From NCBI RefSeq assembly GCF_010586825.1, contig NZ_JAAAGB010000002.1, positions 248,001 through 312,000 of the forward strand: a stretch of DNA of 64,000 bases, written 5' to 3'. Under the pieces are notes generated by a model. The model did not search any database. It was given only the letters and a program-made list of their open reading frames with translations, and had not been told where the DNA came from. This stretch comes from Draconibacterium mangrovi. Its GTDB lineage: Bacteria; Bacteroidota; Bacteroidia; Bacteroidales; Prolixibacteraceae. A program made the position numbers and the translations under genes. Of the stretch, positions 1 to 64,000 are shown one piece after another (position 1 is the first letter of the stretch; each line of letters begins with the position of its first letter).

Positions 1-494
1 GAATTTTATATACCGGCGAAAACGGTCGCGTAGCGCACGAGTTGATTTTGGAGTGCCGCCACCTAAAAGCTTCAGCCGGAATTACTGAAGAAGACATTGC
101 AAAACGTTTAATGGATTATGGTTTACATGCGCCAACGCTGTCGTTCCCGGTTCACGGTACTTTAATGATCGAGCCTACAGAAAGTGAATCGAAAGATGAG
201 CTGGATCGTTTTATCAGCGCCTTAAACTCCATTTTCGAAGAGGTTAAAGAAGTGGAGAACGGTGTTGCCGACAAAGCGGATAACGTACTTAAAAATGCAC
301 CTCATACCGCCCAAAGCGTTTGCGCCGATGAATGGCCACATGCTTATGGCCGAGAAAAAGCTGCTTATCCGCTGGATTGGGTGCGCGAAAACAAATACTG
401 GGTGCCGGTTGGCCGTGTTGATAATGCATGGGGCGATCGTAACCTGATTTGTACCTGCGGTTCGCCGGAGGAATACGAAGCTTTTGCCGACTAA
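1..494 (+). CDS. gcvP: Glycine dehydrogenase (glycine cleavage P protein), C-terminal fragment
   Basis: The reading frame is open from the left window edge (first full codon at base 3) and ends with TAA at 492-494, giving about 163 C-terminal residues. The P protein is the PLP-dependent glycine decarboxylase of the glycine cleavage system; it releases CO2 and passes aminomethyl to lipoyl-GcvH. The visible part matches the family C-terminus: the [12 protein letters not shown] segment, the [24 protein letters not shown] stretch split by normal family residues, and the tail containing [20 protein letters not shown]. The PLP-binding lysine lies upstream, outside the window. An initiator inside the window is not expected. 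A strong hairpin terminator follows 27 bases after the stop, so this gene ends its transcript. The identification is secure; only the N-terminal part is missing. Confidence 0.95.
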
Positions 495-520
495 AAGAAT
501 AAATCTTTAGATAAATATTA

Positions 521-551
521 AAAGCCGTCTGAATTTTCAGGCGGCTTTTTT
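521..551 (+). terminator. Intrinsic terminator after gcvP
   Basis: AAAGCCG (521-527) pairs with CGGCTTT (542-548), extended inside by a G.T pair and CTGAA/TTCAG with a TT loop. The right arm runs straight into a T-rich tract. It sits only 12 bases before the ispE start, so ispE probably has its own initiation or depends on readthrough. Confidence 0.85.
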
Positions 552-562
552 ATTTTTGCTGT

Positions 563-1366
563 ATGATCACATTTCCCAATGCTAAAATTAATATCGGGCT
601 GAATGTTGTGGAGAAACGACCGGACGGTTACCACAACCTGGAAACCATTTTCTACCCGGTAAAATTAGCGGATGCTTTGGAAGTGATCGAAGCGGAAGAA
701 ACAGCTTTTTCTTCATCAGGAATTGATATTGATGCTGCGCCGGAAAATAACCTCGTTTTTAAAGCTTATTCTTTGCTTGCCGGAGATTTTCACCTTTCGC
801 CGGTAAAAATGCACTTACACAAGGTAATTCCGTTTGGAGCTGGCCTTGGTGGTGGTTCGGCTGACGCTGCTTTTGCTTTAAAAATGCTGAACGATTATTT
901 TGCCTTGGGATTAACAACAACCCAATTGGAGGATTATGCTGCAAGAATTGGTGCCGATTGTCCGTTTTTCATTCAAAACAAACCCACTTTTGCACACGGC
1001 ATTGGCGATCAGTTTAAACCGGTAAATCTCGATTTGTCGGGTTACGAGCTTGTAATCGTTAAACCTCCAATTTCGGTAAGTACACCACAGGCCTACCGAA
1101 ATATCATTCCAACAAAGCCCGATTTTAACCTGCTGGAAATTGACCAGCTTCCCATCGAAGATTGGAAAACGGTGGTGAAAAACGATTTCGAGAAAAGCGT
1201 ATTTCCGCAATTCCCCGAAATAGAAAAACTAAAGGAAAATCTTTACGAAGCAGGCGCGGTGTACGCTTCCATGTCGGGAAGTGGCTCGGCGGTGTTTGGT
1301 ATCTTTCGCCATTTACCGACAAATCTGGACAGATTCCTACCTAAAGGTATTTTTATTTACCGATAG
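563..1366 (+). CDS. ispE: 4-diphosphocytidyl-2-C-methyl-D-erythritol kinase
   Basis: A 267-residue GHMP kinase that phosphorylates the 2-hydroxyl of CDP-methylerythritol with ATP, the fourth step of the MEP isoprenoid pathway. The N-terminal AKINIGLNV (about residues 7-15) carries the conserved Lys. The glycine-rich ATP loop PFGAGLGGGSADAA lies near residues 90-103. IGADCPFF near 135 carries the catalytic Asp, and the C-terminal GHMP motif is MSGSGSAVFG near 240. Length is normal for the family. The ATG at 563 directly follows the gcvP terminator. The gene appears monocistronic, with a non-coding gap of about 180 bases to the next start. The family assignment is clear. Confidence 0.95.
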   Translation: MITFPNAKINIGLNVVEKRPDGYHNLETIFYPVKLADALEVIEAEETAFSSSGIDIDAAPENNLVFKAYSLLAGDFHLSPVKMHLHKVIPFGAGLGGGSADAAFALKMLNDYFALGLTTTQLEDYAARIGADCPFFIQNKPTFAHGIGDQFKPVNLDLSGYELVIVKPPISVSTPQAYRNIIPTKPDFNLLEIDQLPIEDWKTVVKNDFEKSVFPQFPEIEKLKENLYEAGAVYASMSGSGSAVFGIFRHLPTNLDRFLPKGIFIYR

Positions 1367-1427
1367 CCCCGGACGTTTACCGACCTTAAGAACTCATTAA
1401 CATTTTTTTTATTCTTTTTAACAAAAC

Positions 1428-1445
1428 GAGGTGTAACCTTTGTAC
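1428..1445 (+). promoter_or_regulatory. Candidate Bacteroidota -7 promoter box for the repeat protein
   Basis: The string TAACCTTTGTAC resembles the TAnnTTTG -7 box with one extra spacer base. The wider string GAGGTGTAACCTTTGTAC closely resembles GAGGTCTCAACCTTTGTAC before the first susC at 30951-30969. No convincing -33 TTTG is visible. It would give an A-rich 5' leader of about 95 bases before the ATG at 1548. Confidence 0.4.
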
Positions 1446-1547
1446 TCGTTAATAGTCATATTAACTGAAAACAAGAAAACAAAAAAGTCCTTTGCGAAGG
1501 CATTTGAAAACAAACAATTAGTAAGAAAACAATTGAAAACAGAAAAC

Positions 1548-1961
1548 ATGAAAACTAGATTTAATTTAAAAACAGTTGCACTTATAATAGCCGTCATTTT
1601 TACAGTGGGAACAGCTAACGCAACAGAGAAAGTAACAAAAGCCTCGAGCCATGAGAGCATTACAGAAACAGCATTGAGTCTTGAAAGCTGGATGACAAAC
1701 GACGCGATTTGGAGCACTTCAGACGTAACGAATTTTGTTGAAGCGCAGGAAGAGTCGCTGAACCTTGAAAACTGGATGACAAACAGCGATGTGTGGTCTA
1801 CTTCAACCGATTGGGCAGCCAATACCACAGAAGCCAATTTGGAGTTGGAAGCATGGATGACTGACAAAGTAGCTTGGGAAGTGGCACCAGCTTCAGCAGA
1901 AACAGAAGGACAATTGAGCCTTGAGGAATGGATGATTAACGAAAAAGTTTGGAATTTGTAG
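1548..1961 (+). CDS. Small secreted protein with four LxLExWM repeats, unknown function
   Basis: A 137-residue protein of unrecognised family. I chose the ATG at 1548 because it opens a typical signal peptide (basic MKTRFNLK, a hydrophobic stretch, cleavage near TANA at about residue 25) and follows an A-rich leader; the frame is open further upstream to 1440 but that part is not signal-like. The mature chain holds four repeats of the pattern L-x-L-E-x-W-M-[TI]-x-x-x-x-W at residues 43-55, 71-83, 98-110 and 123-135, joined by acidic Ser/Thr-rich linkers. There are no cysteines and no lipobox, so it is probably periplasmic or exported. A strong terminator follows, so the gene is a single unit. 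No function can be assigned from sequence. Confidence 0.75.
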   Translation: MKTRFNLKTVALIIAVIFTVGTANATEKVTKASSHESITETALSLESWMTNDAIWSTSDVTNFVEAQEESLNLENWMTNSDVWSTSTDWAANTTEANLELEAWMTDKVAWEVAPASAETEGQLSLEEWMINEKVWNL

Positions 1962-1998
1962 ATAAATAGAAACGCGATTAGTTTTATTTGGATTTTTG

Positions 1999-2025
1999 AG
2001 GGTTGCCGAAAGGCAGCCCTTTTTT
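1999..2025 (+). terminator. Intrinsic terminator after the repeat protein
   Basis: AGGGTTGCC (1999-2007) pairs with GGCAGCCCT (2012-2020) around a GAAA tetraloop, with one G.U pair, followed by six T. It is a compact classical terminator. Confidence 0.9.
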
Positions 2026-2068
2026 GTTGGGTATTTTCAGGTACCGTATCTTCGATATGATATTCCAT

Positions 2069-2076
2069 TATATTTG
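2069..2076 (+). promoter_or_regulatory. Candidate -7 box (TATATTTG) for porP/sprF
   Basis: An exact TAnnTTTG match 18 bases before the GTG start at 2094, which implies a very short leader. No clear -33 box is visible. Confidence 0.5.
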
Positions 2077-2093
2077 TTTCTTTCAAAAAATAA

Positions 2094-3110
2094 GTGTCTT
2101 TGTCCAGAATATTAAATAGTATTATAGTAGCTGTATTTGCATTCTCATGGTACCAGTCAGGTGCTCAGGATGTTACCTTTTCGCAGTTTTACGCTAATCC
2201 TGTTTATTTAAATCCTGCATTTGCAGGTACTGTGGGAGTGCCACGTGTTGCCATGCAATACCGAAACCAGTGGCACGGATTTACAAATGCGTATAATTCC
2301 TACAGTGTGGCACTTGATTTTCCTGTAAAAATTCTCAGGGGTGGGGTTGGTGTAAATGTTTTAAATGATGTGCAGGCTAACGGTGCTTTAGGCGCCCTAT
2401 CGATGACTGCGGCGTATTCGGTAGGGATTCAAATTAGTGAAAAGTACACCCTGCATGGAGGATTACAGTTCGGATATACTCGAAATTCCTTGAATGTGAA
2501 CGATCTTATTTTTGCCGATAATCTGGATATAAATTATGGTAACCATGGAGCCTCAGGAGAAATAAATTATCTGACCCAACCTGATTATTCCTATTTCGAT
2601 TATTCTTTTGGAGCTTTGGTGTACAGTGAAAAAGTTTTCTGTGGTTTTGCCGCGCATCATTTAACAGAGCCTAACCAAACTTTTTCAGAATACGAAGAAT
2701 ATGGAATACCGCTTGAACGAAAATTTACGGCTCATTTAGGAGCACGGTTGCCGGTGTATTTGTATGGGCATCAGCGAAAAAAGTTCGATGTGTCTCCTCA
2801 GCTTATTCTACAAAGTCAGGGGGACTTTCAACAGGTAAATTATGGAATTTATGCAGCAAAAAAAGGAGTTGCTTTTGGAACGTGGTTTCGGCAGAATTTT
2901 GGTATACGCTATGACGCTGTAATTTTTGTGGTCGGATTTGTTCGGAAGGGTGTACAGCTTGCCTATAGTTATGATGTTACCGTGTCGGGATTGGCGGGGT
3001 CGTCAGGTGGAACCAGCGAAGTTTCATGCGCCATTTTGCTCAGGAAGCATAAAAAGCAAAAATCATTACCATTTTATGATCAATACGAGGAAGAATTTGG
3101 TGAGATGTAA
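2094..3110 (+). CDS. PorP/SprF family type IX secretion outer-membrane protein
   Basis: A 338-residue beta-barrel of the PorP/SprF family. Members are T9SS-associated outer-membrane proteins; SprF-like paralogues are usually encoded beside one large type-B substrate and help its export or surface attachment. A signal peptide is followed by the diagnostic segment DVTFSQFYANPVYLNPAFAG (about residues 26-45) and MQYRNQWHGF. No ATG fits: an in-frame stop lies directly before GTG 2094, so GTG 2094 or TTG 2100 is the start. Its 3' end is two bases from the 3' end of the convergent gliding-motility C-terminal protein, the likely partner substrate. Family assignment is firm; the partner is inferred from context. 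Confidence 0.9.
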   Translation: MSLSRILNSIIVAVFAFSWYQSGAQDVTFSQFYANPVYLNPAFAGTVGVPRVAMQYRNQWHGFTNAYNSYSVALDFPVKILRGGVGVNVLNDVQANGALGALSMTAAYSVGIQISEKYTLHGGLQFGYTRNSLNVNDLIFADNLDINYGNHGASGEINYLTQPDYSYFDYSFGALVYSEKVFCGFAAHHLTEPNQTFSEYEEYGIPLERKFTAHLGARLPVYLYGHQRKKFDVSPQLILQSQGDFQQVNYGIYAAKKGVAFGTWFRQNFGIRYDAVIFVVGFVRKGVQLAYSYDVTVSGLAGSSGGTSEVSCAILLRKHKKQKSLPFYDQYEEEFGEM

Positions 3111-3112
3111 AT

Positions 3113-6100
3113 CTATCTGATGAGAAGAACCTGTCCTTTTTGATCGTGTTCATACCCCTGAATATCGAAATAATGTGAGATCCATACATAGTTTCCCTTT
3201 GGCGCAGGTTCGCCTTTTTTCGTTGTTCCGTCCCAGGTGTTATCCGGTGTGTCGGATTCGAATATCAATTGTCCCCAGCGGTCAAATATCTGTAAGTTAA
3301 ATCGGTCGACATCAGCACCTAATCCAACGGGCATAAAAGTGCGGTTTTCAGGAATCTCGCTGTCGGGCCGGAATGCATTGGGTGTATGAACCGAGAACGG
3401 AAGAATCGTTATCAAAAATTCGGAAGTGTCTTTACATCCAAAATCCGATTCAGAAATTAATTGCGCAAGGTATTCTCCAAGCTCTGTATATTGATGGGTA
3501 GGATTTTCATCAGATGAAGTAACCAAATCACCAAAATCCCAGGTTGAATAATCAGCTGAAAGAGAATGGTTCGTGAAAGATATATCGGCATGTTCCAGCA
3601 GTGCAACCGGATAATCAACCTCAAAATCTGCTACCGGTTTTGGATGAACCCATATCCAGTTTTCCTTTAAAAGACTATCAGTACAACCGGTTTCCAGGGA
3701 ATTGGCAATTAAAGAAACATCCATTCTGCCCGAATCGGGAAAGAGATAGTAAACAGAATTGCCTTGCGGGTAGGGTAATGAGTCGGTAACCCAGAAAAAC
3801 TCCAGGTTATCATCCTGCGATTCAACAAAAACCTCGTTATGGAATGGCTGGCAACCTTCCAACTCGTCGGTTTTAAAATCAAAATGAGGCTTTCGTTTTA
3901 AGGTAACTTCACTTGGCTGGCTTAAACATCCGTATTCTTCAACAATCAGTTTGGCAGTACCAAAAGGTTCATCCAGTATCATTGTTATCGAGTCGTTTCC
4001 GCTGCCTGATTGGTGTGCACCTTCAAAATCCCAGTAACAGACTGACGCATCAATATTGTTTGCATAAATAAGCTTTGCCGAATCCGGATAACAAAGAGAA
4101 ACATCAGCCTCAATTTTTGCTTCGGGTGTTGCAAATATCTTTATCATGCTGTCAATTTCAAATCCAATCTGGCAGCCTGACAATGTATTTGTGATTAATA
4201 GGCTTACATCGTAAAATCCGGTTTTTGAATAAAAATGGGAAACGTCTTTATCGTTACTTATCGGCGAATTATCGCCAAAATCCCATTCAAACAGAAGTGC
4301 ATCTTCTACTTTTAATTCTCCGCTAAAATAAACAGTCAGCGAATCGCAACCACGGGCTTTCTCGGTTTTAAAAGTAAAATCGGGATTAGCTCCTAAGAGG
4401 GAGGATGTAGTATCGCTCCAGCATCCGTTCTCTTCGACGTGGAGCGAAAGATACGGGTTGGTGTTGAAAGCCCCGATTGAAACGATGAAATTATCCCAGT
4501 CAAGAGAATCAATAACTTTAGCCCCTCCGTAATCCCAGTACAAGTTTGCATCCTGAGTGGCATTTCCATTGTATTTTACCTCGCGCGAATATCCTTTGCA
4601 CTTGTCTTCAGGATTGTCAACAAATTTAAATTCGGATGTTGGCACGGGATGAAAGGCAACTTCGAAGGTGTCCGATTTTATACATCCATCAGTAGTTGTA
4701 AGTTCATAAAAGATAGAGTAGACTCCCCAATCCTGCACTTCAACATCAGCGCTTTTGTGCTGGCGATTTGTGAAACTAACTCCGGGTTTGTCTGATTTCC
4801 ATTCAAAACTTCCGGCATAATTCCATAAGTCTTCAGCAACACCACTTATGGAAACATCAAGATGATTGTGTTTTGCTCCGCAAATTAATTCTGTTCCAGT
4901 AATATTTAACTGTGGTGTTGGAAAAACAACAAGATTCATTGTGTCGCGAGCCTTGCAACTGTATTTGTCATATACTGTTAATCGGTATTCACCGGTCTGG
5001 TTGGCAGTAATCGATTGAGCTGTGGAAATGGTATCGTTATTTAAATCTTGCCACACGTATTTTTGATAACCTTCGTTGCCATCAAGCTGTATCGAGTAAG
5101 GGAAACAACCTTCATCATAATCTATCGGCAACTGTGCTGACGGTTGACTGACATAAACATAGATGGAATCTTCCAGTTGGCAACCGTCGATAGTGGTGGT
5201 TTTCACTTTGTAATTCCCTGCGGAGTTTACGACAAGTGTTTGCGCAGAGTCCCCTGTGTTCCAGCTGTATGTGTCAAAATAAGGACCGGCATCCAGCATA
5301 ATTTCATCGCCATGACAAAGTAAAAGGGTATCGCCTTTAAAGTCAACGCTTTCTCCCAGGTCTAAAACAAGATCGAGGTTAAAACCAACACCATAACCAT
5401 AGGATTCAACGCCACCGAAACCATAAACGTAGGCCAGAAATCCACGATCTTCATTTGTGTTATAAATTCGGTAGGTTCCATCAGATATTTCTTTTTGTGC
5501 ATACGAATAATTGCCTTCGGGAAAAGGTTGAAATTCACCGGATATTGGTGCACCATTAAACCGGATGTTGTCGATTTCGCTTGTTAAGGTTACAATGTTT
5601 ACGTAGTATTTTTGAATCTGATCGGAATCGTAGGCAACAAAGGTTACATCGTTTTTCGATTGTGTTGTGGAACTTAATATGATCATAAACGGATCTCCGT
5701 TTCCTCCCGTAAAATCCCGGTCGACTGATTGTGACTGGCTATACTGCGCGACTAGAATTGGACGATCGGAATAAATACGTGACGGTTCGTTATGATAAAG
5801 CACGATTTCTGCGTACTCGCCCCGGTTTAAGGTAATCGGAGATCGGTTGGTTATATTTACAACAGTATTATTATAAGCGGCCATAATTCTGTACCGGTCC
5901 TGTTCGCGTGATTTTAAGGGAACAGCTAAAAATTCACGACCCCACGCATGAATGGGAGGTAATTGTTCATACAGATGATCCCAGGCTGATGTCCCCGAAG
6001 TGGCAGGCACAGTGGTGCCCAAAGAGCCGGAATAGAAGGCAATTGGCTTGTCCGACGCAATGTAGCTACCGGTTAAATCGCCTTGGTTGAATGTTGAACT

Positions 6101-6748
6101 GTTATCAACATTTTTTGACTGTATCTGGTATACTTCTCCTTTGTTTAAGTTGATGTTGATTGTATCTCCGGCTGCTACTTTCTTATCGGTTTCTTTTGAT
6201 GGAATAATAAGCACATGCGTAGAATCTTCGCTTGCTACCATCAGGAACTGGCTGTTTCTTCCATTTCCATACCCTCCATTGTTGTTTTCGTGTATGCGAA
6301 CTTCATAGCACATGGCAAAATACTCAGACCCTAGTGATTCTGTGGGGAAAATAACGGCTACATCAGCTGAATTGGCATCCCAGTTTAGTGCATAAACGTT
6401 AACCGGTTTTTCCGAAACTAAATGAATTGCTTTGTTTTGAATCTGTTCCGAACCGGTTGCTTCTACCATAGACCAGGGAATGGTAACCTGAACTGAGCTG
6501 TTGGAATTGATTGAGTAACTCCCGTTAAAGGGAATTTGGTCTTTGCCTATTGTAATGTTGAATGTGGTTGCTTCGCGAGCGGTAACTGTTATTTCCAAAT
6601 AATGACCACTATGGTAATTCCGGCTTTCCATAAATCCAAACCAGAAATCAGTTCCTTCTGTTGACTTCCTGCAAGGATTCGAATACTGCGCTGCCAGATT
6701 CAGAATTGTTACCTGAAATAGCAGAATAAAAATTAGTTTCTTAGCCAT
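3113..6748 (-). CDS. Large T9SS type-B sorting-domain surface protein with IgGFc-binding-like and PKD regions
   Basis: A 1211-residue exported protein. Residues 1-21 form a signal peptide ending LNLAAQ. Residues about 100-440 resemble the IgGFc-binding N-terminal family (YALNWDANSADVAVIFP and the repeated AYVYGFGG-type segments). The central part has repeated PKD/Ig-like units, recognised by WDFGD-type strings such as EWDFGDNSP and STWDFGD and by paired cysteines. The last 90 residues are the gliding-motility C-terminal (CHU_C, type-B sorting) domain: TPNAFRPDSE, FNLQIFDRWGQLIFES and NTWDGTTKKGEPAPKGNYVW. Such proteins cross the outer membrane by the T9SS and act at the surface, often in adhesion. 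It is convergent with the PorP/SprF gene. The ligand is unknown. Confidence 0.88.
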   Translation of the reverse strand: MAKKLIFILLFQVTILNLAAQYSNPCRKSTEGTDFWFGFMESRNYHSGHYLEITVTAREATTFNITIGKDQIPFNGSYSINSNSSVQVTIPWSMVEATGSEQIQNKAIHLVSEKPVNVYALNWDANSADVAVIFPTESLGSEYFAMCYEVRIHENNNGGYGNGRNSQFLMVASEDSTHVLIIPSKETDKKVAAGDTININLNKGEVYQIQSKNVDNSSTFNQGDLTGSYIASDKPIAFYSGSLGTTVPATSGTSAWDHLYEQLPPIHAWGREFLAVPLKSREQDRYRIMAAYNNTVVNITNRSPITLNRGEYAEIVLYHNEPSRIYSDRPILVAQYSQSQSVDRDFTGGNGDPFMIILSSTTQSKNDVTFVAYDSDQIQKYYVNIVTLTSEIDNIRFNGAPISGEFQPFPEGNYSYAQKEISDGTYRIYNTNEDRGFLAYVYGFGGVESYGYGVGFNLDLVLDLGESVDFKGDTLLLCHGDEIMLDAGPYFDTYSWNTGDSAQTLVVNSAGNYKVKTTTIDGCQLEDSIYVYVSQPSAQLPIDYDEGCFPYSIQLDGNEGYQKYVWQDLNNDTISTAQSITANQTGEYRLTVYDKYSCKARDTMNLVVFPTPQLNITGTELICGAKHNHLDVSISGVAEDLWNYAGSFEWKSDKPGVSFTNRQHKSADVEVQDWGVYSIFYELTTTDGCIKSDTFEVAFHPVPTSEFKFVDNPEDKCKGYSREVKYNGNATQDANLYWDYGGAKVIDSLDWDNFIVSIGAFNTNPYLSLHVEENGCWSDTTSSLLGANPDFTFKTEKARGCDSLTVYFSGELKVEDALLFEWDFGDNSPISNDKDVSHFYSKTGFYDVSLLITNTLSGCQIGFEIDSMIKIFATPEAKIEADVSLCYPDSAKLIYANNIDASVCYWDFEGAHQSGSGNDSITMILDEPFGTAKLIVEEYGCLSQPSEVTLKRKPHFDFKTDELEGCQPFHNEVFVESQDDNLEFFWVTDSLPYPQGNSVYYLFPDSGRMDVSLIANSLETGCTDSLLKENWIWVHPKPVADFEVDYPVALLEHADISFTNHSLSADYSTWDFGDLVTSSDENPTHQYTELGEYLAQLISESDFGCKDTSEFLITILPFSVHTPNAFRPDSEIPENRTFMPVGLGADVDRFNLQIFDRWGQLIFESDTPDNTWDGTTKKGEPAPKGNYVWISHYFDIQGYEHDQKGQVLLIR

Positions 6749-6779
6749 AAATTATTCGAGGCTAAATCTAATTATTCTA

Positions 6780-6814
6780 AACAAAAAAACCGCACAAATA
6801 AATTGCGCGGTTTT
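6780..6814 (-). terminator. Terminator of the mmdA-biotin carrier transcript
   Basis: AAAACCGC (6786-6793) pairs with GCGGTTTT (6807-6814). Read on the minus strand, the hairpin is followed by a run of T (complement of 6783-6789). It lies 24 bases beyond the biotin-carrier stop. Confidence 0.8.
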
Positions 6815-6837
6815 AGTATTTCTAAACTCGTTTCGAG

Positions 6838-7164
6838 TTATTTTGTCGGTTTAATTTCAATCATTAAATGGCGGTTAGGAATAACCTCGCCTTTTTTAAC
6901 GTGAATTTTTACAATCTCTCCATCAAAAGGCATTCTTACCTGGTTTTCCATTTTCATGGCCTCAAGCAGTAGAAGTGTTTCTCCTTCTTTCACCTTTTGT
7001 TTTGTTTTTATAAAAATATCGATGATCGTTCCCGGAATAAATGAATAAAGTTCATTCGGATCCGGAGTTACATATTTAACCCTGTTTTCGAACCTTTTGG
7101 TAAAAGTTGTTTTGTAAACAGCTCCTTGAATCACAAGGTTTTTAAGCTCTTTTTCTTCTGCCAT
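6838..7164 (-). CDS. Biotin carboxyl carrier protein of an acyl-CoA carboxylase/decarboxylase
   Basis: A 108-residue biotinyl-domain protein. The motif EAMKMENQV places the biotinylated lysine at residue 71; a capping FIPGTI strand near 42-47 and the C-terminal GEVIPNRHLMIEI strand complete the flattened barrel. Residues 1-38 are a short non-biotinyl extension. The protein carries carboxyl groups between active sites. It lies 20 bases downstream of the carboxyltransferase gene in the same operon and is followed by a terminator. No biotin carboxylase and no membrane beta/gamma decarboxylase subunit is encoded nearby, so the sequence alone does not tell carboxylase from decarboxylase. A shorter product than most AccB proteins is normal for this subtype. 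Confidence 0.88.
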   Translation of the reverse strand: MAEEKELKNLVIQGAVYKTTFTKRFENRVKYVTPDPNELYSFIPGTIIDIFIKTKQKVKEGETLLLLEAMKMENQVRMPFDGEIVKIHVKKGEVIPNRHLMIEIKPTK

Positions 7165-7184
7165 AATGCAATTCTTTTAGTGGT

Positions 7185-8729
7185 TTAAAACGGAGGAATT
7201 CCATGTTTTTTAGCTGGCATAGAAGCACTCTTGTTTTCAGAAACCTGTAAGGCATGTAATATGCGTGAACGTGTTTCGCTAGGCTCGATTACCTCATCGA
7301 TATAACCTTGTGCAGCAGCAACATAAGGATTGGCAAACTTCTCTTTGTACTCCTCGATTTTTTGCTGGCGCATTTCTTCCGGGTTCTCGGCTTCAGCAAT
7401 TTCTTTACGGAATACTATGTTCGCAGCACCTTCCGGTCCCATAACTGCAATTTCTGCAGTTGGCCATGCAAAAACAAAGTCGGCACGCAGGTGACGCGAG
7501 TTCATGGCAATGTAACCACCACCATAGGCTTTACGCACAATAACGGTTATTTTTGGAACTGTAGCTTCGCTGTATGCATAAAGAATTTTTGCACCGTGAC
7601 GAATTACTCCGGCATGCTCCTGGTCAACTCCCGGCAGGTAGCCCGGCAGGTCTTCCATAGTAACAATAGGAATGTTGAAAGCATCGCAGTAACGGATAAA
7701 ACGAGCCGCTTTGTCCGAGCTGTCAATATCAAGCACTCCCGCAAGTACCATTGGCTGGTTGGCAACAAAACCAACAGTTTCGCCATTCATACGACCAAAA
7801 CCAACGATGATGTTTGGTGCAAAACGCTCCATAACTTCGAAGAATTCAGAACCATCGGTGATGCTTTTTAGAACATCGCGCATATCGTAAGGAATTCTTG
7901 GATCCGCAGGAACAATATCTTCAACCTTAACTCCTTTTAACGGAGCTTTAGGTTTATGTGCCAATGCTTTTTTCAGGTTACTACGTGGAATAAAGCTGAT
8001 CAGCGTTTTTATCTGATCGAAACATTCCATTTCAGTTTCGGCATAGAAATGTGCATTTCCGGTAACTTCGGCGTGTACTTTGGCACCACCCAGTTCTTCC
8101 ATCGAAACTTCTTCGCCTAAAACTGATTTAACCACTGATGGTCCGGTAATAAACATTTTCGAAATGTTTTCTACCACAAAAACAAAGTCGGTAAGTGCAG
8201 GCGAATAAACCGCTCCACCGGCGCAAGGGCCAAGAATTACCGAGATTTGTGGAATAACACCTGAAGCCAGTGTGTTACGGAAGAAAATCTCTCCGTAACC
8301 GGCCAGTGAGTTAACACCTTCCTGGATACGCGCACCACCCGAGTCGTTAATACCAATTAACGGAACACGCATTTTCAACGCATGGTCCATAATTTTAGTG
8401 ATTTTACGCGCGTGCATCAAACCCAGAGAACCACCGGCAACGGTAAAGTCCTGGGCAAAAATACAAACCGGTTTGTCGTATATCGTACCGGTACCGATAA
8501 TAACACCGTCTCCATGTAAGGTTTTACCTTCCATGCCAAAATCTTTGGCGGCGTGCTCTACAAATAAGTCGTATTCGTGAAATGAGTTTTTATCTAACAA
8601 GGCCAGGATTCGTTCACGGGCTGTGAGCTTACCCATTTTTACCTGTTTCTCAATGGCTTTATCTCCACCACCTTTTTGTACTTCTTTCTTTCTTTTACGA
8701 AGATCGAGTACGTTACTTCTTAGTGACAT
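7185..8729 (-). CDS. Acyl-CoA carboxyltransferase subunit (propionyl-CoA carboxylase beta / methylmalonyl-CoA decarboxylase alpha)
   Basis: A 514-residue carboxyltransferase of the PccB/MmdA type, which moves a carboxyl group between biotin and propionyl-CoA/methylmalonyl-CoA. Two crotonase-like halves are visible. The N half has HARKITKIMDHAL, GINDSGGARIQEGV and GPCAGGAVYSPALTDF. The C half begins after ADPRIPYDMRDV and contains VANQPMVLAGVLDIDSSDKA, EDLPGYLPG and KAYGGGYIAMNSRHLRAD. Length is standard. It heads a two-gene operon with the biotin carrier 20 bases downstream. In Bacteroidota this pair normally serves the succinate-propionate pathway or odd-chain/branched amino acid catabolism. 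Substrate specificity is inferred from the family, not proven. Confidence 0.9.
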   Translation of the reverse strand: MSLRSNVLDLRKRKKEVQKGGGDKAIEKQVKMGKLTARERILALLDKNSFHEYDLFVEHAAKDFGMEGKTLHGDGVIIGTGTIYDKPVCIFAQDFTVAGGSLGLMHARKITKIMDHALKMRVPLIGINDSGGARIQEGVNSLAGYGEIFFRNTLASGVIPQISVILGPCAGGAVYSPALTDFVFVVENISKMFITGPSVVKSVLGEEVSMEELGGAKVHAEVTGNAHFYAETEMECFDQIKTLISFIPRSNLKKALAHKPKAPLKGVKVEDIVPADPRIPYDMRDVLKSITDGSEFFEVMERFAPNIIVGFGRMNGETVGFVANQPMVLAGVLDIDSSDKAARFIRYCDAFNIPIVTMEDLPGYLPGVDQEHAGVIRHGAKILYAYSEATVPKITVIVRKAYGGGYIAMNSRHLRADFVFAWPTAEIAVMGPEGAANIVFRKEIAEAENPEEMRQQKIEEYKEKFANPYVAAAQGYIDEVIEPSETRSRILHALQVSENKSASMPAKKHGIPPF

Positions 8730-8792
8730 AAAGTATTTTTTTAGTTATAAATTTCCCGGTAGCTGACCGGTGTTATTTTTATTTAGCGTGGG

Positions 8793-8800
8793 CAAAATTA
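8793..8800 (-). promoter_or_regulatory. Candidate -7 box (TAATTTTG) for the carboxyltransferase operon
   Basis: On the minus strand the sequence reads TATAATTTTGCCC, containing an exact TAnnTTTG. It lies 64 bases before the ATG at 8729. The surrounding 8730-8970 gap shows nothing else. Confidence 0.5.
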
Positions 8801-8970
8801 TAATTTTTTTTAATAGCCATGGGCTTATGTATTCCTGTACTACGGAAATTAACCAACATAGGTTCAAACCCTTCGAATTATTGTATTGTATGTTTGAAAA
8901 ATTGCAGGATTTGCCAAATGTCAGAAGTCGTTTGGATACTATCGGGCATCCAGTATCCAGGATTCAATTC

Positions 8971-10050
8971 CTAGCGGGCAGCCCAACGATAAACAAATAA
9001 TGCGAGTATGGCATATATCAGATTTGGCAGCCAGATAGCAAAAATGATTGGTACAGTGCCACTAACGGCAAATACGGTTGAAATTTGCATAAAAAGGATG
9101 TAGGAGAACGCCAGTAGCAGCCCCAACCCAATGTGCAGTCCAAGTCCTCCTTTTACTTTACGCGATGCAAGACCGGCGCCAATAAGTGTTAAAATAAACG
9201 CAGCAAACGGATTCGCAATGCGTTTATGTTTTTCAATTTCCCATTCAATAGTGTTTACACCACGCATCTTCATTAATTTAATTTCTTTTAGAAGTGCCGG
9301 TGTTGTATAGGTTTCCATTTCGTTGCTCAGGCGTTGAAAATCGCCCGGTACCATATTTAGCGTGGTGTCCATCACGTAGCCTTTTTCGAAGGTTTCGTGA
9401 TCCTCAAAAATATTCCGTTTCCAGTACGAATTAATTACCCACTTACCGGTTTCCTTGTCCCATCGAATGTTTTGTGCGGTAAGTTTTTCAACTAATTCCG
9501 AGTCTTCAAAACGTTCTAAGGTAAAACGCATTCCTACATTGTTGGCATTAAAACTTTGCATATAAATATAGGTGCCGGGTTCAATTTGGCGGTGAATATT
9601 TCGTTCGGTACCAACCGATTTGCTTCTTATATAATTGTGCCTGAAATCATTCATGGTTTTATTGGCAGGCGGAATAACGTAGTTGCCCAGCATAAACGAA
9701 AACAGTGCAATTACAAGTGCCGAAACCAGGTAAGGCCGCATTAACCGGCTATAGGAAACACCATTACTTAAAATGGCAATAATCTCGGTGTTGTAGGTCA
9801 TTTTCGAGGTAAAGTAAATTACCGCAATAAATGTAAACAGAGGACTGAACAAGTTGGCAAAATAAGGGATAAAGTTCATGTAATAATCAAAAACAATATC
9901 CTTCATAGGAATGTCTTTCGAAAGGAATTCGTCGAGGTTTTCAGAAATGTCGAAAACAATGGCTATACTTAGAATCAGACCAATGGCATAAAAGAAAGTT
10001 CCCAGGAACTTTTTCGAAATGTAAAAATCTATTGTTTTATACCACTTCAT
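8971..10050 (-). CDS. LptF/LptG family lipopolysaccharide export permease
   Basis: A 359-residue YjgP/YjgQ-family protein, an inner-membrane permease subunit of the Lpt machine that extracts LPS and passes it to the periplasmic bridge using LptB2 ATPase energy. The layout is typical: three N-terminal membrane segments (about residues 15-35, 60-80 and 103-125), a periplasmic beta-jellyroll region of about 130 residues, and three C-terminal segments (about 270-290, 303-322 and 333-352). The cytoplasmic coupling segment MTYNTEIIAILSNGVSYSRL is recognisable. It starts six bases after tgt and is cotranscribed with it. Bacteroidota often carry two such genes; whether this one is LptF or LptG cannot be settled here. 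Confidence 0.87.
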   Translation of the reverse strand: MKWYKTIDFYISKKFLGTFFYAIGLILSIAIVFDISENLDEFLSKDIPMKDIVFDYYMNFIPYFANLFSPLFTFIAVIYFTSKMTYNTEIIAILSNGVSYSRLMRPYLVSALVIALFSFMLGNYVIPPANKTMNDFRHNYIRSKSVGTERNIHRQIEPGTYIYMQSFNANNVGMRFTLERFEDSELVEKLTAQNIRWDKETGKWVINSYWKRNIFEDHETFEKGYVMDTTLNMVPGDFQRLSNEMETYTTPALLKEIKLMKMRGVNTIEWEIEKHKRIANPFAAFILTLIGAGLASRKVKGGLGLHIGLGLLLAFSYILFMQISTVFAVSGTVPIIFAIWLPNLIYAILALFVYRWAAR

Positions 10051-10056
10051 GTTTTT

Positions 10057-11184
10057 CTACAGTCTTTCTTTTAGTTTTATTACCATTTCGTTTTTCCAGC
10101 TCACAAAATCGCCGCTTTGTATTTTTTGGCGGGCTGTGTTTACCAGCCACAGGTAAAATGCCAGGTTGTGCTGACTTGCAATTTGCGCACCCAACATTTC
10201 GTTTGAAATTATAAGGTGACGAAGATAAGATTTTGAATACTGGTCGACAAACGATGTTCCGTTTTCATCGATGGGAGAGTGATTGTTTTCCCATTTTTTA
10301 TTGCGGATGTTGATTATTCCTTCGCTGGTAAACAACATTCCGTTACGGCCGTTTCGGGTGGGCATCACACAATCAAACATGTCAATTCCGCGGTGAATAC
10401 CTTCCAGAATATTTACAGGTGTTCCAACGCCCATCAAATAGCGCGGTTTGTTTTCAGGAAGGTCGGCAGTGCAAACTTCCGTCATTTCGTACATTTCATG
10501 CTCGGTTTCACCAACCGACAAACCTCCGATTGCATAACCATCGGCATCAAAGGTTTTTACATTGGCAACGGCAGCTTTTCGCAAGTCGGTAAATGTATTT
10601 CCCTGTACAATAGGGAATAGCGTTTGCGAATATCCATATTTTGGTTCGGTACTGTTAAACTGTTTAAAACAACGTTCCAGCCAGCGTTGCGTCAATTCTA
10701 ACGATTTTTTTGCATAATTGTAATCGGCATCGCCCGGAGTGCACTCATCAAAAGCCATAATAATATCGGCGCCAATAGTGCGCTGAATATCCATCACATT
10801 TTCAGGCGTGAACATATGGTACGATCCATCGATATGCGACTGAAAACGCGCACCCTCTTCACTGAGTTTGCGTATATCGCCCAGCGAAAAAACCTGGAAA
10901 CCTCCGCTGTCGGTTAAAATAGGGCGGTCCCAGCGATTGAATTTGTGCAGCCCACCTGCTTTTTCAATCACATCAATTCCGGGGCGTAAATACAAATGGT
11001 AGGTATTCCCCAGAATGATCTGGGCATTAATATCCTCTTTTATATCGCGGGTGTGAATTCCTTTCACCGATCCGGCTGTTCCAACCGGCATAAATATTGG
11101 CGTTTCAATTGTTCCGTGGTCGGTGGTAATTACACCGGTACGGGCACGCGAGTTATCTGCTGTTTTCTGTAGTTCGAATTGCAT
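10057..11184 (-). CDS. tgt: Queuine/preQ1 tRNA-ribosyltransferase lacking the usual zinc cysteines
   Basis: A 375-residue TIM-barrel enzyme that exchanges guanine-34 of GU(N) tRNAs for preQ1 in queuosine synthesis. I chose ATG 11184; a TTG at 11205 also fits, but it overlaps a -7 promoter box. Active-site features are present: TDSGGFQVFS (Asp92), MAFDECTP (Asp146), PIVQGN, and the nucleophile in MFDCVMPTRNGRNG (Asp271). The C-terminal zinc site, normally CxCxxC followed by His, is altered: the cysteine positions align with Gly309, Ser311 and Asp314, while the following HN (His339) is kept. The protein is first in an operon with the Lpt permease. The function call is strong; the structural effect of the missing zinc site is unknown. 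Confidence 0.93.
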   Translation of the reverse strand: MQFELQKTADNSRARTGVITTDHGTIETPIFMPVGTAGSVKGIHTRDIKEDINAQIILGNTYHLYLRPGIDVIEKAGGLHKFNRWDRPILTDSGGFQVFSLGDIRKLSEEGARFQSHIDGSYHMFTPENVMDIQRTIGADIIMAFDECTPGDADYNYAKKSLELTQRWLERCFKQFNSTEPKYGYSQTLFPIVQGNTFTDLRKAAVANVKTFDADGYAIGGLSVGETEHEMYEMTEVCTADLPENKPRYLMGVGTPVNILEGIHRGIDMFDCVMPTRNGRNGMLFTSEGIINIRNKKWENNHSPIDENGTSFVDQYSKSYLRHLIISNEMLGAQIASQHNLAFYLWLVNTARQKIQSGDFVSWKNEMVIKLKERL

Positions 11185-11202
11185 TTGTGTAAAATTGCGT
11201 GG

Positions 11203-11210
11203 CAAATATA
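11203..11210 (-). promoter_or_regulatory. -7 box (TATATTTG) of the tgt-lpt operon
   Basis: An exact TAnnTTTG on the minus strand, 18 bases upstream of ATG 11184. It decides the tgt start, since the alternative TTG codon lies inside the box. Confidence 0.55.
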
Positions 11211-11311
11211 GCTATTTCACCCGAATTGACTTGTTTTAAACCCGCCTGAGCCTGTTAATAAAAACTAATTACTGTAAACAATTTCGAACTGATAAAACAA
11301 ATTGGTACCGG

Positions 11312-11319
11312 TAATTTTG
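11312..11319 (+). promoter_or_regulatory. -7 box (TAATTTTG) for the GT2-sigma-rsmG cluster
   Basis: An exact TAnnTTTG match 41 bases before the ATG at 11361. It would drive the three tightly packed genes that follow. Confidence 0.5.
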
Positions 11320-11360
11320 CTACTATTGCTTAGTTTTTAATACCGAATTTTCTTCTCTTT

Positions 11361-12518
11361 ATGATCCTGGAGTATTTAGATACTTTTAATACATTAACAA
11401 TGACGCAGTTGATGGTGTTTGTGGTAGTAGCTTTATTGTGGCTTTTACGACTTTTGTATCTGCTTTTTTTTCCGCTGCGGGTGCTTATTAAAACGAAAGC
11501 AAAACCGGAGGCAACAGAAAAGGCACCACTTTCGGTATTAGTGGTAGTACGAAATGAAGAAGAAAATTGCCACGAAACTTTGCCGCACTTGCTCAGTTTG
11601 GAAAATCCGGAAATGGAAGTTGTGGTTGTCGACGATTTTTCGCAAGACAATACTTTGTCGGTACTGGGCTTGTTAAAGCAGCGCTACCAGCGGATGAAAC
11701 TTTCTTCGCTGAGCCAGGAAACACGTTATTCCGAAAAATTATCGCAAAACATTGCATTAAAATCAGCCGAAAAGGATTGGGTGATGATGTACCCGGTAAG
11801 TGCACAAAATCCGTCGCAGGACTGGTTGAATGAAATGGATAAAAAAACGGTCGATACCGTGTTGGTAAAAGTGGCTTACACTACTGTTACTGCAAACAAA
11901 AACCGGTTTAATAAATTATACCGCATCGAAAATTTCTTTCAGCAGGTGAGGAGTGCGTCGTATTCACTTAACGGATTAGCTTTTGTTTATAACGAAGAAA
12001 ATGTTGCTTTTAAAAAAGCCGAATACTTTAAGCTGAGCGGTTTTGGTATCAGAGTGCAGGAGCCTTATGCCAACCTCGAACTGGTAATTAACCGTTTTAT
12101 CCGGAAAAAGAATGTTAAGCTCTGTTTTAATGACAAAAGCATTCTTACCAAACAGGTTGCTGTTGGTCATTCAGAGTTCAAAGATTTGGTTCGAAAAAGC
12201 ATTCGTATTGAGAAACATCTGAGCAAATGGAAACAGTTTGTTTTGCTTCTCGACAGGTTAACACAGGTCTTGTATCCTCTTTTTGTTGTACTTGTTTTAT
12301 TGGTTACATTCAGGTTATGGCCTGTTATTGCAATCTTAGTGGTAGTTAAGTTGCTGGTTTTCATGGTTATCATAAAAATATTGCAGAAACGTTTGAATGA
12401 ACGTAAATTATTCATAACTTCGTTAGTGTTCAGTTTTATAATGCCTTTTTATAAACTTTTTTTCAGGTGGAGCTTTAATCGGCAAAGTCAAAATCACAAA
12501 TGGAAAAACAGGAGGTAA
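11361..12518 (+). CDS. Membrane GT2-fold protein with degenerate catalytic motifs
   Basis: A 385-residue protein with one N-terminal membrane segment (about residues 15-40), a GT-A type domain (about 55-270) and two or three C-terminal membrane segments (about 283-345 and 358-378). The fold is recognised by LSVLVVVRNEEENC and VVVVDDFSQDNT (Asp91-Asp92), the nucleotide-binding start of family 2 glycosyltransferases. The second motif, usually a DxD in a TDAD-like strand, reads YPVSAQ (144-149), and the later ED and Q/RxxRW-type motifs are not evident. It may be inactive, or use a different site. It overlaps the sigma-factor gene by 19 bases, so the two are translationally linked. An alternative start is the ATG at 11400. 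Substrate unknown. Confidence 0.7.
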   Translation: MILEYLDTFNTLTMTQLMVFVVVALLWLLRLLYLLFFPLRVLIKTKAKPEATEKAPLSVLVVVRNEEENCHETLPHLLSLENPEMEVVVVDDFSQDNTLSVLGLLKQRYQRMKLSSLSQETRYSEKLSQNIALKSAEKDWVMMYPVSAQNPSQDWLNEMDKKTVDTVLVKVAYTTVTANKNRFNKLYRIENFFQQVRSASYSLNGLAFVYNEENVAFKKAEYFKLSGFGIRVQEPYANLELVINRFIRKKNVKLCFNDKSILTKQVAVGHSEFKDLVRKSIRIEKHLSKWKQFVLLLDRLTQVLYPLFVVLVLLVTFRLWPVIAILVVVKLLVFMVIIKILQKRLNERKLFITSLVFSFIMPFYKLFFRWSFNRQSQNHKWKNRR

Positions 12519-13108
12519 TACTATCGGAAAAAGCACGGCAGGACTACGAGCTTGTAAAAGCAGCCTTAGCCGGCGATGATAAAGCTTTTGCCCGATTGTT
12601 AAACCGCTACAAAGACGCTATTTATTTTATGCTGCTTAAAATGGTGAATAACCGCAGCGATGCCGAAGATCTGACACTTGAAGCATTCGGAAAGGCATTT
12701 AAAAGTCTTCATCAATACTCGCCAACTTACGCATTCAGCACCTGGTTGTTTAAAATTGCATCGAACAATTGCATCGATTTTTTACGAAAGAAAAAAGGCG
12801 TGCATGTACCCATAGAAAACAACGGTCAGGATGATAACAGCGAAACCATAAAACTTCGGTCGAAAGATCCCGATCCGGAAGAAAAGCTGATCCGTCAACA
12901 AAAGGCCATTTTATTGCGGCGTGTAGTGCGAAAGTTAAAGCCGCGTTATCAAATTCTGGTCGAGCTTCGTTATTTCAGAGAGTTTTCGTACGAAGAAATA
13001 GCAAAAGAGTTAGATTTGCCGCTCGGAACAGTTAAAGCACAGCTTTTCAGAGCTCGCGAAATGCTGTTTAAAATGATTGAAAGCACCGAGATAGGTCGAA
13101 AAGATTAA
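12500..13108 (+). CDS. RNA polymerase sigma factor, sigma-70 family (ECF type)
   Basis: A 202-residue sigma factor. Region 2 spans about residues 25-100: LLNRYKDAIYFMLLKMVNNRSDAEDLTLEAF followed by STWLFKIASNNCIDFLRKKK, the core and -10 recognition helices (quoted here in overlapping family terms). Region 4 lies at about 140-192 with LRYFREFSYEEIAKEL and LGTVKAQLFRARE as the helix-turn-helix. There is no region 1.1 or 3, as in ECF factors. The gene overlaps the upstream membrane protein and is followed by rsmG after 7 bases. No anti-sigma gene is adjacent and no FecR-like protein is present, so it is not a SusC-linked ECF pair. Its regulon cannot be read here. Confidence 0.9.
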   Translation: MEKQEVILSEKARQDYELVKAALAGDDKAFARLLNRYKDAIYFMLLKMVNNRSDAEDLTLEAFGKAFKSLHQYSPTYAFSTWLFKIASNNCIDFLRKKKGVHVPIENNGQDDNSETIKLRSKDPDPEEKLIRQQKAILLRRVVRKLKPRYQILVELRYFREFSYEEIAKELDLPLGTVKAQLFRAREMLFKMIESTEIGRKD

Positions 13109-13115
13109 CTTTTGT

Positions 13116-13736
13116 ATGGATTTAATTCTAAAGTATTTTCCTCACTTAACCGAAACCCAAATTGAACAGTTTAAACAATTGGAACCGTTGTATGCCGATT
13201 GGAATGCACAGATTAATGTGATCTCCAGAAAAGATTTTTCTGAATTTTACGAGCGTCATGTGTTGCATTCGTTAGGTATCGCCAAGTTTATTCGCTTCAA
13301 CGATAAAACGAAAGTATTGGATGTGGGAACGGGTGGTGGTTTTCCCGGAATTCCGCTGGCCATTCTTTTTCCTGAGGTGCAGTTTCACCTGGTTGATTCG
13401 ATTGGGAAGAAGATAAAAGTGGTAAACGGAGTTGCCCAATCGCTGGGATTAAAAAATGTGCGTGCCGATCAGGTTCGTGCTGAAGAATTAAAAGAAAAGT
13501 ACGATTTTGTAGTGAGTCGCGCTGTTACACGTTTGCCCGATTTTGTAAAGTGGATTAGAACAAACATCTCGAAGAAACAACAAAATGCGCTGCCCAACGG
13601 AGTAATTTATTTAAAAGGCGGTGATCTTACTGCAGAGGTAAAACCTTTCGGAAAACGAATATTTCTACAAGATTTGTCGCAATATTTCGAAGAACCTTTT
13701 TTCGAAACAAAGAAAGTATTGCATCTTCCATTATAA
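13116..13736 (+). CDS. rsmG: 16S rRNA (guanine-527-N7) methyltransferase
   Basis: A 206-residue Rossmann methyltransferase (GidB) that uses SAM to methylate N7 of G527 in 16S rRNA. The SAM-binding loop KVLDVGTGGGFPGIPLAIL lies near residues 70-88, followed by HLVDSIGKKIKVV and the SRAVTRLPDFVKW segment near 131-143. WNAQINVISRKDFSEFYERHVLHS-type N-terminal sequence is typical of the family. It lies seven bases after the sigma-factor stop and ends the cluster at a strong bidirectional terminator. Length and motifs are complete. Confidence 0.95.
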   Translation: MDLILKYFPHLTETQIEQFKQLEPLYADWNAQINVISRKDFSEFYERHVLHSLGIAKFIRFNDKTKVLDVGTGGGFPGIPLAILFPEVQFHLVDSIGKKIKVVNGVAQSLGLKNVRADQVRAEELKEKYDFVVSRAVTRLPDFVKWIRTNISKKQQNALPNGVIYLKGGDLTAEVKPFGKRIFLQDLSQYFEEPFFETKKVLHLPL

Positions 13737-13752
13737 AAAGATTATAATAAAA

Positions 13753-13790
13753 AGAAAGCCGGTTTGATTCTACAAGCCGGCTTTCTTTCT
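13753..13790. terminator. Bidirectional terminator between rsmG and pfkA
   Basis: A 14-bp stem, 13753-13766 with 13773-13786 (core AGAAAGCCGG/CCGGCTTTCT), around a six-base loop. T-rich sequence follows on the plus strand, and a TTTTTATT run follows on the minus strand. It serves the two convergent genes. Confidence 0.9.
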
Positions 13791-13822
13791 ATTTATCCTT
13801 AATCAATAATCTTTTATTCTTT

Positions 13823-14869
13823 CTACATGTACTCGTCGCCAAATGAGACACCCATTTTCCGTGCTTTTTCAATTAGTCCTAAATTCGGTTCAACCAATCT
13901 CAATTTGCCACCAACCTCCTCTAGCGGTACGGTTGTTAAATCGTTATTTTTTACAGCGACCATGGTTCCAAAATTTTCGTTGGCAATACATTGGGCTGCA
14001 AAAGCTCCGTAGCGAGTGGCCAAAATCCGGTCCATTGGAGTTGGTGAGCCACCGCGCTGAATGTAACCTAAAACCGTTTCGCGTGTTTCAATGCCGGTGT
14101 AGGTTTGAATAGCCTGTGCAATATGTGTTGCTGCTGAAACTTCTTTCGGATGATCGATTCCTTCGGCAACTACAACAATTGAGTACGGTTTGTTGCTCTC
14201 GAAACGGCTTTCAATTTTTTTGCAAACCGAGCGGATGTTGTACTCCAGTTCTGGAAGCAAAATAATGTCGCCACCACCCGCCAGTCCTGAATACAATGCC
14301 AGCCAACCGGCGTGGTGTCCCATAATTTCAATGATCATTACACGCTGGTGCGAGTTAGCTGTGGTGTGCAATCGGTCGATGGCATCGGTGGCAATTTGCA
14401 CTGCCGAATCGAAACCGAAAGTTACATCGGTACCCCAAACATCGTTATCAATGGTTTTCGGGATTCCAACCACATTCATCCCTTCCTGTGCCAAAAGGCT
14501 TGCGGTTTTCATGGTTCCGTTACCACCTATACAAACTAAAGCATCTAGGCCCAGTTTTTTATAGTTCTTCATTATTTTGTGTGGTTTGTCCTCTGCATCT
14601 TTTCCGTTTTTATTCCCTTTGTAGGGCTTTTCGCGCGAGGTTCCAAGAATGGTTCCGCCAAGCGTAAGAATGCCCGAGAGTGCCGATTCTTTCAACTCGA
14701 TGTAATCGCCGTTTATTAAACCTGAGTAGCCGGCATTAAAGCCCAGCACCTCCATTCCGTATTCAACTATCGCTGTTTTTCCAACGCCTCTGATTGCTGC
14801 ATTCAGTCCCGGGCAATCGCCCCCTGCAGTCAAAATACCAATCCTTTTTGGCTTTGCTGAAGTACTCAT
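13823..14869 (-). CDS. pfkA: 6-phosphofructokinase, Gly/Lys-type active site
   Basis: A 348-residue PFKA-family enzyme that phosphorylates fructose 6-phosphate in glycolysis. I chose ATG 14869 because the frame upstream (to 14956) is not protein-like and MSTSAKPKRIGILTAGGDCPG is a normal N-terminus. Motifs: GGDCPGLNAAIRG at 16-28, CIGGNGTM at 113-120, PKTIDND at 137-143, and IEIMGHHAGWLAL. In E. coli PfkA the phosphoryl-donor site reads GGDGS with Gly in the TIDND motif. Here the Gly (118) of ATP enzymes is kept, Asp is replaced by Asn117, and Lys138 is the residue typical of PPi-type enzymes. Donor preference is therefore uncertain, ATP being favoured by Gly118. The gene is monocistronic and ends at the shared terminator. 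Confidence 0.92.
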   Translation of the reverse strand: MSTSAKPKRIGILTAGGDCPGLNAAIRGVGKTAIVEYGMEVLGFNAGYSGLINGDYIELKESALSGILTLGGTILGTSREKPYKGNKNGKDAEDKPHKIMKNYKKLGLDALVCIGGNGTMKTASLLAQEGMNVVGIPKTIDNDVWGTDVTFGFDSAVQIATDAIDRLHTTANSHQRVMIIEIMGHHAGWLALYSGLAGGGDIILLPELEYNIRSVCKKIESRFESNKPYSIVVVAEGIDHPKEVSAATHIAQAIQTYTGIETRETVLGYIQRGGSPTPMDRILATRYGAFAAQCIANENFGTMVAVKNNDLTTVPLEEVGGKLRLVEPNLGLIEKARKMGVSFGDEYM

Positions 14870-15262
14870 AGTATTTAATTTTATTTGAAGTTGATTAAAG
14901 CTAATCTGAAAAACTGCAAGTAAACTGTCTACCGCAGGCAGGCATCTTGATATCATTGGCTTCAGCTAATTTTTCTTACGTCCGTCCGTTGACGGATGAG
15001 AAAAATGGAGCTTCGCCACTGAAAATCAATATGTCACTCTCGAAATTCCTGATTAACTTAAAACAACTTCTTCCTGTATTTTATAATTATCTACCGAATT
15101 TACAAAAGAACTTTATAAAACCGACGTTAAAAGCCCGTTAAATACAGTATTTCATGATTTCTTTTTTAGCCGTGGAAAAATAACGTTCTAACTATTTTTG
15201 TACATTCGCACGTCGTTTGAAAAAATGGCATTTTAATCTTTAACCAATTAAATGTAATAGAA
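14870..15262. other. Intergenic region between divergent pfkA and the DUF1080 gene
   Basis: Divergent spacer of 393 bases. On the minus strand a near -7 box TAGCTTTA (14896-14903) may serve pfkA. The middle holds a small hairpin (TCCGTC/GACGGA near 14981-14996) and a GC-richer patch (14927-14946, containing GCAGGCAGGC). On the plus strand TATTTTTG at 15193-15200 is an exact -7 box for the next gene. No coding sequence is supported. Confidence 0.5.
15193..15200 (+). promoter_or_regulatory. -7 box (TATTTTTG) for the DUF1080 lipoprotein gene
   Basis: An exact TAnnTTTG match 63 bases before the ATG at 15263. No clear -33 box. Confidence 0.5.
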
Positions 15263-16024
15263 ATGAGAAAGTTTTTTTCACTTTTAATGGCTACTGCCTT
15301 TGTGTTTTCTATCTCGTGTAAGAGTACAAAAACAGGAGGTTCGGCCGGTTTAAACCAATTAACAAAAAAAGAAAAAGAAGAAGGTTGGGTATTGCTTTTT
15401 GATGGCAAAACCAGCGAAGGATGGCGTGGTAACAACAAAGACCATTTTCCAACAGGATGGCAAATTGTTGACGGAACTTTACACTGTAAAAAATCAGGTC
15501 AGGGCGAAGCCGGATCGCGTGATGGTGGCGATATTATCACTACCAAAGAGTATTCTAATTTTCATTTGAAACTGGAATGGAAACTTGCTGAAGGTGGTAA
15601 CTCAGGTATTTTCTATTTAGGAAAAGAGCACGAAGGATGGCCAATTTATAAAACGGCTCCTGAAATGCAGGTGTTAGACAATGAGCGTCACCCTGATGCA
15701 TTGTTAGGAAAAGATGGTAACCGCAAAGCCGGTTCGTTATACGACCTGATTCCTGCAAAACCACAAAATGCAAAACCTGCCGGCGAATGGAATACGGTTG
15801 AAATTATTTGCTACAAAGGTACTGTAGTGCATAAGCAAAATGGCGAAACTGTTGTTGAGTACCACCTGTGGACTGATGACTGGAAAGAACTGGTAGCCGG
15901 ATCGAAATTCCCGGGATTAAATCCTGACTGGGCAAACGTTGCCAAAGAAGGTGTTATTGCTTTGCAAGACCACGGCGACGATGTTTGGTTTCGCAACATC
16001 AAAATTAAAGAAATGAATTATTAA
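15263..16024 (+). CDS. DUF1080 (3-keto-disaccharide hydrolase family) lipoprotein
   Basis: A 253-residue lipoprotein. The signal peptide ends at a lipobox FSISC (Cys about residue 19). The rest is one DUF1080 concanavalin-like beta-sandwich domain: GWVLLFDGKTSEGWRG, GWQIVDGTLHCKK, DIITTKEYSNFHLKLEWKL, GGNSGIFYLG, and the C-terminal VIALQDHGDDVWFRNIKIKE, all normal family signatures. Some members hydrolyse 3-keto-glycosides made by GMC-type dehydrogenases; others only bind sugars. No oxidoreductase partner is encoded next to it. It is a single-gene unit with its own promoter and terminator. Domain assignment is firm; substrate is not known. Confidence 0.88.
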   Translation: MRKFFSLLMATAFVFSISCKSTKTGGSAGLNQLTKKEKEEGWVLLFDGKTSEGWRGNNKDHFPTGWQIVDGTLHCKKSGQGEAGSRDGGDIITTKEYSNFHLKLEWKLAEGGNSGIFYLGKEHEGWPIYKTAPEMQVLDNERHPDALLGKDGNRKAGSLYDLIPAKPQNAKPAGEWNTVEIICYKGTVVHKQNGETVVEYHLWTDDWKELVAGSKFPGLNPDWANVAKEGVIALQDHGDDVWFRNIKIKEMNY

Positions 16025-16045
16025 GCTTTTAAGCTGATAACGATA

Positions 16046-16076
16046 GGCCCGGTAGTTTTTCTGCCGGGCTTTTTTC
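16046..16076 (+). terminator. Intrinsic terminator after the DUF1080 gene
   Basis: GCCCGG (16047-16052) pairs with CCGGGC (16064-16069), with flanking G.U and A-T pairs, followed by six T. Confidence 0.85.
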
Positions 16077-16455
16077 TGAAAGTCTCTTAAAAACCAATAG
16101 CAATATCTGGTTCAAAATCTATTGACTCACCCTGATTGTGCCTTCAACAACCCGTAGAGAGAATGAGGGAGAGTTAACTGAAAATTGGCACTACTTTCAT
16201 TCCTTTTGGTAATTCCGGGAATATGAATGTTTTTTGTTTGCTGTTTTTATCGCTTTTTTCTTGAACGATGAAGTTTAACTGCAGTGTATTGTTTTAAAAT
16301 TCATGTCAGGTAAAACAGAATACCCTTAGCCAACCTGTTTATTGCCGTAACGAAAATTGACGTCCCTCCGGCGACGCAATTACCAGCCAGTAGCAAAAGC
16401 TCTGCCTTCCGGTAACACTGTTTTCTACCTAATTAAAAACCCGTGCAGCTCGGCA
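16077..16455. other. Intergenic spacer without recognisable features
   Basis: No credible coding sequence, RNA or promoter was seen here. Reading frames that start at 16357 only run into the repeat array downstream. Confidence 0.5.
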
Positions 16456-16665
16456 GTTGCCATGGCTACCCCGCCTAATAAATTGGAGGTACAAGCAAAA
16501 GCATTTGCTACCCCCACTAAAAACTTTGGGAAGCCCAAAAGCACGTTTGCTAACTTGTCGAAAAACTTCGTGAAGCCAGAAAACACCTTTGCTACCCCGC
16601 CGCAAAAGTTCGGGAAGTGAATAAATGTGTTTGTTCTTGTGCCGCAAAAGTTTGGGAAGCAAGAA
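16456..16665. repeat. Five degenerate 42-nt tandem repeats
   Basis: Five contiguous 42-base units at 16456-16497, 16498-16539, 16540-16581, 16582-16623 and 16624-16665. The best-kept part is TTTGCTACCCCGCCG followed by AAAAACTTTGGGAAG, with many differences at every third base. Read on the plus strand in one frame they give a 14-residue pattern xTFATPPxKFGKPx; unit four ends this frame with TGA, yet the pattern continues through unit five. The minus strand is also open through all units, with a FPxFxGGVAxxF pattern. There are no spacers, so this is not CRISPR. Whether it codes for anything is unclear; it lies downstream of gldB and of the DUF1080 terminator. Confidence 0.75.
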
Positions 16666-16727
16666 ATACCATTGCCCAAAGCGGCTCTGCAATGCCTGCC
16701 GACAGCCCCTGCCTACTGTTAACTTTC

Positions 16728-17744
16728 TTACTCCGGATTATAACCCGAATCGTTCAAAATCTGCTGAAAATCGTAATTGGCCATCAACTCGGGCACGGTT
16801 ACCTCAGGGTGTTTTTTCATGTATTGCCGAACAATCTGCCAGCCAATCCATACGCCGGTTCTTCCGGGCGAGTCGAGCGGAAAACCACTGGTTGACGGTG
16901 CCGGGTTAATGTAGCGGATAATATCCATACGTTTGCTGGTGTACAACATTTCGTGCTCAATAAGGTAAGTCCACATTTGCGGTTCGTTCATATGGCACCA
17001 CTCCAGTTGTTGTGTGGTGTAGCCAATTTTCAGCGAGTCTTCCATATCGGGCAACATGGCGTCAACCAGGTACATCAGTTTCCCCTTTTCAACCATTTTG
17101 CCCAGCAGGTTGGTAGCGCGGTCTTCGTGCTCAAACTCGGTAATTGCCCAGGCAAAAGCCACGTCCGACAAAATCTTGTCTTTGTGCATGTTTTGTACTT
17201 TATACTGAGGCGTAGTTTGTAATTGCTCGTAAAACTTACAATCACGCCCCAGGTATTTGTCGAGGCTTATTCCGATAATATTTTCGGCCGTAACAACCGA
17301 TTGATTAAATCCCGAAATATAAGTGTAAATCGTCGGCAGTTCTTTCTCCGGGAAATGGTAGCTGTAATACTTAAATGCTTTTGTCAGGCCTTTCTCAAGT
17401 TTTGTGAGGTTGGGGAACACCGAGTCGGTTTTTAGTTTTACGTCCTGAATAAGCGAGTCGTTTAAAAACAGGCTTATCATTGCTGCAAAATCTTCGTCGC
17501 CAATTCCACCCACCTGAATAACGCGATAAGTGTACAAATTAAAAAAATCGGGGTAAGCGTTGCTCAGTTCCGTTATTGTTTCCAGCGTGTCTTTTCCTTC
17601 AAGGTTAAAAAGCTGCTCGCCAAACCGCACCACTTCAACCTCTTTCTCAACATCAGAAATATTTACTTTTAAGGGATTTCGTTTACATGAAAAGAAAATC
17701 AGGGCAATAACGCCCATAAAAACCACTGCTTTTATCCACTTCAT
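16728..17744 (-). CDS. gldB: GldB-like gliding motility lipoprotein
   Basis: A 338-residue lipoprotein of the GldB family. The signal peptide has a lipobox FFSC (Cys about residue 20), so the protein is membrane anchored, facing the periplasm. Family strings include VEKEVEVVRFGEQLF, YPDFFNLYTYRVIQVGG, NQSVVTAENIIGISLDKYLG (split over the family core near residue 145), and the C-terminal GRTGVWIGWQIVRQYMKKHP. GldB is required for gliding and is linked to T9SS function in Flavobacterium; non-gliding Bacteroidales also carry it, so gliding cannot be concluded. It is transcribed divergently from nadE with 138 bases between starts and is followed by the 42-nt repeat array. Confidence 0.85.
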   Translation of the reverse strand: MKWIKAVVFMGVIALIFFSCKRNPLKVNISDVEKEVEVVRFGEQLFNLEGKDTLETITELSNAYPDFFNLYTYRVIQVGGIGDEDFAAMISLFLNDSLIQDVKLKTDSVFPNLTKLEKGLTKAFKYYSYHFPEKELPTIYTYISGFNQSVVTAENIIGISLDKYLGRDCKFYEQLQTTPQYKVQNMHKDKILSDVAFAWAITEFEHEDRATNLLGKMVEKGKLMYLVDAMLPDMEDSLKIGYTTQQLEWCHMNEPQMWTYLIEHEMLYTSKRMDIIRYINPAPSTSGFPLDSPGRTGVWIGWQIVRQYMKKHPEVTVPELMANYDFQQILNDSGYNPE

Positions 17745-17882
17745 TTTACAAGAAATTTAAATCATTACGCTTACACTTCTTATTTATTGCAAAACTGAAC
17801 TAAAAATTGGAGATTTGCAATCGTCATTCTATTTAAACAAACTTCGGATTTCGCACTTCGGTCTTCCGGCTAATATAGAAAA

Positions 17883-19526
17883 ATGAAAGTTGCACTGGCA
17901 CAGTTAAATTATACCATCGGCGATTTTGAAGGAAATGCGTCGAAGATTATTGCAGAGATCAACCGCCTGAAACAAGCGAACGTTGATCTGGTTGTTTTTT
18001 CCGAATTGTCGGTAACCGGTTATTACCCGCACGATTTGCTGGAGAAAAAGGAGTTTATTGCAAAAGCCGATGATGCTGTTGCCGAAATAGCAAAGCACTG
18101 CCACGGAATTGCAGCGTTGGTTGGTGCACCGCGTATTAACCAGCACGAACGTGGTAAAACACTTTTTAATTCGGCACTGTTTCTGGCCGATGGCGAAATT
18201 AAAAGCAGCCACAACAAAACGCTGCTGCCTACCTACGATATTTTTGATGAGTACCGCCACTTTGAGCCGAACCGTGAGTTTAGCCTGGTAGAATACAAAG
18301 GCGAAAAGATTGCTGTTACCATTTGTGAAGACCTGTGGGACGAGCAACCAACGGCCAACGAGTTTGGCAAAGACAAGCTTTACTCAATATCGCCAATGGA
18401 GGAGCTGGCGAAGCTAAAACCCGATTTTGTGGTCAACCTTTCTGCATCACCATTTTCGTATAACCAGGAAGGCTGGCGAAAGAATGTATTGATAACAAAA
18501 GCAAAAAAATACGGCATCCCAATTTTGTATTGTAACCAGGTGGGTGCACAAACCGAATTGGTTTTTGATGGCGGATCGGTGTACATCGATGCCACCGGCG
18601 AGATTGTAAAAGAGCTGAAATATTTTGAGGAAGATTGCCTCGTGCTCGATACTAAATCGCTGGGCGAAAAAGCGCTGCAACCAAAAGTTGATTACATCGA
18701 AAAAATACACGATGCACTGGTACTGGGCATTCGCGACTATTTTAAAAAGATGGGCTTTAAGCAGGCTACGCTGGGTTTGTCGGGCGGAATTGACTCGGCA
18801 GTAACAGTGGTACTAGCTGTTCGTGCTTTGGGTGCCGAAAATGTGCGCGTGTTGTTAATGCCATCAAAATATTCGTCGGACCACAGTGTGAATGATGCTC
18901 GCGAACTGGCTGAAAACCTCGGAATTCGTTACGATGTAGTGAATATTCAATCGGCAGTCGATCAGTTTGAGTCGGCACTCTCGTCAATCTTCGAAGGTCG
19001 CTCGCCCGATGTTACCGAAGAAAATATTCAGGCCCGTGCGCGCGGAATTTATATGATGGCGATTTCGAATAAATTTGGCCATATTCTGTTAAACACAACA
19101 AACAAAAGCGAATGTGCTGTTGGTTACGGTACACTGTACGGCGACATGAATGGCGGCCTGGCTGTGCTTGGCGATGTTTACAAACTGGATGTGTTTAAAC
19201 TGTCGCGGTTTATGAATAAGGATGGTGAGATAATTCCGGAGAATACCATTGTTAAACCTCCGTCAGCAGAGTTACGCCCCGATCAGAAAGATACCGATTC
19301 GTTGCCTGAATACGAAGAACTGGACGATATGCTTTTCAACTACATTGAACTGAATAAATCACCAAAAGAAATCGCTGCCTTGGGCTATGACGAGGCAGTG
19401 GTTCGAAGAGTGATAAGAATGGTGAACATGAATGAATATAAACGTTTTCAGGCAGCTCCGATTTTAAGAGTAAGTTCAAAAGCTTTTGGCTTCGGACGAA
19501 AAATGCCGCTGGTTGCCCGTTACTAG
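17883..19526 (+). CDS. nadE: Glutamine-dependent NAD+ synthetase
   Basis: A 547-residue two-domain enzyme that makes NAD+ from deamido-NAD+, ATP and glutamine. The N-terminal nitrilase-like glutaminase (about residues 1-255) has the triad Glu41, Lys112 and Cys148 (FSELSVTGY, HNKTLLP and VTICEDLW). The C-terminal synthetase (about 275-547) has the PP-loop LGLSGGIDSAV at 297-307, followed by NTTNKSECAVGYGTLYGDM and the DQKDTDSLPEYEELD loop. Length is normal for the single-chain bacterial type, which channels ammonia between domains. The ATG at 17883 follows an A-rich leader. The gene appears monocistronic. Identification is secure. Confidence 0.95.
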   Translation: MKVALAQLNYTIGDFEGNASKIIAEINRLKQANVDLVVFSELSVTGYYPHDLLEKKEFIAKADDAVAEIAKHCHGIAALVGAPRINQHERGKTLFNSALFLADGEIKSSHNKTLLPTYDIFDEYRHFEPNREFSLVEYKGEKIAVTICEDLWDEQPTANEFGKDKLYSISPMEELAKLKPDFVVNLSASPFSYNQEGWRKNVLITKAKKYGIPILYCNQVGAQTELVFDGGSVYIDATGEIVKELKYFEEDCLVLDTKSLGEKALQPKVDYIEKIHDALVLGIRDYFKKMGFKQATLGLSGGIDSAVTVVLAVRALGAENVRVLLMPSKYSSDHSVNDARELAENLGIRYDVVNIQSAVDQFESALSSIFEGRSPDVTEENIQARARGIYMMAISNKFGHILLNTTNKSECAVGYGTLYGDMNGGLAVLGDVYKLDVFKLSRFMNKDGEIIPENTIVKPPSAELRPDQKDTDSLPEYEELDDMLFNYIELNKSPKEIAALGYDEAVVRRVIRMVNMNEYKRFQAAPILRVSSKAFGFGRKMPLVARY

Positions 19527-19631
19527 CCATGTGAATTTTTTATCAACCGTTTTCAGCCCAATTGTTGATGATATTATTCCGTTTTGAGGTAAAATAAACG
19601 TTAAAAAAGAATCAATTTTAACAATTTTTTT

Positions 19632-19639
19632 TAGCTTTG
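19632..19639 (+). promoter_or_regulatory. -7 box (TAGCTTTG) for the Crp/Fnr regulator
   Basis: An exact TAnnTTTG match 27 bases before the ATG at 19666. The preceding 139-base gap after nadE has no clear terminator. Confidence 0.5.
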
Positions 19640-19665
19640 ATGCTGTAAAACATACAGACGGGTAT

Positions 19666-20367
19666 ATGTTAAATTCAGATATTGGACTTCGAGACCTGGT
19701 TGACAATCAGAAATCAATTTTTTATTTGTTGGGGCAGGAAGATAAAGACGACTTGCAACACCATATTTCTCTTTCGCAGTACAAAAAGAATGAATTTATT
19801 TACAAAGAAGGAGATAAGCCGAATGGATTTTTGGTTTTGATTGACGGAAAGGTTAAGATTTTTAAAGAAGGAGTGGGCGGTAGAGAGCAGATTATTCGTA
19901 TGACAAAACCGCTTGGATTGATCGGTTATCGTGCTTTACTTGCCGAGGAAACACACAACGGTTCGGCGGTAACACTTGAAGAGTCGCTCGTTTGTACCAT
20001 CGATCCTGATTTCATTTTTGAACGCGCCTTAAAAAACCCTGATTTTTCATTTAAGATTATCAGTAAACTTTCGAAAGAACTGGGTTTCTCCAATGCCCGA
20101 ACTGTAACTTTAACACAAAAACATATCCGTGGTCGTTTGGCCGAATCGCTGATTCTTTTGAAAGATAAATATGGTTTCGAAAACGACGGAACAACATTAA
20201 AAGCATTCTTATCGCGCGAGGATATTGCTAACCTCTCTAATATGACCACATCAAATGCCATTCGTACATTATCAACTTTTGCCAACGAAAAAGTAATTGC
20301 TATCGATGGCAGAAAGATTCGGATTTTGGATACCACCCGCCTGGAGCGTATCAGTAAATTAGGTTAA
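19666..20367 (+). CDS. Crp/Fnr family transcriptional regulator
   Basis: A 233-residue regulator. The N-terminal cyclic-nucleotide-binding fold (about residues 20-135) shows FIYKEGDKPNGFLVLIDGKVKIF and GLIGYRALLAEE. A dimerisation helix precedes a C-terminal winged helix (about 150-225) with LSREDIANLSNMTTSNAIRTL as the DNA-reading helix. There is no CxxC-type Fnr iron-sulfur cysteine set at the N-terminus, and the cAMP-contact RxS motif is not evident, so the ligand, if any, is unknown. It forms a single-gene unit with its own promoter and a terminator shared with convergent murF-alr. Confidence 0.88.
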   Translation: MLNSDIGLRDLVDNQKSIFYLLGQEDKDDLQHHISLSQYKKNEFIYKEGDKPNGFLVLIDGKVKIFKEGVGGREQIIRMTKPLGLIGYRALLAEETHNGSAVTLEESLVCTIDPDFIFERALKNPDFSFKIISKLSKELGFSNARTVTLTQKHIRGRLAESLILLKDKYGFENDGTTLKAFLSREDIANLSNMTTSNAIRTLSTFANEKVIAIDGRKIRILDTTRLERISKLG

Positions 20368-20391
20368 CAGTTTTTATAAAAATATTGCGAG

Positions 20392-20423
20392 TGCCACTTG
20401 AGAAATCAGGTGGCATTTTTTTA
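20392..20423 (+). terminator. Terminator after the Crp/Fnr gene
   Basis: TGCCACTTG (20392-20400) pairs with CAGGTGGCA (20407-20415) around AGAAAT, with one G.U pair, followed by seven T. The last bases overlap the 3' end of the convergent murF-alr gene. Confidence 0.88.
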
Positions 20424-22889
20424 TTCCTGTAAATACACCCGTTTCACGCGCTGTGAAATGCCTGTTAAAATCTCATATGGAATAGTTTCAAGTAGCTGGG
20501 CCACCTTTGAAATGGAAATATTTGGCCCAAAAATTTCAACCTTGTCGCCCGGATTAACTTCCAGGTTGGTAACGTCGAGCATCAGCATGTCCATACATAT
20601 ATTTCCGATTATTCTTGCTTCTTGTCCGTTAACAAAAGCACTGCCTAAACCGTTGCCCAGTCGGCGGTTTATTCCGTCGGCATAACCCATTGGAACAACG
20701 GCTACCCGGCTTTGTTGCTTAATTTTTCCTTTTCGGTTGTACCCAACAGTTTCGTTTGTGTTTACGGTTTTAACCTGCGATACTGTGGTTTTTAGGGTGC
20801 TGATTTGTTGTAACGCTAATCCGGTTTGCGAAATGCCGTAAAGCCCAATTCCCAGCCGCACCATATTCATTTGCTGATCGGGAAAACGTTCAATACCGGC
20901 CGAGTTTAAAATGTGTTTGTCGATTTTATAGTCAAAGGCATTTTCAATCTGCGCCGATAAATCTGCAAATCGCGTGAACTGTTCCTGGGTAAATTCATCA
21001 AGTTCCGGTTCGTCGCTTCCGGCAAGGTGTGAAAAAACAGACTTGACTTTTAGATGCTTATTGGTTTTAATAAATGTAAGTACTTCTTCAACTTCTTTTT
21101 CCGTTTTCAGGCCAAGACGGTTCATGCCTGTGTCGATTTTTATGTGAATGGGGAAGTTGCTTAAACCAAATTCTTCCAAAGCCTTTACAAATTCTTGTAA
21201 TAATTGGAAGCTGTAGATATTTGGTTCCAGGTTAAAATCAATAATATTCTGAAAACTGTCGTGTTCGGGATTCATCACTACAATTGGAGTAATGATGCCT
21301 GCATTTCGCAGTTGAACACCTTCGTCGGCCACAGCAACTGCCAGGTAATCTACATTTTGGTGCTGCAAAAGTTGCGCAATTTCCACATCGCCGCTACCAT
21401 ACGAGAAAGCTTTTACCATTATCATTATTTTGGTTTCCGGGCGCAATAATTTTCTGAAAGTGTTAAGATTATGCACCAGCGCATTCAGGTTTATTTCAAG
21501 CACCGTTTGATGTGCTTTCTGTTGAAGTAGCGCTGATATTTTCTCCAGTTCAAATTGCCGCGCACCTTTTAATAAAATTGCCGACGATGAATAGTTGCTT
21601 CGCACAAAGCGTTTTTCAAACTCACTGCGATCGGTATAAAACTCACTTTCCAATTGAAAAATATGCTGGTGTTGGTAAAGGTCTTTGCCGATTCCGGTGA
21701 GTTTGTTAATTCCCCATTCCTGTAAAAGCTGGTTTACCTTCGAATAAAGTTCTGTCGTTTCAATACCTGTTTGCTGAATATCAGATAAAATTACATGCTT
21801 AAACAAATGGCTTTTGGCTGCTTGTTGTTTCAGCACCGACAGCGCAATACTCAGCGAATTCAAATCCGAATTGTAATAGTCGTTAATAAGCAAACAATTG
21901 TTTATTCCCTGTTTAATTTCGAGGCGCATAGCCACCGGTTGCAGCTTACTGAATTGCGTTAGAAAATCTGTTGGGTCTTTCTTCAAAGCAATTAGCGTAG
22001 CAAAACAATGGCAGGCATTTTCAAGTGCTGAATCATCAGTGAATGGAATTGAAAATGAATAATAATTATTGTTTATTCTTACCTCAATTTCAGTACAAGT
22101 CGATTTAATTTTGCTTTTAAACAAAATAGCCGCATTGTCGTTTTTCAACGACCAGTTTATGGGATCAATATTGTTTTGCGAACAAAACTCTGTGATGTTT
22201 TTTGAGTAGAAGCGATCTGACCGAAATACCAGTTTTTTTGCGCCTGTAAAAAGTTTTAATTTCTCGAGCAGTTTCTCCTCAAGCGAGTGAAAATTTTCCT
22301 GGTGAGCATCACCAATGTTGGTCAGTATTCCAATGTCGGGCCGAACGATTGGCGCAAGTTTTTGCATTTCACCGGGCTCCGAGATTCCTGCTTCTAACAG
22401 GGCAAGATCGTATTGCTCATCAATTAACAATGCCGATAAGGGAACACCTACCTGAGAGTTGTAGCTTTTCGGGCTTCGTATAATCTTCAACTCTGCAGAA
22501 AGGAGATCGTACAACCACTCTTTAATAATGGTTTTTCCGTTGCTGCCTGTAATCCCAATAACAAGCTTCGAAAACTGTTCTCGGTTATAAGCGGCTAGTT
22601 GCTGAAGTGCAAAACCGGTGTCCTCAACCAAAATGTAGTTGGCATGGTCATCAATAAAATTTTTGTCGGAAACGATAAATAGCTGCACACCTTTTTTACG
22701 AAGTTGGGCGATGTAATTATGTCCGTTAAAAACGGGGCCTGTTAAGGCAAAAAAGGTAACGTGTGATCCGCCGAAGAAAGTCCTGCTGTTGGTAATGATT
22801 TCTGAAACAGTAAAATCCTGAAATGATGAGGAAGCGAAAAACTCACCATTTACTACGGCGTTTATTTGTTTTGCCGTCAGGTTGATCAT
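20421..22889 (-). CDS. murF-alr: Bifunctional MurF ligase / alanine racemase
   Basis: An 822-residue fusion. The N-terminal half (about residues 1-450) is UDP-MurNAc-tripeptide:D-Ala-D-Ala ligase, with the ATP loop GITGSNGKT ending at Lys119, plus SYNSQVGVPLSALL, LLEAGISEPGEM and TNIGDAHQENF. The C-terminal half (about 458-822) is a PLP alanine racemase: VLEINLNALVHNL, the PLP lysine in MVKAFSYGSG at Lys493, HIKIDTGMNRLG, and the region VAVVPMGYADGINRR. It supplies D-alanine and attaches D-Ala-D-Ala in peptidoglycan synthesis. This fusion is a known Bacteroidota arrangement. Its ATG shares one base with the tdk stop (TAATG), indicating coupled translation. Confidence 0.95.
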   Translation of the reverse strand: MINLTAKQINAVVNGEFFASSSFQDFTVSEIITNSRTFFGGSHVTFFALTGPVFNGHNYIAQLRKKGVQLFIVSDKNFIDDHANYILVEDTGFALQQLAAYNREQFSKLVIGITGSNGKTIIKEWLYDLLSAELKIIRSPKSYNSQVGVPLSALLIDEQYDLALLEAGISEPGEMQKLAPIVRPDIGILTNIGDAHQENFHSLEEKLLEKLKLFTGAKKLVFRSDRFYSKNITEFCSQNNIDPINWSLKNDNAAILFKSKIKSTCTEIEVRINNNYYSFSIPFTDDSALENACHCFATLIALKKDPTDFLTQFSKLQPVAMRLEIKQGINNCLLINDYYNSDLNSLSIALSVLKQQAAKSHLFKHVILSDIQQTGIETTELYSKVNQLLQEWGINKLTGIGKDLYQHQHIFQLESEFYTDRSEFEKRFVRSNYSSSAILLKGARQFELEKISALLQQKAHQTVLEINLNALVHNLNTFRKLLRPETKIMIMVKAFSYGSGDVEIAQLLQHQNVDYLAVAVADEGVQLRNAGIITPIVVMNPEHDSFQNIIDFNLEPNIYSFQLLQEFVKALEEFGLSNFPIHIKIDTGMNRLGLKTEKEVEEVLTFIKTNKHLKVKSVFSHLAGSDEPELDEFTQEQFTRFADLSAQIENAFDYKIDKHILNSAGIERFPDQQMNMVRLGIGLYGISQTGLALQQISTLKTTVSQVKTVNTNETVGYNRKGKIKQQSRVAVVPMGYADGINRRLGNGLGSAFVNGQEARIIGNICMDMLMLDVTNLEVNPGDKVEIFGPNISISKVAQLLETIPYEILTGISQRVKRVYLQE

Positions 22890-23467
22890 TATTCCTTATG
22901 TGCTTTGTTGTAACAGCGTCGGCAAAGTGGTTCGTAAATATCTTTTTCGCCCAGCAGAACCACTTGCTCTTTTTCCGAAAGGCGATGAGAGAATTGTGCG
23001 ATGCTCCCGCACCGAACGCAAATAGCATGTACTTTGGTAATGTAATCTGCAACGGCCATCAGTCCTGGAATCGGGCCAAAAGGTTCGCCTTTAAAATCCA
23101 TATCCAGACCAGCCACAATTACGCGAATACCCATATTGGCCAACTGGTTTACCACATTTATCAGGCCTTTGTCGAAAAACTGTGCTTCATCAATTCCAAT
23201 TACATCAACATCTCCGGCCAGCAATAAAATATTGGCCGAGTTTTCAACCGGAGTTGAGTGGATGGCATTTTCATCGTGCGAAACCACCTCCGTTTCCGAG
23301 TAACGAACATCAACCATCGGCTTGAAAATCTCCACTTTTTGTTTGGCAATTTTAGCACGTTTCAGCCGCCTTATCAATTCTTCGGTCTTTCCCGAAAACA
23401 TCGACCCGGCAACAACTTCAATGGTGCCAACTTTTTTATGGCTGTTTATATCTCTTTCAATAAACAT
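22889..23467 (-). CDS. tdk: Thymidine kinase, type II
   Basis: A 192-residue zinc-containing thymidine kinase of dNTP salvage. The P-loop is [11 protein letters not shown] near residues 22-32, the Walker-B-like segment is [10 protein letters not shown] near 88-97, and the zinc-binding lasso uses CVRCG and CRRCY cysteine pairs near residues 149-184. [12 protein letters not shown] and SHRLS are typical. It is first in the operon with murF-alr, overlapping it by one base. The ATG follows an A-rich leader and a good -7 box. Complete and standard length. Confidence 0.94.
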
Positions 23468-23526
23468 TTAACGTCACTCTTTTTGGTAATACTATTCTTA
23501 CAGGGTATTTTTATTTACTACTTTTA

Positions 23527-23534
23527 CAAAAATA
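23527..23534 (-). promoter_or_regulatory. -7 box (TATTTTTG) for tdk-murF-alr
   Basis: An exact TAnnTTTG on the minus strand, 60 bases upstream of the tdk ATG at 23467. The gap of 138 bases to 23606 also holds the divergent promoter for the next gene. Confidence 0.5.
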
Positions 23535-23549
23535 AAATTTACAGGCTTG

Positions 23550-23579
23550 TTTGGGCACTGTAAAGCTCGATTAATTTAC
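23550..23579 (+). promoter_or_regulatory. Candidate promoter for the acidic protein gene
   Basis: TTTG at 23550-23553 and TAATTTAC at 23572-23579 are spaced by 18 bases, close to the Bacteroidota -33/-7 arrangement (one mismatch in each late position). The ATG follows at 23606. Confidence 0.4.
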
Positions 23580-23605
23580 CAACATCACGTTAAAAGCTTG
23601 GATGA

Positions 23606-24505
23606 ATGGACAATAAAAAGTTATTTAAATTTCTGCTAAAAGATATTTCGGAGATAGAAGAATTGTTTGCCGAAAAAGGTACAGAAGGATTCGATGAATT
23701 GGAATTGGAATTTATCCGCACTCGTTTTAGTGGTGCAAAACATATCATTCAGCTGTTGAGCGAAAAGGATGTGCCCGCACAAAGAGTTCTGGTGTCAGCA
23801 CCTGTAGCAACAAAAGTGTATGCAGAACCGGAGGCTGTGGAGACGAAAAGTCCAGTGGAGCCACAAGCTACTCTTTCTACTGAAGAAAAGGAAAGTTTGG
23901 CAGCTTTGTCGGATTTTGAGCAGGAGTTAAAGAGCGAAGAAACCAAGCCGGAGAGGGTTGTGAACAAAGAGGAATTTGATTTGCCTGAAGTGGTGTTTGA
24001 AGCGGACGAAGAAAATTCAGATGTTGAAGAGGAAACGGTCGTTGCAGAAGAAGAAGAGGATAGTGTTTCTGAAGTAGAAGAAGAAACTCCCGAAGAAGAA
24101 ACAAAAGAAGAGCCTGTAAGCGGAATAGAGCCTCAGCAAATAAAGGAGCCGGAAAATGAACCGGAGCCTGTTATGACAACTAACAGGATTGGCGATCGTG
24201 TTATTACCGAAAAGTCGGTTAACGATTTGCTTAGCGGCAATGGTGATAAAAAGCTGGAATATAAAATATCGAACAGCCCTGTAAAAAGTATTCAGGCTGC
24301 TATTGGAATAAACGACCGCTATCAATACATCCGCGAGTTGTTTGACGGCAGTGCCGACAGCTTTGCAAAAACGGTTGTCGATCTCGATAAATTAGGCAAC
24401 ATTCAGGAAGCGGTTTCTTATTTGCAGGAGAACTTTAAGTGGAAAAAGAACGAAACCAGCCTAAAATTTGTAAACCTTGTAAAGCGCCGGTTCCCAAATG
24501 GATAA
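23606..24505 (+). CDS. Conserved-type acidic cytoplasmic protein, unknown function
   Basis: A 299-residue protein without signal peptide or membrane segments. Residues 1-55 form a charged helical N-terminus. Residues about 95-190 are strongly acidic, low-complexity Glu/Val/Pro-rich sequence, probably disordered. The C-terminal 110 residues are compact and well mixed (ITEKSVNDLLSG, SIQAAIGINDRYQYIRELF, FAKTVVDLDKLGNIQEAVSYL, and a closing FKWKKNE segment), a domain I recall as conserved in Bacteroidota without a known role. The last eight bases overlap the rsmI start. Upstream it is divergent from tdk. It may be a scaffold or adaptor; no enzymatic motif is visible. Confidence 0.75.
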   Translation: MDNKKLFKFLLKDISEIEELFAEKGTEGFDELELEFIRTRFSGAKHIIQLLSEKDVPAQRVLVSAPVATKVYAEPEAVETKSPVEPQATLSTEEKESLAALSDFEQELKSEETKPERVVNKEEFDLPEVVFEADEENSDVEEETVVAEEEEDSVSEVEEETPEEETKEEPVSGIEPQQIKEPENEPEPVMTTNRIGDRVITEKSVNDLLSGNGDKKLEYKISNSPVKSIQAAIGINDRYQYIRELFDGSADSFAKTVVDLDKLGNIQEAVSYLQENFKWKKNETSLKFVNLVKRRFPNG

Positions 24506-25181
24506 CGAAGCAAAATTAATACTCGTTCCAACGCCCATTGGAAATCTGCAGGATATCACGCTGCGGGCAGTTGAAGTTTTAAAAGCGGCCGATATTATTT
24601 TGGCGGAAGATACACGCGTGTCGTCAAAACTTTTAAAATACCTTGAGATAGATAAGAAGCTGGTTGCACATCATAAGTTTAACGAGCACAAAACCACGGG
24701 GGCAATCGTTTCAAAAATTGAGCAGGGAAATACGGTGGCTTTAATTTCGGATGCCGGAACACCTGCCATTTCCGATCCGGGGTTTCTGTTGGTACGGGCT
24801 TGTGTGGAAAAAAACGTGAAAGTGGAATGTTTACCCGGAGCAACGGCATTAATTCCGGCATTGGCGGTTTCGGGTTTGCCAACCGATAAATTTATTTTCG
24901 AAGGATTTTTACCTCAGAAAAAAGGCCGTCAGACCCGTTTGAAGATTCTTGCCGAAGAATCGCGAACCATTGTTCTTTACGAATCGCCCTATCGTTTGGT
25001 AAAAGCGCTGGGACAGTTTGCCGAATTTTTTGGCCCCGAAAGAAAAGCCTGCGTTTGCCGCGAGCTTAGTAAAATGTTCGAAGAAGTGAAGCGGGGAACT
25101 GTAAATGAGCTACAAGCATACTATTCGGAACATACTCCAAAAGGCGAAATAGTGATCGTTGTTGAAGGAAAACAAAATTGA
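24498..25181 (+). CDS. rsmI: 16S rRNA (cytidine-1402-2'-O) methyltransferase
   Basis: A 227-residue SAM-dependent enzyme of the tetrapyrrole methylase fold that 2'-O-methylates C1402 of 16S rRNA. Signatures: LILVPTPIGNLQDITLRAVEVL at the start, ILAEDTRVSSKLL, HKFNEH, ALISDAGTPAISDPGFLLV, and CLPGATALIPALAVSGLP. The C-terminus FEEVKRGTVNEL and KGEIVIVVEG is typical. It lacks the extra C-terminal extension seen in some gamma-proteobacterial forms, which is usual. It overlaps the preceding gene by eight bases and is cotranscribed with it. Confidence 0.95.
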   Translation: MDNEAKLILVPTPIGNLQDITLRAVEVLKAADIILAEDTRVSSKLLKYLEIDKKLVAHHKFNEHKTTGAIVSKIEQGNTVALISDAGTPAISDPGFLLVRACVEKNVKVECLPGATALIPALAVSGLPTDKFIFEGFLPQKKGRQTRLKILAEESRTIVLYESPYRLVKALGQFAEFFGPERKACVCRELSKMFEEVKRGTVNELQAYYSEHTPKGEIVIVVEGKQN

Positions 25182-25190
25182 CAAACGCGG

Positions 25191-25220
25191 TTTGTTAACA
25201 AAAAAATAGTTATACCTTTA
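25191..25220 (+). promoter_or_regulatory. Promoter of the TonB receptor-SGNH lipoprotein operon
   Basis: TTTG (25191-25194) and TACCTTTA (25213-25220) are separated by 18 bases, matching -33/-7 Bacteroidota spacing with one mismatch in the -7 box. The ATG is at 25253. Confidence 0.5.
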
Positions 25221-25252
25221 GCTTTTCCAAACGGTTACTGTGCTGTCATTCT

Positions 25253-28200
25253 ATGAAAAATTACATATTCTGCTTTTGCGTTTTATGGTTCATTTTCGGA
25301 TATGGAAGCTCGGCTTTTGCTCAGCTTGATATATCAGGAAGGGTGTATGATGACAGATCTGGAGGAGTACTTAGTAATGTTGAAATCAGTGTTTTAAACA
25401 CATCAATAAAAACTGATACAGATAACAGCGGCTTTTTCTACTTACTTGATAACAATATTACTTTGCCGTGTACAATCAAGTTTTCAATTGATGGCTACCA
25501 TCCCTTTCAATACATTGTTGAAAAGAATAATAAAGGGATCGATTTTGAACTTAAGAAAATAATAGCCAAAGAGGAACATGTTGAGGTTATTCAGGAGACT
25601 GACAATGGAGCTCTTGTTCAGGCCGGTATCAGGATTTATTTAGATTTGAAAGGACAGGTTTACGATAAAAATTCCAACTCTCCGCTTCCCGGAGCCAATG
25701 TTGTAATCAAGAATTCTACAGTTGGAGCACCAACCGACAGTAAAGGACTTTTTTATTTACGATCGGAAGCTGAATTTCCTTGCACCTTGAGAGTGTCGAT
25801 GGTTGGGTATAGAACTCAGGAAATACAACTCACACGAAATCATAAAATCCTTGACTTTTATCTTTCTGAAGAATCGATTTTAGGCGAAGAAGTTACAGTG
25901 AGAGGTTATGAAATTGAAGTGGAACAGCGTAATTTCAGGCAGATAATTTCCATGGAAAAGATGGATGCACTTACCTTACGCGAAACAGCTTCAGCCAATT
26001 TTTACCAGGCACTTAGCAATTTGAAAGGTGTTGATGTGGTAATGCAAAGTATGAATTTTATGACCGTTAATGCCCGTGGATTTAATTCTACCGAAAATAC
26101 ACGGTTTGTTCAGGTGGTTGACGGGATGGATAATATGGCACCGGGTATGAACTTTCCGATTGGAAACATTGCCGGATTGAGTGAGCTCGACGTTGAGTCT
26201 ATCGAATTTATTCCCGGTCCGTCGGAAGTAAGGTATGGAGGAAATGCCCTGAACGGCATTTTAATAATGAATGGTAAAGATCCTTTTGAATACCAGGGGA
26301 TGAGTTTGTTGGTAAAGCCCGGAATTAGCGATATTGTTCCCGGCAACGATTATGCGTTTCAGTTTTCGGGTAAACCACAAATTGAGGTTGGTATGCGAAT
26401 TGCCAAAGCCTTGGGCGAGCGGTTTGCCTTTAAAATCAATGCTTCTTATTCAAAAGGAACCGATTGGTATGCCAATGACACCACTAATATTCGTCCGGGA
26501 AATATAAAATGGGAACACGATCCGGGGCACGATGCTATTAACAAATACGGCGACGAAGTTACGGCTGAATTACCATTGGAAAGAAATCAAGGAAATAAGA
26601 TTGTTTCGCGCACCGGCTATCTCGACCAGTATTTGGTTGACAACAAACTGGAGAATCTGAAAATGAGTGGTTCGCTCCATTATAAAATTACTCCCGATAT
26701 AAGAGCTATATTGCACGGTAATTTTGGTCAGGCATCAACGGTTTATACCGGCGATAACCGAACATCCTTATCCGATTTTAAAATTTATCAGGGAAAAGCA
26801 GAACTCAGTGGGGCGCATTTTTTAGTTCGTGGTTACTCGTCATTTCAAGATGCCGGTAACTCTTACGATGCCAAATTTCTAGCTGTCCATCTCAACGAAT
26901 TATCAAAAAGCGATGAAGATTGGTTTCACGATTATTACAATGCCTACAAAGGATCGTACCGCTTTTTAGGGGTTCAGTCGGCGAATCATCTCGAAGCGCG
27001 CGAATATGCCGACCGTGGCCGCCTTACGCCGGGATCACCGGAGTTTGATAAGGCCAAAAATGAAATAATTTCAAGTAATGATTTCAGAAATGGCGCGGGT
27101 ATTTACAACTCTTCAGCTTTGTATCACGCCGATCTTAATTTCGACTTAAAAAAATATATTCGTTTTGCCGATTTTTCTTTTGGGGCAAATTACCGTTTTT
27201 ACGATCTTAACTCAAAAGGTTCGATTTTCCCCGATACGCTGGGGAATAATATTACATTATACGAATATGGCGGATTTGCCGAAGTACAAAAAAGTTCCGA
27301 TGATGAAAGATTTAACTTAAAAACGTCGGTTAGGTATGATAAAAGCGAAAACTTTAATGGGCATTTTTCGCCACGCTTTTCAACCTTGTTCAATATAAAC
27401 GAAACCAACAATGTGCGGTTTTCTGTGCTCACCGGTTTTCGCAATCCTGGAGTAAAAGAGCAGTTTATTAATAAGGATCTGGGTACTGCCAGATATTTGG
27501 GCGGATTGAGCCAAATTCGGGATTCATACGATATTCCCGAAAATAGTATTTATCTGAGTACGGTTAATGAATTTTCTGAAGCCGTTTCAGTCGATATGGT
27601 TTCTAACGAGAATCAGTATGGTTACAATCAGGCGGTTCTGAAAAATCTCGATATTCTGGAAGGTGGAATTGTTTCGGATGATGATATTGACGGTTTTGAG
27701 CCCGAGCGGGTTTTTACTTTCGAGTTGGGGTATAAAACCAAAATTGCGAATACGTTATTCCTTGATGCCGTTTATTACAATTCATTGTATAAAAATTTCG
27801 TCGGAATATCGAAAGTGGTGAAGCCTAAAACAAGCCTGCAGGTGGATATGTTTACTGCTGCCACTCAGCTTAACAACTCTGCTCAAAATGATGTTTTTTA
27901 CTTAAATGTCAACTCGCGAAGTAAGATTAACGTGCAGGGAGTTTCGTTGGGCTATAAATGGCTGGCACCGATGGGAGCAATTTTCTCAGGGAATATGACA
28001 TGGACCAATATCAGTACCGAACAGTACGATCCGGTGGCACCGGGATTTAATACGCCTGGATTCAAATCGAACCTTTCGGTGCAAAACCGTAAAATGGACC
28101 AGATGGAAAATAATCCGGGTTTTAGGAATGTGGGTTTTAAAGTTACCTGGCGCTATCAAAACCGCTATTACTGGGAGAGTACATTTGGTGATGGATGGAT

Positions 28201-28381
28201 TGAACCGGTAAGTACGCTCGATATTCAGTTCTCGGTAAATATGGATTCACCAAAGTCGCTGCTAAAGTTTGGAGCATCTAACCTACTCAATAATAAATTT
28301 GCCTATTCGTTTGGTGGAGCAAACGTGGGGGTAATGTTTTATGTGTCGTATGTAATTGATGATGTTTTTAGTATTTTATGA
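25253..28381 (+). CDS. TonB-dependent outer-membrane receptor with two tandem carboxypeptidase-like domains
   Basis: A 1042-residue outer-membrane receptor. A signal peptide ends near AFAQ (residue 24). Two homologous CarboxypepD_reg-like beta-sandwich domains follow, at about 26-103 and 131-207; compare LDISGRVYDDRSGG with LDLKGQVYDKNSNS, and each with SGFFYL or KGLFYL. Residues about 210-345 form the plug (VTVRGYEIEVEQRN, VVDGMDNMAPGMNFPIG, VESIEFIPGPSEVRYGGNA), and the rest is the barrel, ending in an aromatic/hydrophobic strand. It is not a SusC: it lacks the SusC length and consensus, and its partner is an SGNH-like lipoprotein, whose ATG overlaps its stop (ATGA). Substrate unknown. Confidence 0.9.
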   Translation: MKNYIFCFCVLWFIFGYGSSAFAQLDISGRVYDDRSGGVLSNVEISVLNTSIKTDTDNSGFFYLLDNNITLPCTIKFSIDGYHPFQYIVEKNNKGIDFELKKIIAKEEHVEVIQETDNGALVQAGIRIYLDLKGQVYDKNSNSPLPGANVVIKNSTVGAPTDSKGLFYLRSEAEFPCTLRVSMVGYRTQEIQLTRNHKILDFYLSEESILGEEVTVRGYEIEVEQRNFRQIISMEKMDALTLRETASANFYQALSNLKGVDVVMQSMNFMTVNARGFNSTENTRFVQVVDGMDNMAPGMNFPIGNIAGLSELDVESIEFIPGPSEVRYGGNALNGILIMNGKDPFEYQGMSLLVKPGISDIVPGNDYAFQFSGKPQIEVGMRIAKALGERFAFKINASYSKGTDWYANDTTNIRPGNIKWEHDPGHDAINKYGDEVTAELPLERNQGNKIVSRTGYLDQYLVDNKLENLKMSGSLHYKITPDIRAILHGNFGQASTVYTGDNRTSLSDFKIYQGKAELSGAHFLVRGYSSFQDAGNSYDAKFLAVHLNELSKSDEDWFHDYYNAYKGSYRFLGVQSANHLEAREYADRGRLTPGSPEFDKAKNEIISSNDFRNGAGIYNSSALYHADLNFDLKKYIRFADFSFGANYRFYDLNSKGSIFPDTLGNNITLYEYGGFAEVQKSSDDERFNLKTSVRYDKSENFNGHFSPRFSTLFNINETNNVRFSVLTGFRNPGVKEQFINKDLGTARYLGGLSQIRDSYDIPENSIYLSTVNEFSEAVSVDMVSNENQYGYNQAVLKNLDILEGGIVSDDDIDGFEPERVFTFELGYKTKIANTLFLDAVYYNSLYKNFVGISKVVKPKTSLQVDMFTAATQLNNSAQNDVFYLNVNSRSKINVQGVSLGYKWLAPMGAIFSGNMTWTNISTEQYDPVAPGFNTPGFKSNLSVQNRKMDQMENNPGFRNVGFKVTWRYQNRYYWESTFGDGWIEPVSTLDIQFSVNMDSPKSLLKFGASNLLNNKFAYSFGGANVGVMFYVSYVIDDVFSIL

Positions 28382-29838
28382 AGAATCGAAGAACATATCT
28401 GGTATTTCTTATCTGTCTGATCTGGACGGGTTGTTCTTATGAATTTCCTGAAGAAACAATTCCCAGGACTGAAGATTTGGGAGATATAAATCCACAAAAC
28501 ATTTTGGTAATCGGTGACGGATTTTTAGGCGGTTTTATGGATGGTGCATTATACGATAACGGGCAAGTTAATTCGGTTGGTAAAATGCTAAGCAGGCAAA
28601 TCAACCTTATCGATACTGTTCCGTTCAATCAGGCCGGTATTAATTCAGAAACCGGCTACAATGTTTATGTATCGCAAATCAATAATTTGTATGGAAAATG
28701 GTTTTATCGTTTTGAAAACCAAACCAGCGAAAATCCACAATTTGTTTTAAAACCCGGTGAGGAAATAAAAGCATACAGCGGCGATAAAACCGTTCTTAAT
28801 GATTTAACCGTTCCACTTTTGGCGGTAAAAGATTTAAGTGATGCTGATTTTACTTCGAATCAGTTTTTGTCGAGGGTTTATGCCGAAAATAATACAAATC
28901 TTATTGAACAAATTGGTGAAAAATCACCATCACTGGTTTTCTTATGGATTGGAATGAACGATGTATTGAACTATGCGATTAATGGTGCAACACAATCCGG
29001 CGAATTAACAGAAGAGAATGTGTTCAAAACCAATTTTCAACAATTAATTCAGTCGATAATTTCGAATAGTGATGCAAAGATTGTTGTTGGTGATTTAATT
29101 TCGATAAGTAATTTCCCGTATTTTTATCACCGTCCGTACAATTCCATCTTTCTTGATAACAAAGAAATGGCTGCTGCTTCTGCACGTTACGCTGCATTTA
29201 ATTTAGCCGTGGCAGAGCACAATCGAAATGCTTCTCCCGAGAACCAGCGGCCTTTTGTTGATTTTGTGGAAAACGGTTCGAATCTTGCTCCGCAGAAATT
29301 TGTTGTAGAAGATAATTCGCTAAGTTCGGCTTTCTACTCAGATGGCACGCCGTTGGAAAAATATCGCCAGGTAACAGAAAATGAATATGTATTTTATTTG
29401 CTCACAGAAGATAGCACTGATGAGGGGCTGGGTACTATTGTTCCGCTTAGCGAAGATTGGTATTTGTCTGAAGAAAGTATTAAGCTGATTGAGAACACCA
29501 CTGACACTTTTAATGACATTATACGCGAAGTGGTAAATAGGCACTCGGAAAGAATGGTGTTGGTTCCTTTTCACGACGAAATTCATGCCGTTGCGGAAAC
29601 AGGAAAAAAGGATGCCTGGGGTGAACCATTAAACGATGAGATAATTTATTTCGATGGGCTTCCGGTTGAAGGCACCTTGAGGTTAAACGGAGTTTACTCG
29701 CTCGACGGTTTGCACTTTAATCAAAGAGGAAATGCTTATCTCGCCAATTTTATCATCCGGCAAATGAACAGTGAATTAAATTCAAATCTTCAAAGCATTA
29801 ATATTAACTCGTTTGTAGGAAATGCCTTTTCGGAGTAA
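28378..29838 (+). CDS. SGNH/GDSL-like lipoprotein with catalytic Ser replaced by Gly
   Basis: A 486-residue lipoprotein (Cys19 after IWTG) coupled to the TonB receptor by a four-base overlap. The SGNH fold is recognised by block I VIGDGFLGGFMDG (46-56), block III IGMNDVL with Gly192, Asn194 and Asp195, and block V SLDGLHFNQRG with Asp443 and His446. In active members block I reads GDS or GNS; here the serine position is Gly48. The other catalytic residues remain. It may be a binding partner of the receptor rather than an esterase, or use another nucleophile. Length fits the long Bacteroidota branch of the family, which usually has large insertions. Confidence 0.8.
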   Translation: MKNRRTYLVFLICLIWTGCSYEFPEETIPRTEDLGDINPQNILVIGDGFLGGFMDGALYDNGQVNSVGKMLSRQINLIDTVPFNQAGINSETGYNVYVSQINNLYGKWFYRFENQTSENPQFVLKPGEEIKAYSGDKTVLNDLTVPLLAVKDLSDADFTSNQFLSRVYAENNTNLIEQIGEKSPSLVFLWIGMNDVLNYAINGATQSGELTEENVFKTNFQQLIQSIISNSDAKIVVGDLISISNFPYFYHRPYNSIFLDNKEMAAASARYAAFNLAVAEHNRNASPENQRPFVDFVENGSNLAPQKFVVEDNSLSSAFYSDGTPLEKYRQVTENEYVFYLLTEDSTDEGLGTIVPLSEDWYLSEESIKLIENTTDTFNDIIREVVNRHSERMVLVPFHDEIHAVAETGKKDAWGEPLNDEIIYFDGLPVEGTLRLNGVYSLDGLHFNQRGNAYLANFIIRQMNSELNSNLQSININSFVGNAFSE

Positions 29839-29871
29839 TACATTTGCCTTATAACTTTTAACCGATTTGAG

Positions 29872-30573
29872 GTGAAGAAAAATTACACACACATATTTTT
29901 CGATTTAGATAATACGCTTTGGGATTTTAAAACAAATGGACGCGAGGCCTTGCGTATTACCTATCATAAGTATAATCTCGATCGGTTTGAACTGACTTTC
30001 GATACCTTTTACGAAGAGTATTCAAAAAACAATACTGAGCTCTGGATTGCTTATCGGAAAAAAGAAGTTTACAAGAGCGAATTAATTCGTCTGCGCTTTC
30101 AGAAAACATTCGATTCTTTGGAGATTGATGGTATCGATCCGGAAGAAATGAACGCAGTTTATTTGCACGAAATGTCGCTACAGTCTGCTTTACTTGGTGG
30201 CGCAATACCTTTATTAGACTATCTTAAAAGTAAAAAATATAAATTATTCATTATCACAAACGGATTCAGGGAGGTACAACACAAAAAGTTGCAACACACT
30301 GGCCTGGTTTCGTACTTCGACAAAGTTTTTATCTCTGAAGACATCAAAGTTCCAAAACCGGGACGGGAAATTTTTGAGTATGCCATAAAATCATCGAATG
30401 CAAAAAAGTCGAAAAGCATCATGATTGGCGACGACTGGGATGTTGATATTCTGGGGGCATTAAATTTTGGTATTGATGTGGTTTATGTTGGCGATAAGCA
30501 ACCCTTAAAAACTGAGACGAAACATATTGTTAAAAAGGTTATCAGTCTTGGTGAAATTGCAGATTTGCTTTAA
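29872..30573 (+). CDS. YjjG-type HAD hydrolase (noncanonical pyrimidine nucleotidase family)
   Basis: A 233-residue haloacid-dehalogenase phosphatase. Motif I is FFDLDNTLWDF with nucleophile Asp near residue 11, motif II is FIITNG, motif III contains the Lys of ISEDIKVPKPGREIF, and motif IV is IMIGDDWDVDILGA. The helical cap between motifs I and II (about residues 20-95) is the C1 type of the YjjG/PynA group, which removes phosphate from nucleoside monophosphates, including damaged ones. The start is GTG 29872; no ATG fits upstream of motif I. The gene lies 33 bases after the SGNH gene and may be a read-through member of that operon. Exact substrate unproven. Confidence 0.85.
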   Translation: MKKNYTHIFFDLDNTLWDFKTNGREALRITYHKYNLDRFELTFDTFYEEYSKNNTELWIAYRKKEVYKSELIRLRFQKTFDSLEIDGIDPEEMNAVYLHEMSLQSALLGGAIPLLDYLKSKKYKLFIITNGFREVQHKKLQHTGLVSYFDKVFISEDIKVPKPGREIFEYAIKSSNAKKSKSIMIGDDWDVDILGALNFGIDVVYVGDKQPLKTETKHIVKKVISLGEIADLL

Positions 30574-30950
30574 AAACGAACATAAGTATCGAAATATAAA
30601 CTTCCAATTTTACTTAAAATCATTCTAAAATAGCTCGAAAAGAGAAAATTATTCTAAGCAAAAGATTTATTAGTATGACGACTTTTAAATAGGATGGTTG
30701 GTAGTGAAAAGCCTGTATTTGCTTTATTTGTCAATATAAAATGAGATATATCAGGAATTGGTATAAATGTATTTTTGTTAAATAAATTGCTTTATTTACG
30801 GACGGATCCATGCAATATGTTTGGATTGTTTGGGAAAAATTAGCAATTTGCATACTGTTAACATATGTTAACACCTATTAAGGCGAAGGGAATAACATTC
30901 ATATTGTTAATTTGGAGAAGATTTTTTTGGAGATTAATCCTGCAATGGAG
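30574..30950. other. Intergenic region upstream of the first susC
   Basis: AT-rich spacer. It contains a TATTTTTG -7-like box at 30770-30777 and a small inverted repeat TGTTAACATATGTTAACA near 30856-30873. No gene is supported. The 3' end leads into the promoter described next. Confidence 0.45.
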
Positions 30951-30969
30951 GAGGTCTCAACCTTTGTAC
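30951..30969 (+). promoter_or_regulatory. Candidate promoter of the first susC operon
   Basis: CAACCTTTGTAC is close to TAnnTTTG and lies 35 bases before the susC ATG. The longer string GAGGTCTCAACCTTTGTAC nearly repeats the string at 1428-1445. The resulting leader, GCTGTTTAATTGTTAATTTAATACTATTTCT in two parts, matches the leader-like blocks at 37334 and 42510. Confidence 0.5.
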
Positions 30970-31001
30970 CGCTGTTTAATTGTTAATTTAATACTATTTC
31001 T

Positions 31002-34000
31002 ATGAAAAAAATCATGCTGTTGATTGCAGTTGTGCTTTTTACAGGAGGGCAATTGCTATTTGCGCAAACCAAAGACATTTCCGGAGTAGTTACTAGTTCT
31101 GAAGATGGTTCTTCGGTTCCTGGCGCATCAATTTCGGTTGAGGGAACAACATTGGGAACAATTACCGACATTGACGGTAATTTTACATTGAAAATTCCTT
31201 CTGATTCAAAGAACTTGATTGTTTCTTTTATTGGTATGCGAACTGTTAAGGTGCCGATTGGAAACCAAGCAACTTTTAATGTAACCCTTGAGCCGGATGT
31301 GTTCGGTATTGATGAGGTTATTGTATCAGGGGTTTCGTCCGAAACACCTCGAAAAAAACTATCAGTTTCTGTTGGAAAGGTTGGCGAAAGTGAACTTAAA
31401 GAAGTTCCTGCTGCCTCTGCTGCCTCTGCGTTGCAAGGTAAAATGGCTGGTGTAACGGTTACCAGTTCAACTGGTGAACCAGGTTCCGGATCAACAATTT
31501 TGGTTCGTGGTGCCACCCAGATCTCGGGTAGCCAGGATCCATTAATTATTGTAGATGGAGTACAGATGGAAGGTACACTTGCCGATATTAACGTTGATGA
31601 TGTGGAGTCGATTGAGGTGGTAAAAGGTGCTTCGGCATCGGCACTGTACGGCTCGCAGGCAGGTAACGGTGTTGTAGTTGTTACAACAAAACGTGGTAAA
31701 GGCCTGGCCAGTGGTGAGAGTGTTGTTACTTTTCGTAATGAGTATGGTATAAACCGTATTGCAAACAGCTACGACCTTTCTCAATCGCATGCTTTTGTTC
31801 TTGCTGATGATTGGCAAAGTATATCAAATTATACCAAGTATGCCGGCGTTACTTATCCTGCCGATTATCAGGGAGGTTACAGTAGCGAAATTAGCGGAGC
31901 TCCTATTTTGGCGGCAGACCATTATATGGATAACCCGTATGGATTGTACCGCGATCATCAGGAAGAGATGTATTCGGGAAGTGAATTCTATACCAACTAT
32001 ATTAGTATTCAGAATAATACAGGAAAAACAAACTTCCTGGCTTCGTTCGAGAACTATAAGCATGGTGGTATCCTGTTCGATACTGATGGTTATTCCAGAA
32101 ATAGCTACAGGGTAAATATCGACCACCGCTTATCCGACAAAATTTCTGTTTCTACCAGTAATTTATTTGTTAGAGCAGAACAGAATTATCCAGGAGGTGA
32201 CAGTAAATATAACGGTGGAGTATTTTTTAACTTATTGTTGACTTCTCCTGATGTTGATTTAATGGCACCAAATCCTGACGGACAGCCATATTCGTTTGTG
32301 CCCGATCCTTGGCAGGCAACTACAACAAACCCGTTGTACAACTTGTGGAAACAAGAAGATACTGAGGAGAGAGATCGTTTCTTAGGTAGTTATGCTTTGA
32401 ATTACGACATTACTACCGATTTAAGATTTAAAGCAGAGTATTCGTTCGAAAATACATCAAGTATGAATACTTATTTTGCTCCTTACGACACGTATACAAC
32501 AAGTAGTGGTGATCCAATTTATTCTGAAGGTCAGTACTACAAATACGCATCAAAATTATTTTCTGAAAGAGCTCAGGCAAACTTATTTTATTCAAAGAGA
32601 ATCGGCGATATAAATGTTCGTGCGAAAGCAAGCTATTTGTATGAGAACGAAGAATTCCAAAGTTTTTCTTCAACAGGTAATGATTTTGGAGTAAAAGAGG
32701 TACCTAGTTTCGATGCGATAAAAGGAAATATTTCTTCCACTTCTTATCAGAGACAAATTGTAGCAAATAACATTTTTGGAATTTTGTATTTAGACTATAA
32801 GGATAAATACATCTTTGACGGTATGTACCGTTACGATGGTTCGTCGTTATTTGGAGAAAACGAAAGATGGCAGCCTTACTTCCGTTTGTCTGGAGCATGG
32901 AGGATTTCTGAAGACTTCCGGATTGACGGTATTCAGGAAATGAAACTGAGAGCAGCCTATGGTACTGCAGGTCAGCGCCCGGGATTTGCTGCTCAGTACG
33001 AGGTGATGTCGGTTAGCAATGGTATCGCTTCGAAGAATTTTAAAGGAAACAAAGATTTAAAACCATCGCATACCAGTGAGCTGGAAGTGGGTATGGATAT
33101 TGACTTCTTGAACCGCTTTAGCTTTAGTGCAATTTATGCAACCGGAGAAACAACGGATCAGTTTCTTGAGGCTCCTCAGGCATCGTTTGCCAATGGTTGG
33201 AGAACGCAATGGGTGAATGCCGGTACATTGGAAGCCAAAACAATTGAGGCTTCGTTAAATGCAAAAATTGTTAAGTCGGGTGATTTCCGCTGGGAGGCAA
33301 ATATTATTTTCGATCGTACTCGTACGAAAATTACCGAACTGAGTATTCCTCCATATCAAACCGGTCCTGAAGGGCAAGAGGCTAATAAAGCGTTCTACAT
33401 TCGCGAAGGCGAAACGTTTGGTGTAATGTACGGAGCGCACTTCCTTAATTCAATGGATGAGCTTTCTCAGCAAATTGGATTTATGGGAGGGACAATGGAC
33501 GACTATACTGTTAACAGCGATGGATATGTAATTGAGAAAGGAACTGAAGGAACAATTTACGAAGCACCAATAAAACAATTGGATGAAGAAGGAAAAATGG
33601 GATTCGTAAAAATTGGTGATTCAAACCCTGATTTTAAAATGGGTTTCTCTTCAACTTTTTCATACAAAGGTTTAACGCTTTATATGTTGTTCGACTGGAA
33701 ACAGGGTGGCGACATTTACAACAAAACAGCACAGTGGCTTACCCGCGACGATCGTCATGGAATGATGGACCAGGCCGGAAAACCTGAAAATGAAAAGAAA
33801 GCTCTGGATTATTATAAAGCATTTTATGATGTTAATGACTTTAACGACTTCTGGATTGAGGACGGTACTTACGTAAAATTGCGCGAATTGTCACTTTCAT
33901 ACAATATGCCGGGTGGTGCACTGTCGGGCATTTCAAAGGGATTCCTGAAAGGAGCAAAACTTTCGTTAATAGGTCGAAATTTGTTGACTTTTACAAATTA

Positions 34001-34115
34001 TACCGGTTTCGATCCAGAAGTTGGTACTACTAACGGAACGCAAATTTATGCTTACGACTTTATGGGGTATCCAAACTTTAGGTCATACTCTGCTTCTCTT
34101 GAATTGAAATTTTAA
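31002..34115 (+). CDS. SusC-type TonB-linked outer-membrane transporter (pair 1)
   Basis: A 1037-residue SusC/RagA family transporter. A signal peptide ends LLFAQ (about 22), then a carboxypeptidase-like domain (about 25-105) with SGVVTSSEDGSSVPGASISV and TDIDGNFTL. The plug domain (about 110-235) includes the SusC consensus DEVIVSG, ALQGKMAGVTV, ILVRGATQISGSQDPLIIVDG and ASASALYGSQAGNGVVVVTTK, followed by the barrel, ending YSASLELKF. It imports a TonB-energised ligand captured by its SusD lid, 19 bases downstream. No hydrolases or ECF/anti-sigma genes accompany the operon, so the substrate cannot be inferred; glycans or peptides are both possible. The ATG follows an AT-rich leader. Confidence 0.93.
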   Translation: MKKIMLLIAVVLFTGGQLLFAQTKDISGVVTSSEDGSSVPGASISVEGTTLGTITDIDGNFTLKIPSDSKNLIVSFIGMRTVKVPIGNQATFNVTLEPDVFGIDEVIVSGVSSETPRKKLSVSVGKVGESELKEVPAASAASALQGKMAGVTVTSSTGEPGSGSTILVRGATQISGSQDPLIIVDGVQMEGTLADINVDDVESIEVVKGASASALYGSQAGNGVVVVTTKRGKGLASGESVVTFRNEYGINRIANSYDLSQSHAFVLADDWQSISNYTKYAGVTYPADYQGGYSSEISGAPILAADHYMDNPYGLYRDHQEEMYSGSEFYTNYISIQNNTGKTNFLASFENYKHGGILFDTDGYSRNSYRVNIDHRLSDKISVSTSNLFVRAEQNYPGGDSKYNGGVFFNLLLTSPDVDLMAPNPDGQPYSFVPDPWQATTTNPLYNLWKQEDTEERDRFLGSYALNYDITTDLRFKAEYSFENTSSMNTYFAPYDTYTTSSGDPIYSEGQYYKYASKLFSERAQANLFYSKRIGDINVRAKASYLYENEEFQSFSSTGNDFGVKEVPSFDAIKGNISSTSYQRQIVANNIFGILYLDYKDKYIFDGMYRYDGSSLFGENERWQPYFRLSGAWRISEDFRIDGIQEMKLRAAYGTAGQRPGFAAQYEVMSVSNGIASKNFKGNKDLKPSHTSELEVGMDIDFLNRFSFSAIYATGETTDQFLEAPQASFANGWRTQWVNAGTLEAKTIEASLNAKIVKSGDFRWEANIIFDRTRTKITELSIPPYQTGPEGQEANKAFYIREGETFGVMYGAHFLNSMDELSQQIGFMGGTMDDYTVNSDGYVIEKGTEGTIYEAPIKQLDEEGKMGFVKIGDSNPDFKMGFSSTFSYKGLTLYMLFDWKQGGDIYNKTAQWLTRDDRHGMMDQAGKPENEKKALDYYKAFYDVNDFNDFWIEDGTYVKLRELSLSYNMPGGALSGISKGFLKGAKLSLIGRNLLTFTNYTGFDPEVGTTNGTQIYAYDFMGYPNFRSYSASLELKF

Positions 34116-34134
34116 ACATTAAAATGAATTAAAA

Positions 34135-35607
34135 ATGAAAAGTTTAAGATATATATTTATGATGCTGCTTGTGGTGGTTGCCATAACAGCATGTGAGGAT
34201 TTAGAAGTTGAAAACCTAAATGATCCTGATTTTGATACAGCTTTTTCAAATCCTAATGATATTAAAGGTGTTACCGGCGGATTGTTAAATCGTTGGTTTC
34301 AGATAAATCAGGAATATGATGGACCCGGGCTAGCTTTGTGGACTGCTGCAGATGCAGGTACCTGTTCGTGGGGTAATGCCGGAATGCGCGATTTTGGTAA
34401 TGAGCCACGTTTAGAGTTCGATAACAAACCGTCGTATTCAAACGCAGTTATTACTGAAGATTACTACAATACTTTGTATTCTATTTTGTCGCAATCAAAC
34501 GATGTGTTGGCACAAACCATTACGAATGGAGTTACAATGGACGACGGTAGTACTGAAGTTACTAATGCTATGGCTTACTTTATTCAGGGAATTACTTTGG
34601 GGTATCTTGGGTTGCTTTATGACCAGGCATTTATAATTACGCATGAAACTGATTTATCGGTAGAAGTTCCGACCTCCCCATACCAGGATGTAATTGCAGC
34701 TGCAATAAATAGTCTGGATGCGTGTATTAGTATTTGTAACTCAAGTTCATTTACCATTCCTGCAGAGTGGTTACCTGGCGAAGCATGGACTGCATCGGAA
34801 TTCGCACAATTAGCAAATTCATTTGCCGCTCGTTTCCTTGTGTATTCAGCTCGTAACAAATCAGAAGATAATTCTACCGATTGGAATAAAGTGTATAGCT
34901 ATGCAAGTAAAGGTATTGAAAAAGATTTTGCTCCGTTAGCTGACGATATTGTCTGGTATTCGACTTATCAAACTTACAGTATTTATGGTGGTTGGGGACA
35001 AATTGATATGTACGTTATTAATTTGATGGATCCCGATATGCCGGCCGTATTCCCGTCAAGTGGGTTGTTCACCGATTTGCCTAATAATGGATTGGCAAGT
35101 TCCGACGACGCAAGGTTGGAGTCGGATTTCGAATACTTAAGTTCATGTCCGTTTAGGGCAGAGCGTGGTTATTACCACTTCTCGTCATACCGCTATTCGC
35201 GTTTAGACAAGTATCTTGAAACATGGACCGAACCAATGCCTGTTTTCTATAAAGCTGAGAACGACTATTTATTGGCCGAGGCTGCATTAAGAACAGGAAG
35301 TGTGCAAGAGGCTGCTGATATTATGAATGCATCGGCTCGTGTAACACGTGGTGGACTGCCGGAACTTCCTGCTGATGCCGCTCAGATTCAGGAAGCCATT
35401 CATTACGAAAGAATGGTTGAGTTAATGCTTTCTGGTATGGGGATTCAGTTTTTCGAAATGCGAAAATCTGATTTGTTACAATCAGGTACACTTTTGCACT
35501 TCCCAATACCGGGGTCGCAGCTTGAAGTAATGCAAATGGATTACTATACATTTGGTGCCGGAACAGGTGTTGCAGGAGAGGATTACAGTAACGGTGGATG
35601 GAAATAA
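34135..35607 (+). CDS. SusD/RagB-type nutrient-binding lipoprotein (pair 1)
   Basis: A 490-residue surface lipoprotein with lipobox ITAC (Cys about residue 20), then the SusD start CEDLEVENLNDPDFDTAFSN in short form. The TPR-like helices are visible around YNTLYSILSQSNDVLAQTI, AMAYFIQGITLGYLGLLYD and the C-terminal FYKAENDYLLAEAALRTG and IQEAIHYERMVELMLSGMG, the last a strong RagB signature before FFEMRKSD. It caps the SusC partner upstream and delivers ligand. It is 19 bases downstream of susC and 15 bases upstream of a third lipoprotein gene in the same operon. Family clear, ligand unknown. Confidence 0.92.
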   Translation: MKSLRYIFMMLLVVVAITACEDLEVENLNDPDFDTAFSNPNDIKGVTGGLLNRWFQINQEYDGPGLALWTAADAGTCSWGNAGMRDFGNEPRLEFDNKPSYSNAVITEDYYNTLYSILSQSNDVLAQTITNGVTMDDGSTEVTNAMAYFIQGITLGYLGLLYDQAFIITHETDLSVEVPTSPYQDVIAAAINSLDACISICNSSSFTIPAEWLPGEAWTASEFAQLANSFAARFLVYSARNKSEDNSTDWNKVYSYASKGIEKDFAPLADDIVWYSTYQTYSIYGGWGQIDMYVINLMDPDMPAVFPSSGLFTDLPNNGLASSDDARLESDFEYLSSCPFRAERGYYHFSSYRYSRLDKYLETWTEPMPVFYKAENDYLLAEAALRTGSVQEAADIMNASARVTRGGLPELPADAAQIQEAIHYERMVELMLSGMGIQFFEMRKSDLLQSGTLLHFPIPGSQLEVMQMDYYTFGAGTGVAGEDYSNGGWK

Positions 35608-35622
35608 TAAAACAAGTTTATC

Positions 35623-36543
35623 ATGAAAAAAAGCATATTATTTATCTTACTAATAGCGGTGGTGAGCATGTTCAATTCATGTGAAACTCCACCAATGGAA
35701 GCAGCGCAGGATGCATACGATTACGATGCAATTATTCCTGAGGTGTTAGGAGGTGTAGATGGTCCGTCTATTGCAATTCAGACATTTACGGCCGACTTTA
35801 CGATAGGATATTACCGTGGTGGATCGACCTGGAATTGGAGCGTGGAAGACGCAGTAATCGAAAGTGTTAGCGAAGATACCCGTGTTGCAACTGTCCGATT
35901 TGCCGACTTTCCTGCAGATGGGATAGCGACTATAACTGTTTCAGAAACGACCATGGGGGGTATAACCTCCGATCCTGCAAGTATTGATGTTACGGTTCAA
36001 AAGTACTGTCCTTTAACGAATGGCGAGGCTGATCTGGTTGGCTCATGGCAGGGAACAGATGCTGTAACCGATGGTTATACAGAAGGACTTTCGCAGGTTG
36101 TGACGGCTGTAGACGGAGGCAAATTAATGATTACCGGATTAGGTGTTGATTGGATGACAAATTTCTGGGGAGAAGAAATTATAGATGGTGGAACTGTGGA
36201 ATTGATAGTGAATGAAGATGGTACTGTTGAAATTGAGGAGCAATATTACATAACTACTGTTTATGATGGTGAAGAGCAGGATCCGTACACAATTCGGGGC
36301 TCAGGAAGTTGGGATAACTGTGGAGGTTATCCGAGCCTGATAATCGAATATGAAATGAATAACTTTGATACCGATTGGGGAGCATGGACATATGAGAATG
36401 GTTATTCTACTGATCCAATTTTTACTGCCACACTTACATTGGATCCTGAAGGATTAAAATCAGCTGTCTTGTCTAAATCGCTAAAGTCAATTAGTGAAGA
36501 ATCGTTCGAGATGGTTCGGAAAAATAAACTGAGCAGTAGATAG
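35623..36543 (+). CDS. Surface lipoprotein of the first SusCD operon (SusE/F-position)
   Basis: A 306-residue lipoprotein with lipobox FNSC (Cys about residue 20). Residues about 35-125 look like a PKD/Ig-like beta-sandwich (GPSIAIQTFTADFTIGYYRGG, WNWSVEDAVIESVSED in pieces, ATITVSETTMGG). Residues about 130-285 form a second beta domain starting LVGSWQGTDA, with many aromatic residues and a two-cysteine set (CPLTNGE and DNCGGYP). The position after susD suggests a SusE/F-like surface ligand binder, but I see no direct SusE homology. The C-terminal tail is basic and may be disordered. A terminator follows 25 bases later, ending the operon. Confidence 0.75.
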   Translation: MKKSILFILLIAVVSMFNSCETPPMEAAQDAYDYDAIIPEVLGGVDGPSIAIQTFTADFTIGYYRGGSTWNWSVEDAVIESVSEDTRVATVRFADFPADGIATITVSETTMGGITSDPASIDVTVQKYCPLTNGEADLVGSWQGTDAVTDGYTEGLSQVVTAVDGGKLMITGLGVDWMTNFWGEEIIDGGTVELIVNEDGTVEIEEQYYITTVYDGEEQDPYTIRGSGSWDNCGGYPSLIIEYEMNNFDTDWGAWTYENGYSTDPIFTATLTLDPEGLKSAVLSKSLKSISEESFEMVRKNKLSSR

Positions 36544-36565
36544 TTTTTAAAGCATTATACAAAAT

Positions 36566-36606
36566 ATAATACCAGCGAGTGATTCTTAACCCGCTGGTAT
36601 TATTTC
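36566..36606 (+). terminator. Terminator of the first SusCD operon
   Basis: ATAATACCAGCG (36566-36577) pairs with CGCTGGTATTAT (36592-36603). The tail is only moderately T-rich. Confidence 0.75.
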
Positions 36607-36778
36607 TGTGTTTCGAATATTATATAACTTGTAATATATTTAAAGGAAGCCTGAAAATTAGTATTTGAATGGATCCACAATTATTGAATGACTATCTCTG
36701 AAAGTTCATTATTGGGGCTATTTCCTGCTTCGGAATAGTGCAAGTAATGAATTTTAAAAAAAAAAACTCAAAAATATA

Positions 36779-36851
36779 GCCGGGAGATATAACTTACTCA
36801 CTTTACTCACGATTACCCTTCGTAGAAATATAGATATTCTCCCGGTTTTTT
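36779..36851 (+). ncRNA. Conserved hairpin RNA element upstream of susC 2 (copy A)
   Basis: CCGGGAGA (36780-36787) pairs with TCTCCCGG (36838-36845), followed by nine T. The 50-base loop carries the strings TTTACTCAC, ATTACCCTTCG and TAGAA, all shared with copy B at 42879-42946. The eighth stem pair is A-U here and G-C in copy B, a compensatory change that supports a folded RNA on the plus strand. It lies about 660 bases before susC 2 and about 175 bases after the previous terminator. It could be a terminated small RNA or a leader attenuator. I do not recognise it as a named RNA family. Confidence 0.65.
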
Positions 36852-37286
36852 TTTATTAGATCGTTTAATGGCCATTACTTTTGGCTCGTCGAAAAAGTAA
36901 CTCCATCCGCTTCATTTTTTTTATTCATTTTCCTGGTGTTTTACTGTCATCTTGGTGGGTGATAGCTTTTGTATGTATCAAATTGTAATTGTGATTGCGA
37001 TTGTGCAATCATTTAGATGTTAATTGTTAATTTCTGTTAACATTTATTTAATATGTAATAATGCATATATGTAATTTTTACAAGAAGTTAAAAATGAATG
37101 ATTTGAGTTTTGTTGTCGTTCACTTAATTGTCAAAAACACCTGCCAGAAAATAGCAAAAAGAAATAATAGTAATATGTAATACATCATATTGTTGTCCAT
37201 GTGAGATAAAATATGAATATTTGAGTCGCTCAAATTGAGAATTGAAAATGAAAGTTTGCTGTTGAAGTAAAATTTTACAGGAACAA

Positions 37287-37372
37287 ATTTGGGGGAATTT
37301 GATTTTCATTTTCAAAGACGAAAAAATCAAAATGCTGTTTAATTAATGCTTAAAATGTTTTTATCAGGGAGT
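37287..37372 (+). promoter_or_regulatory. Leader-like block before susC 2 (copy 1)
   Basis: Two strings are shared with 42473-42550: ATTTGGGGGAAT at 37287-37298 and GCTGTTTAATTA plus CTTAAAATGTTT from 37334. The second resembles the region just before the real susC 1 and susC 3 start codons. A small frame of 43 codons runs from ATG 37355 to TAG 37486; there is no evidence that it is translated. The block may be a decayed susC leader, a transcript start, or a leader-peptide region. The rest of 36852-37515 shows nothing else. Confidence 0.45.
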
Positions 37373-37515
37373 GTAATATCCAACAGACTTAACGAAAGAA
37401 AAATTATATCAAATGTGCATGTGCTAGATGGTAAAATCCTTAGTGTATGGGGCGTTGAAGTTATATCCGACGAGTTTCAAATCTAGTTTTTAATATTAAT
37501 CTAAAATTGTTTTTT

Positions 37516-40500
37516 ATGAAAAAAATCGCGCTTATTATGTCATTTCTGGTTTTGCTGGGAGTGACGGTGGTAAATGCTCAGACCAAGATCGTTACCGGTA
37601 CGGTTACATCCAGCGAGGATAACCTGCCAATTCCGGGAGTTTCTGTTTCTGTAGCAGGGACAACCCTTGGTACCGTAACTGACATTGACGGAGTTTTTAA
37701 TTTGAAAGTTCCGCAAGATGGCAAGGCTTTGGTAGCCAGTTTTGTGGGGATGAAAACACAAACCGTTGAATTGGGTGAAGGATCGGACTATACAATTGTA
37801 ATGGAGCCCGACCTTGTGGGTATCGACGAAGTAGTAGTTACTGCATTAGGTATTTCCCGCGAGAAAAAATCTCTTGGTTATTCAGCTCAACAGCTAACCG
37901 GTGATGAAGTTGGAGCTGTTAAAGATGCCAACATTGTTAACTCGTTAGCAGGTAAAGTTGCTGGTGTTCAGGTAACCGGTTCAAGCGGTACTGTAGGTAG
38001 TTCATCACGTATTGTTATTCGTGGCGTAAACTCAATTTCGGGTAACAACCAACCATTATTTATCATAGATGGTACGCCTATCGACAACTCAAACTTTAAC
38101 TCTACTAACACCCAGGTTGGTGGAGGAGGTACCGACTGGGGTAACACCGCAGCAGATATCAACCCAGAGGATATTGAATCAATGACCGTGCTTAAAGGTG
38201 CTAACGCAGCTGCACTTTATGGTTCGCGTGCTGCGAACGGTGTAATTCTTATTACCACAAAAAAAGGTACAAAACGTAAAGGTATTGGTGTTTCCATTAC
38301 CTCTGGTCTAAATGTAACTACCGTTGCAGTTTTGCCTGAGTACCAGGATGAATATGGTGGTGGTTATAAGCAAACTTTTGATACTTACGAGGGAGAGCCC
38401 GTTGTAAACTACGCCGCTGATGAAAGTTGGGGGCCCAAAATGGATGGTTCTCTGGTACGTCAGTGGTACAGCTGGTATCCTGATGATCCGAACTATGGAA
38501 AAATGACTCCTTTTATTGCGCATCCTGATAATATCAAGGATTTTTACGAAACAGGTATTACAACAAATAATAATGTCGCACTTGAGGGTGGTGGCGATAA
38601 TACTTTATTCCGTTTGTCTTTTACTAATTTCAAGCAAACAGGTACACTGCCTGTTTCTGAATTAAACAGAAATACAATTGCGTTTAATGGTAGCACAAAA
38701 CTTACTGATAAATTTACTGCTTCAGCAAGTATGAACTATGTGAAAACTAAGAACGATGGTATCCCTTCACAAGGTTATTCAGATGTTCAGGGTAATGTTG
38801 TAACTAGTTTTAACCAGTGGTTCCAACGTCAGCTTGATATGGATAATTTGGCCAATTATAAAACAGCAGATGGTATGGACCGTACCTGGAACATCAGCTC
38901 TCCAACCAATCTTCGTCCGTTATATTGGGAAAACCCATACTGGGTATTGAACGAGAGTCCTGCAAATCTTCAGAGGGACCGTGTATATGGTAATGTATCA
39001 TTGAAATACGACATTCTTTCCGGCTTAACTGTTCAGGGATGGGCTCGTACTGATTTTTATAATGACAGGCGTGAGTCAAGAATTGCTTCAGGGTCTATCC
39101 CTCAGGATTGGTACCAGGAAGAGGTTCGTCAGATGGAAGATAATAACTTCGAATTTTTGGCAACTTACACAAAGAATATTGGTTCAGACTTTTCGATCGA
39201 TGCTAACTTTGGTGCTAACAAACGTGTTCGTAAATATTATAACAACAGTTCAAGTACCAATGGTGGTTTAAGTGTGCCTAACTTCTTTAATGTTACTGCA
39301 TCAATCGACAGACCTTCTATTACTGATTACAAATCAAAAAAAGTTGTAAACTCAGTATATGGTAGTGCAAGCTTCGGATACAAAAGTTTAGCTTTCGTTG
39401 ATGTGTCATTACGTAACGACTGGTCTTCAACATTGCCCGACGGTGACAACTCATACCTGTATCCAGCTATAACCGGTACTTTCCTGTTTTCAGAGTTAAT
39501 CGAAGACGATTCGTTCCTTTCTTTAGGAAAAGTTAGGGCAAGCTGGTCGCAGGTAGGTAACGATACAGATCCTTACCAGTTGGCAGTAACTTATTCTTCG
39601 GCGAATAACTACGGAAGCTATCCTGCATATGCTGTTCCTGATAAACTGAAAAATGCCAGTCTTAAACCTGAAACCATTACTACAAAAGAATTTGGTATTG
39701 AATTGGGTTTTTTTGAAAACCGCTTAGGATTAGATGTTACTTACTATGATATCGCATCAAAAGACCAGATTCTTGACCTTGATGTGGCAAGTACTTCGGG
39801 ATATAGCTCAACAGTTGTTAACGCAGGTTTGATGACCAACAAAGGTTGGGAAGTTATGTTGCGTGCCAGACCAATTGATCAAAAATTTAGCTGGGATGTT
39901 GTATTTAACTGGGCTAAAAACACCAACAAAGTTGTTGAATTGGCAGAAGGTCTTACTAACTATTCATTAGGAAGCTGGGGGCCATCTATCAATGCCAAAG
40001 TAGGTGAAACTTACGGTACTTTCGTAACGGATGGTTTCGTGTACGACGACAATGGTAATAAAGTTGTTACCGAGGATGGTTATTACGAAAGAGCAACCAA
40101 TATTACTTTTGGTTCTTATTTGCCTGATTGGACCGGTGGTGTAACCAACTCATTTGCTTACAAAGGACTTTCTTTGAGTGCTTTGGTTGACTTCCAGAAA
40201 GGTGGTTTGTTGTATTCCGTTTCTAACCGCTACGGAAACTACTCGGGATTATTTGCAGAAACGGTTGGAAACAACGAACTTGGAAACCCGGTAAGGGATG
40301 CTATCGATAACGGTGGTGGATATCTTGCTGAGGGTGTGAAAGCAGACGGGACCCCTAATGATACCCGTATTAGTGCTGTAAATTACTGGAAACAATTTGC
40401 AACCAGAAGAGAGCGTTATTTATACGATGCCAGCTTTATTAAGCTTCGAGAAGTAAAACTTACTTATGCTTTACCAAACAAATTATTTGCAAATAGCTTT

Positions 40501-40671
40501 ATAAATGGCGCTTCATTCTCGTTGGTTGGTCGAAACCTTGCTATCCTTCATAAAAATATTCCTAATGTTGATCCTGAGAGTGCATATGGTTCAGGTAATA
40601 TCCAGGGATTTGAAAATGGTCAGCACCCAAGTACAAGAACAATGGGATTCAGCGTAAATGTTAAATTTTAA
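37516..40671 (+). CDS. SusC-type TonB-linked outer-membrane transporter (pair 2)
   Basis: A 1051-residue SusC/RagA transporter. I chose ATG 37516 (MKKIALIMSF) because a TTG at 37507 would add three residues before a normal signal peptide ending VVNAQ. Carboxypeptidase-like domain about 24-105, with PIPGVSVSVAGTTLGTVT; plug about 110-240, with DEVVVTALGISREKKSLGYS, VNSLAGKVAGVQV, RIVIRGVNSISGNNQPLFII, and NAAALYGSRAANGVILITTK; then the barrel, ending FSVNVKF. It is closely similar to SusC 3 in the plug (the same ALGISREKKSLGYSAQ string), which suggests a shared duplication history or related ligand. Its susD follows after 20 bases. Confidence 0.93.
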   Translation: MKKIALIMSFLVLLGVTVVNAQTKIVTGTVTSSEDNLPIPGVSVSVAGTTLGTVTDIDGVFNLKVPQDGKALVASFVGMKTQTVELGEGSDYTIVMEPDLVGIDEVVVTALGISREKKSLGYSAQQLTGDEVGAVKDANIVNSLAGKVAGVQVTGSSGTVGSSSRIVIRGVNSISGNNQPLFIIDGTPIDNSNFNSTNTQVGGGGTDWGNTAADINPEDIESMTVLKGANAAALYGSRAANGVILITTKKGTKRKGIGVSITSGLNVTTVAVLPEYQDEYGGGYKQTFDTYEGEPVVNYAADESWGPKMDGSLVRQWYSWYPDDPNYGKMTPFIAHPDNIKDFYETGITTNNNVALEGGGDNTLFRLSFTNFKQTGTLPVSELNRNTIAFNGSTKLTDKFTASASMNYVKTKNDGIPSQGYSDVQGNVVTSFNQWFQRQLDMDNLANYKTADGMDRTWNISSPTNLRPLYWENPYWVLNESPANLQRDRVYGNVSLKYDILSGLTVQGWARTDFYNDRRESRIASGSIPQDWYQEEVRQMEDNNFEFLATYTKNIGSDFSIDANFGANKRVRKYYNNSSSTNGGLSVPNFFNVTASIDRPSITDYKSKKVVNSVYGSASFGYKSLAFVDVSLRNDWSSTLPDGDNSYLYPAITGTFLFSELIEDDSFLSLGKVRASWSQVGNDTDPYQLAVTYSSANNYGSYPAYAVPDKLKNASLKPETITTKEFGIELGFFENRLGLDVTYYDIASKDQILDLDVASTSGYSSTVVNAGLMTNKGWEVMLRARPIDQKFSWDVVFNWAKNTNKVVELAEGLTNYSLGSWGPSINAKVGETYGTFVTDGFVYDDNGNKVVTEDGYYERATNITFGSYLPDWTGGVTNSFAYKGLSLSALVDFQKGGLLYSVSNRYGNYSGLFAETVGNNELGNPVRDAIDNGGGYLAEGVKADGTPNDTRISAVNYWKQFATRRERYLYDASFIKLREVKLTYALPNKLFANSFINGASFSLVGRNLAILHKNIPNVDPESAYGSGNIQGFENGQHPSTRTMGFSVNVKF

Positions 40672-40691
40672 CACTCTAATAAGAAGATATT

Positions 40692-42116
40692 ATGAAGACA
40701 TATTTGAAGATATCAGTATTTGCCCTGCTTTTTGCGAGTCTGTTTGCGGGGTGTACAAAAGATTTTGAGGAAACGAATACCGATCCTAACAATGTAACCG
40801 ATGTTCCTACATCGTACCTGATGACTTATGCTCAACGACGAATTCTTAGTGAGCGCTTCAATACAACAGGTTTAATTTACGCTCAGTTGTTTTCGGAAAC
40901 ACAGTATACCAATACTTCACGTTACGAAACAGATGAAGCCAGTTTTAACGGTTTTTATACCGGCTCTTTGGCTAACTTGCAGCAAATCATTGATCTGAAT
41001 ACTGATGAAGCTACAAAAGACGATGCAGCTTCTTCCGGAGCCAATGTTAATCAAATTGCCATTGCCCGAATTCTGAAAGTTTATACATTTCAACTGATCA
41101 CTGATATATGGGGAGAGATTCCATACAGTGAAGCCCTGATGGGACAAGAAGCTTTTACGCCAGCATACGATACACAGGAAGCTATTTATGCCGATTTTGT
41201 TACCGAATTAACTGAAGCTGCAGCGCAGATTGATGTAAACGCTCCGGGTATGGAAGGTGACATTATTTTTGATGGCGATATGGCTGCCTGGAAAAAGTTC
41301 GCAAATGCTCTGAAAGCACGTGTTGGAATTCGTATGACGGAGGTGGATGAGGCAACTGCCAAAAGTGTCGTAACTTCAGCTTTGTCGGGTGCTTTTGAAA
41401 GTAACGATGATAACGCTCTGTATTCTTACCTGGCAGATGCTGCAAACTGGAATCCATATTACGATCACTTTTTAACCAGAACCGACTACGCTATTAGCGA
41501 GCCGTTGGTAAATTATATGGAAAGTCTTAACGATCCTCGCTTGCCATTTTATGCTGATCCTAACGACGCCGGAGACATTGTAGGTATGCCTTTCGGTTTA
41601 ACTAACGAAGATGCAGGTAGTATAACCAATGCCGAAATTTCATTTCCGGGTATTGCTGTTCGTTCGGCTGATAGTCCTGGTATTCTTCTTACATATTCTG
41701 AAATATTATTCATTAAAGCTGAGGCCGCTGCCAGAGGTTGGATTAGCGACGACGCTGCTGCTGTATTTGAAGATGCTATTACTGCCAGTATGGAATTCTG
41801 GGGAGTGGATGCTACTGATATTGCAGCGTACCTTGCTCAACCTGAAGCAGCTTATGATGCCAGCAATTACATAAAGTCAATTGCTGAGCAAAAATGGGTA
41901 AGTCTTTATATGGACGGTCAGGAAGCATGGAGCGAGTGGAGAAGATTAGACTATCCTGTATTAACTCCTGCTCCAGGAGCAGTTGAAGGGAAAGCTATTC
42001 CAAGAAGACGTGCATATACGCAAAACGAGTACGATCTGAACGAAGAAAATGTAAAAGCAGCTGTTGCTCGTCAGGGTGAAGATGTTATGGAAACCCGCAT
42101 TTGGTGGGATAAATAA
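40692..42116 (+). CDS. SusD/RagB-type (SusD-like_2) lipoprotein (pair 2)
   Basis: A 474-residue lipoprotein with lipobox FAGC (Cys about residue 21) followed by TKDFEETNTDPNNVTDVPTS, the hallmark of the SusD-like_2 branch. Conserved segments include ARILKVYTFQLITDIWGEIPYSEA, FDGDMAAWKKFANALKARVGIRM, SLNDPRLPFYADP, ILFIKAEAAARGW and the C-terminal QKWVSLYMDGQEAWSEWRR, ending ETRIWWDK. This set fits the family for its full length. It pairs with the SusC upstream and should form its surface lid. A strong terminator follows 55 bases later, so the operon has two genes. Ligand unknown. Confidence 0.92.
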   Translation: MKTYLKISVFALLFASLFAGCTKDFEETNTDPNNVTDVPTSYLMTYAQRRILSERFNTTGLIYAQLFSETQYTNTSRYETDEASFNGFYTGSLANLQQIIDLNTDEATKDDAASSGANVNQIAIARILKVYTFQLITDIWGEIPYSEALMGQEAFTPAYDTQEAIYADFVTELTEAAAQIDVNAPGMEGDIIFDGDMAAWKKFANALKARVGIRMTEVDEATAKSVVTSALSGAFESNDDNALYSYLADAANWNPYYDHFLTRTDYAISEPLVNYMESLNDPRLPFYADPNDAGDIVGMPFGLTNEDAGSITNAEISFPGIAVRSADSPGILLTYSEILFIKAEAAARGWISDDAAAVFEDAITASMEFWGVDATDIAAYLAQPEAAYDASNYIKSIAEQKWVSLYMDGQEAWSEWRRLDYPVLTPAPGAVEGKAIPRRRAYTQNEYDLNEENVKAAVARQGEDVMETRIWWDK

Positions 42117-42171
42117 TATTTAAGATACTTATTGACCCTGTTGAGGGACTTTAGGTTATTAATTAAAGAGC

Positions 42172-42202
42172 AGCCGGTAAGTTTTTTTACCGGCTTTTCT
42201 TT
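42172..42202 (+). terminator. Terminator of the second SusCD operon
   Basis: AGCCGGTAA (42172-42180) pairs with TTACCGGCT (42187-42195), followed by TTTCTTTTG. A clean intrinsic terminator. Confidence 0.88.
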
Positions 42203-42472
42203 TGTTTCTTGGGTATATGACAAAAATCATGTATTTGAAAAAAGGATCATAAGTTAGATTTGATATTTTGTAAATATCAGTAAAACAGACTATTGGTGGT
42301 TTGTTTCTAATTGCATTGTTTGTTATTTTACAATTCGGTTATTATCTATTTGATAGTTAATTTGAAAATAAACTTACACTTTCTTTAAAAAATCAAATCT
42401 TCTTTTAATATTTGTAATTATCAAATAAGAATTAAGAGTTCTGTATTGTGAGTGGTAATGCTGAGTATAAGG

Positions 42473-42611
42473 ATTTGGGGGAATCTTTTCAGAAATTACA
42501 AAATTAAATGCTGTTTAATTATTACTTAAAAATGTTTCTATGAAGGGGGGTATCATTCATTTGATCTTAAATCAAAATTTCAGATTCCATTTAAATCGGT
42601 TCAATAGTTAG
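42473..42611 (+). promoter_or_regulatory. Leader-like block before susC 3 (copy 2), with a 23-codon frame
   Basis: ATTTGGGGGAAT (42473-42484) and GCTGTTTAATTATTACTTAA (from 42510) repeat copy 1 at 37287-37372. The block ends TTTCTATGAAGGGGGG, like a susC start context, and ATG 42540 opens 23 codons ending TAG 42611. The peptide is not similar to the copy 1 peptide. The order of blocks differs: here the leader-like block precedes the hairpin element, while before susC 2 it follows it. The remaining AT-rich sequence (42203-42472 and 42612-42877) shows nothing else. Confidence 0.45.
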
Positions 42612-42876
42612 TTGCCGATTGGTGTTCTACATTGACATTACTCGCGAGTCGAGATTAATAATGTTGATGAGTAGGTCTGTAAAATTGGCTAATTGTTAAA
42701 TAATTTAACAATTAGGAAGGTTTCTCAGGTAGACAAAGAGACTAAATAAACAAGAAAAGAGAATTTACTTTTTAATCTTATATAAATTTTTCTGAATGGA
42801 AGGGAATAGGAAAAATTGCTTTTTAAAGACAGGAGTTACAAGAAGTGAAACAATATTAAAAATGGTGAAAAAATAT

Positions 42877-42947
42877 GACCGGGAGGTACTCACTCTACAT
42901 TTACTCACAATTACCCTTCGTAGAATTTTAAATCCTCCCGGTTTTTC
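42877..42947 (+). ncRNA. Conserved hairpin RNA element upstream of susC 3 (copy B)
   Basis: CCGGGAGG (42879-42886) pairs with CCTCCCGG (42934-42941), followed by five T. The loop shares TTTACTCAC, ATTACCCTTCG and TAGAA with copy A. It lies about 70 bases upstream of the susC 3 ATG, close enough to act as a transcription attenuator in the susC leader; between them is the usual AT-rich susC start region. On the minus strand the T-run after the stem is interrupted, so the plus strand is the likely sense. Confidence 0.68.
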
Positions 42948-43015
42948 TCGAATATGAATAAAAATGCTAAAATCAATTTTTATAGCGCTTTAATTAATAA
43001 CTTAAAATTATTTCT

Positions 43016-46000
43016 ATGAAAAAAATTGCGATTTTTTTATCGATTCTCCTTTTCATGGGTAATTTGGTAGCTTTCGCTCAAACGAAGACTATAACCGGTA
43101 CGGTTACTTCTGCTGAGGATGAAATGCCAATCCCCGGGGTTTCGGTTGCGGTACTAGGTACTACATTGGGAACAGTCACCAATATTGATGGTGAATATAC
43201 TTTGAAGGTGCCTCAAGATGCACAATCATTGGTATTCAGTTTTGTTGGAATGAAAACTGAAGAAGTGGCGATCACAGGTTCTACTGTTGATGTTGCATTA
43301 CAGCCACAGACTATCGGTGTTGACGAGGTTGTTGTAACAGCTCTTGGTATTTCCAGAGAGAAAAAATCACTGGGTTATAGTGCGCAAAGTGTACAAAGCG
43401 ACGCTTTAACAAAAGCCGCATCGCCTAACGTGATGAATTCACTTTCAGGTAAAGTGGCCGGTGTACAGATTAACCAAACCGGTGGTCAGGTTGGAGCTTC
43501 TTCACGTATTGTTATTCGTGGTAACAGCTCGTTCGGAGACAACCAACCACTTATTGTAGTGGATGGTATTCCTATATCAAACTCGAACCATACTGCCGGC
43601 GACGTTGACTTTGGTAGTGGTTTGAACGACATTAACCCACAGGATATCGAGAATATCTCGGTACTTAAGGGGGGTGCTGCTGCGGCACTTTATGGTATGC
43701 GTGCAGGACACGGTGTTATCCTTATTACAACAAAATCTGGTAAAGGTTCTGCAAAGGGTGTTTCTGTAACTTATGATGGTAACTATAACTTCGACCAGGT
43801 TTCTCGTATCCAGGAGTTCCAGAATAAATACGGACAAGGTTATCAGGGTAGTGAATTCTGGAACGAGTACTATGCTCCAGAAATGTCGTATCAGGAATTT
43901 GCAACCGGTGGTTACGATCCGGGTGTAGGTTTTACATATTTCGATGGTCTTGGTAATGGTGTAAACGATGGTGTTGACGAAAGTTGGGGACCTCGTTTGG
44001 ATATTGGTTTAAATATTCCACAGTACAACAGCCCTGTTGACGGAAGTGGTAACAGAACTGCTACTCCTTGGGTCTCACGTCCTGATAACATTAAAGATTT
44101 ATACGTTGTTGGACATACAACAAATCATAATATCGGAATTACTTCGGTAGGTGACAATTCAAGTACCCGTTTTTCATTAGGTTATATGGACCAGGCTGGT
44201 ACATTACCAAATACTGGTTTAAATCGTTACAATGCCGGTGTTAATTCAAAAGTAACTTTGAATAAATACGTAGAATTTAACACTACTATAAACTATGCAC
44301 GTACTGAGAGTGATAACCTCGTGCAAACAGAGTATAACGCAAGTAACCCATTACAATCAATTGGTCAGTGGTTCGGTCGTCAGGTTGATCTGATTGATCT
44401 GAAAAATAACTGGCAAACCAGAATGGACAATGGTTTCCCATACAACTGGAACAGTAACTACCATAATAACCCTTACTGGAGTTTGTATAACAACACCAAC
44501 GAATTGCAAAAAGACAGGGTATTTGGTAAAGCATCTATTTTTGTTAAACCAGTTACCGGTTTAACCGTTGAAGGTCGTTTAGGTATGGACTACTACAGCC
44601 AGCGAATGAAGCGTGTTACTACATCAGGCTCGAACGAAACAATCTTGAATGCATCTAACGCTGAATTCCACGGTGGTAGCTTCTATGAATACAAAATCAG
44701 CCGTTCGGAAATAAATGCAGACATTATTGCAACTTATCAGAAACATTTTGGTGATTTTGACCTGAGTGCAATGGCAGGTGCTAACTACCGTGATATGCAG
44801 TACGAGAGCTCAACTCTTGGTGCTAGCCAGTTAACAGTTCCTGATTTATTCACCATTTCAAACGTTAGTGGTAGTCCTACTACTGAGATGGATCACTCGT
44901 GGATTCGTACCAACAGTGTATATGGTTCTGCTTCATTTGGATATGCTAACTGGATTTATTTGGATCTAAGTGTACGTAACGACTGGAGTTCGACTATTGA
45001 AGATCCTTTCTTTTACCCTGCTGTTAGTATGAGCTGGTTGCCTCTTGAGGCTTTCGATATCGAATCAAACACTATCTCTTACCTGAAACTGCGTGGTGGT
45101 TGGTCTGAAGTTGGTGCTGCAACAGGGGCTTATAATACCGATCCTTATTTCAGTGCAAGTTCAAGTACTATTTACGGTGTAACTCAGTATTCTCAAGCAA
45201 CTACCTATCCTCCACTGAATTTAAAACCGGAAAATATCCAAACAACTGAAGTAGGTATTGAAGCTAACTTTTTTGACAACCGTTTAGGTGTTGATTTAGC
45301 GTATTACGATAAAACAACAACCGACCAGATTATGAGTGTTTCAATATCAAAAGCTACCGGTTATAACGCAACATTGGTAAACGCCGGTGAGATTAACAAC
45401 AAAGGTTTTGAAATACAGTTGACCGGAAGTATTCTTAAAGACAGAAATGGTTTGAACTGGGATGTTACACTGAACTGGGCAAGAGATAAGTCAGAAATTA
45501 TTGAGCTTTATACTGACCCTAATACAGGTCAGGAGCTTGAATCATACCAGATTGGTAGCCAGTGGGGAACTACCGTTGAAGCACGTCCTGGCGATGAGTG
45601 GGGTGTTATTTACGGAAACGGTATGGTACGCGACGACAATGGAGCTATTGTTGTTGGTTCAAACGGAAGACCAAAGGTGGAAGGACCTAAAAAACTCGGA
45701 GCTGTTAACCCTGATTGGATGGGCGGTATCAGTAACGAATTCTCTTACAAAAACTGGAGTGCCGGTTTCTTAATCGAAGTACGTAAAGGTGGCGATATCT
45801 TTAGTGTATCGAATATGTTTGGTGCTTATGGTGGTCAGCTTGTTTTTACGGCTGAAGGCGATGTTCGTGAAAACGGAATTATTCTTGGTGAAAACTACAT
45901 GACTGATGAAACATTTGTGAAAGAAGATGGTACGCCTAACGATCTTACAACTTCTGCTCAAAGTTTCTTCAAGTCGTTCTATAGTAACCGCGAGCTTTCG

Positions 46001-46267
46001 GTATACGATGGTTCTTATGGAAAATTGCGTGAAGCACATCTTACTTACACTTTCCCTAAAGGATTGTTTGGTAACAGTAACTTTATTAAAGGAGGTTCAA
46101 TTTCATTGGTTGGAAACAACCTTGCAATTTTATGGGTGCACGATTCAAACAAGGCAAAAATCGATCCTGAAAATATAACAGGTTCAGGTAACGGAGGTGT
46201 TGGTCTTGAGTCAACGTCTTTGCCTTCTTCAAGAAGTTTTGGTGCTAAATTGAATTTGAAATTCTAA
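43016..46267 (+). CDS. SusC-type TonB-linked outer-membrane transporter (pair 3)
   Basis: A 1083-residue SusC/RagA transporter, slightly longer than its neighbours. The signal peptide ends VAFAQ (about 22); the carboxypeptidase-like domain follows (about 25-105), with PIPGVSVAVLGTTLGTVTNI; the plug (about 108-240) has DEVVVTALGISREKKSLGYS, VMNSLSGKVAGVQI, RIVIRGNSSFGDNQPLIVVD and AAAALYGMRAGHGVILITTK. The barrel ends FGAKLNLKF. It shares plug strings with SusC 2. The ATG has a leader of the type GCTTTAATTAATAACTTAAA and lies about 70 bases after hairpin element B. Its susD begins about 107 bases downstream, a wider gap than in the other pairs. Confidence 0.93.
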   Translation: MKKIAIFLSILLFMGNLVAFAQTKTITGTVTSAEDEMPIPGVSVAVLGTTLGTVTNIDGEYTLKVPQDAQSLVFSFVGMKTEEVAITGSTVDVALQPQTIGVDEVVVTALGISREKKSLGYSAQSVQSDALTKAASPNVMNSLSGKVAGVQINQTGGQVGASSRIVIRGNSSFGDNQPLIVVDGIPISNSNHTAGDVDFGSGLNDINPQDIENISVLKGGAAAALYGMRAGHGVILITTKSGKGSAKGVSVTYDGNYNFDQVSRIQEFQNKYGQGYQGSEFWNEYYAPEMSYQEFATGGYDPGVGFTYFDGLGNGVNDGVDESWGPRLDIGLNIPQYNSPVDGSGNRTATPWVSRPDNIKDLYVVGHTTNHNIGITSVGDNSSTRFSLGYMDQAGTLPNTGLNRYNAGVNSKVTLNKYVEFNTTINYARTESDNLVQTEYNASNPLQSIGQWFGRQVDLIDLKNNWQTRMDNGFPYNWNSNYHNNPYWSLYNNTNELQKDRVFGKASIFVKPVTGLTVEGRLGMDYYSQRMKRVTTSGSNETILNASNAEFHGGSFYEYKISRSEINADIIATYQKHFGDFDLSAMAGANYRDMQYESSTLGASQLTVPDLFTISNVSGSPTTEMDHSWIRTNSVYGSASFGYANWIYLDLSVRNDWSSTIEDPFFYPAVSMSWLPLEAFDIESNTISYLKLRGGWSEVGAATGAYNTDPYFSASSSTIYGVTQYSQATTYPPLNLKPENIQTTEVGIEANFFDNRLGVDLAYYDKTTTDQIMSVSISKATGYNATLVNAGEINNKGFEIQLTGSILKDRNGLNWDVTLNWARDKSEIIELYTDPNTGQELESYQIGSQWGTTVEARPGDEWGVIYGNGMVRDDNGAIVVGSNGRPKVEGPKKLGAVNPDWMGGISNEFSYKNWSAGFLIEVRKGGDIFSVSNMFGAYGGQLVFTAEGDVRENGIILGENYMTDETFVKEDGTPNDLTTSAQSFFKSFYSNRELSVYDGSYGKLREAHLTYTFPKGLFGNSNFIKGGSISLVGNNLAILWVHDSNKAKIDPENITGSGNGGVGLESTSLPSSRSFGAKLNLKF

Positions 46268-46374
46268 AACCATAACAAGAGATGAGAACACATGTTATAA
46301 TACGTAACCTTTTCGGAAAAGGGAAGTATTCGAGCGATGTTCTAAATTCAATTGATAAAATAAAAATGATAGAT

Positions 46375-47829
46375 ATGAAAAATATAATAGGAAAATTACT
46401 TGCAGTTAGTTTTCTCATGGCCTTCCTTGTAGTGGGATGTACCGACGATTTCGAGGAGATTAACACCGATCCGGACCGCGCGAAAGATGCACCGGCGACA
46501 AACGTACTTGCCTTTGTGCTGCGATACCATACCGATACCTTTTATGATTCTTGGAACAATCTGAACGAACCTTCTACTTACGGAGGTCACATTGCAAAGA
46601 TTCAATATATTGATGAAGCACGTTATGTTTTCCGTCCTGGAGTAGTTGAAAACAAATGGTATTATGGTTACATTCAGTTAAATAACCTTTACGAAATCCG
46701 TAAAAAAGCAGAAGCTGACGGTGCCGACAATATGTTGGCAGTAGCTAAAATTCTGGAAGCAATGATCTTCCAGATAATGACTGACACCTGGAGAGATGTG
46801 CCTTATTTCGATGCACTTCAATTGGGCAATGGTGTATTGTTACCATCATACGACACTCAGGAAGAAATCTATCCTGCGTTGTTAGCTTCGCTTGAAGAAG
46901 CCAACACATTGTTAAACTCAGGATCGATTGATAATTTGGGCGATGGAGATGTGCTTTTTGATGGTGATCTTGATAAATGGCAAAAATTCTGTAACTCGTT
47001 ACGTTTGCGTTTGGCAATGCGTATTTCAGATGTTTCACCTGTTGGAAAATCAACAGTGGAAACCATTATGGGAAATCTTTCGGCTAACCCAATTATGGAA
47101 AGCAACGACGATAATGCTTTCTTTTGGTATCCTGGAAGTACTCCATACGAAGAGCCTTGGTTTGAAGATGGTAAAGGTCGTGATGACCATGGAGTTTCTG
47201 ATATTTTAATCGATGCATTGAAAGATCTTAATGATCCAAGATTGTCGATTATTGCAAAACCTGCAACCGATGATGGTGAGTACCGCGGTTTTACAATCGG
47301 AGGTGTTTCACAACCTGCTTTACCAACTATTTCGCGTATTGGTGCGATTTACAGAGACGATGCTGCAGGATTCTCTCCATACATGCGTTATGCTGAGGTA
47401 ATGTTTCACATTGCTGAAGCTGCACAAAAAGGTTATAGTGTTGGAATGAGTGCTGAAGATGCTTATGAAGCAGCAGTGACTGCTTCATGTGAAGAGAACG
47501 GTGTAGCCACTGCTGATATTGCCACTTATTTAGCAGGCGATGCTGCTTTCGATGGAACTTTGGAGCAAATTTACTGGCAAGAGTGGATTGCCTTGTTTAA
47601 GCAAGGTATGGAAGCCTGGTCGTTGTACCGAAGAACTGGTGTTCCAACAACACACTATGTTGCTCCGGGATCAAGCTACACAGGTCATACTTCACCTCCT
47701 TTCCGTTACCCTTATCCGAACAATGAGCTTACATTGAACGGTGCTAACTCTGGATCTTTTGCTGCTGAAGTAGTAGATGATTTCTGGGGAAAACAAATGT
47801 GGTGGGATACTCGTACAGGTGTTCAATAG
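46375..47829 (+). CDS. SusD/RagB-type (SusD-like_2) lipoprotein (pair 3)
   Basis: A 484-residue lipoprotein. The frame is open from ATG 46282, but I chose ATG 46375 because MKNIIGKLLAVSFLMAFLVV and the lipobox VVGC then sit at the N-terminus; starting at 46282 would put the lipobox more than 50 residues in. The mature part begins TDDFEEINTDPDRAKDAPAT, a SusD-like_2 hallmark. Further strings are VAKILEAMIFQIMTDTWRDV, FDGDLDKWQKFCNSLRLRLA, LKDLNDPRLSIIAKP, MFHIAEAAQKG, WQEWIALFKQGMEAWSLYRR, and the C-terminal GKQMWWDT. It partners SusC 3. A strong terminator follows 36 bases after the stop. Confidence 0.9.
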   Translation: MKNIIGKLLAVSFLMAFLVVGCTDDFEEINTDPDRAKDAPATNVLAFVLRYHTDTFYDSWNNLNEPSTYGGHIAKIQYIDEARYVFRPGVVENKWYYGYIQLNNLYEIRKKAEADGADNMLAVAKILEAMIFQIMTDTWRDVPYFDALQLGNGVLLPSYDTQEEIYPALLASLEEANTLLNSGSIDNLGDGDVLFDGDLDKWQKFCNSLRLRLAMRISDVSPVGKSTVETIMGNLSANPIMESNDDNAFFWYPGSTPYEEPWFEDGKGRDDHGVSDILIDALKDLNDPRLSIIAKPATDDGEYRGFTIGGVSQPALPTISRIGAIYRDDAAGFSPYMRYAEVMFHIAEAAQKGYSVGMSAEDAYEAAVTASCEENGVATADIATYLAGDAAFDGTLEQIYWQEWIALFKQGMEAWSLYRRTGVPTTHYVAPGSSYTGHTSPPFRYPYPNNELTLNGANSGSFAAEVVDDFWGKQMWWDTRTGVQ

Positions 47830-47865
47830 ATCACAGATAATCGATAATAATTGATTAAAATATAG

Positions 47866-47900
47866 AGAGCTGCGGCAATTTGCCGCGGCTCTTTTTTTTT
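47866..47900 (+). terminator. Terminator of the third SusCD operon
   Basis: AGAGCTGCGGCA (47866-47877) pairs with TGCCGCGGCTCT (47881-47892), with one G.U pair, followed by nine T. A very strong intrinsic terminator. Confidence 0.92.
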
Positions 47901-47911
47901 GGCTTACAAAC

Positions 47912-47944
47912 ATTCAGCAGGTGACTTTAAGTCACCTGCTGAAT
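47912..47944. repeat. Near-perfect palindrome, copy 1
   Basis: Sixteen-base arms (ATTCAGCAGGTGACTT and its complement AAGTCACCTGCTGAAT) around a single T. A second, slightly decayed copy is at 48175-48207. The pair flanks 230 bases of non-coding sequence between convergent genes. A REP-like element or the ends of a small non-autonomous element are both possible. Confidence 0.75.
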
Positions 47945-48111
47945 TTGTTTAGGGGAAGGACCAGTTGATTATACTTTTGATTCATTACAGCTTTTATGCC
48001 GTTGATATGGAGCAGGAACAATTCTGGGTTTTAGCACGTAACCAATATCCTTTAAGTAAAGGATCCGGTTTGGAATTATTAATAATATCATCCTTGCAAT
48101 AGTTTGCAGCA

Positions 48112-48158
48112 AATAAAAGTCCCGGGCTGTATTTTCGTCACTAATACAGTCCGGGACT
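48112..48158 (-). terminator. Terminator-like hairpin for the secreted unknown gene
   Basis: A 16-bp stem, AGTCCCGGGCTGTATT (48118-48133) with AATACAGTCCGGGACT (48143-48158). Read on the minus strand it is followed by a TTTTATTT tail. It lies 72 bases beyond the stop of the gene at 48230. Confidence 0.65.
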
Positions 48159-48174
48159 CTGAAATAAAGAAGCC

Positions 48175-48207
48175 ATTCAGCAGGTGACTTCAAGTTACCT
48201 GCTCAAT
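48175..48207. repeat. Palindrome, copy 2
   Basis: ATTCAGCAGGTGACTT (48175-48190), one C, then AAGTTACCTGCTCAAT (48192-48207). The left arm is identical to copy 1 at 47912; the right arm has two changes, one of which keeps a G.U pair. Confidence 0.7.
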
Positions 48208-48229
48208 AGCTTTAAGGCCGATAAGTTGT

Positions 48230-48931
48230 TTACAACGAGTTATAATAATCAACAAGTTGTGTTAGGTCTTCGGCGCTTTTAAATTTAACTTTGTTTTTCT
48301 TAATAAAAGTGTCAATCTCTTTTTTGTGCGCGTTAATAAGCGCATCTATATCTTTACTATTGCGTATTTTAATAGCCGGCAATCCTGTCTTTTGCAGGTA
48401 GTATTCGTCGGGTTTGGGAATAAACATAGGCGGTTGTGCTTCTTTGTAGGCGGCCTCTTCTTTGGCTTCCTGGTAAAAAATATCAGGTTTGGCCAGTAGG
48501 TTAAGATTACCTTCTGCCAACACTTTAAAAAATCCTTTTTTGTTATTCTTTGTGGAAGTTAAGTAATCGGTAAATATCATTTCTATTTCGCCCATTTTAG
48601 CCCGCTCAACTGTTTCGGGGTGGGCCAGTTCCAAAATAGTGCCATCATTTGTTTTAAATTCAAGGTTGTCGTTATAAATGTTGTAGCGAAGCGGTACGTC
48701 AGGAACCTGGGTTTTGGCGGTGGTATAAATTGTGCCGTTCACAAAAGTGTCATCAAGGTAGGGCGAACCTTCTATTTTATATTGAGCAATTGTGTTACTT
48801 TGTTTATTGGTGGTCATCTGGTTGGTTCTCAGATAATCCATTTTTTCAATAATCTCGTAATTCAGGTATTGGGCCTGCGAGAAAGCTATACCTATGATTA
48901 CAAGTAAAAGTGTTAATGCTGATCTTTTCAT
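48230..48931 (-). CDS. Secreted protein of unknown function
   Basis: A 233-residue protein with a signal peptide (MKRSALTLLLVIIGIAFSQAQ; cleavage near residue 19-20) and no lipobox or later membrane segment, so it is periplasmic or exported. The mature part begins YLNYEIIEKMDYLRTN; it contains GSPYLDDTFVNGTIYTTAKT, PLRYNIYNDNLEFKTNDGT and a C-terminal helical, Lys-rich segment with INAHKKEIDTFIKKNKVKF. I recall similar short secreted proteins in other Bacteroidota but no function. It is a single gene, convergent with susD 3. A weak TATCTTTA box lies 24 bases before the ATG. Confidence 0.75.
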   Translation of the reverse strand: MKRSALTLLLVIIGIAFSQAQYLNYEIIEKMDYLRTNQMTTNKQSNTIAQYKIEGSPYLDDTFVNGTIYTTAKTQVPDVPLRYNIYNDNLEFKTNDGTILELAHPETVERAKMGEIEMIFTDYLTSTKNNKKGFFKVLAEGNLNLLAKPDIFYQEAKEEAAYKEAQPPMFIPKPDEYYLQKTGLPAIKIRNSKDIDALINAHKKEIDTFIKKNKVKFKSAEDLTQLVDYYNSL

Positions 48932-49123
48932 TTTTTATTGTTTATTGTTTCGTTTAAAGATATAAAATTAAGATAAAATCAGAAGCCCAATTTAATGTAA
49001 AGCATACTATGTTTTTTCAAACCGCTTTTTCCAGTATTCAACGCTGAAGCCTTTTGTTACAATAGCAATCTTGATTGTTATGAAAATAATTGGCGGGGTT
49101 TTAAGTAAAATCCGGTTCAAAGC

Positions 49124-50584
49124 CTACTTCCTGCGATCTTCCAGCTTTCGCAAACGGCTGCGCAATGCCGACCGGCTGATTCCCAGATATTCGGCAACTG
49201 CGGTTTTGGCGCCATCGAAACGTTTAATGGCTTTGGCCACAATTTCCACCTCCAGTTCCTCAATTGAAAAACCCTCTTCGGGGAGCACTACTTCACCCGG
49301 ACGGAGAGGAATTCCTTCCACTTTTTCGGGCACACTGGCTGTATTCTCAACAAACAAATGCGCCAGATGCCAGGGTTGAAGCTGCTCGTCGTCGAACAAC
49401 AACACCACGCGTTCAATGGCATTTTGCAGTTCGCGAACATTGCCCGGCCATTCGTGTTTTTCCAGGATAGAAGCGGCCGGTTTCGAAATAAATTTAAAGG
49501 CACGGTTGCGTCGTTGCGAGTACATTTCGAGAAAATACTGTGCCAGCGGTAGAATCTCCTCTGTCTTTTCCCTGAGTGGTTTTAGCAGAATATTTCCCGT
49601 TTCGATGCGGTAGAACAGATCCGAGCGAAATTTATTCTGGTCGATCAGGGCTTTTAACTTTCGGTTGGTGGCAAAAACAAAACGCACATCCAGTTTTATC
49701 AGCTGACTGCCTCCCACGCGGTAAAGTTCGCGCTGCTGCAACACCCGTAAAAGTTTGGCCTGCATTTCCAAAGGCAGTTCGCCAATCTCGTCTAAAAATA
49801 AGGTGCCACCCTGTGCCTGCTCCATTTTTCCGATATATCCGCCGGCGCGTGCCCCGGTAAAAGCTCCCGGCTCGTACCCAAACAATTCACTTTCAAAAAG
49901 TTGCTCCGAAATGGCCGCACAGTTAACCGGGATAAAAGGCCCCGGACTTTCGAGTCCTTCCCCGAAATGGATTAGCCGGGCCACCATTTCCTTGCCGGTA
50001 CCGGTTTCGCCCTGTATCAGCACCGGGATATCCCTGCTTTTATGAAATTTCAGCGACAGGTCTACCACCTGTTTCATGTGTTTGGAGAACACCGCCATTT
50101 TGCCCGATTCCTGAATGTCGCGAATGGTGTTTTGCAAGGCCCGAATCCGTTGCGTAGATGCATTTACTTCCTTGCCCATCTTTTGTACCGATTCTTTCAG
50201 GTCTTTGTTTTCATTGATCAGTTGGTAGCGCTCCTGAATCTTGGAAACGGTCATCGCCAGTTCATCGATATTTACAGGCTTTAAAAGGTAATCGGCCGCG
50301 CCCAGTCGCAGTGCTTCAATCGAATGGGTTATTTCCGAAAAACCGGTCATAAGGATAACCGCGATTCCGGGGTAATCCTGTTTTACGCGTTTCAGCAATT
50401 CCAAACCACTTATTCCGGGCATTTTTATATCCGAAATAATCAATTCGAATTTATCTTTTTGCAGAATTTCCAGGGCCGCCGTTCCGTCTTCGGCATCGGT
50501 AACATCCAGCTTCAGGTCTTCCACCAGAAATTCAACAATTGCTTCCCTGCTTAATTGGTCATCTTCAACTACCAGTACTTTCAT
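49124..50584 (-). CDS. Sigma-54-dependent NtrC-family response regulator
   Basis: A 486-residue regulator with three domains. The receiver (about 1-120) has [12 protein letters not shown] and the phospho-acceptor Asp52 in [10 protein letters not shown], with Lys102 in LLKPVN. The AAA+ domain (about 160-400) has the Walker A GETGTGKE (192-199), the sigma-54 contact GAFTGA (240-245) and the Walker [11 protein letters not shown]. The C-terminal Fis-type helix-turn-helix (about 440-486) has [20 protein letters not shown]. It activates RpoN-dependent promoters. It overlaps the kinase gene upstream by 20 bases, so the two form a two-component pair; the position behind lactate genes suggests that lldP is a target. 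Confidence 0.94.
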
Positions 50585-53006
50585 TTTCAGTGTCTTTAGT
50601 AAATGTTATCACAAACCGAACACCATCTCCTTCCCGGTTCTCGTAACGAATGTCGCCATTCATTTTTGTAACAAATGTTTTTACAATGGCCAGTCCCAGT
50701 CCCGTTCCGCCTTTGCTTTTTTTGGTTGAATAAAAAGGATCGAACAACTGCTCGCCGATCGAACTTTCAATCCCGGCACCATTGTCTTCCAAAATCAGTT
50801 CAATCTGCTTTTCCTTTTTAACGGTACGAACGTTTATTTCCTTTTTCTCGCGTTCCACCTCATCGAGGGCATGAATGGAATTCACCACCAGGTTGATAAC
50901 CACCTGTTCAATCTGAATTTTATTTCCTTTTAAATACAACTCGCCGGCAGCCAGTTTCTGGGTAGCCACAATGCCGTGATTCCGAATTTGCCTCCGCAGC
51001 AAATCGAGCGCATTTTTTACAATTGTGTTTAAATCAACCATCTGAAGTTCATCCGAATCGGGAACAGGATTTACCCAGTAATTGCGCATGTGGCTTACAA
51101 TTTCATCGATGCGTTCGGTACCTTTCGAAATGGCTTCCAGCTTGCGAACAATATAACTTCCGGTCTCGGTTCCTTCGCGCCTCATTCTCCGCAACACGGT
51201 ATCGGTCGTAATTTTTATGGCGTTTAGCGGCTGGTTAATTTCGTGTGTAATTCCCCCGGTTATTACCCCAATGGAGGCCAGACGCGAAGTACGCTCCATA
51301 ACACGCACCGCCTCGGCATGTTGTTTTTCCATGCTCAAAAACTGGTTCATCTGGAAGTTCCGCTCCCAGGCGTTGGCAATTACCCGCACCAGTGTTAAAA
51401 GCAGGCGTTGTTCGTCCTTTTCCCAAACATGAGGCTCCTGGAAAGCAAAACCGGCCATCCCGTTTATTTTATCCACCACTTTTATCGGAATCAGCATCAC
51501 CGAACGGATACCCCGATTTTCAAAAAATTGCCTTTCGCCTTCGCTTAGCTCCGAAAGATCGGGGCTTACAATAGTTTCATTTTTAAGAATCCGTGTGATG
51601 ATATTTTGCATGGCCTCGGTTCGGCTACTGTCCATTTCTTCAATACCTTCTCCTTTTTCCGAGGTCATTGAACCGATTATCTGGCCAATCTTATCGTCTT
51701 CGGTAAAGCTGTACAAGCCTACTTTTCCCACATGAGTTGACCCCGTAATTGCATTCAAAACCTTATCGATCACCTGTGTGAAATCGTTGGTGGAATTCAG
51801 GTAGGTAACAATTTCGGCCATTAGCCGCTGTTGTTTAAATGCCAGCGTTAAATGCTCCTGTTTTAAGAGCAACAACTTCTCGGCCTTTTTACGGCGCTGA
51901 ACCGACCGGCTTAAAACCAGAATGATAACAAAAGCCACTACCATCACCAAAAGCACCACTACGATGGTTGTTTTGTTGAGGGAATAAAAATTCATCGGTT
52001 TGTTGATGATCCAGGCCTCGGCAGGAAGTTTATTTTTATCGATGTTATACTTTTTCAGCAGATTCTGATCAAACATGTAAAGCCCCTGCAAATCTTCTTT
52101 TATGGGAATTTCCGATGTTTTCTCGCCATGCAAAATGCGTAATCCCATTAATGCCGCTTCTTTCCCATGGTCAATACCACGAATTAGCTTTCCGCCAACG
52201 ATACCGCGGTTTAAAAAGAACTCCCAGCTGGAATAAACCGGAACTTTTGCATTTTCAGCCACCAGCCTCGATTCTTCTTTGTACGATATAAATTCCTGGT
52301 TTTTATCCTTGTTGAAAGTGAGCATCAGGATCAGGTCGGGCGAATTTATACGGGCCACTTCTTCAGCCAGTTCATCAAAGCTTACATTGTCGATAAAATG
52401 AAGTTTGTTTCGGTAATTTTCGGGTAGCGCATCCAGCATCATCCGGTTAATTTTGGCTGTGGTGGTGTACAAATCGTTCACCACATAAATGAGCCCCGAT
52501 CCGGGATGCAGTTTTTCCATGATATCGATGGTTGCCTTAAAATCGGGGCGTTCGGTTATCCCGGTAATCATTCCATCGTTGATAACGCGCTCATCGATTT
52601 GCTGGTTAATTCCACAAAAAACAACGGGAATGTTCTTGTAAATTTCCTCGCGGTTATCGAGTAAGAATTTCAACGCATCATCGTCAACAGTTATAATCAG
52701 ATCAAATTGATTTTGTTGCAGACGTTCGCGGTAAAAACGTTCAATTCGAGAAAAATAAAGCGAATCGGTGTATCTTTTTGTATCGAGGTATTCATAAAAA
52801 AGTTCGACTTCTTCATCGTGTGCCGACATAATTTCCTGTATTCCGCGCGACACATTATCCGACCAATCCAGCCCCTGGTGATACGAATGCAGCACCAAGA
52901 TTTTATGCGACGGCTGTTCGTAAGCAAATACCGATACCGTAAAAATCAAAAATAGGGGAAGCAGTAAACAACCGAAGAACAACTTCTTTATTTGTGAATT
53001 TTTCAT
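50565..53006 (-). CDS. Sensor histidine kinase with periplasmic ABC substrate-binding-like sensor
   Basis: An 813-residue membrane kinase. After a signal segment (about 10-28), residues about 33-330 resemble the ABC substrate-binding (DUF534/YtvB-like) fold: [46 protein letters not shown] and [18 protein letters not shown]. One membrane segment follows (about 348-372), then a GAF-like domain (about 395-560), the HisKA box with His588 in [15 protein letters not shown], and an HATPase domain with [38 protein letters not shown]. It should sense an extracytoplasmic small molecule and phosphorylate the adjacent NtrC-type regulator. A 178-base gap separates it from the dehydrogenase gene. Lactate as ligand is inference. 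Confidence 0.93.
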
Positions 53007-53128
53007 AAGCCTATTCCTGTCCCTAATTTTCTTTTAAGATAAACAATTAAATATAAGTTTTTCTTTCAACCATAATGAAATAAATCAGAAGGAGTTGGAG
53101 ATGCCAACTATGCTCCATAACGAAAACA

Positions 53129-53152
53129 GGGGAAACTACAAGTAGTCTCCCC
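53129..53152 (-). terminator. Weak terminator or attenuator after the dehydrogenase-porin gene
   Basis: On the minus strand GGGGAGACTAC and GTAGTTTCCCC form an 11-bp stem with a tiny loop and one G.U pair. The tail TGTTTTCG is only moderately T-rich. It could lower expression of the kinase-regulator pair relative to the transporter and enzyme genes. Confidence 0.5.
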
Positions 53153-53184
53153 TCCCTCCTCAACTCAATACCTCTGCCGGAATT

Positions 53185-56100
53185 CTAGAATGAATATTTC
53201 ACGTGTAATTGCAAGCGGGTATTTCCCACTTTCTCCACATCCGTTACATTCAAACCGGAATCGGCTGTGCAGTATCCTGCATAAGTTTGGTTTAATTCCA
53301 ACATCACTTTAATTGCCTGGTTTCCCATTATTACTCTTGGCGATATACGCGCAACATAATCAATGTTAGTGCCCCGGGCATAAACCTCTCCGCCATCGGC
53401 AATTGGGTCGCTGCTACCCAAATTGTTCGCCATACCTGCGAAAAGGCCAAAATTCACCTTCGAAAAGCGCGTCATTACTTCTGTCCACCACGAAAAAGTA
53501 TTCACCGGTGTATATTTAAAACTGTTTGCTTCTGTATTGATTTCGCTAACCCCATAACCTCCCAGCATGGTTAGATCGGTGCCGTTTTGTGCATAAATAC
53601 CCTGAAGTTTAAAAGTCATTGATTTGCTTTTTAGAACGGTATATGCAATAGCATGATAGGTTCTGAGTGATTCATCCACATAATTGCCGTCGCTGTTTAC
53701 AAAGCGCGGAACAAGGCTTTTGGTTCCGGCTACTAAACCAATCAGGCTTTTGCCCGGCGCACCGTATTCCAGGTGCACATCAAATTCAGGAATCGACGAC
53801 TGGCGAATATAAACAGAGCTGAGTCCTTGCGGCCCGAGCGATTTGTAATCCAGCTGCGATAAAGCCGTTAACGATCCTACAAATTTGTCAGAAAACTTGC
53901 GCGTCACTCTGATTTGCGGATTTCGTGCCAGCGTTGAAATTGGCGCTGCTGCTCCCCATGACGAAACCTCGGGGTAGCACGACAAAACAAACATCGGGCT
54001 CCAGTACTGGCCAATCATAATGCTTGTTTTTTCATAGTCGAGTTTGGCCATGGCGTGACGCAGACGTACCGTACCGATTTTATCGTTTGCATTTCCAACA
54101 AAATCGAATTCAATAAGACTGCTTAAATCTCCGCCCCACAATTTGGAGCCTGAAGATTTTGCACGCAGACGGCTGTGCAAAGCAAAAAAGTTAAAGTTAC
54201 CTTTTGCGTTAATATCAACTCCATTATCATCGTAAACAATGGGTGCCGGATATAAAACTACATCGCCGTCGCGGGCCGAAACCACCTGCCGACTGTCGAA
54301 AACCGCCTCGGTAGATACAAATCCGCCTACTTCCACCTTTATCTTGTCCTGTGCATTCACCAAAGATGTTAGCGACAGCAGTAAAATCATCACGGCTGTT
54401 GCCATTGCAGTTTTGGTTTTCTCTTTAGCAACAGGTTTGGTTTCCTTTTTAACCGATTCTTTTTTGGGTGCCGGTTCGGTAACCTGATCGACCAGATACA
54501 CAATCGATTTGTGGGAAATTCCGCTGTTTTTCGACAAACCAATCTCACAGGTTCTTGAAGTGGAGTATCCTTGTTTTACTTCATCAGGCAGCTGAATCTT
54601 TAAATTCCGAAGACCATGTTCGTTTAATTCGGGATACGAAAAACCCCTGTCGCCGGCAAAACCACAACAGTTGGTTTCGGGCTGAACTACTTTTTCAGCA
54701 CATAACTTCGCCAGATCGACCAAACGGGCGTCCATACCCATTTTTTTCATACTGCAAACCGCAAAAACAGAAACGGGATCAGCCACCGGAGTAAAACTTA
54801 ATTCATCTTTTAAATATTCCCAAATGAAATCTACCGGTTCGTACAATTTTAAGCGGTCTTTCATATTTTCTTTCATGGTAAACAGGCACGGGCTCATATC
54901 GCATAAAACCGGATATTTGCCGTATAGGCTGGCACTTTTCAACGCTTCTTCCAGTTCATTTGATTTTCTCAAGCCCTGCTCTTTAAATCCTTTGCTGGAA
55001 TAGGACATTCCACAACAAAGACTATTCAGTTTTTCGGGATAGATAATTTCGTATCCGGCCTTTTTTATCAGGCGTTCCATAACCGCAGTCAGCTGTTCTT
55101 CTCCTTTTTGATCTTTTGATTTTCCCATCGACCGGTTGATACATGACGGGAAGTAAACCACCTTTTTAAGATTTGCTGAATCGACCTTACCGGGCACGAT
55201 TTTTTTCGCACCCGATGGCATGTATTCGTTCCAAAGCGGCACTTTTTTGCCCGAAATTTTATGAATACCGTTTGAGGCAGCATTCATAAAACCGGTTCCC
55301 AGTAGCGAATGTGCAAGATTTACGACCGACAGCGAACCACGCATAACTTTGGTGGTTAAGGCCATATGATCGGCCAGCCAGTCGGCCACTTTGTTTTGCT
55401 TTGGTGTATGTTTTTGATAACGAATTTCCTTGATCAGTTTTCCGGTATCAATTTTCACAGGGCAACTTAAGGCACAAAGCCCATCGGTAGCACAGGTTTC
55501 GTCGCCCGAATAATTGTACGAATTTTCGAGGGCCGCCAATTCATGAACTTTCTCGCCGCTTACCCGCAAACGTGAAATCTCGCGGTAAACCGCCACACGC
55601 TGGCGCGGCGACAAGGTAAGTTCGTTGGCCACGCACGAGGGTTCGCAAAAACCACACTCAATACATTTGTCCACCTTTTCTGATGCAGCCGGAAGCGGTT
55701 TCAGATTTTTCAGATGCGATTGCGAATCATCGTTCAGGATAACTCCCGGATTAAGCAGATAATGAGGATCAAAAATCTGCTTGATCTTTTTCATCAGATC
55801 GTAGGCTTCCTTTCCCCATTCGTGCTCAACATAAGGGGCCATGTTCCTGCCCGTTCCGTGTTCCGCCTTTAAAGCGCCGTCGTATTTATCAACTACCAGT
55901 TTTACCAGGTCGTCCATAAAATTCTGATAGCGGGTTACTTCTTCTTCACTGGCAAAATCCTGTGTAAACACAAAGTGCAGGTTTCCTTCCAGCGCATGAC
56001 CAAAAATCACCGCTTCATCATAACCGTATGTTACAAAAAGAGCCTGCAAATCGAGCGTGGCCTGTGCCAGTTTTGGCACCGGGAAAGTCACGTCTTCGAT

Positions 56101-57288
56101 AATTACGGTTGTGCCGGTTTCTCGCATGGCACCTACCGACGGGAATAAACCTTTTCTGATTTTCCACAAAGCCATAAATTCAGACGGCACATCGGTAAAT
56201 GATACCGGAATTTCGGCAGGAATATCGCTTATCGTTTCTAAAATCTCATCGATCTGTTCAGCCAGAACTGTTGGCTCTGATGCGCGGGTTTCCACCAGAA
56301 TGGCACTGGCCCCTTCCGACAAATCTTTCAGGTAGGCCGGCACTCCGTCCTGATCTTCAACCGAACGAAGACCTGCACGGTCGATCAGTTCAACTGCAGC
56401 CACCGGGGCACTTTTTAATAACGAAACCGCGTTGCATGCTTTTTCAATATCGGGGAAAACCATCAGTGAACTGGCTTTGAATTTGTGTTCGATTACCGTT
56501 TTGTAGGTGATCTCGGCAATAAAACCCAAAGTACCTTCCGAGCCGATCATAATGTGCTCGATCACATCAAACGGATCGGTAAAATCGACCAGCGCATTCA
56601 GGCTGTAACCCGTTGTATTTTTCATTTTGAACTTGTCGCGTATACGCTGCGCCAAAGGCTCGTTGGCATTTACCGATTCCACCAGCTCGGTGAGGTTAGC
56701 CAATAGTCCTGCATGCGTTTCCCTGAAAGCTTCTTTACTTTTTTCATCACCGGTGTCGAGCAACATTCCGTCGTGGAAAACAATTTTCATGCTTTCAACC
56801 GTTTTGTAAGAGTTTTCGGAAGTACCGCAACACATTCCGCTGGCGTTGTTGGCAGCAATTCCGCCAATCTGAGCCGCATTTATCGACGCCGGATCAGGAC
56901 CGATTTTACGTCCGTATTTTGCTAAAATAGCATTAGCTCGTGCACCGATAATTCCGGGTTGCAGACGAATACTCAGGCCGTTCGCCAGTACTTCGTGCTT
57001 TTGCCAGTGAGCGCCGGCAATCACCAGTATCGAATCGGTGATGGCCTGACCTGAAAGACTGGTTCCGCCAGCCCTGAAAGTAACCGGTAGTTTTCGTTTT
57101 TGGGCTTCCTGCAATATTGTTGACACTTCGTTTTCGTCCCTGGCCTTGATCACCAGCTTTGGAATCAGGCGATAAAAACTCGCATCGGTTCCAAATGCCA
57201 GCGTGTGCATCGGATCGTGAAACATTCGGCTCTCATCGATCACCGACAATAACGAATCGTAGAGTGATTTATATTCTCCGCTAAGCAT
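53185..57288 (-). CDS. FAD/Fe-S D-lactate dehydrogenase fused in frame to an outer-membrane porin
   Basis: A single 1367-codon frame. Residues about 1-540 are an FAD-binding type 4 oxidase (RAGGTSLSGQ, GPDPASINAAQIGGIAANNASG, GSEGTLGFIAEIT, AEHGTGRNMAPYVEHEWG). Residues about 540-640 bind Fe-S clusters (CIECGFCEPSC from Cys542, then CATDGLCALSCPV). Residues about 700-935 are two CCG domains (CCGMSYSSKG, NCCGFAGDRGF). This is the Dld/glycolate-oxidase type that oxidises D-2-hydroxyacids at the inner membrane. A Lys/Pro/Glu linker (about 940-961) leads to a signal peptide at Met962 (MATAVMILLLSLTSLVNAQ) and a 387-residue beta-barrel with GQYWSPMFVLS, ending LHVKYSF. ATG 962 (base 54405) follows A-rich sequence and may be a second start. 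Adjacent lldP supports a lactate role. Confidence 0.88.
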   Translation of the reverse strand: MLSGEYKSLYDSLLSVIDESRMFHDPMHTLAFGTDASFYRLIPKLVIKARDENEVSTILQEAQKRKLPVTFRAGGTSLSGQAITDSILVIAGAHWQKHEVLANGLSIRLQPGIIGARANAILAKYGRKIGPDPASINAAQIGGIAANNASGMCCGTSENSYKTVESMKIVFHDGMLLDTGDEKSKEAFRETHAGLLANLTELVESVNANEPLAQRIRDKFKMKNTTGYSLNALVDFTDPFDVIEHIMIGSEGTLGFIAEITYKTVIEHKFKASSLMVFPDIEKACNAVSLLKSAPVAAVELIDRAGLRSVEDQDGVPAYLKDLSEGASAILVETRASEPTVLAEQIDEILETISDIPAEIPVSFTDVPSEFMALWKIRKGLFPSVGAMRETGTTVIIEDVTFPVPKLAQATLDLQALFVTYGYDEAVIFGHALEGNLHFVFTQDFASEEEVTRYQNFMDDLVKLVVDKYDGALKAEHGTGRNMAPYVEHEWGKEAYDLMKKIKQIFDPHYLLNPGVILNDDSQSHLKNLKPLPAASEKVDKCIECGFCEPSCVANELTLSPRQRVAVYREISRLRVSGEKVHELAALENSYNYSGDETCATDGLCALSCPVKIDTGKLIKEIRYQKHTPKQNKVADWLADHMALTTKVMRGSLSVVNLAHSLLGTGFMNAASNGIHKISGKKVPLWNEYMPSGAKKIVPGKVDSANLKKVVYFPSCINRSMGKSKDQKGEEQLTAVMERLIKKAGYEIIYPEKLNSLCCGMSYSSKGFKEQGLRKSNELEEALKSASLYGKYPVLCDMSPCLFTMKENMKDRLKLYEPVDFIWEYLKDELSFTPVADPVSVFAVCSMKKMGMDARLVDLAKLCAEKVVQPETNCCGFAGDRGFSYPELNEHGLRNLKIQLPDEVKQGYSTSRTCEIGLSKNSGISHKSIVYLVDQVTEPAPKKESVKKETKPVAKEKTKTAMATAVMILLLSLTSLVNAQDKIKVEVGGFVSTEAVFDSRQVVSARDGDVVLYPAPIVYDDNGVDINAKGNFNFFALHSRLRAKSSGSKLWGGDLSSLIEFDFVGNANDKIGTVRLRHAMAKLDYEKTSIMIGQYWSPMFVLSCYPEVSSWGAAAPISTLARNPQIRVTRKFSDKFVGSLTALSQLDYKSLGPQGLSSVYIRQSSIPEFDVHLEYGAPGKSLIGLVAGTKSLVPRFVNSDGNYVDESLRTYHAIAYTVLKSKSMTFKLQGIYAQNGTDLTMLGGYGVSEINTEANSFKYTPVNTFSWWTEVMTRFSKVNFGLFAGMANNLGSSDPIADGGEVYARGTNIDYVARISPRVIMGNQAIKVMLELNQTYAGYCTADSGLNVTDVEKVGNTRLQLHVKYSF

Positions 57289-57306
57289 AATTTCTTTGTT
57301 TAAATT

Positions 57307-58962
57307 TTAAAGTGGTAATGGATTTAGCCCCATAAACAGAACGGATCCGAGAATCAGCAGAATGATCAGGTAATAGGCAAACGAGGGCACCGAATTAGTG
57401 CGAATGATCCTTCCTTCCGACCCAATGCAACCAACCGTAGCCGACACGGCCACCACGTTGTTCACACAAATCATATTTCCAACTCCTGCTCCAATTCCCT
57501 GCATGGCCAGAATCAGAATTTGCGGTATGCCCAACAAAGTTGCTGTTTCGAACTGGAACGAAGCAAACAGGATATTTGAAACCGTTGCTGAACCCGACAT
57601 AAAGGCGCCCAATATGGCGATTAGCGGTGCAAAAATAGGGTAAGCATGTCCTGAGATAGATGCGGTTGTACGCGCCATTTCGGTAAGCATACTTTCCAAA
57701 CCTGCCCCGTTTGTTCCCGAGTTTAGCATGATCTGCACCAAAGCAACCCCGCTGAATAAAGCTATTGCAGCTCCTTTTATTTGTTTGAAAGTCATTTTCC
57801 AGGCTGCCTTTACCTCTTTCATCTTCATTTTATGAAAAACGTGGGTAAACAGTGCCACCACAATAAAGGGCAGCGTGCCCGGTAAGTAGGCCCATTTTAA
57901 CGCATAATCAAGTTTATCGATTCCGAATAAATTATTGATTTGTATGGTTTGTGCTGCCAAAATTCCTTTTAATCCAAATTGCGGAATACGCGTCACAACC
58001 AGGATAACCGCGATGAGCAAATAAGGTGACCACGCTCTTAACAGCGACATTTTTGCTTCGCCAACAGTTCCGGTATCGGTATTCGAAAACCAGCTTTTTG
58101 CCCACTTCGATTCGTGCGGAAAGTCCCATGTTTTTTTAGGAACAAGAAACCCTTTTTTAGCAGCCACAATAATAATTCCCAAACCAATAAACGATCCCAC
58201 CAAGCTGGGCAGTTCGGGACCGAACACCACAGCAATCAACGCGTAAGGAACCATAAATGCCAGGCCGGCAAATAAAGCAAACGGAGCAGCCTGCAAAGCA
58301 GGTTTAATCGATTTCTCCTTACCGAAAATTCGGGTCATAATCATTAAACCCAGCAAAGGAAGCAGCGTACCTGCCACTACATTGGGCAATGCCACCCATT
58401 TGGTCAGCATCATTTGAAACACCGTCGGATCGGCTCCAACCTGTTGCAAATTGGTTTCAAGCGTGCTCATTGCGCCAAAAATGGGTGTTCCAACTGCACC
58501 AAACGGAACAGGGACACTGTTAAATATCAGCGCTACGATTGCCGCAGCCAGCGGAGGGAAACCCAGTCCGACCAGCAGTGGCCCTGCCAAAGCCGCAGGA
58601 GTACCAAAACCGGCAGCTCCCTCGATAAATGCACCGAACATATAACCGATGATGATCGCCTGAATACGACGATCGCGGGTGATCCCCTGGAATCCGTTGT
58701 TAATGGATGCCATGGCACCCGATATTTTTAATGTATTCAGAATCAGAATGGCTCCGAATATGATGATCAGAATGTCCATTGCTTTTAAGACACCGAAAAA
58801 AGAATATGCGGTAACACTCAGAATATCGATCTTCCAATAGACCAATGCTATTAAAACAGCCAGGCCCCAGGACAATGGAAGCGCCTTTTTTGCTCCCCAG
58901 TTAAATCCCGCCATCAATACGATTGTTACTACAATTGGTAAAAAAGCCAATAACGCGTTCAT
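57307..58962 (-). CDS. lldP: L-lactate permease family transporter
   Basis: A 551-residue LctP/LldP transporter with about 13 membrane segments; it brings lactate (and often glycolate) across the inner membrane with protons. I chose ATG 58962 ([19 protein letters not shown]), a normal family start; the frame extends upstream to 59037 but that part is not membrane-like. Conserved strings are [73 protein letters not shown] and [17 protein letters not shown]. It is first in the operon and 18 bases upstream of the lactate dehydrogenase gene. Repeated GCCATTTGGAAC sites lie 190-250 bases upstream. Confidence 0.93.
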
Positions 58963-59030
58963 AAGTTTTAGATTTAAATTAAACATTAAAGCCATCTGGT
59001 TTAAGACGACGCGGCCCTTAGCCAATTGGA

Positions 59031-59214
59031 ATGCCAAAAAATAGAGAAGCTGATTTATTTACTGGAGAAGACAATCGTAAATAACAGACAAACAGATTAT
59101 TATGGTTTGTATTTTTTGTTTTGGGGAGATAATTGTCAAATGAATAAAAACGGGCCATTTGGAACATGTGGGCCATTTGGAACGCCAAAAGCAGACAAAT
59201 GTGCCATTTGGAAC
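59031..59214. promoter_or_regulatory. Repeated GCCATTTGGAAC sites upstream of lldP
   Basis: Three exact copies of GCCATTTGGAAC lie at 59154-59165, 59172-59183 and 59203-59214, and a variant GCCAATTGGAAT at 59031-59042. The third is part of a dyad, TGCCATTTGGAACATGGCA. The variant lies in a sequence that on the minus strand reads TTGGCATTCCAATTGGCT, which resembles a sigma-54 -24/-12 promoter except that the invariant GC at -12 reads GG. The geometry, distal sites 110-170 bases before a promoter, fits an NtrC-type activator, and such a regulator is encoded in this operon. Binding is inference. Confidence 0.5.
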
Positions 59215-59298
59215 ATGGCAGGATTTGTGAAAAATAAACACTTTCGGTATGCGTTCGTTGACGGGATTCAATTCTGGCTTAAAAAACAATCGCAGTAA

Positions 59299-59660
59299 TT
59301 GGTGAAATACCCTGCGATTCTGTTCTTTATGAAAGCGATATGTGATTTTATTGCGGGCATTAAAGAAAAGATGATTAAGGAGAAAGAAAACACTATCGCG
59401 ATGAACTCAAGGAGCACCCGCACAGTAAGTTATGGATGGGTGTCGTCGAAATAAAAAACGGTACAAGAAATATCATTTATAGTTATTATGTTTATTTTTA
59501 GTGCAGTAAAAACCACAGACGTTGAATCCGTGCTCTGAAATAAAATCTACACAAAAACTACAGATATACGCCCAAATCAGTTGTATATAAGTATTCGGTA
59601 CCAGAGATACAGATGTAATACATTATTAACTGCAAAAACAAACATTCAGATAACAACATT
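59299..59660. other. Intergenic region with a possible decayed small gene
   Basis: A 41-codon frame runs from ATG 59329 to TAA 59454. In a shifted frame from about 59387 to 59502 the translation is more protein-like (RDELKEHPHSKLW, GVVEIKNGTRNIIY), as if a small gene had suffered a frameshift. Otherwise no feature was seen. Confidence is low because short frames arise by chance. Confidence 0.25.
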
Positions 59661-60488
59661 ATGATAGAATTAGAGCCAGACAAATATTCGCTTCTTGAGG
59701 CACCGTTGAAAGAAGTGAAAATAAACCATCTTTTTGCTCGCTCGGTGATTGAAAAGAAGGTGAGGGGAAAGGTTTTCGTCGACAACAAAGAGAATCCCAA
59801 TACCTTTTATGTTATCCACCCTTATGGGATGAGCCTGTTGTTTGGCGATACAAAAAACGAGACTTTTAACAGGCTCTTTCTTAATTACTGTTTAAATTGT
59901 AACAAGGAAAGAAAGACGCACGAATGGATGCAGGCCTTTCCAAACGATTGGGACGATACTTTAAAAACACTGTTCGAGGGGAAACTGATTAGCGCGCCAG
60001 ACTCCGGCGATACTCCTGACGAATTTGTGGAGCTAAATACCCGGGTAAACTTTAAATTCAACCTTGAAAAATATCTAGTTTTCAAAAGGAATGCGATTAA
60101 GAATAACTACTCCATTATAAGAACCGATAAAAACAGTTTCAGAGAAATGAAAGGTAGTGTTGTTCCCGCTCGTTTTTGGAACAATGCCGACGATTTCTGC
60201 AAAAATGGCGTCGGTTTTAGTTTATATTATAAGGAGAAGTTGGCAACAACAGCTTATTCGGCATTTATTTTCGACAAGGAACTGGAATTGGGAATGGAGA
60301 CTTTTCCGGAATTCAGAGGGAAAGGATTTGCGCAACATGCCTGTTCAGCATTGATCGATTATTGCTTAACCAATAAATACGAACCTGTGTGGGCGTGTAA
60401 ATTAACAAATATTGCATCTTATAAACTTGCTCAAAAGTTGGGATTTATTCCGGATATTACACTTCCATATTATCGATTGGTATTGTAA
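59661..60488 (+). CDS. GNAT family N-acetyltransferase
   Basis: A 275-residue protein of the longer GNAT type (a Bacillus-like GNAT_acetyltran family with an extra N-terminal domain). The C-terminal catalytic domain (about residues 160-275) has the acetyl-CoA loop in FPEFRGKGFAQHACSALIDYCL, preceded by a beta-strand ELELGMET and followed by NIASYKLAQKLGF, the usual Asn and Leu-Gly-Phe ending. The N-terminal 130 residues have several cysteines (NYCLNCNKERKTHE) and no recognisable motif. The acceptor is unknown. The gene has no partner; the next gene starts 126 bases later with its own promoter. Confidence 0.82.
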   Translation: MIELEPDKYSLLEAPLKEVKINHLFARSVIEKKVRGKVFVDNKENPNTFYVIHPYGMSLLFGDTKNETFNRLFLNYCLNCNKERKTHEWMQAFPNDWDDTLKTLFEGKLISAPDSGDTPDEFVELNTRVNFKFNLEKYLVFKRNAIKNNYSIIRTDKNSFREMKGSVVPARFWNNADDFCKNGVGFSLYYKEKLATTAYSAFIFDKELELGMETFPEFRGKGFAQHACSALIDYCLTNKYEPVWACKLTNIASYKLAQKLGFIPDITLPYYRLVL

Positions 60489-60585
60489 ATTTGAGAAAAG
60501 CTATAAAATTTGAAACGAACATGAATTTTAATATGCTAAAATATATCCAGGAGCATACTTAAAATTCATCGGGAGTTATATACTA

Positions 60586-60593
60586 TACCTTTG
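60586..60593 (+). promoter_or_regulatory. -7 box (TACCTTTG) for the cupin gene
   Basis: An exact TAnnTTTG 21 bases before ATG 60615. A TTG codon at 60591 that could extend the frame lies inside this box, which favours the ATG as start. Confidence 0.5.
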
Positions 60594-60614
60594 AAAACAA
60601 ACAATTTTAATAGT

Positions 60615-61073
60615 ATGAAAAAGACAGAAAAGATTTCGGAAAACAAGAATTACACAGCAGTAAATGTTGGAAGTTTAAACGATATTAAATCCTATTCGCT
60701 CATTCATCCGAAAACCGGTGCAGAGGTTAAAGGGAAGGTGTTTGTGAAAGCTCCGGTAAAAGCTACCGGAACGGAAATATCTTTTACTACCATTCCGCCA
60801 AAATCAGAATTGGGGTATTTTCATATCCATTACAAGGACGAAGAAGTTTATATTATTCTCAAAGGATCAGGTTATTACCAGGTTGATGATGATTGTTTTC
60901 CGATAGAAGAAGGCAGCGTGATAAGAGTTGCCCCGGCAGGTGTGAGAAGTCTGTGCAATACCTCCTATGAAGAGATGATTTATATTTGCATCCAGGCCAA
61001 AGAAAATTCGTTGGAAGAACATACAACCGATGATGGGAAAAGAATTGATGTTACGCCTAAATGGAAAATATAA
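60615..61073 (+). CDS. Small cupin-domain protein
   Basis: A 152-residue single-domain cupin with no signal peptide. Motif 1 is seen as GYFHIHYKDEEVYIILKGSG, giving two His and one Glu of the metal site. Motif 2 (IRVAPAGVRSLCNTS) has Arg-Ser where the fourth metal ligand His is usual, so the metal site may be altered. The start at 60615 was chosen because the alternative TTG lies in the promoter box. Function could be a sugar/amino-acid isomerase, dioxygenase or binding protein; sequence does not decide. It is monocistronic. Confidence 0.82.
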   Translation: MKKTEKISENKNYTAVNVGSLNDIKSYSLIHPKTGAEVKGKVFVKAPVKATGTEISFTTIPPKSELGYFHIHYKDEEVYIILKGSGYYQVDDDCFPIEEGSVIRVAPAGVRSLCNTSYEEMIYICIQAKENSLEEHTTDDGKRIDVTPKWKI

Positions 61074-61182
61074 GGAAACAAAACGCCCTGCAACAAATAG
61101 TTATACGGAAGGCGAGAGGCGTCTTGGTTTGATAAGCCAAATCAGGATTGCCACTGTTGCGGGTTACTTGAGTTGGTGACCG

Positions 61183-62448
61183 TTAAGTTTTCCGTTTCTT
61201 CTTTTTAGCCGCCGGAAACAATACATTATTTAAAATCAGCCGGTAACCCGGAGAGTTGGGATGCAGGCTCAGGTCGGTTGGCGGATCGCCAATCAGGTGG
61301 CGGTAATCTTCAGGATCGTGACCGCCGTAGAATGTCCAGAATCCTTTGCCTTGCTCGCCATGAATATATCGTGCTTCGTTGGCCGGTTTGTTCTCGCCCA
61401 ATACCAGCACATTCGATTTTAACACCTCTTTGCGATACGCTGTTGTTTGCCCCATAAAACCTTTAATCAGGTTGCGGTGGTTTTGGCAAAGCATGGTGGG
61501 TATCGGGTCCCACTTGGCCGAAAAATCAAACAGGGTAAAGTAATCGTTTTCGCGGGCAACATGGCGGTGGTCGGTAGCATCAATATTCGAAAACTCGTAC
61601 ACATACGGGCTTTTCTCCAGCTTAAAATTTTCGAATGCAAAGGTGTTGTGGAAATCGAGTTTCTCATCAACGTTGGCTGCCATCGGGTCGCCATCAAACA
61701 TGTTTTCACAAATATCAACACCCACTGCTGCCAGCGAAATATCATAAGTATCGGTAGCGGCACACATGGCAAACAGGAAACCGCCGTTCTGCACGTATTT
61801 CTGTATTTCGCGTGTAACAAACGATTTCATTTCCGACACTTTCATAAAACCCAGTTTTTGAGCCAGCTGTTTGTTAATGCTCACTTCTTCCTGGTACCAC
61901 GGCATATGTTGATACGAGCGCCAGAATTTACCAAATTGCCCCGTAAAATCTTCGTGGTGCAGGTGCAACCAGTCGTAATCTTTTAGGTTGCCGTTTAGTA
62001 TTTCTTCGTCGTAAATAATATCGTAGTTAATTTCAGCGTAGGTTAAAACCATGGTCACGGCATCGTCCCACGGTTGTTTGTTGGGTGGCGAATACACCGC
62101 AATTTTGGGTGCTTTATTCATTGCCACGGCATCCTGATTCATATCGGGCTGGGCAATTTCGTTTAAAATTCCTGAAGCCTGTGCATCGCTGATCACCTCG
62201 AAACTAACGCCACGAATCACACACTCATTTTCAATCTCGGGGTAGTGCTGCATTAAAAAACTGCCTCCGCGGTAGTTGAGCAGCCATTTTACCTCAATGT
62301 CCTGTTCCAACACCCAGTAGGCAATACCGTACGATTTCAGGTGGTCCTTTTGCATGTCATCCATGGGAATGAGCAGCGAAACGGCTCCGGCATTTAATGC
62401 CATGAAGAGCAGTGCCGGCAAAAGGAATATTTTTATGAGTGTGCGCAT
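61183..62448 (-). CDS. Secreted class-I GATase-like protein (often labelled asparagine synthetase B)
   Basis: A 421-residue exported protein. A signal peptide (about residues 1-23, ending NAGA) precedes SLLIPMDDMQKDHLKSYGIA and WLLNYRGGSFL. Residues about 115-260 resemble a glutamine-amidotransferase-like fold: KIAVYSPPNKQPWDDAV, DYDWLHLHHEDFTGQFG, and GGFLFAMCAATDTYDI, whose Cys sits at the nucleophile elbow. The rest has DHRHVAREND and EARYIHGEQGKGFWTFYGGHDPEDY. Databases often call such proteins asparagine synthetase B, but no synthetase ATP-pyrophosphatase domain is present and the protein is exported, so that name is probably wrong. The C-terminus is very basic (KKKKRK). Substrate unknown. 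Confidence 0.72.
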   Translation of the reverse strand: MRTLIKIFLLPALLFMALNAGAVSLLIPMDDMQKDHLKSYGIAYWVLEQDIEVKWLLNYRGGSFLMQHYPEIENECVIRGVSFEVISDAQASGILNEIAQPDMNQDAVAMNKAPKIAVYSPPNKQPWDDAVTMVLTYAEINYDIIYDEEILNGNLKDYDWLHLHHEDFTGQFGKFWRSYQHMPWYQEEVSINKQLAQKLGFMKVSEMKSFVTREIQKYVQNGGFLFAMCAATDTYDISLAAVGVDICENMFDGDPMAANVDEKLDFHNTFAFENFKLEKSPYVYEFSNIDATDHRHVARENDYFTLFDFSAKWDPIPTMLCQNHRNLIKGFMGQTTAYRKEVLKSNVLVLGENKPANEARYIHGEQGKGFWTFYGGHDPEDYRHLIGDPPTDLSLHPNSPGYRLILNNVLFPAAKKKKRKT

Positions 62449-62742
62449 GTTGTTTTTTGTATTAGTACAGCAAAACAGGCAATTGGTTCATCTTGAATTT
62501 CGAATGATGATTAACGAACTCCGATTTCAGAAGTGGTTTCATATTTTGCATGTATTTTTTTATCTCAAATCTAGAATCGTTAATCGATATTCTACATTCG
62601 ACATTCAACTTGATTTGCGAATGATGATTAACGATTTTTGATTTAAGAACTCTGTCTTTACAAGATTATTGTTTGGCAGAAAAATCTGCAATCGTTAAAC
62701 AACAATCTATATTCATCATTCTGCCTCCGTCCTTAATCCTTT
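62449..62742. repeat. AT-rich spacer with degenerate short repeats
   Basis: CGAATGATGATTAACGA occurs at about 62503-62519 and again near 62618-62634, each followed by a GATTT-ending string. A second related pair is AATCGTTAATCGATATTCTACATTC and AATCGTTAAACAACAATCTATATTC (given here by their first 11 shared bases: AATCGTTAA). Such decayed repeats are common in intergenic sequence of this phylum. No gene seen. Confidence 0.5.
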
Positions 62743-64000
62743 CTAAAACGGTGCATCGCTGGTTGACGAGTGGTGACTGTCGAATCCACTGTTTGACGAC
62801 ATTCCTGCAGCCAGATTATCGTCATCCAGGTTCATCGATGAGCCAAAAGTTTGAACTTCTTGTGAGAAATCCCGCGAGTCGAACTGCGGATCAAGATCGG
62901 AGAAGCGAGCCATTTCTTTCTGGAAACGCAGCGGAACGTCGGCAGTGGCACCGTTACGGTGTTTTGCAATGATCAGCTCAGCAATTCCCAGCAGCGAATT
63001 ACCCGATTCGTCTTCGGTAATACCAAAGTACTCAGGGCGGTGAATAAAACACACAATATCGGCATCCTGCTCAATCGCTCCCGACTCACGAAGGTCGGAC
63101 AGCTGCGGGCGTTTGCCTTCGCGCGATTCAACGGCACGGCTCAACTGCGACAAGGCAATAATCGGTACGTCCAACTCCTTGGCAATTGCCTTTAACGATC
63201 GTGAGATCATACTTACTTCCTGTTCACGACTTCCGCGCGAGTCAGTTCCGGCTGTCATCAACTGCAGGTAGTCGACAATGATAATGTCAACATCGTGCTG
63301 CATTTTCAAGCGGCGGCACTTTGCCCTGAATTCAAAAATCGAAAGGGCAGGTGTATCGTCGATAAAAATAGGGGCTTCATCAAGCGTTTTAATTCGCTGG
63401 TTTAGCTGCGCCCATTCGTAATCTTCCAGTTTCCCTGTCTTGATTTTTTCACCACCCAATTCCGACTCTGCCGATATTAAACGGTTAACCAACTGCAACG
63501 ACGACATCTCGAGCGAGAAAATAGCCACCCCTTGTCGGTGATCAACGGCCATATTTCGGGCCATGGATAATACAAAGGCCGTTTTTCCCATCGCAGGACG
63601 TGCAGCTATAATTATCAATGCCGAGCGTTCCCAACCCGAAGTAATCCGGTCTACCGCAGTAAATCCTGATGGCACACCACTTAATCCGTCGGGTTTGCTA
63701 CGTGCAGCCTCAATTTGCAACACTGCCTGGTTCAGGATGGGTTTAATCGGTACGGTCTCTTTCTTAATATTTCCTTCGGATACCTGAAATAATGCCGACT
63801 CTGAAAAATCGATCAGGTCGTCAACATCGATGGTATCGTCGTATGCTTTTGTCTGAATTTCGGAAGAAACACGAATCAACTCGCGCTGCATAAATTTTTG
63901 GGCAATAATACGCGCGTGAAATTCGATGTGGGCAGCGGAAGCAACACGGCGAGTCAGCTGGGTGATGTAACCCGGTCCGCCAACTTCGTCAAGCTGGTTA
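62743..64000 (-). CDS. dnaB: Replicative DNA helicase DnaB, 3' part (runs off the right edge)
   Basis: The frame is open through the window edge, giving 418 C-terminal residues of the hexameric replicative helicase. The end of the N-terminal primase-interaction domain is visible (DEVGGPGYITQLTRRVASAAH, then IEFHARIIAQKF). The RecA-like motor follows: Walker A in AARPAMGKTAFVLSMA, FSLEMSSLQLVNRL, Walker B in IIIVDYLQLMT, PIIALSQLSRAVE, and the arginine-rich LRESGAIEQDADIVCFIHRPEY. The last 45 residues are a Ser/Asp-rich tail, normal for Bacteroidota DnaB. No intein is present in the visible part. The start codon lies outside the window; the ATG at 63891 is internal. Confidence 0.95.
   Translation of the reverse strand, partial: NQLDEVGGPGYITQLTRRVASAAHIEFHARIIAQKFMQRELIRVSSEIQTKAYDDTIDVDDLIDFSESALFQVSEGNIKKETVPIKPILNQAVLQIEAARSKPDGLSGVPSGFTAVDRITSGWERSALIIIAARPAMGKTAFVLSMARNMAVDHRQGVAIFSLEMSSLQLVNRLISAESELGGEKIKTGKLEDYEWAQLNQRIKTLDEAPIFIDDTPALSIFEFRAKCRRLKMQHDVDIIIVDYLQLMTAGTDSRGSREQEVSMISRSLKAIAKELDVPIIALSQLSRAVESREGKRPQLSDLRESGAIEQDADIVCFIHRPEYFGITEDESGNSLLGIAELIIAKHRNGATADVPLRFQKEMARFSDLDPQFDSRDFSQEVQTFGSSMNLDDDNLAAGMSSNSGFDSHHSSTSDAPF

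What the first reader, a model, noticed from the sequence alone, without database searches (positions are those of the whole stretch)
53185..57288. Lactate dehydrogenase fused in frame to an outer-membrane porin
One frame of 1367 codons encodes a complete cytoplasmic FAD/Fe-S D-lactate dehydrogenase, a Lys/Pro/Glu linker, a signal peptide at residue 962 and a 387-residue beta-barrel ending in an aromatic C-terminal strand. The parts belong in different compartments. The N-terminal half has all expected FAD and Fe-S motifs and the porin half has a sensible signal sequence and barrel, so both look functional. Three explanations: a real fusion cut by signal peptidase; two proteins from one frame, the second starting at ATG 54405, which follows an A-rich stretch like other starts in this phylum; or a recently lost stop codon. 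With lldP upstream, one message would supply outer-membrane entry, inner-membrane transport and oxidation of lactate.
Basis: partly seen in the sequence, partly recalled or inferred. Interest (0 to 1): 0.75.

Follow-up and report, generated by a model that had tools for sequence, protein, structure and literature searches.

The report
Lactate enzyme fused to outer-membrane porin
In several Bacteroidota one gene encodes both a cell-interior lactate-oxidising enzyme and an outer-membrane pore, probably cut apart at the inner membrane by signal peptidase so that the enzyme keeps the leftover signal peptide as a membrane anchor.

Summary
Confirmed: on the minus strand, 53185-57288 is one open frame of 1367 codons: a complete Dld-II-type FAD/Fe-S lactate dehydrogenase (LDH), a Lys-rich linker, a signal-peptide-like segment with site VNA|QDK, and a DcaP-like outer-membrane barrel. 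It is not an assembly error or a fresh stop loss. The same fusion occurs in Draconibacterium sediminis, Prolixibacteraceae JC049, a Carboxylicivirga MAG and a Bacteroidales MAG. Among the last three, 61-69% of fourfold sites differ while both halves stay conserved. In four other species the two genes are neighbours but separate behind lctP; the closest has a 4-base ATGA overlap. No fused gene has an in-frame ATG that gives a normal signal peptide. GTG/TTG starts cannot be excluded; one GTG is shared by three fused genes. With no stop between the halves, LDH is always made with the tail. Best reading: one precursor; the internal signal enters the inner membrane with the LDH inside; signal peptidase I frees the porin; the LDH stays tail-anchored by the spent signal peptide near the quinone pool. 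Fusion and age are shown by sequence; cleavage and anchoring are inferred. Ten searches of an open-access library showed no report of it.

The parts
53185..57288 (-). fused gene, 1367 codons plus stop
   Evidence: same fusion in L102, L104, L105, L106
54484..57288 (-). residues 1-935: Dld-II-type FAD/Fe-S lactate dehydrogenase
   Evidence: Pfam matches above cut-offs; NCBIfam matches only below equivalog cut-offs; Fe-S and CCG cysteines invariant in the alignments
54406..54483 (-). residues 936-961: Lys/Pro/Glu linker, net positive, would serve as n-region of the internal signal
54403..54405 (-).
54352..54408 (-). residues 961-979: hydrophobic signal/anchor segment ending in VNA, signal peptidase I-type site before QDK
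   Evidence: most hydrophobic 19-mer region in 5 of 5 fused proteins; site VNA (window, L102), AQA (L104, L106), LKA (L105) before Q[DE]K
53188..54351 (-). residues 980-1367: mature DcaP-like outer-membrane barrel
   Evidence: AF2 pLDDT 87.9; Foldseek top hit 6eus DcaP; profile match to 6eus E 1.5e-8
57307..58962 (-). lctP, lactate permease (551 aa from ATG)
   Evidence: Pfam Lactate_perm and TIGR00795 above cut-off; start from comparison
59023..59036 (-). sigma54-like promoter element TGGCATTCCAATTG, 74 bases before lctP
   Evidence: like element in 7 of 7 related operons
59160..59175 (-). palindromic candidate enhancer TGGCCCACATGTTCCA
   Evidence: like element in 6 of 7 related operons, at -205 to -222
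50565..53006 (-). sensor histidine kinase with ABC_sub_bind-like sensor region
   Evidence: also near the porin or lctP in L102, L103, L105, L106, L107, L109, and its start in L104
49124..50584 (-). NtrC-type response regulator (Response_reg, Sigma54_activat, HTH_8)

Best explanation
The gene makes one precursor that becomes two proteins in two membranes. The LDH half (1-935) is translated and folds in the cytoplasm. The Lys-rich linker and the hydrophobic segment 961-979 then emerge and enter the Sec translocon with the LDH side inside, like a signal anchor. Signal peptidase I cuts after VNA979. The porin half crosses the periplasm to the outer membrane, where it serves as an organic-anion channel. 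The LDH half keeps the spent signal peptide as a C-terminal membrane anchor near the quinone pool, made in fixed ratio to the porin. Shown here by sequence: the uninterrupted frame, its recurrence in five taxa, purifying selection on both halves, unfused neighbouring genes in relatives, the kept hydrophobic segment and cleavage motif. Inferred: insertion topology, cleavage, the anchor, lactate passage through the porin.
For: (1) Five taxa are fused: window, L102, L104 (5' end cut by the contig edge), L105, L106. (2) In the trio L104/L105/L106, 61-69% of fourfold sites with the same residue differ, while dN is 0.066-0.10 in the LDH and 0.083-0.13 in the porin; the 31-codon junction drifts (39-68% identity) yet stays open and of equal length. 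Window against L102: dS 0.09-0.12, dN 0.002-0.010 (only 4 changes fall in the linker). (3) The junction keeps what a signal needs in 5 of 5: net positive LDH-side flank, the most hydrophobic 19-mer of the protein, and [AVL]xA|Q[DE]K. The 4 unfused neighbour LDHs have nothing alike in their last 60 residues (best 19-mer 0.42 against 1.79-1.92). (4) The barrel model starts its first strand at residue 984, about five residues after the cut, so an uncut protein could not reach the outer membrane while the LDH stays inside. (5) With no stop between the halves, every completed LDH carries the tail. (6) The LDH's second half resembles GlpC (536-933, E 4.5e-21, below the equivalog cut-off), which I recall as the membrane-bound subunit of GlpABC. 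(7) The genome holds a bacterial signal peptidase I.
Against: No protein-level data. The close relative L103 (LDH 82%, porin 74% identical) has two overlapping genes, so the fusion is dispensable. Signal and anchor were judged by hydropathy, charge and motif, not by a trained predictor. LKA in L105 is a weaker site and its flank is only +1. Hydropathy 1.8-1.9 is modest for a permanent anchor; the tail could be removed later. The AF2 model of LDH plus tail failed (pLDDT 54.3). Non-ATG in-frame codons before the hydrophobic core exist in the fused genes, and one, a GTG at -34 in YLVDKVTK, is shared by L104, L105 and L106 and would give a basic n-region; extra internal initiation is therefore not excluded.
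Confidence: 0.7

Rival explanations
1. Two proteins from one frame: ribosomes also start inside the gene (ATG 54405 or a non-ATG codon) and make most of the porin on its own, while the read-through tail on the LDH is tolerated.
For: A-rich stretch before ATG 54405. In-frame non-ATG codons that would give a basic n-region: TTG at -35 in L102, TTG at -27 in L104, GTG at -31 in L105, and a GTG at -34 shared by L104, L105 and L106. I raised this rival from 0.15 to 0.2 after seeing the shared GTG.
Against: The ATGs are not conserved: -18/-13 (window, L102), -16 (L104), -11 (L106), -6 (L105), and none leaves a K/R before the hydrophobic core, whereas 73 of 76 unfused relatives have Met followed by K/R there (the other 3 have no Met there). 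The shared GTG lies inside the conserved LDH end and is GTC in the window and L102, GTA in unfused L103 and L109. Internal starts cannot stop the fusion from being made.
Confidence: 0.2
2. Precursor as in the best explanation, but the leftover signal peptide is trimmed from the LDH by membrane proteases, so the final LDH is soluble as in unfused relatives; the fusion is a neutral outcome of overlapping genes.
For: The junction sequence drifts (39-68% identity); L103 lives with separate genes.
Against: The fusion persists over distances at which 61-69% of fourfold sites differ, and the LDH-side flank is net positive in all five.
Confidence: 0.25
3. Recently lost stop codon, assembly or sequencing error.
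For: In the closest unfused relative the two frames overlap and differ by one step.
Against: Five fused taxa from separate assemblies, old divergence.
Confidence: 0.02

Closest known systems
Dld-II FAD/Fe-S D-lactate dehydrogenase (characterised in Shewanella oneidensis; name as used in PMC4481167, passages seen)
   Same: FAD_binding_4, FAD-oxidase_C, 4Fe-4S and CCG parts in one chain; lactate permease next to it
   Different: carries a signal segment and a porin at its C-terminus
DcaP-like outer-membrane carboxylate porins (PDB 6eus; PMC12338516, abstract and one passage seen)
   Same: best fold match (TMt 0.78, 16% identity), profile E 1.5e-8; organic-acid gene context
   Different: no long periplasmic N-terminal extension: the barrel starts about five residues after the cut; low identity; fused to an enzyme; DcaP3 is reported for di- and tri-carboxylates, and lactate is not named in the text
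FbcH, cytochrome b/c1 precursor of Bradyrhizobium, cut by signal peptidase (recalled; no paper on it in the library)
   Same: one gene, internal signal sequence, two products
   Different: there both products stay in one inner-membrane complex; here a cytoplasmic dehydrogenase and an outer-membrane porin
Desulfovibrio luo lactate operon (PMC4481167, passages seen)
   Same: lactate permease, Dld-II subunits, predicted sigma54 promoter and NtrC-type regulators
   Different: the word porin does not occur in the text

Membership tests
Dld-II-type lactate dehydrogenase | FAD_binding_4 + FAD-oxidase_C + 4Fe-4S + CCG in one chain | tested here: met
   scores above Pfam cut-offs
Dld-II-type lactate dehydrogenase | oxidises D-lactate | not testable with these tools
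   lctP neighbour only; no NCBIfam equivalog reaches its cut-off
DcaP-family porin | barrel related in fold and sequence to 6eus | tested here: met
   no Pfam model matches the window porin
DcaP-family porin | exactly 16 barrel strands | tested here: inconclusive
   DSSP on the model lists 20 strand elements, 17 of them eight residues or longer; 16 is the number stated for the solved DcaP
DcaP-family porin | extended periplasmic N-terminus forming a coiled coil (stated in PMC12338516) | tested here: not met
   first strand at residue 984, cut after 979; hence DcaP-like fold, not filed as DcaP
DcaP-family porin | carboxylate uptake | not testable with these tools
   operon context only
signal-peptidase-processed fusion precursor (FbcH kind) | one frame, two complete proteins, internal signal with cleavage motif | tested here: met
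signal-peptidase-processed fusion precursor (FbcH kind) | cleavage shown in cells | not testable with these tools
   needs protein data
sigma54/NtrC-controlled operon | NtrC-type regulator and RpoN present | tested here: met
sigma54/NtrC-controlled operon | TGGCAC-N5-TTGC promoter (consensus recalled) | tested here: inconclusive
   [TC]GGCA-N6-TTG in 7 of 7, but the final C of the -12 box only in L106; pattern was fitted to these sequences

The most novel reading that the evidence does not exclude
A bacterial polyprotein that spans the whole cell envelope: one precursor supplies a cytoplasm-facing, tail-anchored respiratory lactate dehydrogenase and its outer-membrane lactate channel in 1:1 ratio, with the spent signal peptide reused as the enzyme's permanent membrane anchor.
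Probability: 0.48. Interest if true: 0.82.

Novelty: new variant of a known kind. Interest (0 to 1): 0.7.

Why it matters
Cytoplasmic enzymes and outer-membrane proteins are normally made apart. A stable, selected fusion of the two makes it testable whether a signal sequence 960 residues into a protein can launch Sec export of a barrel, whether signal peptidase processes a natural bacterial polyprotein across compartments, and whether a leftover signal peptide can become an enzyme's anchor. It also ties a DcaP-like porin family without a matching Pfam model to lactate genes, giving it a testable substrate.

Tried and rejected
Assembly error or lost stop: rejected by five fused taxa. ATG 54405 as the normal porin start: shared only with D. 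sediminis, no basic n-region. L029 (open frame 1307): a downstream oxidoreductase-like frame that happens to share the phase after a stop, not a fusion. AF2 model of LDH plus tail: pLDDT 54.3 with 9 sequences, not used. Viral contigs: no relative. Rfam (48000-62000) and tRNA scan (whole window): nothing. A fixed sigma54 pattern over the whole window was no more common than chance (14 found, 11.1 expected) and did not mark the lctP promoter; the comparison of relatives did. Literature: searches returned no paper; others listed none on such a fusion by title or abstract start; two were for the single parts.

I had called the barrel 16-stranded; the model does not settle the count. I had taken 'separate neighbours first' as sure; it is likely only.
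Full report
WHAT IS THERE. The frame lies on the minus strand, 53185-57288, 1367 codons without a stop. The first 935 residues carry FAD_binding_4, FAD-oxidase_C, 4Fe-4S and CCG domains above Pfam cut-offs, and the Fe-S and CCG cysteines are invariant among the relatives aligned (2 rows, 9 rows). This is the domain make-up that PMC4481167 calls Dld-II (passages seen). Then come a Lys/Pro/Glu linker (936-961), a hydrophobic segment (961-979) with the site VNA|QDK, and a 388-residue barrel. With 69 aligned sequences AF2 gives a barrel of mean pLDDT 87.9; it lists 20 strand elements, so the strand count is not settled. Foldseek ranks DcaP of Acinetobacter first (6eus, E 9.5e-21, TMt 0.78), malate-bound Omp32 second, and a profile search of the PDB at E <= 0.01 finds only 6eus (E 1.5e-8). 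No Pfam model matches the window's porin half. By sequence the LDH half's best solved relatives are glycolate oxidase 9qgz and LctD 7qh2, over residues 243-518.

RELATIVES. The window's genome is very close to Draconibacterium sediminis in this gene (99% in both halves). All 140 genomes held of the family were searched with the porin half: 8 had a match at E <= 1e-60, of which 3, window genome included, were in a fused frame (G000, G127, G012). With the full protein 120 of these genomes were searched: of 46 near-full-length LDH rows of at least 48% identity, 2 were fused (G000, G012); G127 was not in that sample. In a class sample of 395 genomes at E <= 1e-150, only the own genome was fused and 6 others had LDH alone. 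A scan of the named genome collection with porin alignment A2 gave 157 relatives, of which 80 were kept. Of these 80, 4 are fused: L102 D. sediminis = G127, L104 Bacteroidales MAG.147 (contig starts inside the gene), L105 Carboxylicivirga MAG, L106 JC049 = G012. Four have LDH directly upstream as a separate gene: L103 = G101, L109 = G268, L110 and L133 (Lutibacter MAGs). One, L107 Balneicella = G154, has lctP, porin, lutABC and a dld in pieces. In 71 no LDH was found within the locus; many loci are cut short by contig ends. Apart from the four fused, none of the 80 had more than 90 open codons upstream of the match.

AGE AND DIRECTION. Trees of the two halves (17 and 19 rows) agree: the Draconibacterium pair with L103 as sister (99/98 and 99/95), and L105 with L106 and L104, the six forming one clade (99/99 and 99/97). 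L109 and the Lutibacter pair, all unfused neighbours, lie outside. Against a simple story: the 8 sampled LDHs of the family that are closest to the six in the LDH tree have no porin next to them (27 of 27 such loci, L006-L032, show neither porin nor lctP within flanks of at most 1.5 kb), and the Lutibacter porins group with stand-alone porins, not with the six. So separate neighbouring genes before fusion are likely (L103, L109), not proven. Within the six, either one fusion and one split (L103), or two fusions. In L103 stop and start overlap as ATGA, frames one step apart. The fusion is old: among L104, L105 and L106, 61-69% of fourfold sites differ (411-464 sites per pair), while dN stays 0.066-0.10 (LDH) and 0.083-0.13 (porin); the 31-codon junction changes freely yet keeps frame and length. 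The dN/dS values are rough counts of my own script, which shares out multi-base codon changes by a fixed rule.

WHY ONE PRECURSOR. No stop separates the halves, so any LDH made is fused; internal initiation could only add porin. In-frame ATGs within 60 codons before the cut lie at -18 and -13 (window and L102), -16 (L104), -11 (L106) and -6 (L105); none leaves a basic n-region. By contrast 73 of 76 unfused relatives have Met followed by K/R before the core, and the other 3 have no Met there. Non-ATG codons that would give a basic n-region do exist (TTG -35 in L102, TTG -27 in L104, GTG -31 in L105), and a GTG at -34 is shared by L104, L105 and L106; it is GTC in the window and L102. I cannot exclude them. 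The internal segment is the top hydrophobic 19-mer in 5 of 5 fused proteins (1.79-1.92), has net charge +1 to +4 on the LDH side and 0 to -2 on the other, and is followed by VNA, VNA, LKA, AQA or AQA before Q[DE]K. The four unfused neighbour LDHs have nothing alike in their last 60 residues (best 0.42). The first barrel strand starts at residue 984, so the protein must be cut for the barrel to reach the outer membrane while the LDH stays inside. After the cut the LDH keeps a basic, hydrophobic tail. Its Fe-S half resembles GlpC (E 4.5e-21, below the equivalog cut-off), which I recall as a membrane-bound subunit, so an anchor there makes sense. This last step is inference.

THE OPERON. lctP starts at ATG 58962 and ends 18 bases before the fused gene. 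Downstream lie a histidine kinase and an NtrC-type regulator; RpoN is in the genome. Before lctP, [TC]GGCA-N6-TTG stands at -54 to -75 in 7 of 7 related operons, and a palindrome (TGGnnCnnnnGnnCCA or TG[GA]nACnnnnGTn[CT]CA) at -205 to -222 in 6 of 7 (missing in L107). The whole-window density predicts 0.009 and 0.005 per 300 bases, but the patterns were fitted to these sequences. The final C of the -12 box is present only in L106. A sigma54 promoter with an upstream activator site is likely, not proven. The setting (permease, LDH, porin, regulators) points to lactate uptake. Passage of lactate through the porin is inferred from context and from the DcaP link to carboxylates (PMC12338516 abstract: di- and tri-carboxylates; lactate is not named).

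NOVELTY. Searches returned no paper; others listed none on such a fusion. The library lacks most subscription journals. The nearest precedent, FbcH, is recalled only. I rate it a new variant of a known kind (signal-peptidase-cut fusion precursor) with unusual parts: a cytoplasmic enzyme and an outer-membrane barrel.

Noticed in passing
L103 about 7940-8000 (= L096 8290-8350): LDH stop and porin start overlap as ATGA in the closest unfused relative; either the state before fusion or a split of a fused gene.
   Followed up: partly
L097 6520-13418 / L107: Balneicella halophila has HK-RR-lctP-porin-lutABC, then a dld broken into open pieces; the porin stays with the lactate genes although the LDH type changes.
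   Followed up: partly
window 59023-59175: sigma54-like promoter and palindromic enhancer candidates before lctP, with like elements in related operons; the mechanical TTG start of lctP at 59037 lies at the promoter.
   Followed up: yes
L110 235-6026 and L133 963-6787: Lutibacter (Flavobacteriaceae) MAGs carry lctP-LDH-porin as three separate genes; no match to the window's kinase or regulator at E <= 1e-8 in these loci.
   Followed up: partly
L102-L181: A widespread DcaP-like porin family in Bacteroidota, Ignavibacteriota, KSB1, Calditrichota and Aminicenantes (record titles); the five members scanned reach no Pfam cut-off.
   Followed up: partly
G000:C21:49962-51134 (L003): A second, unfused porin of the same family (about 28-30% identical) in the window's genome.
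   Followed up: no
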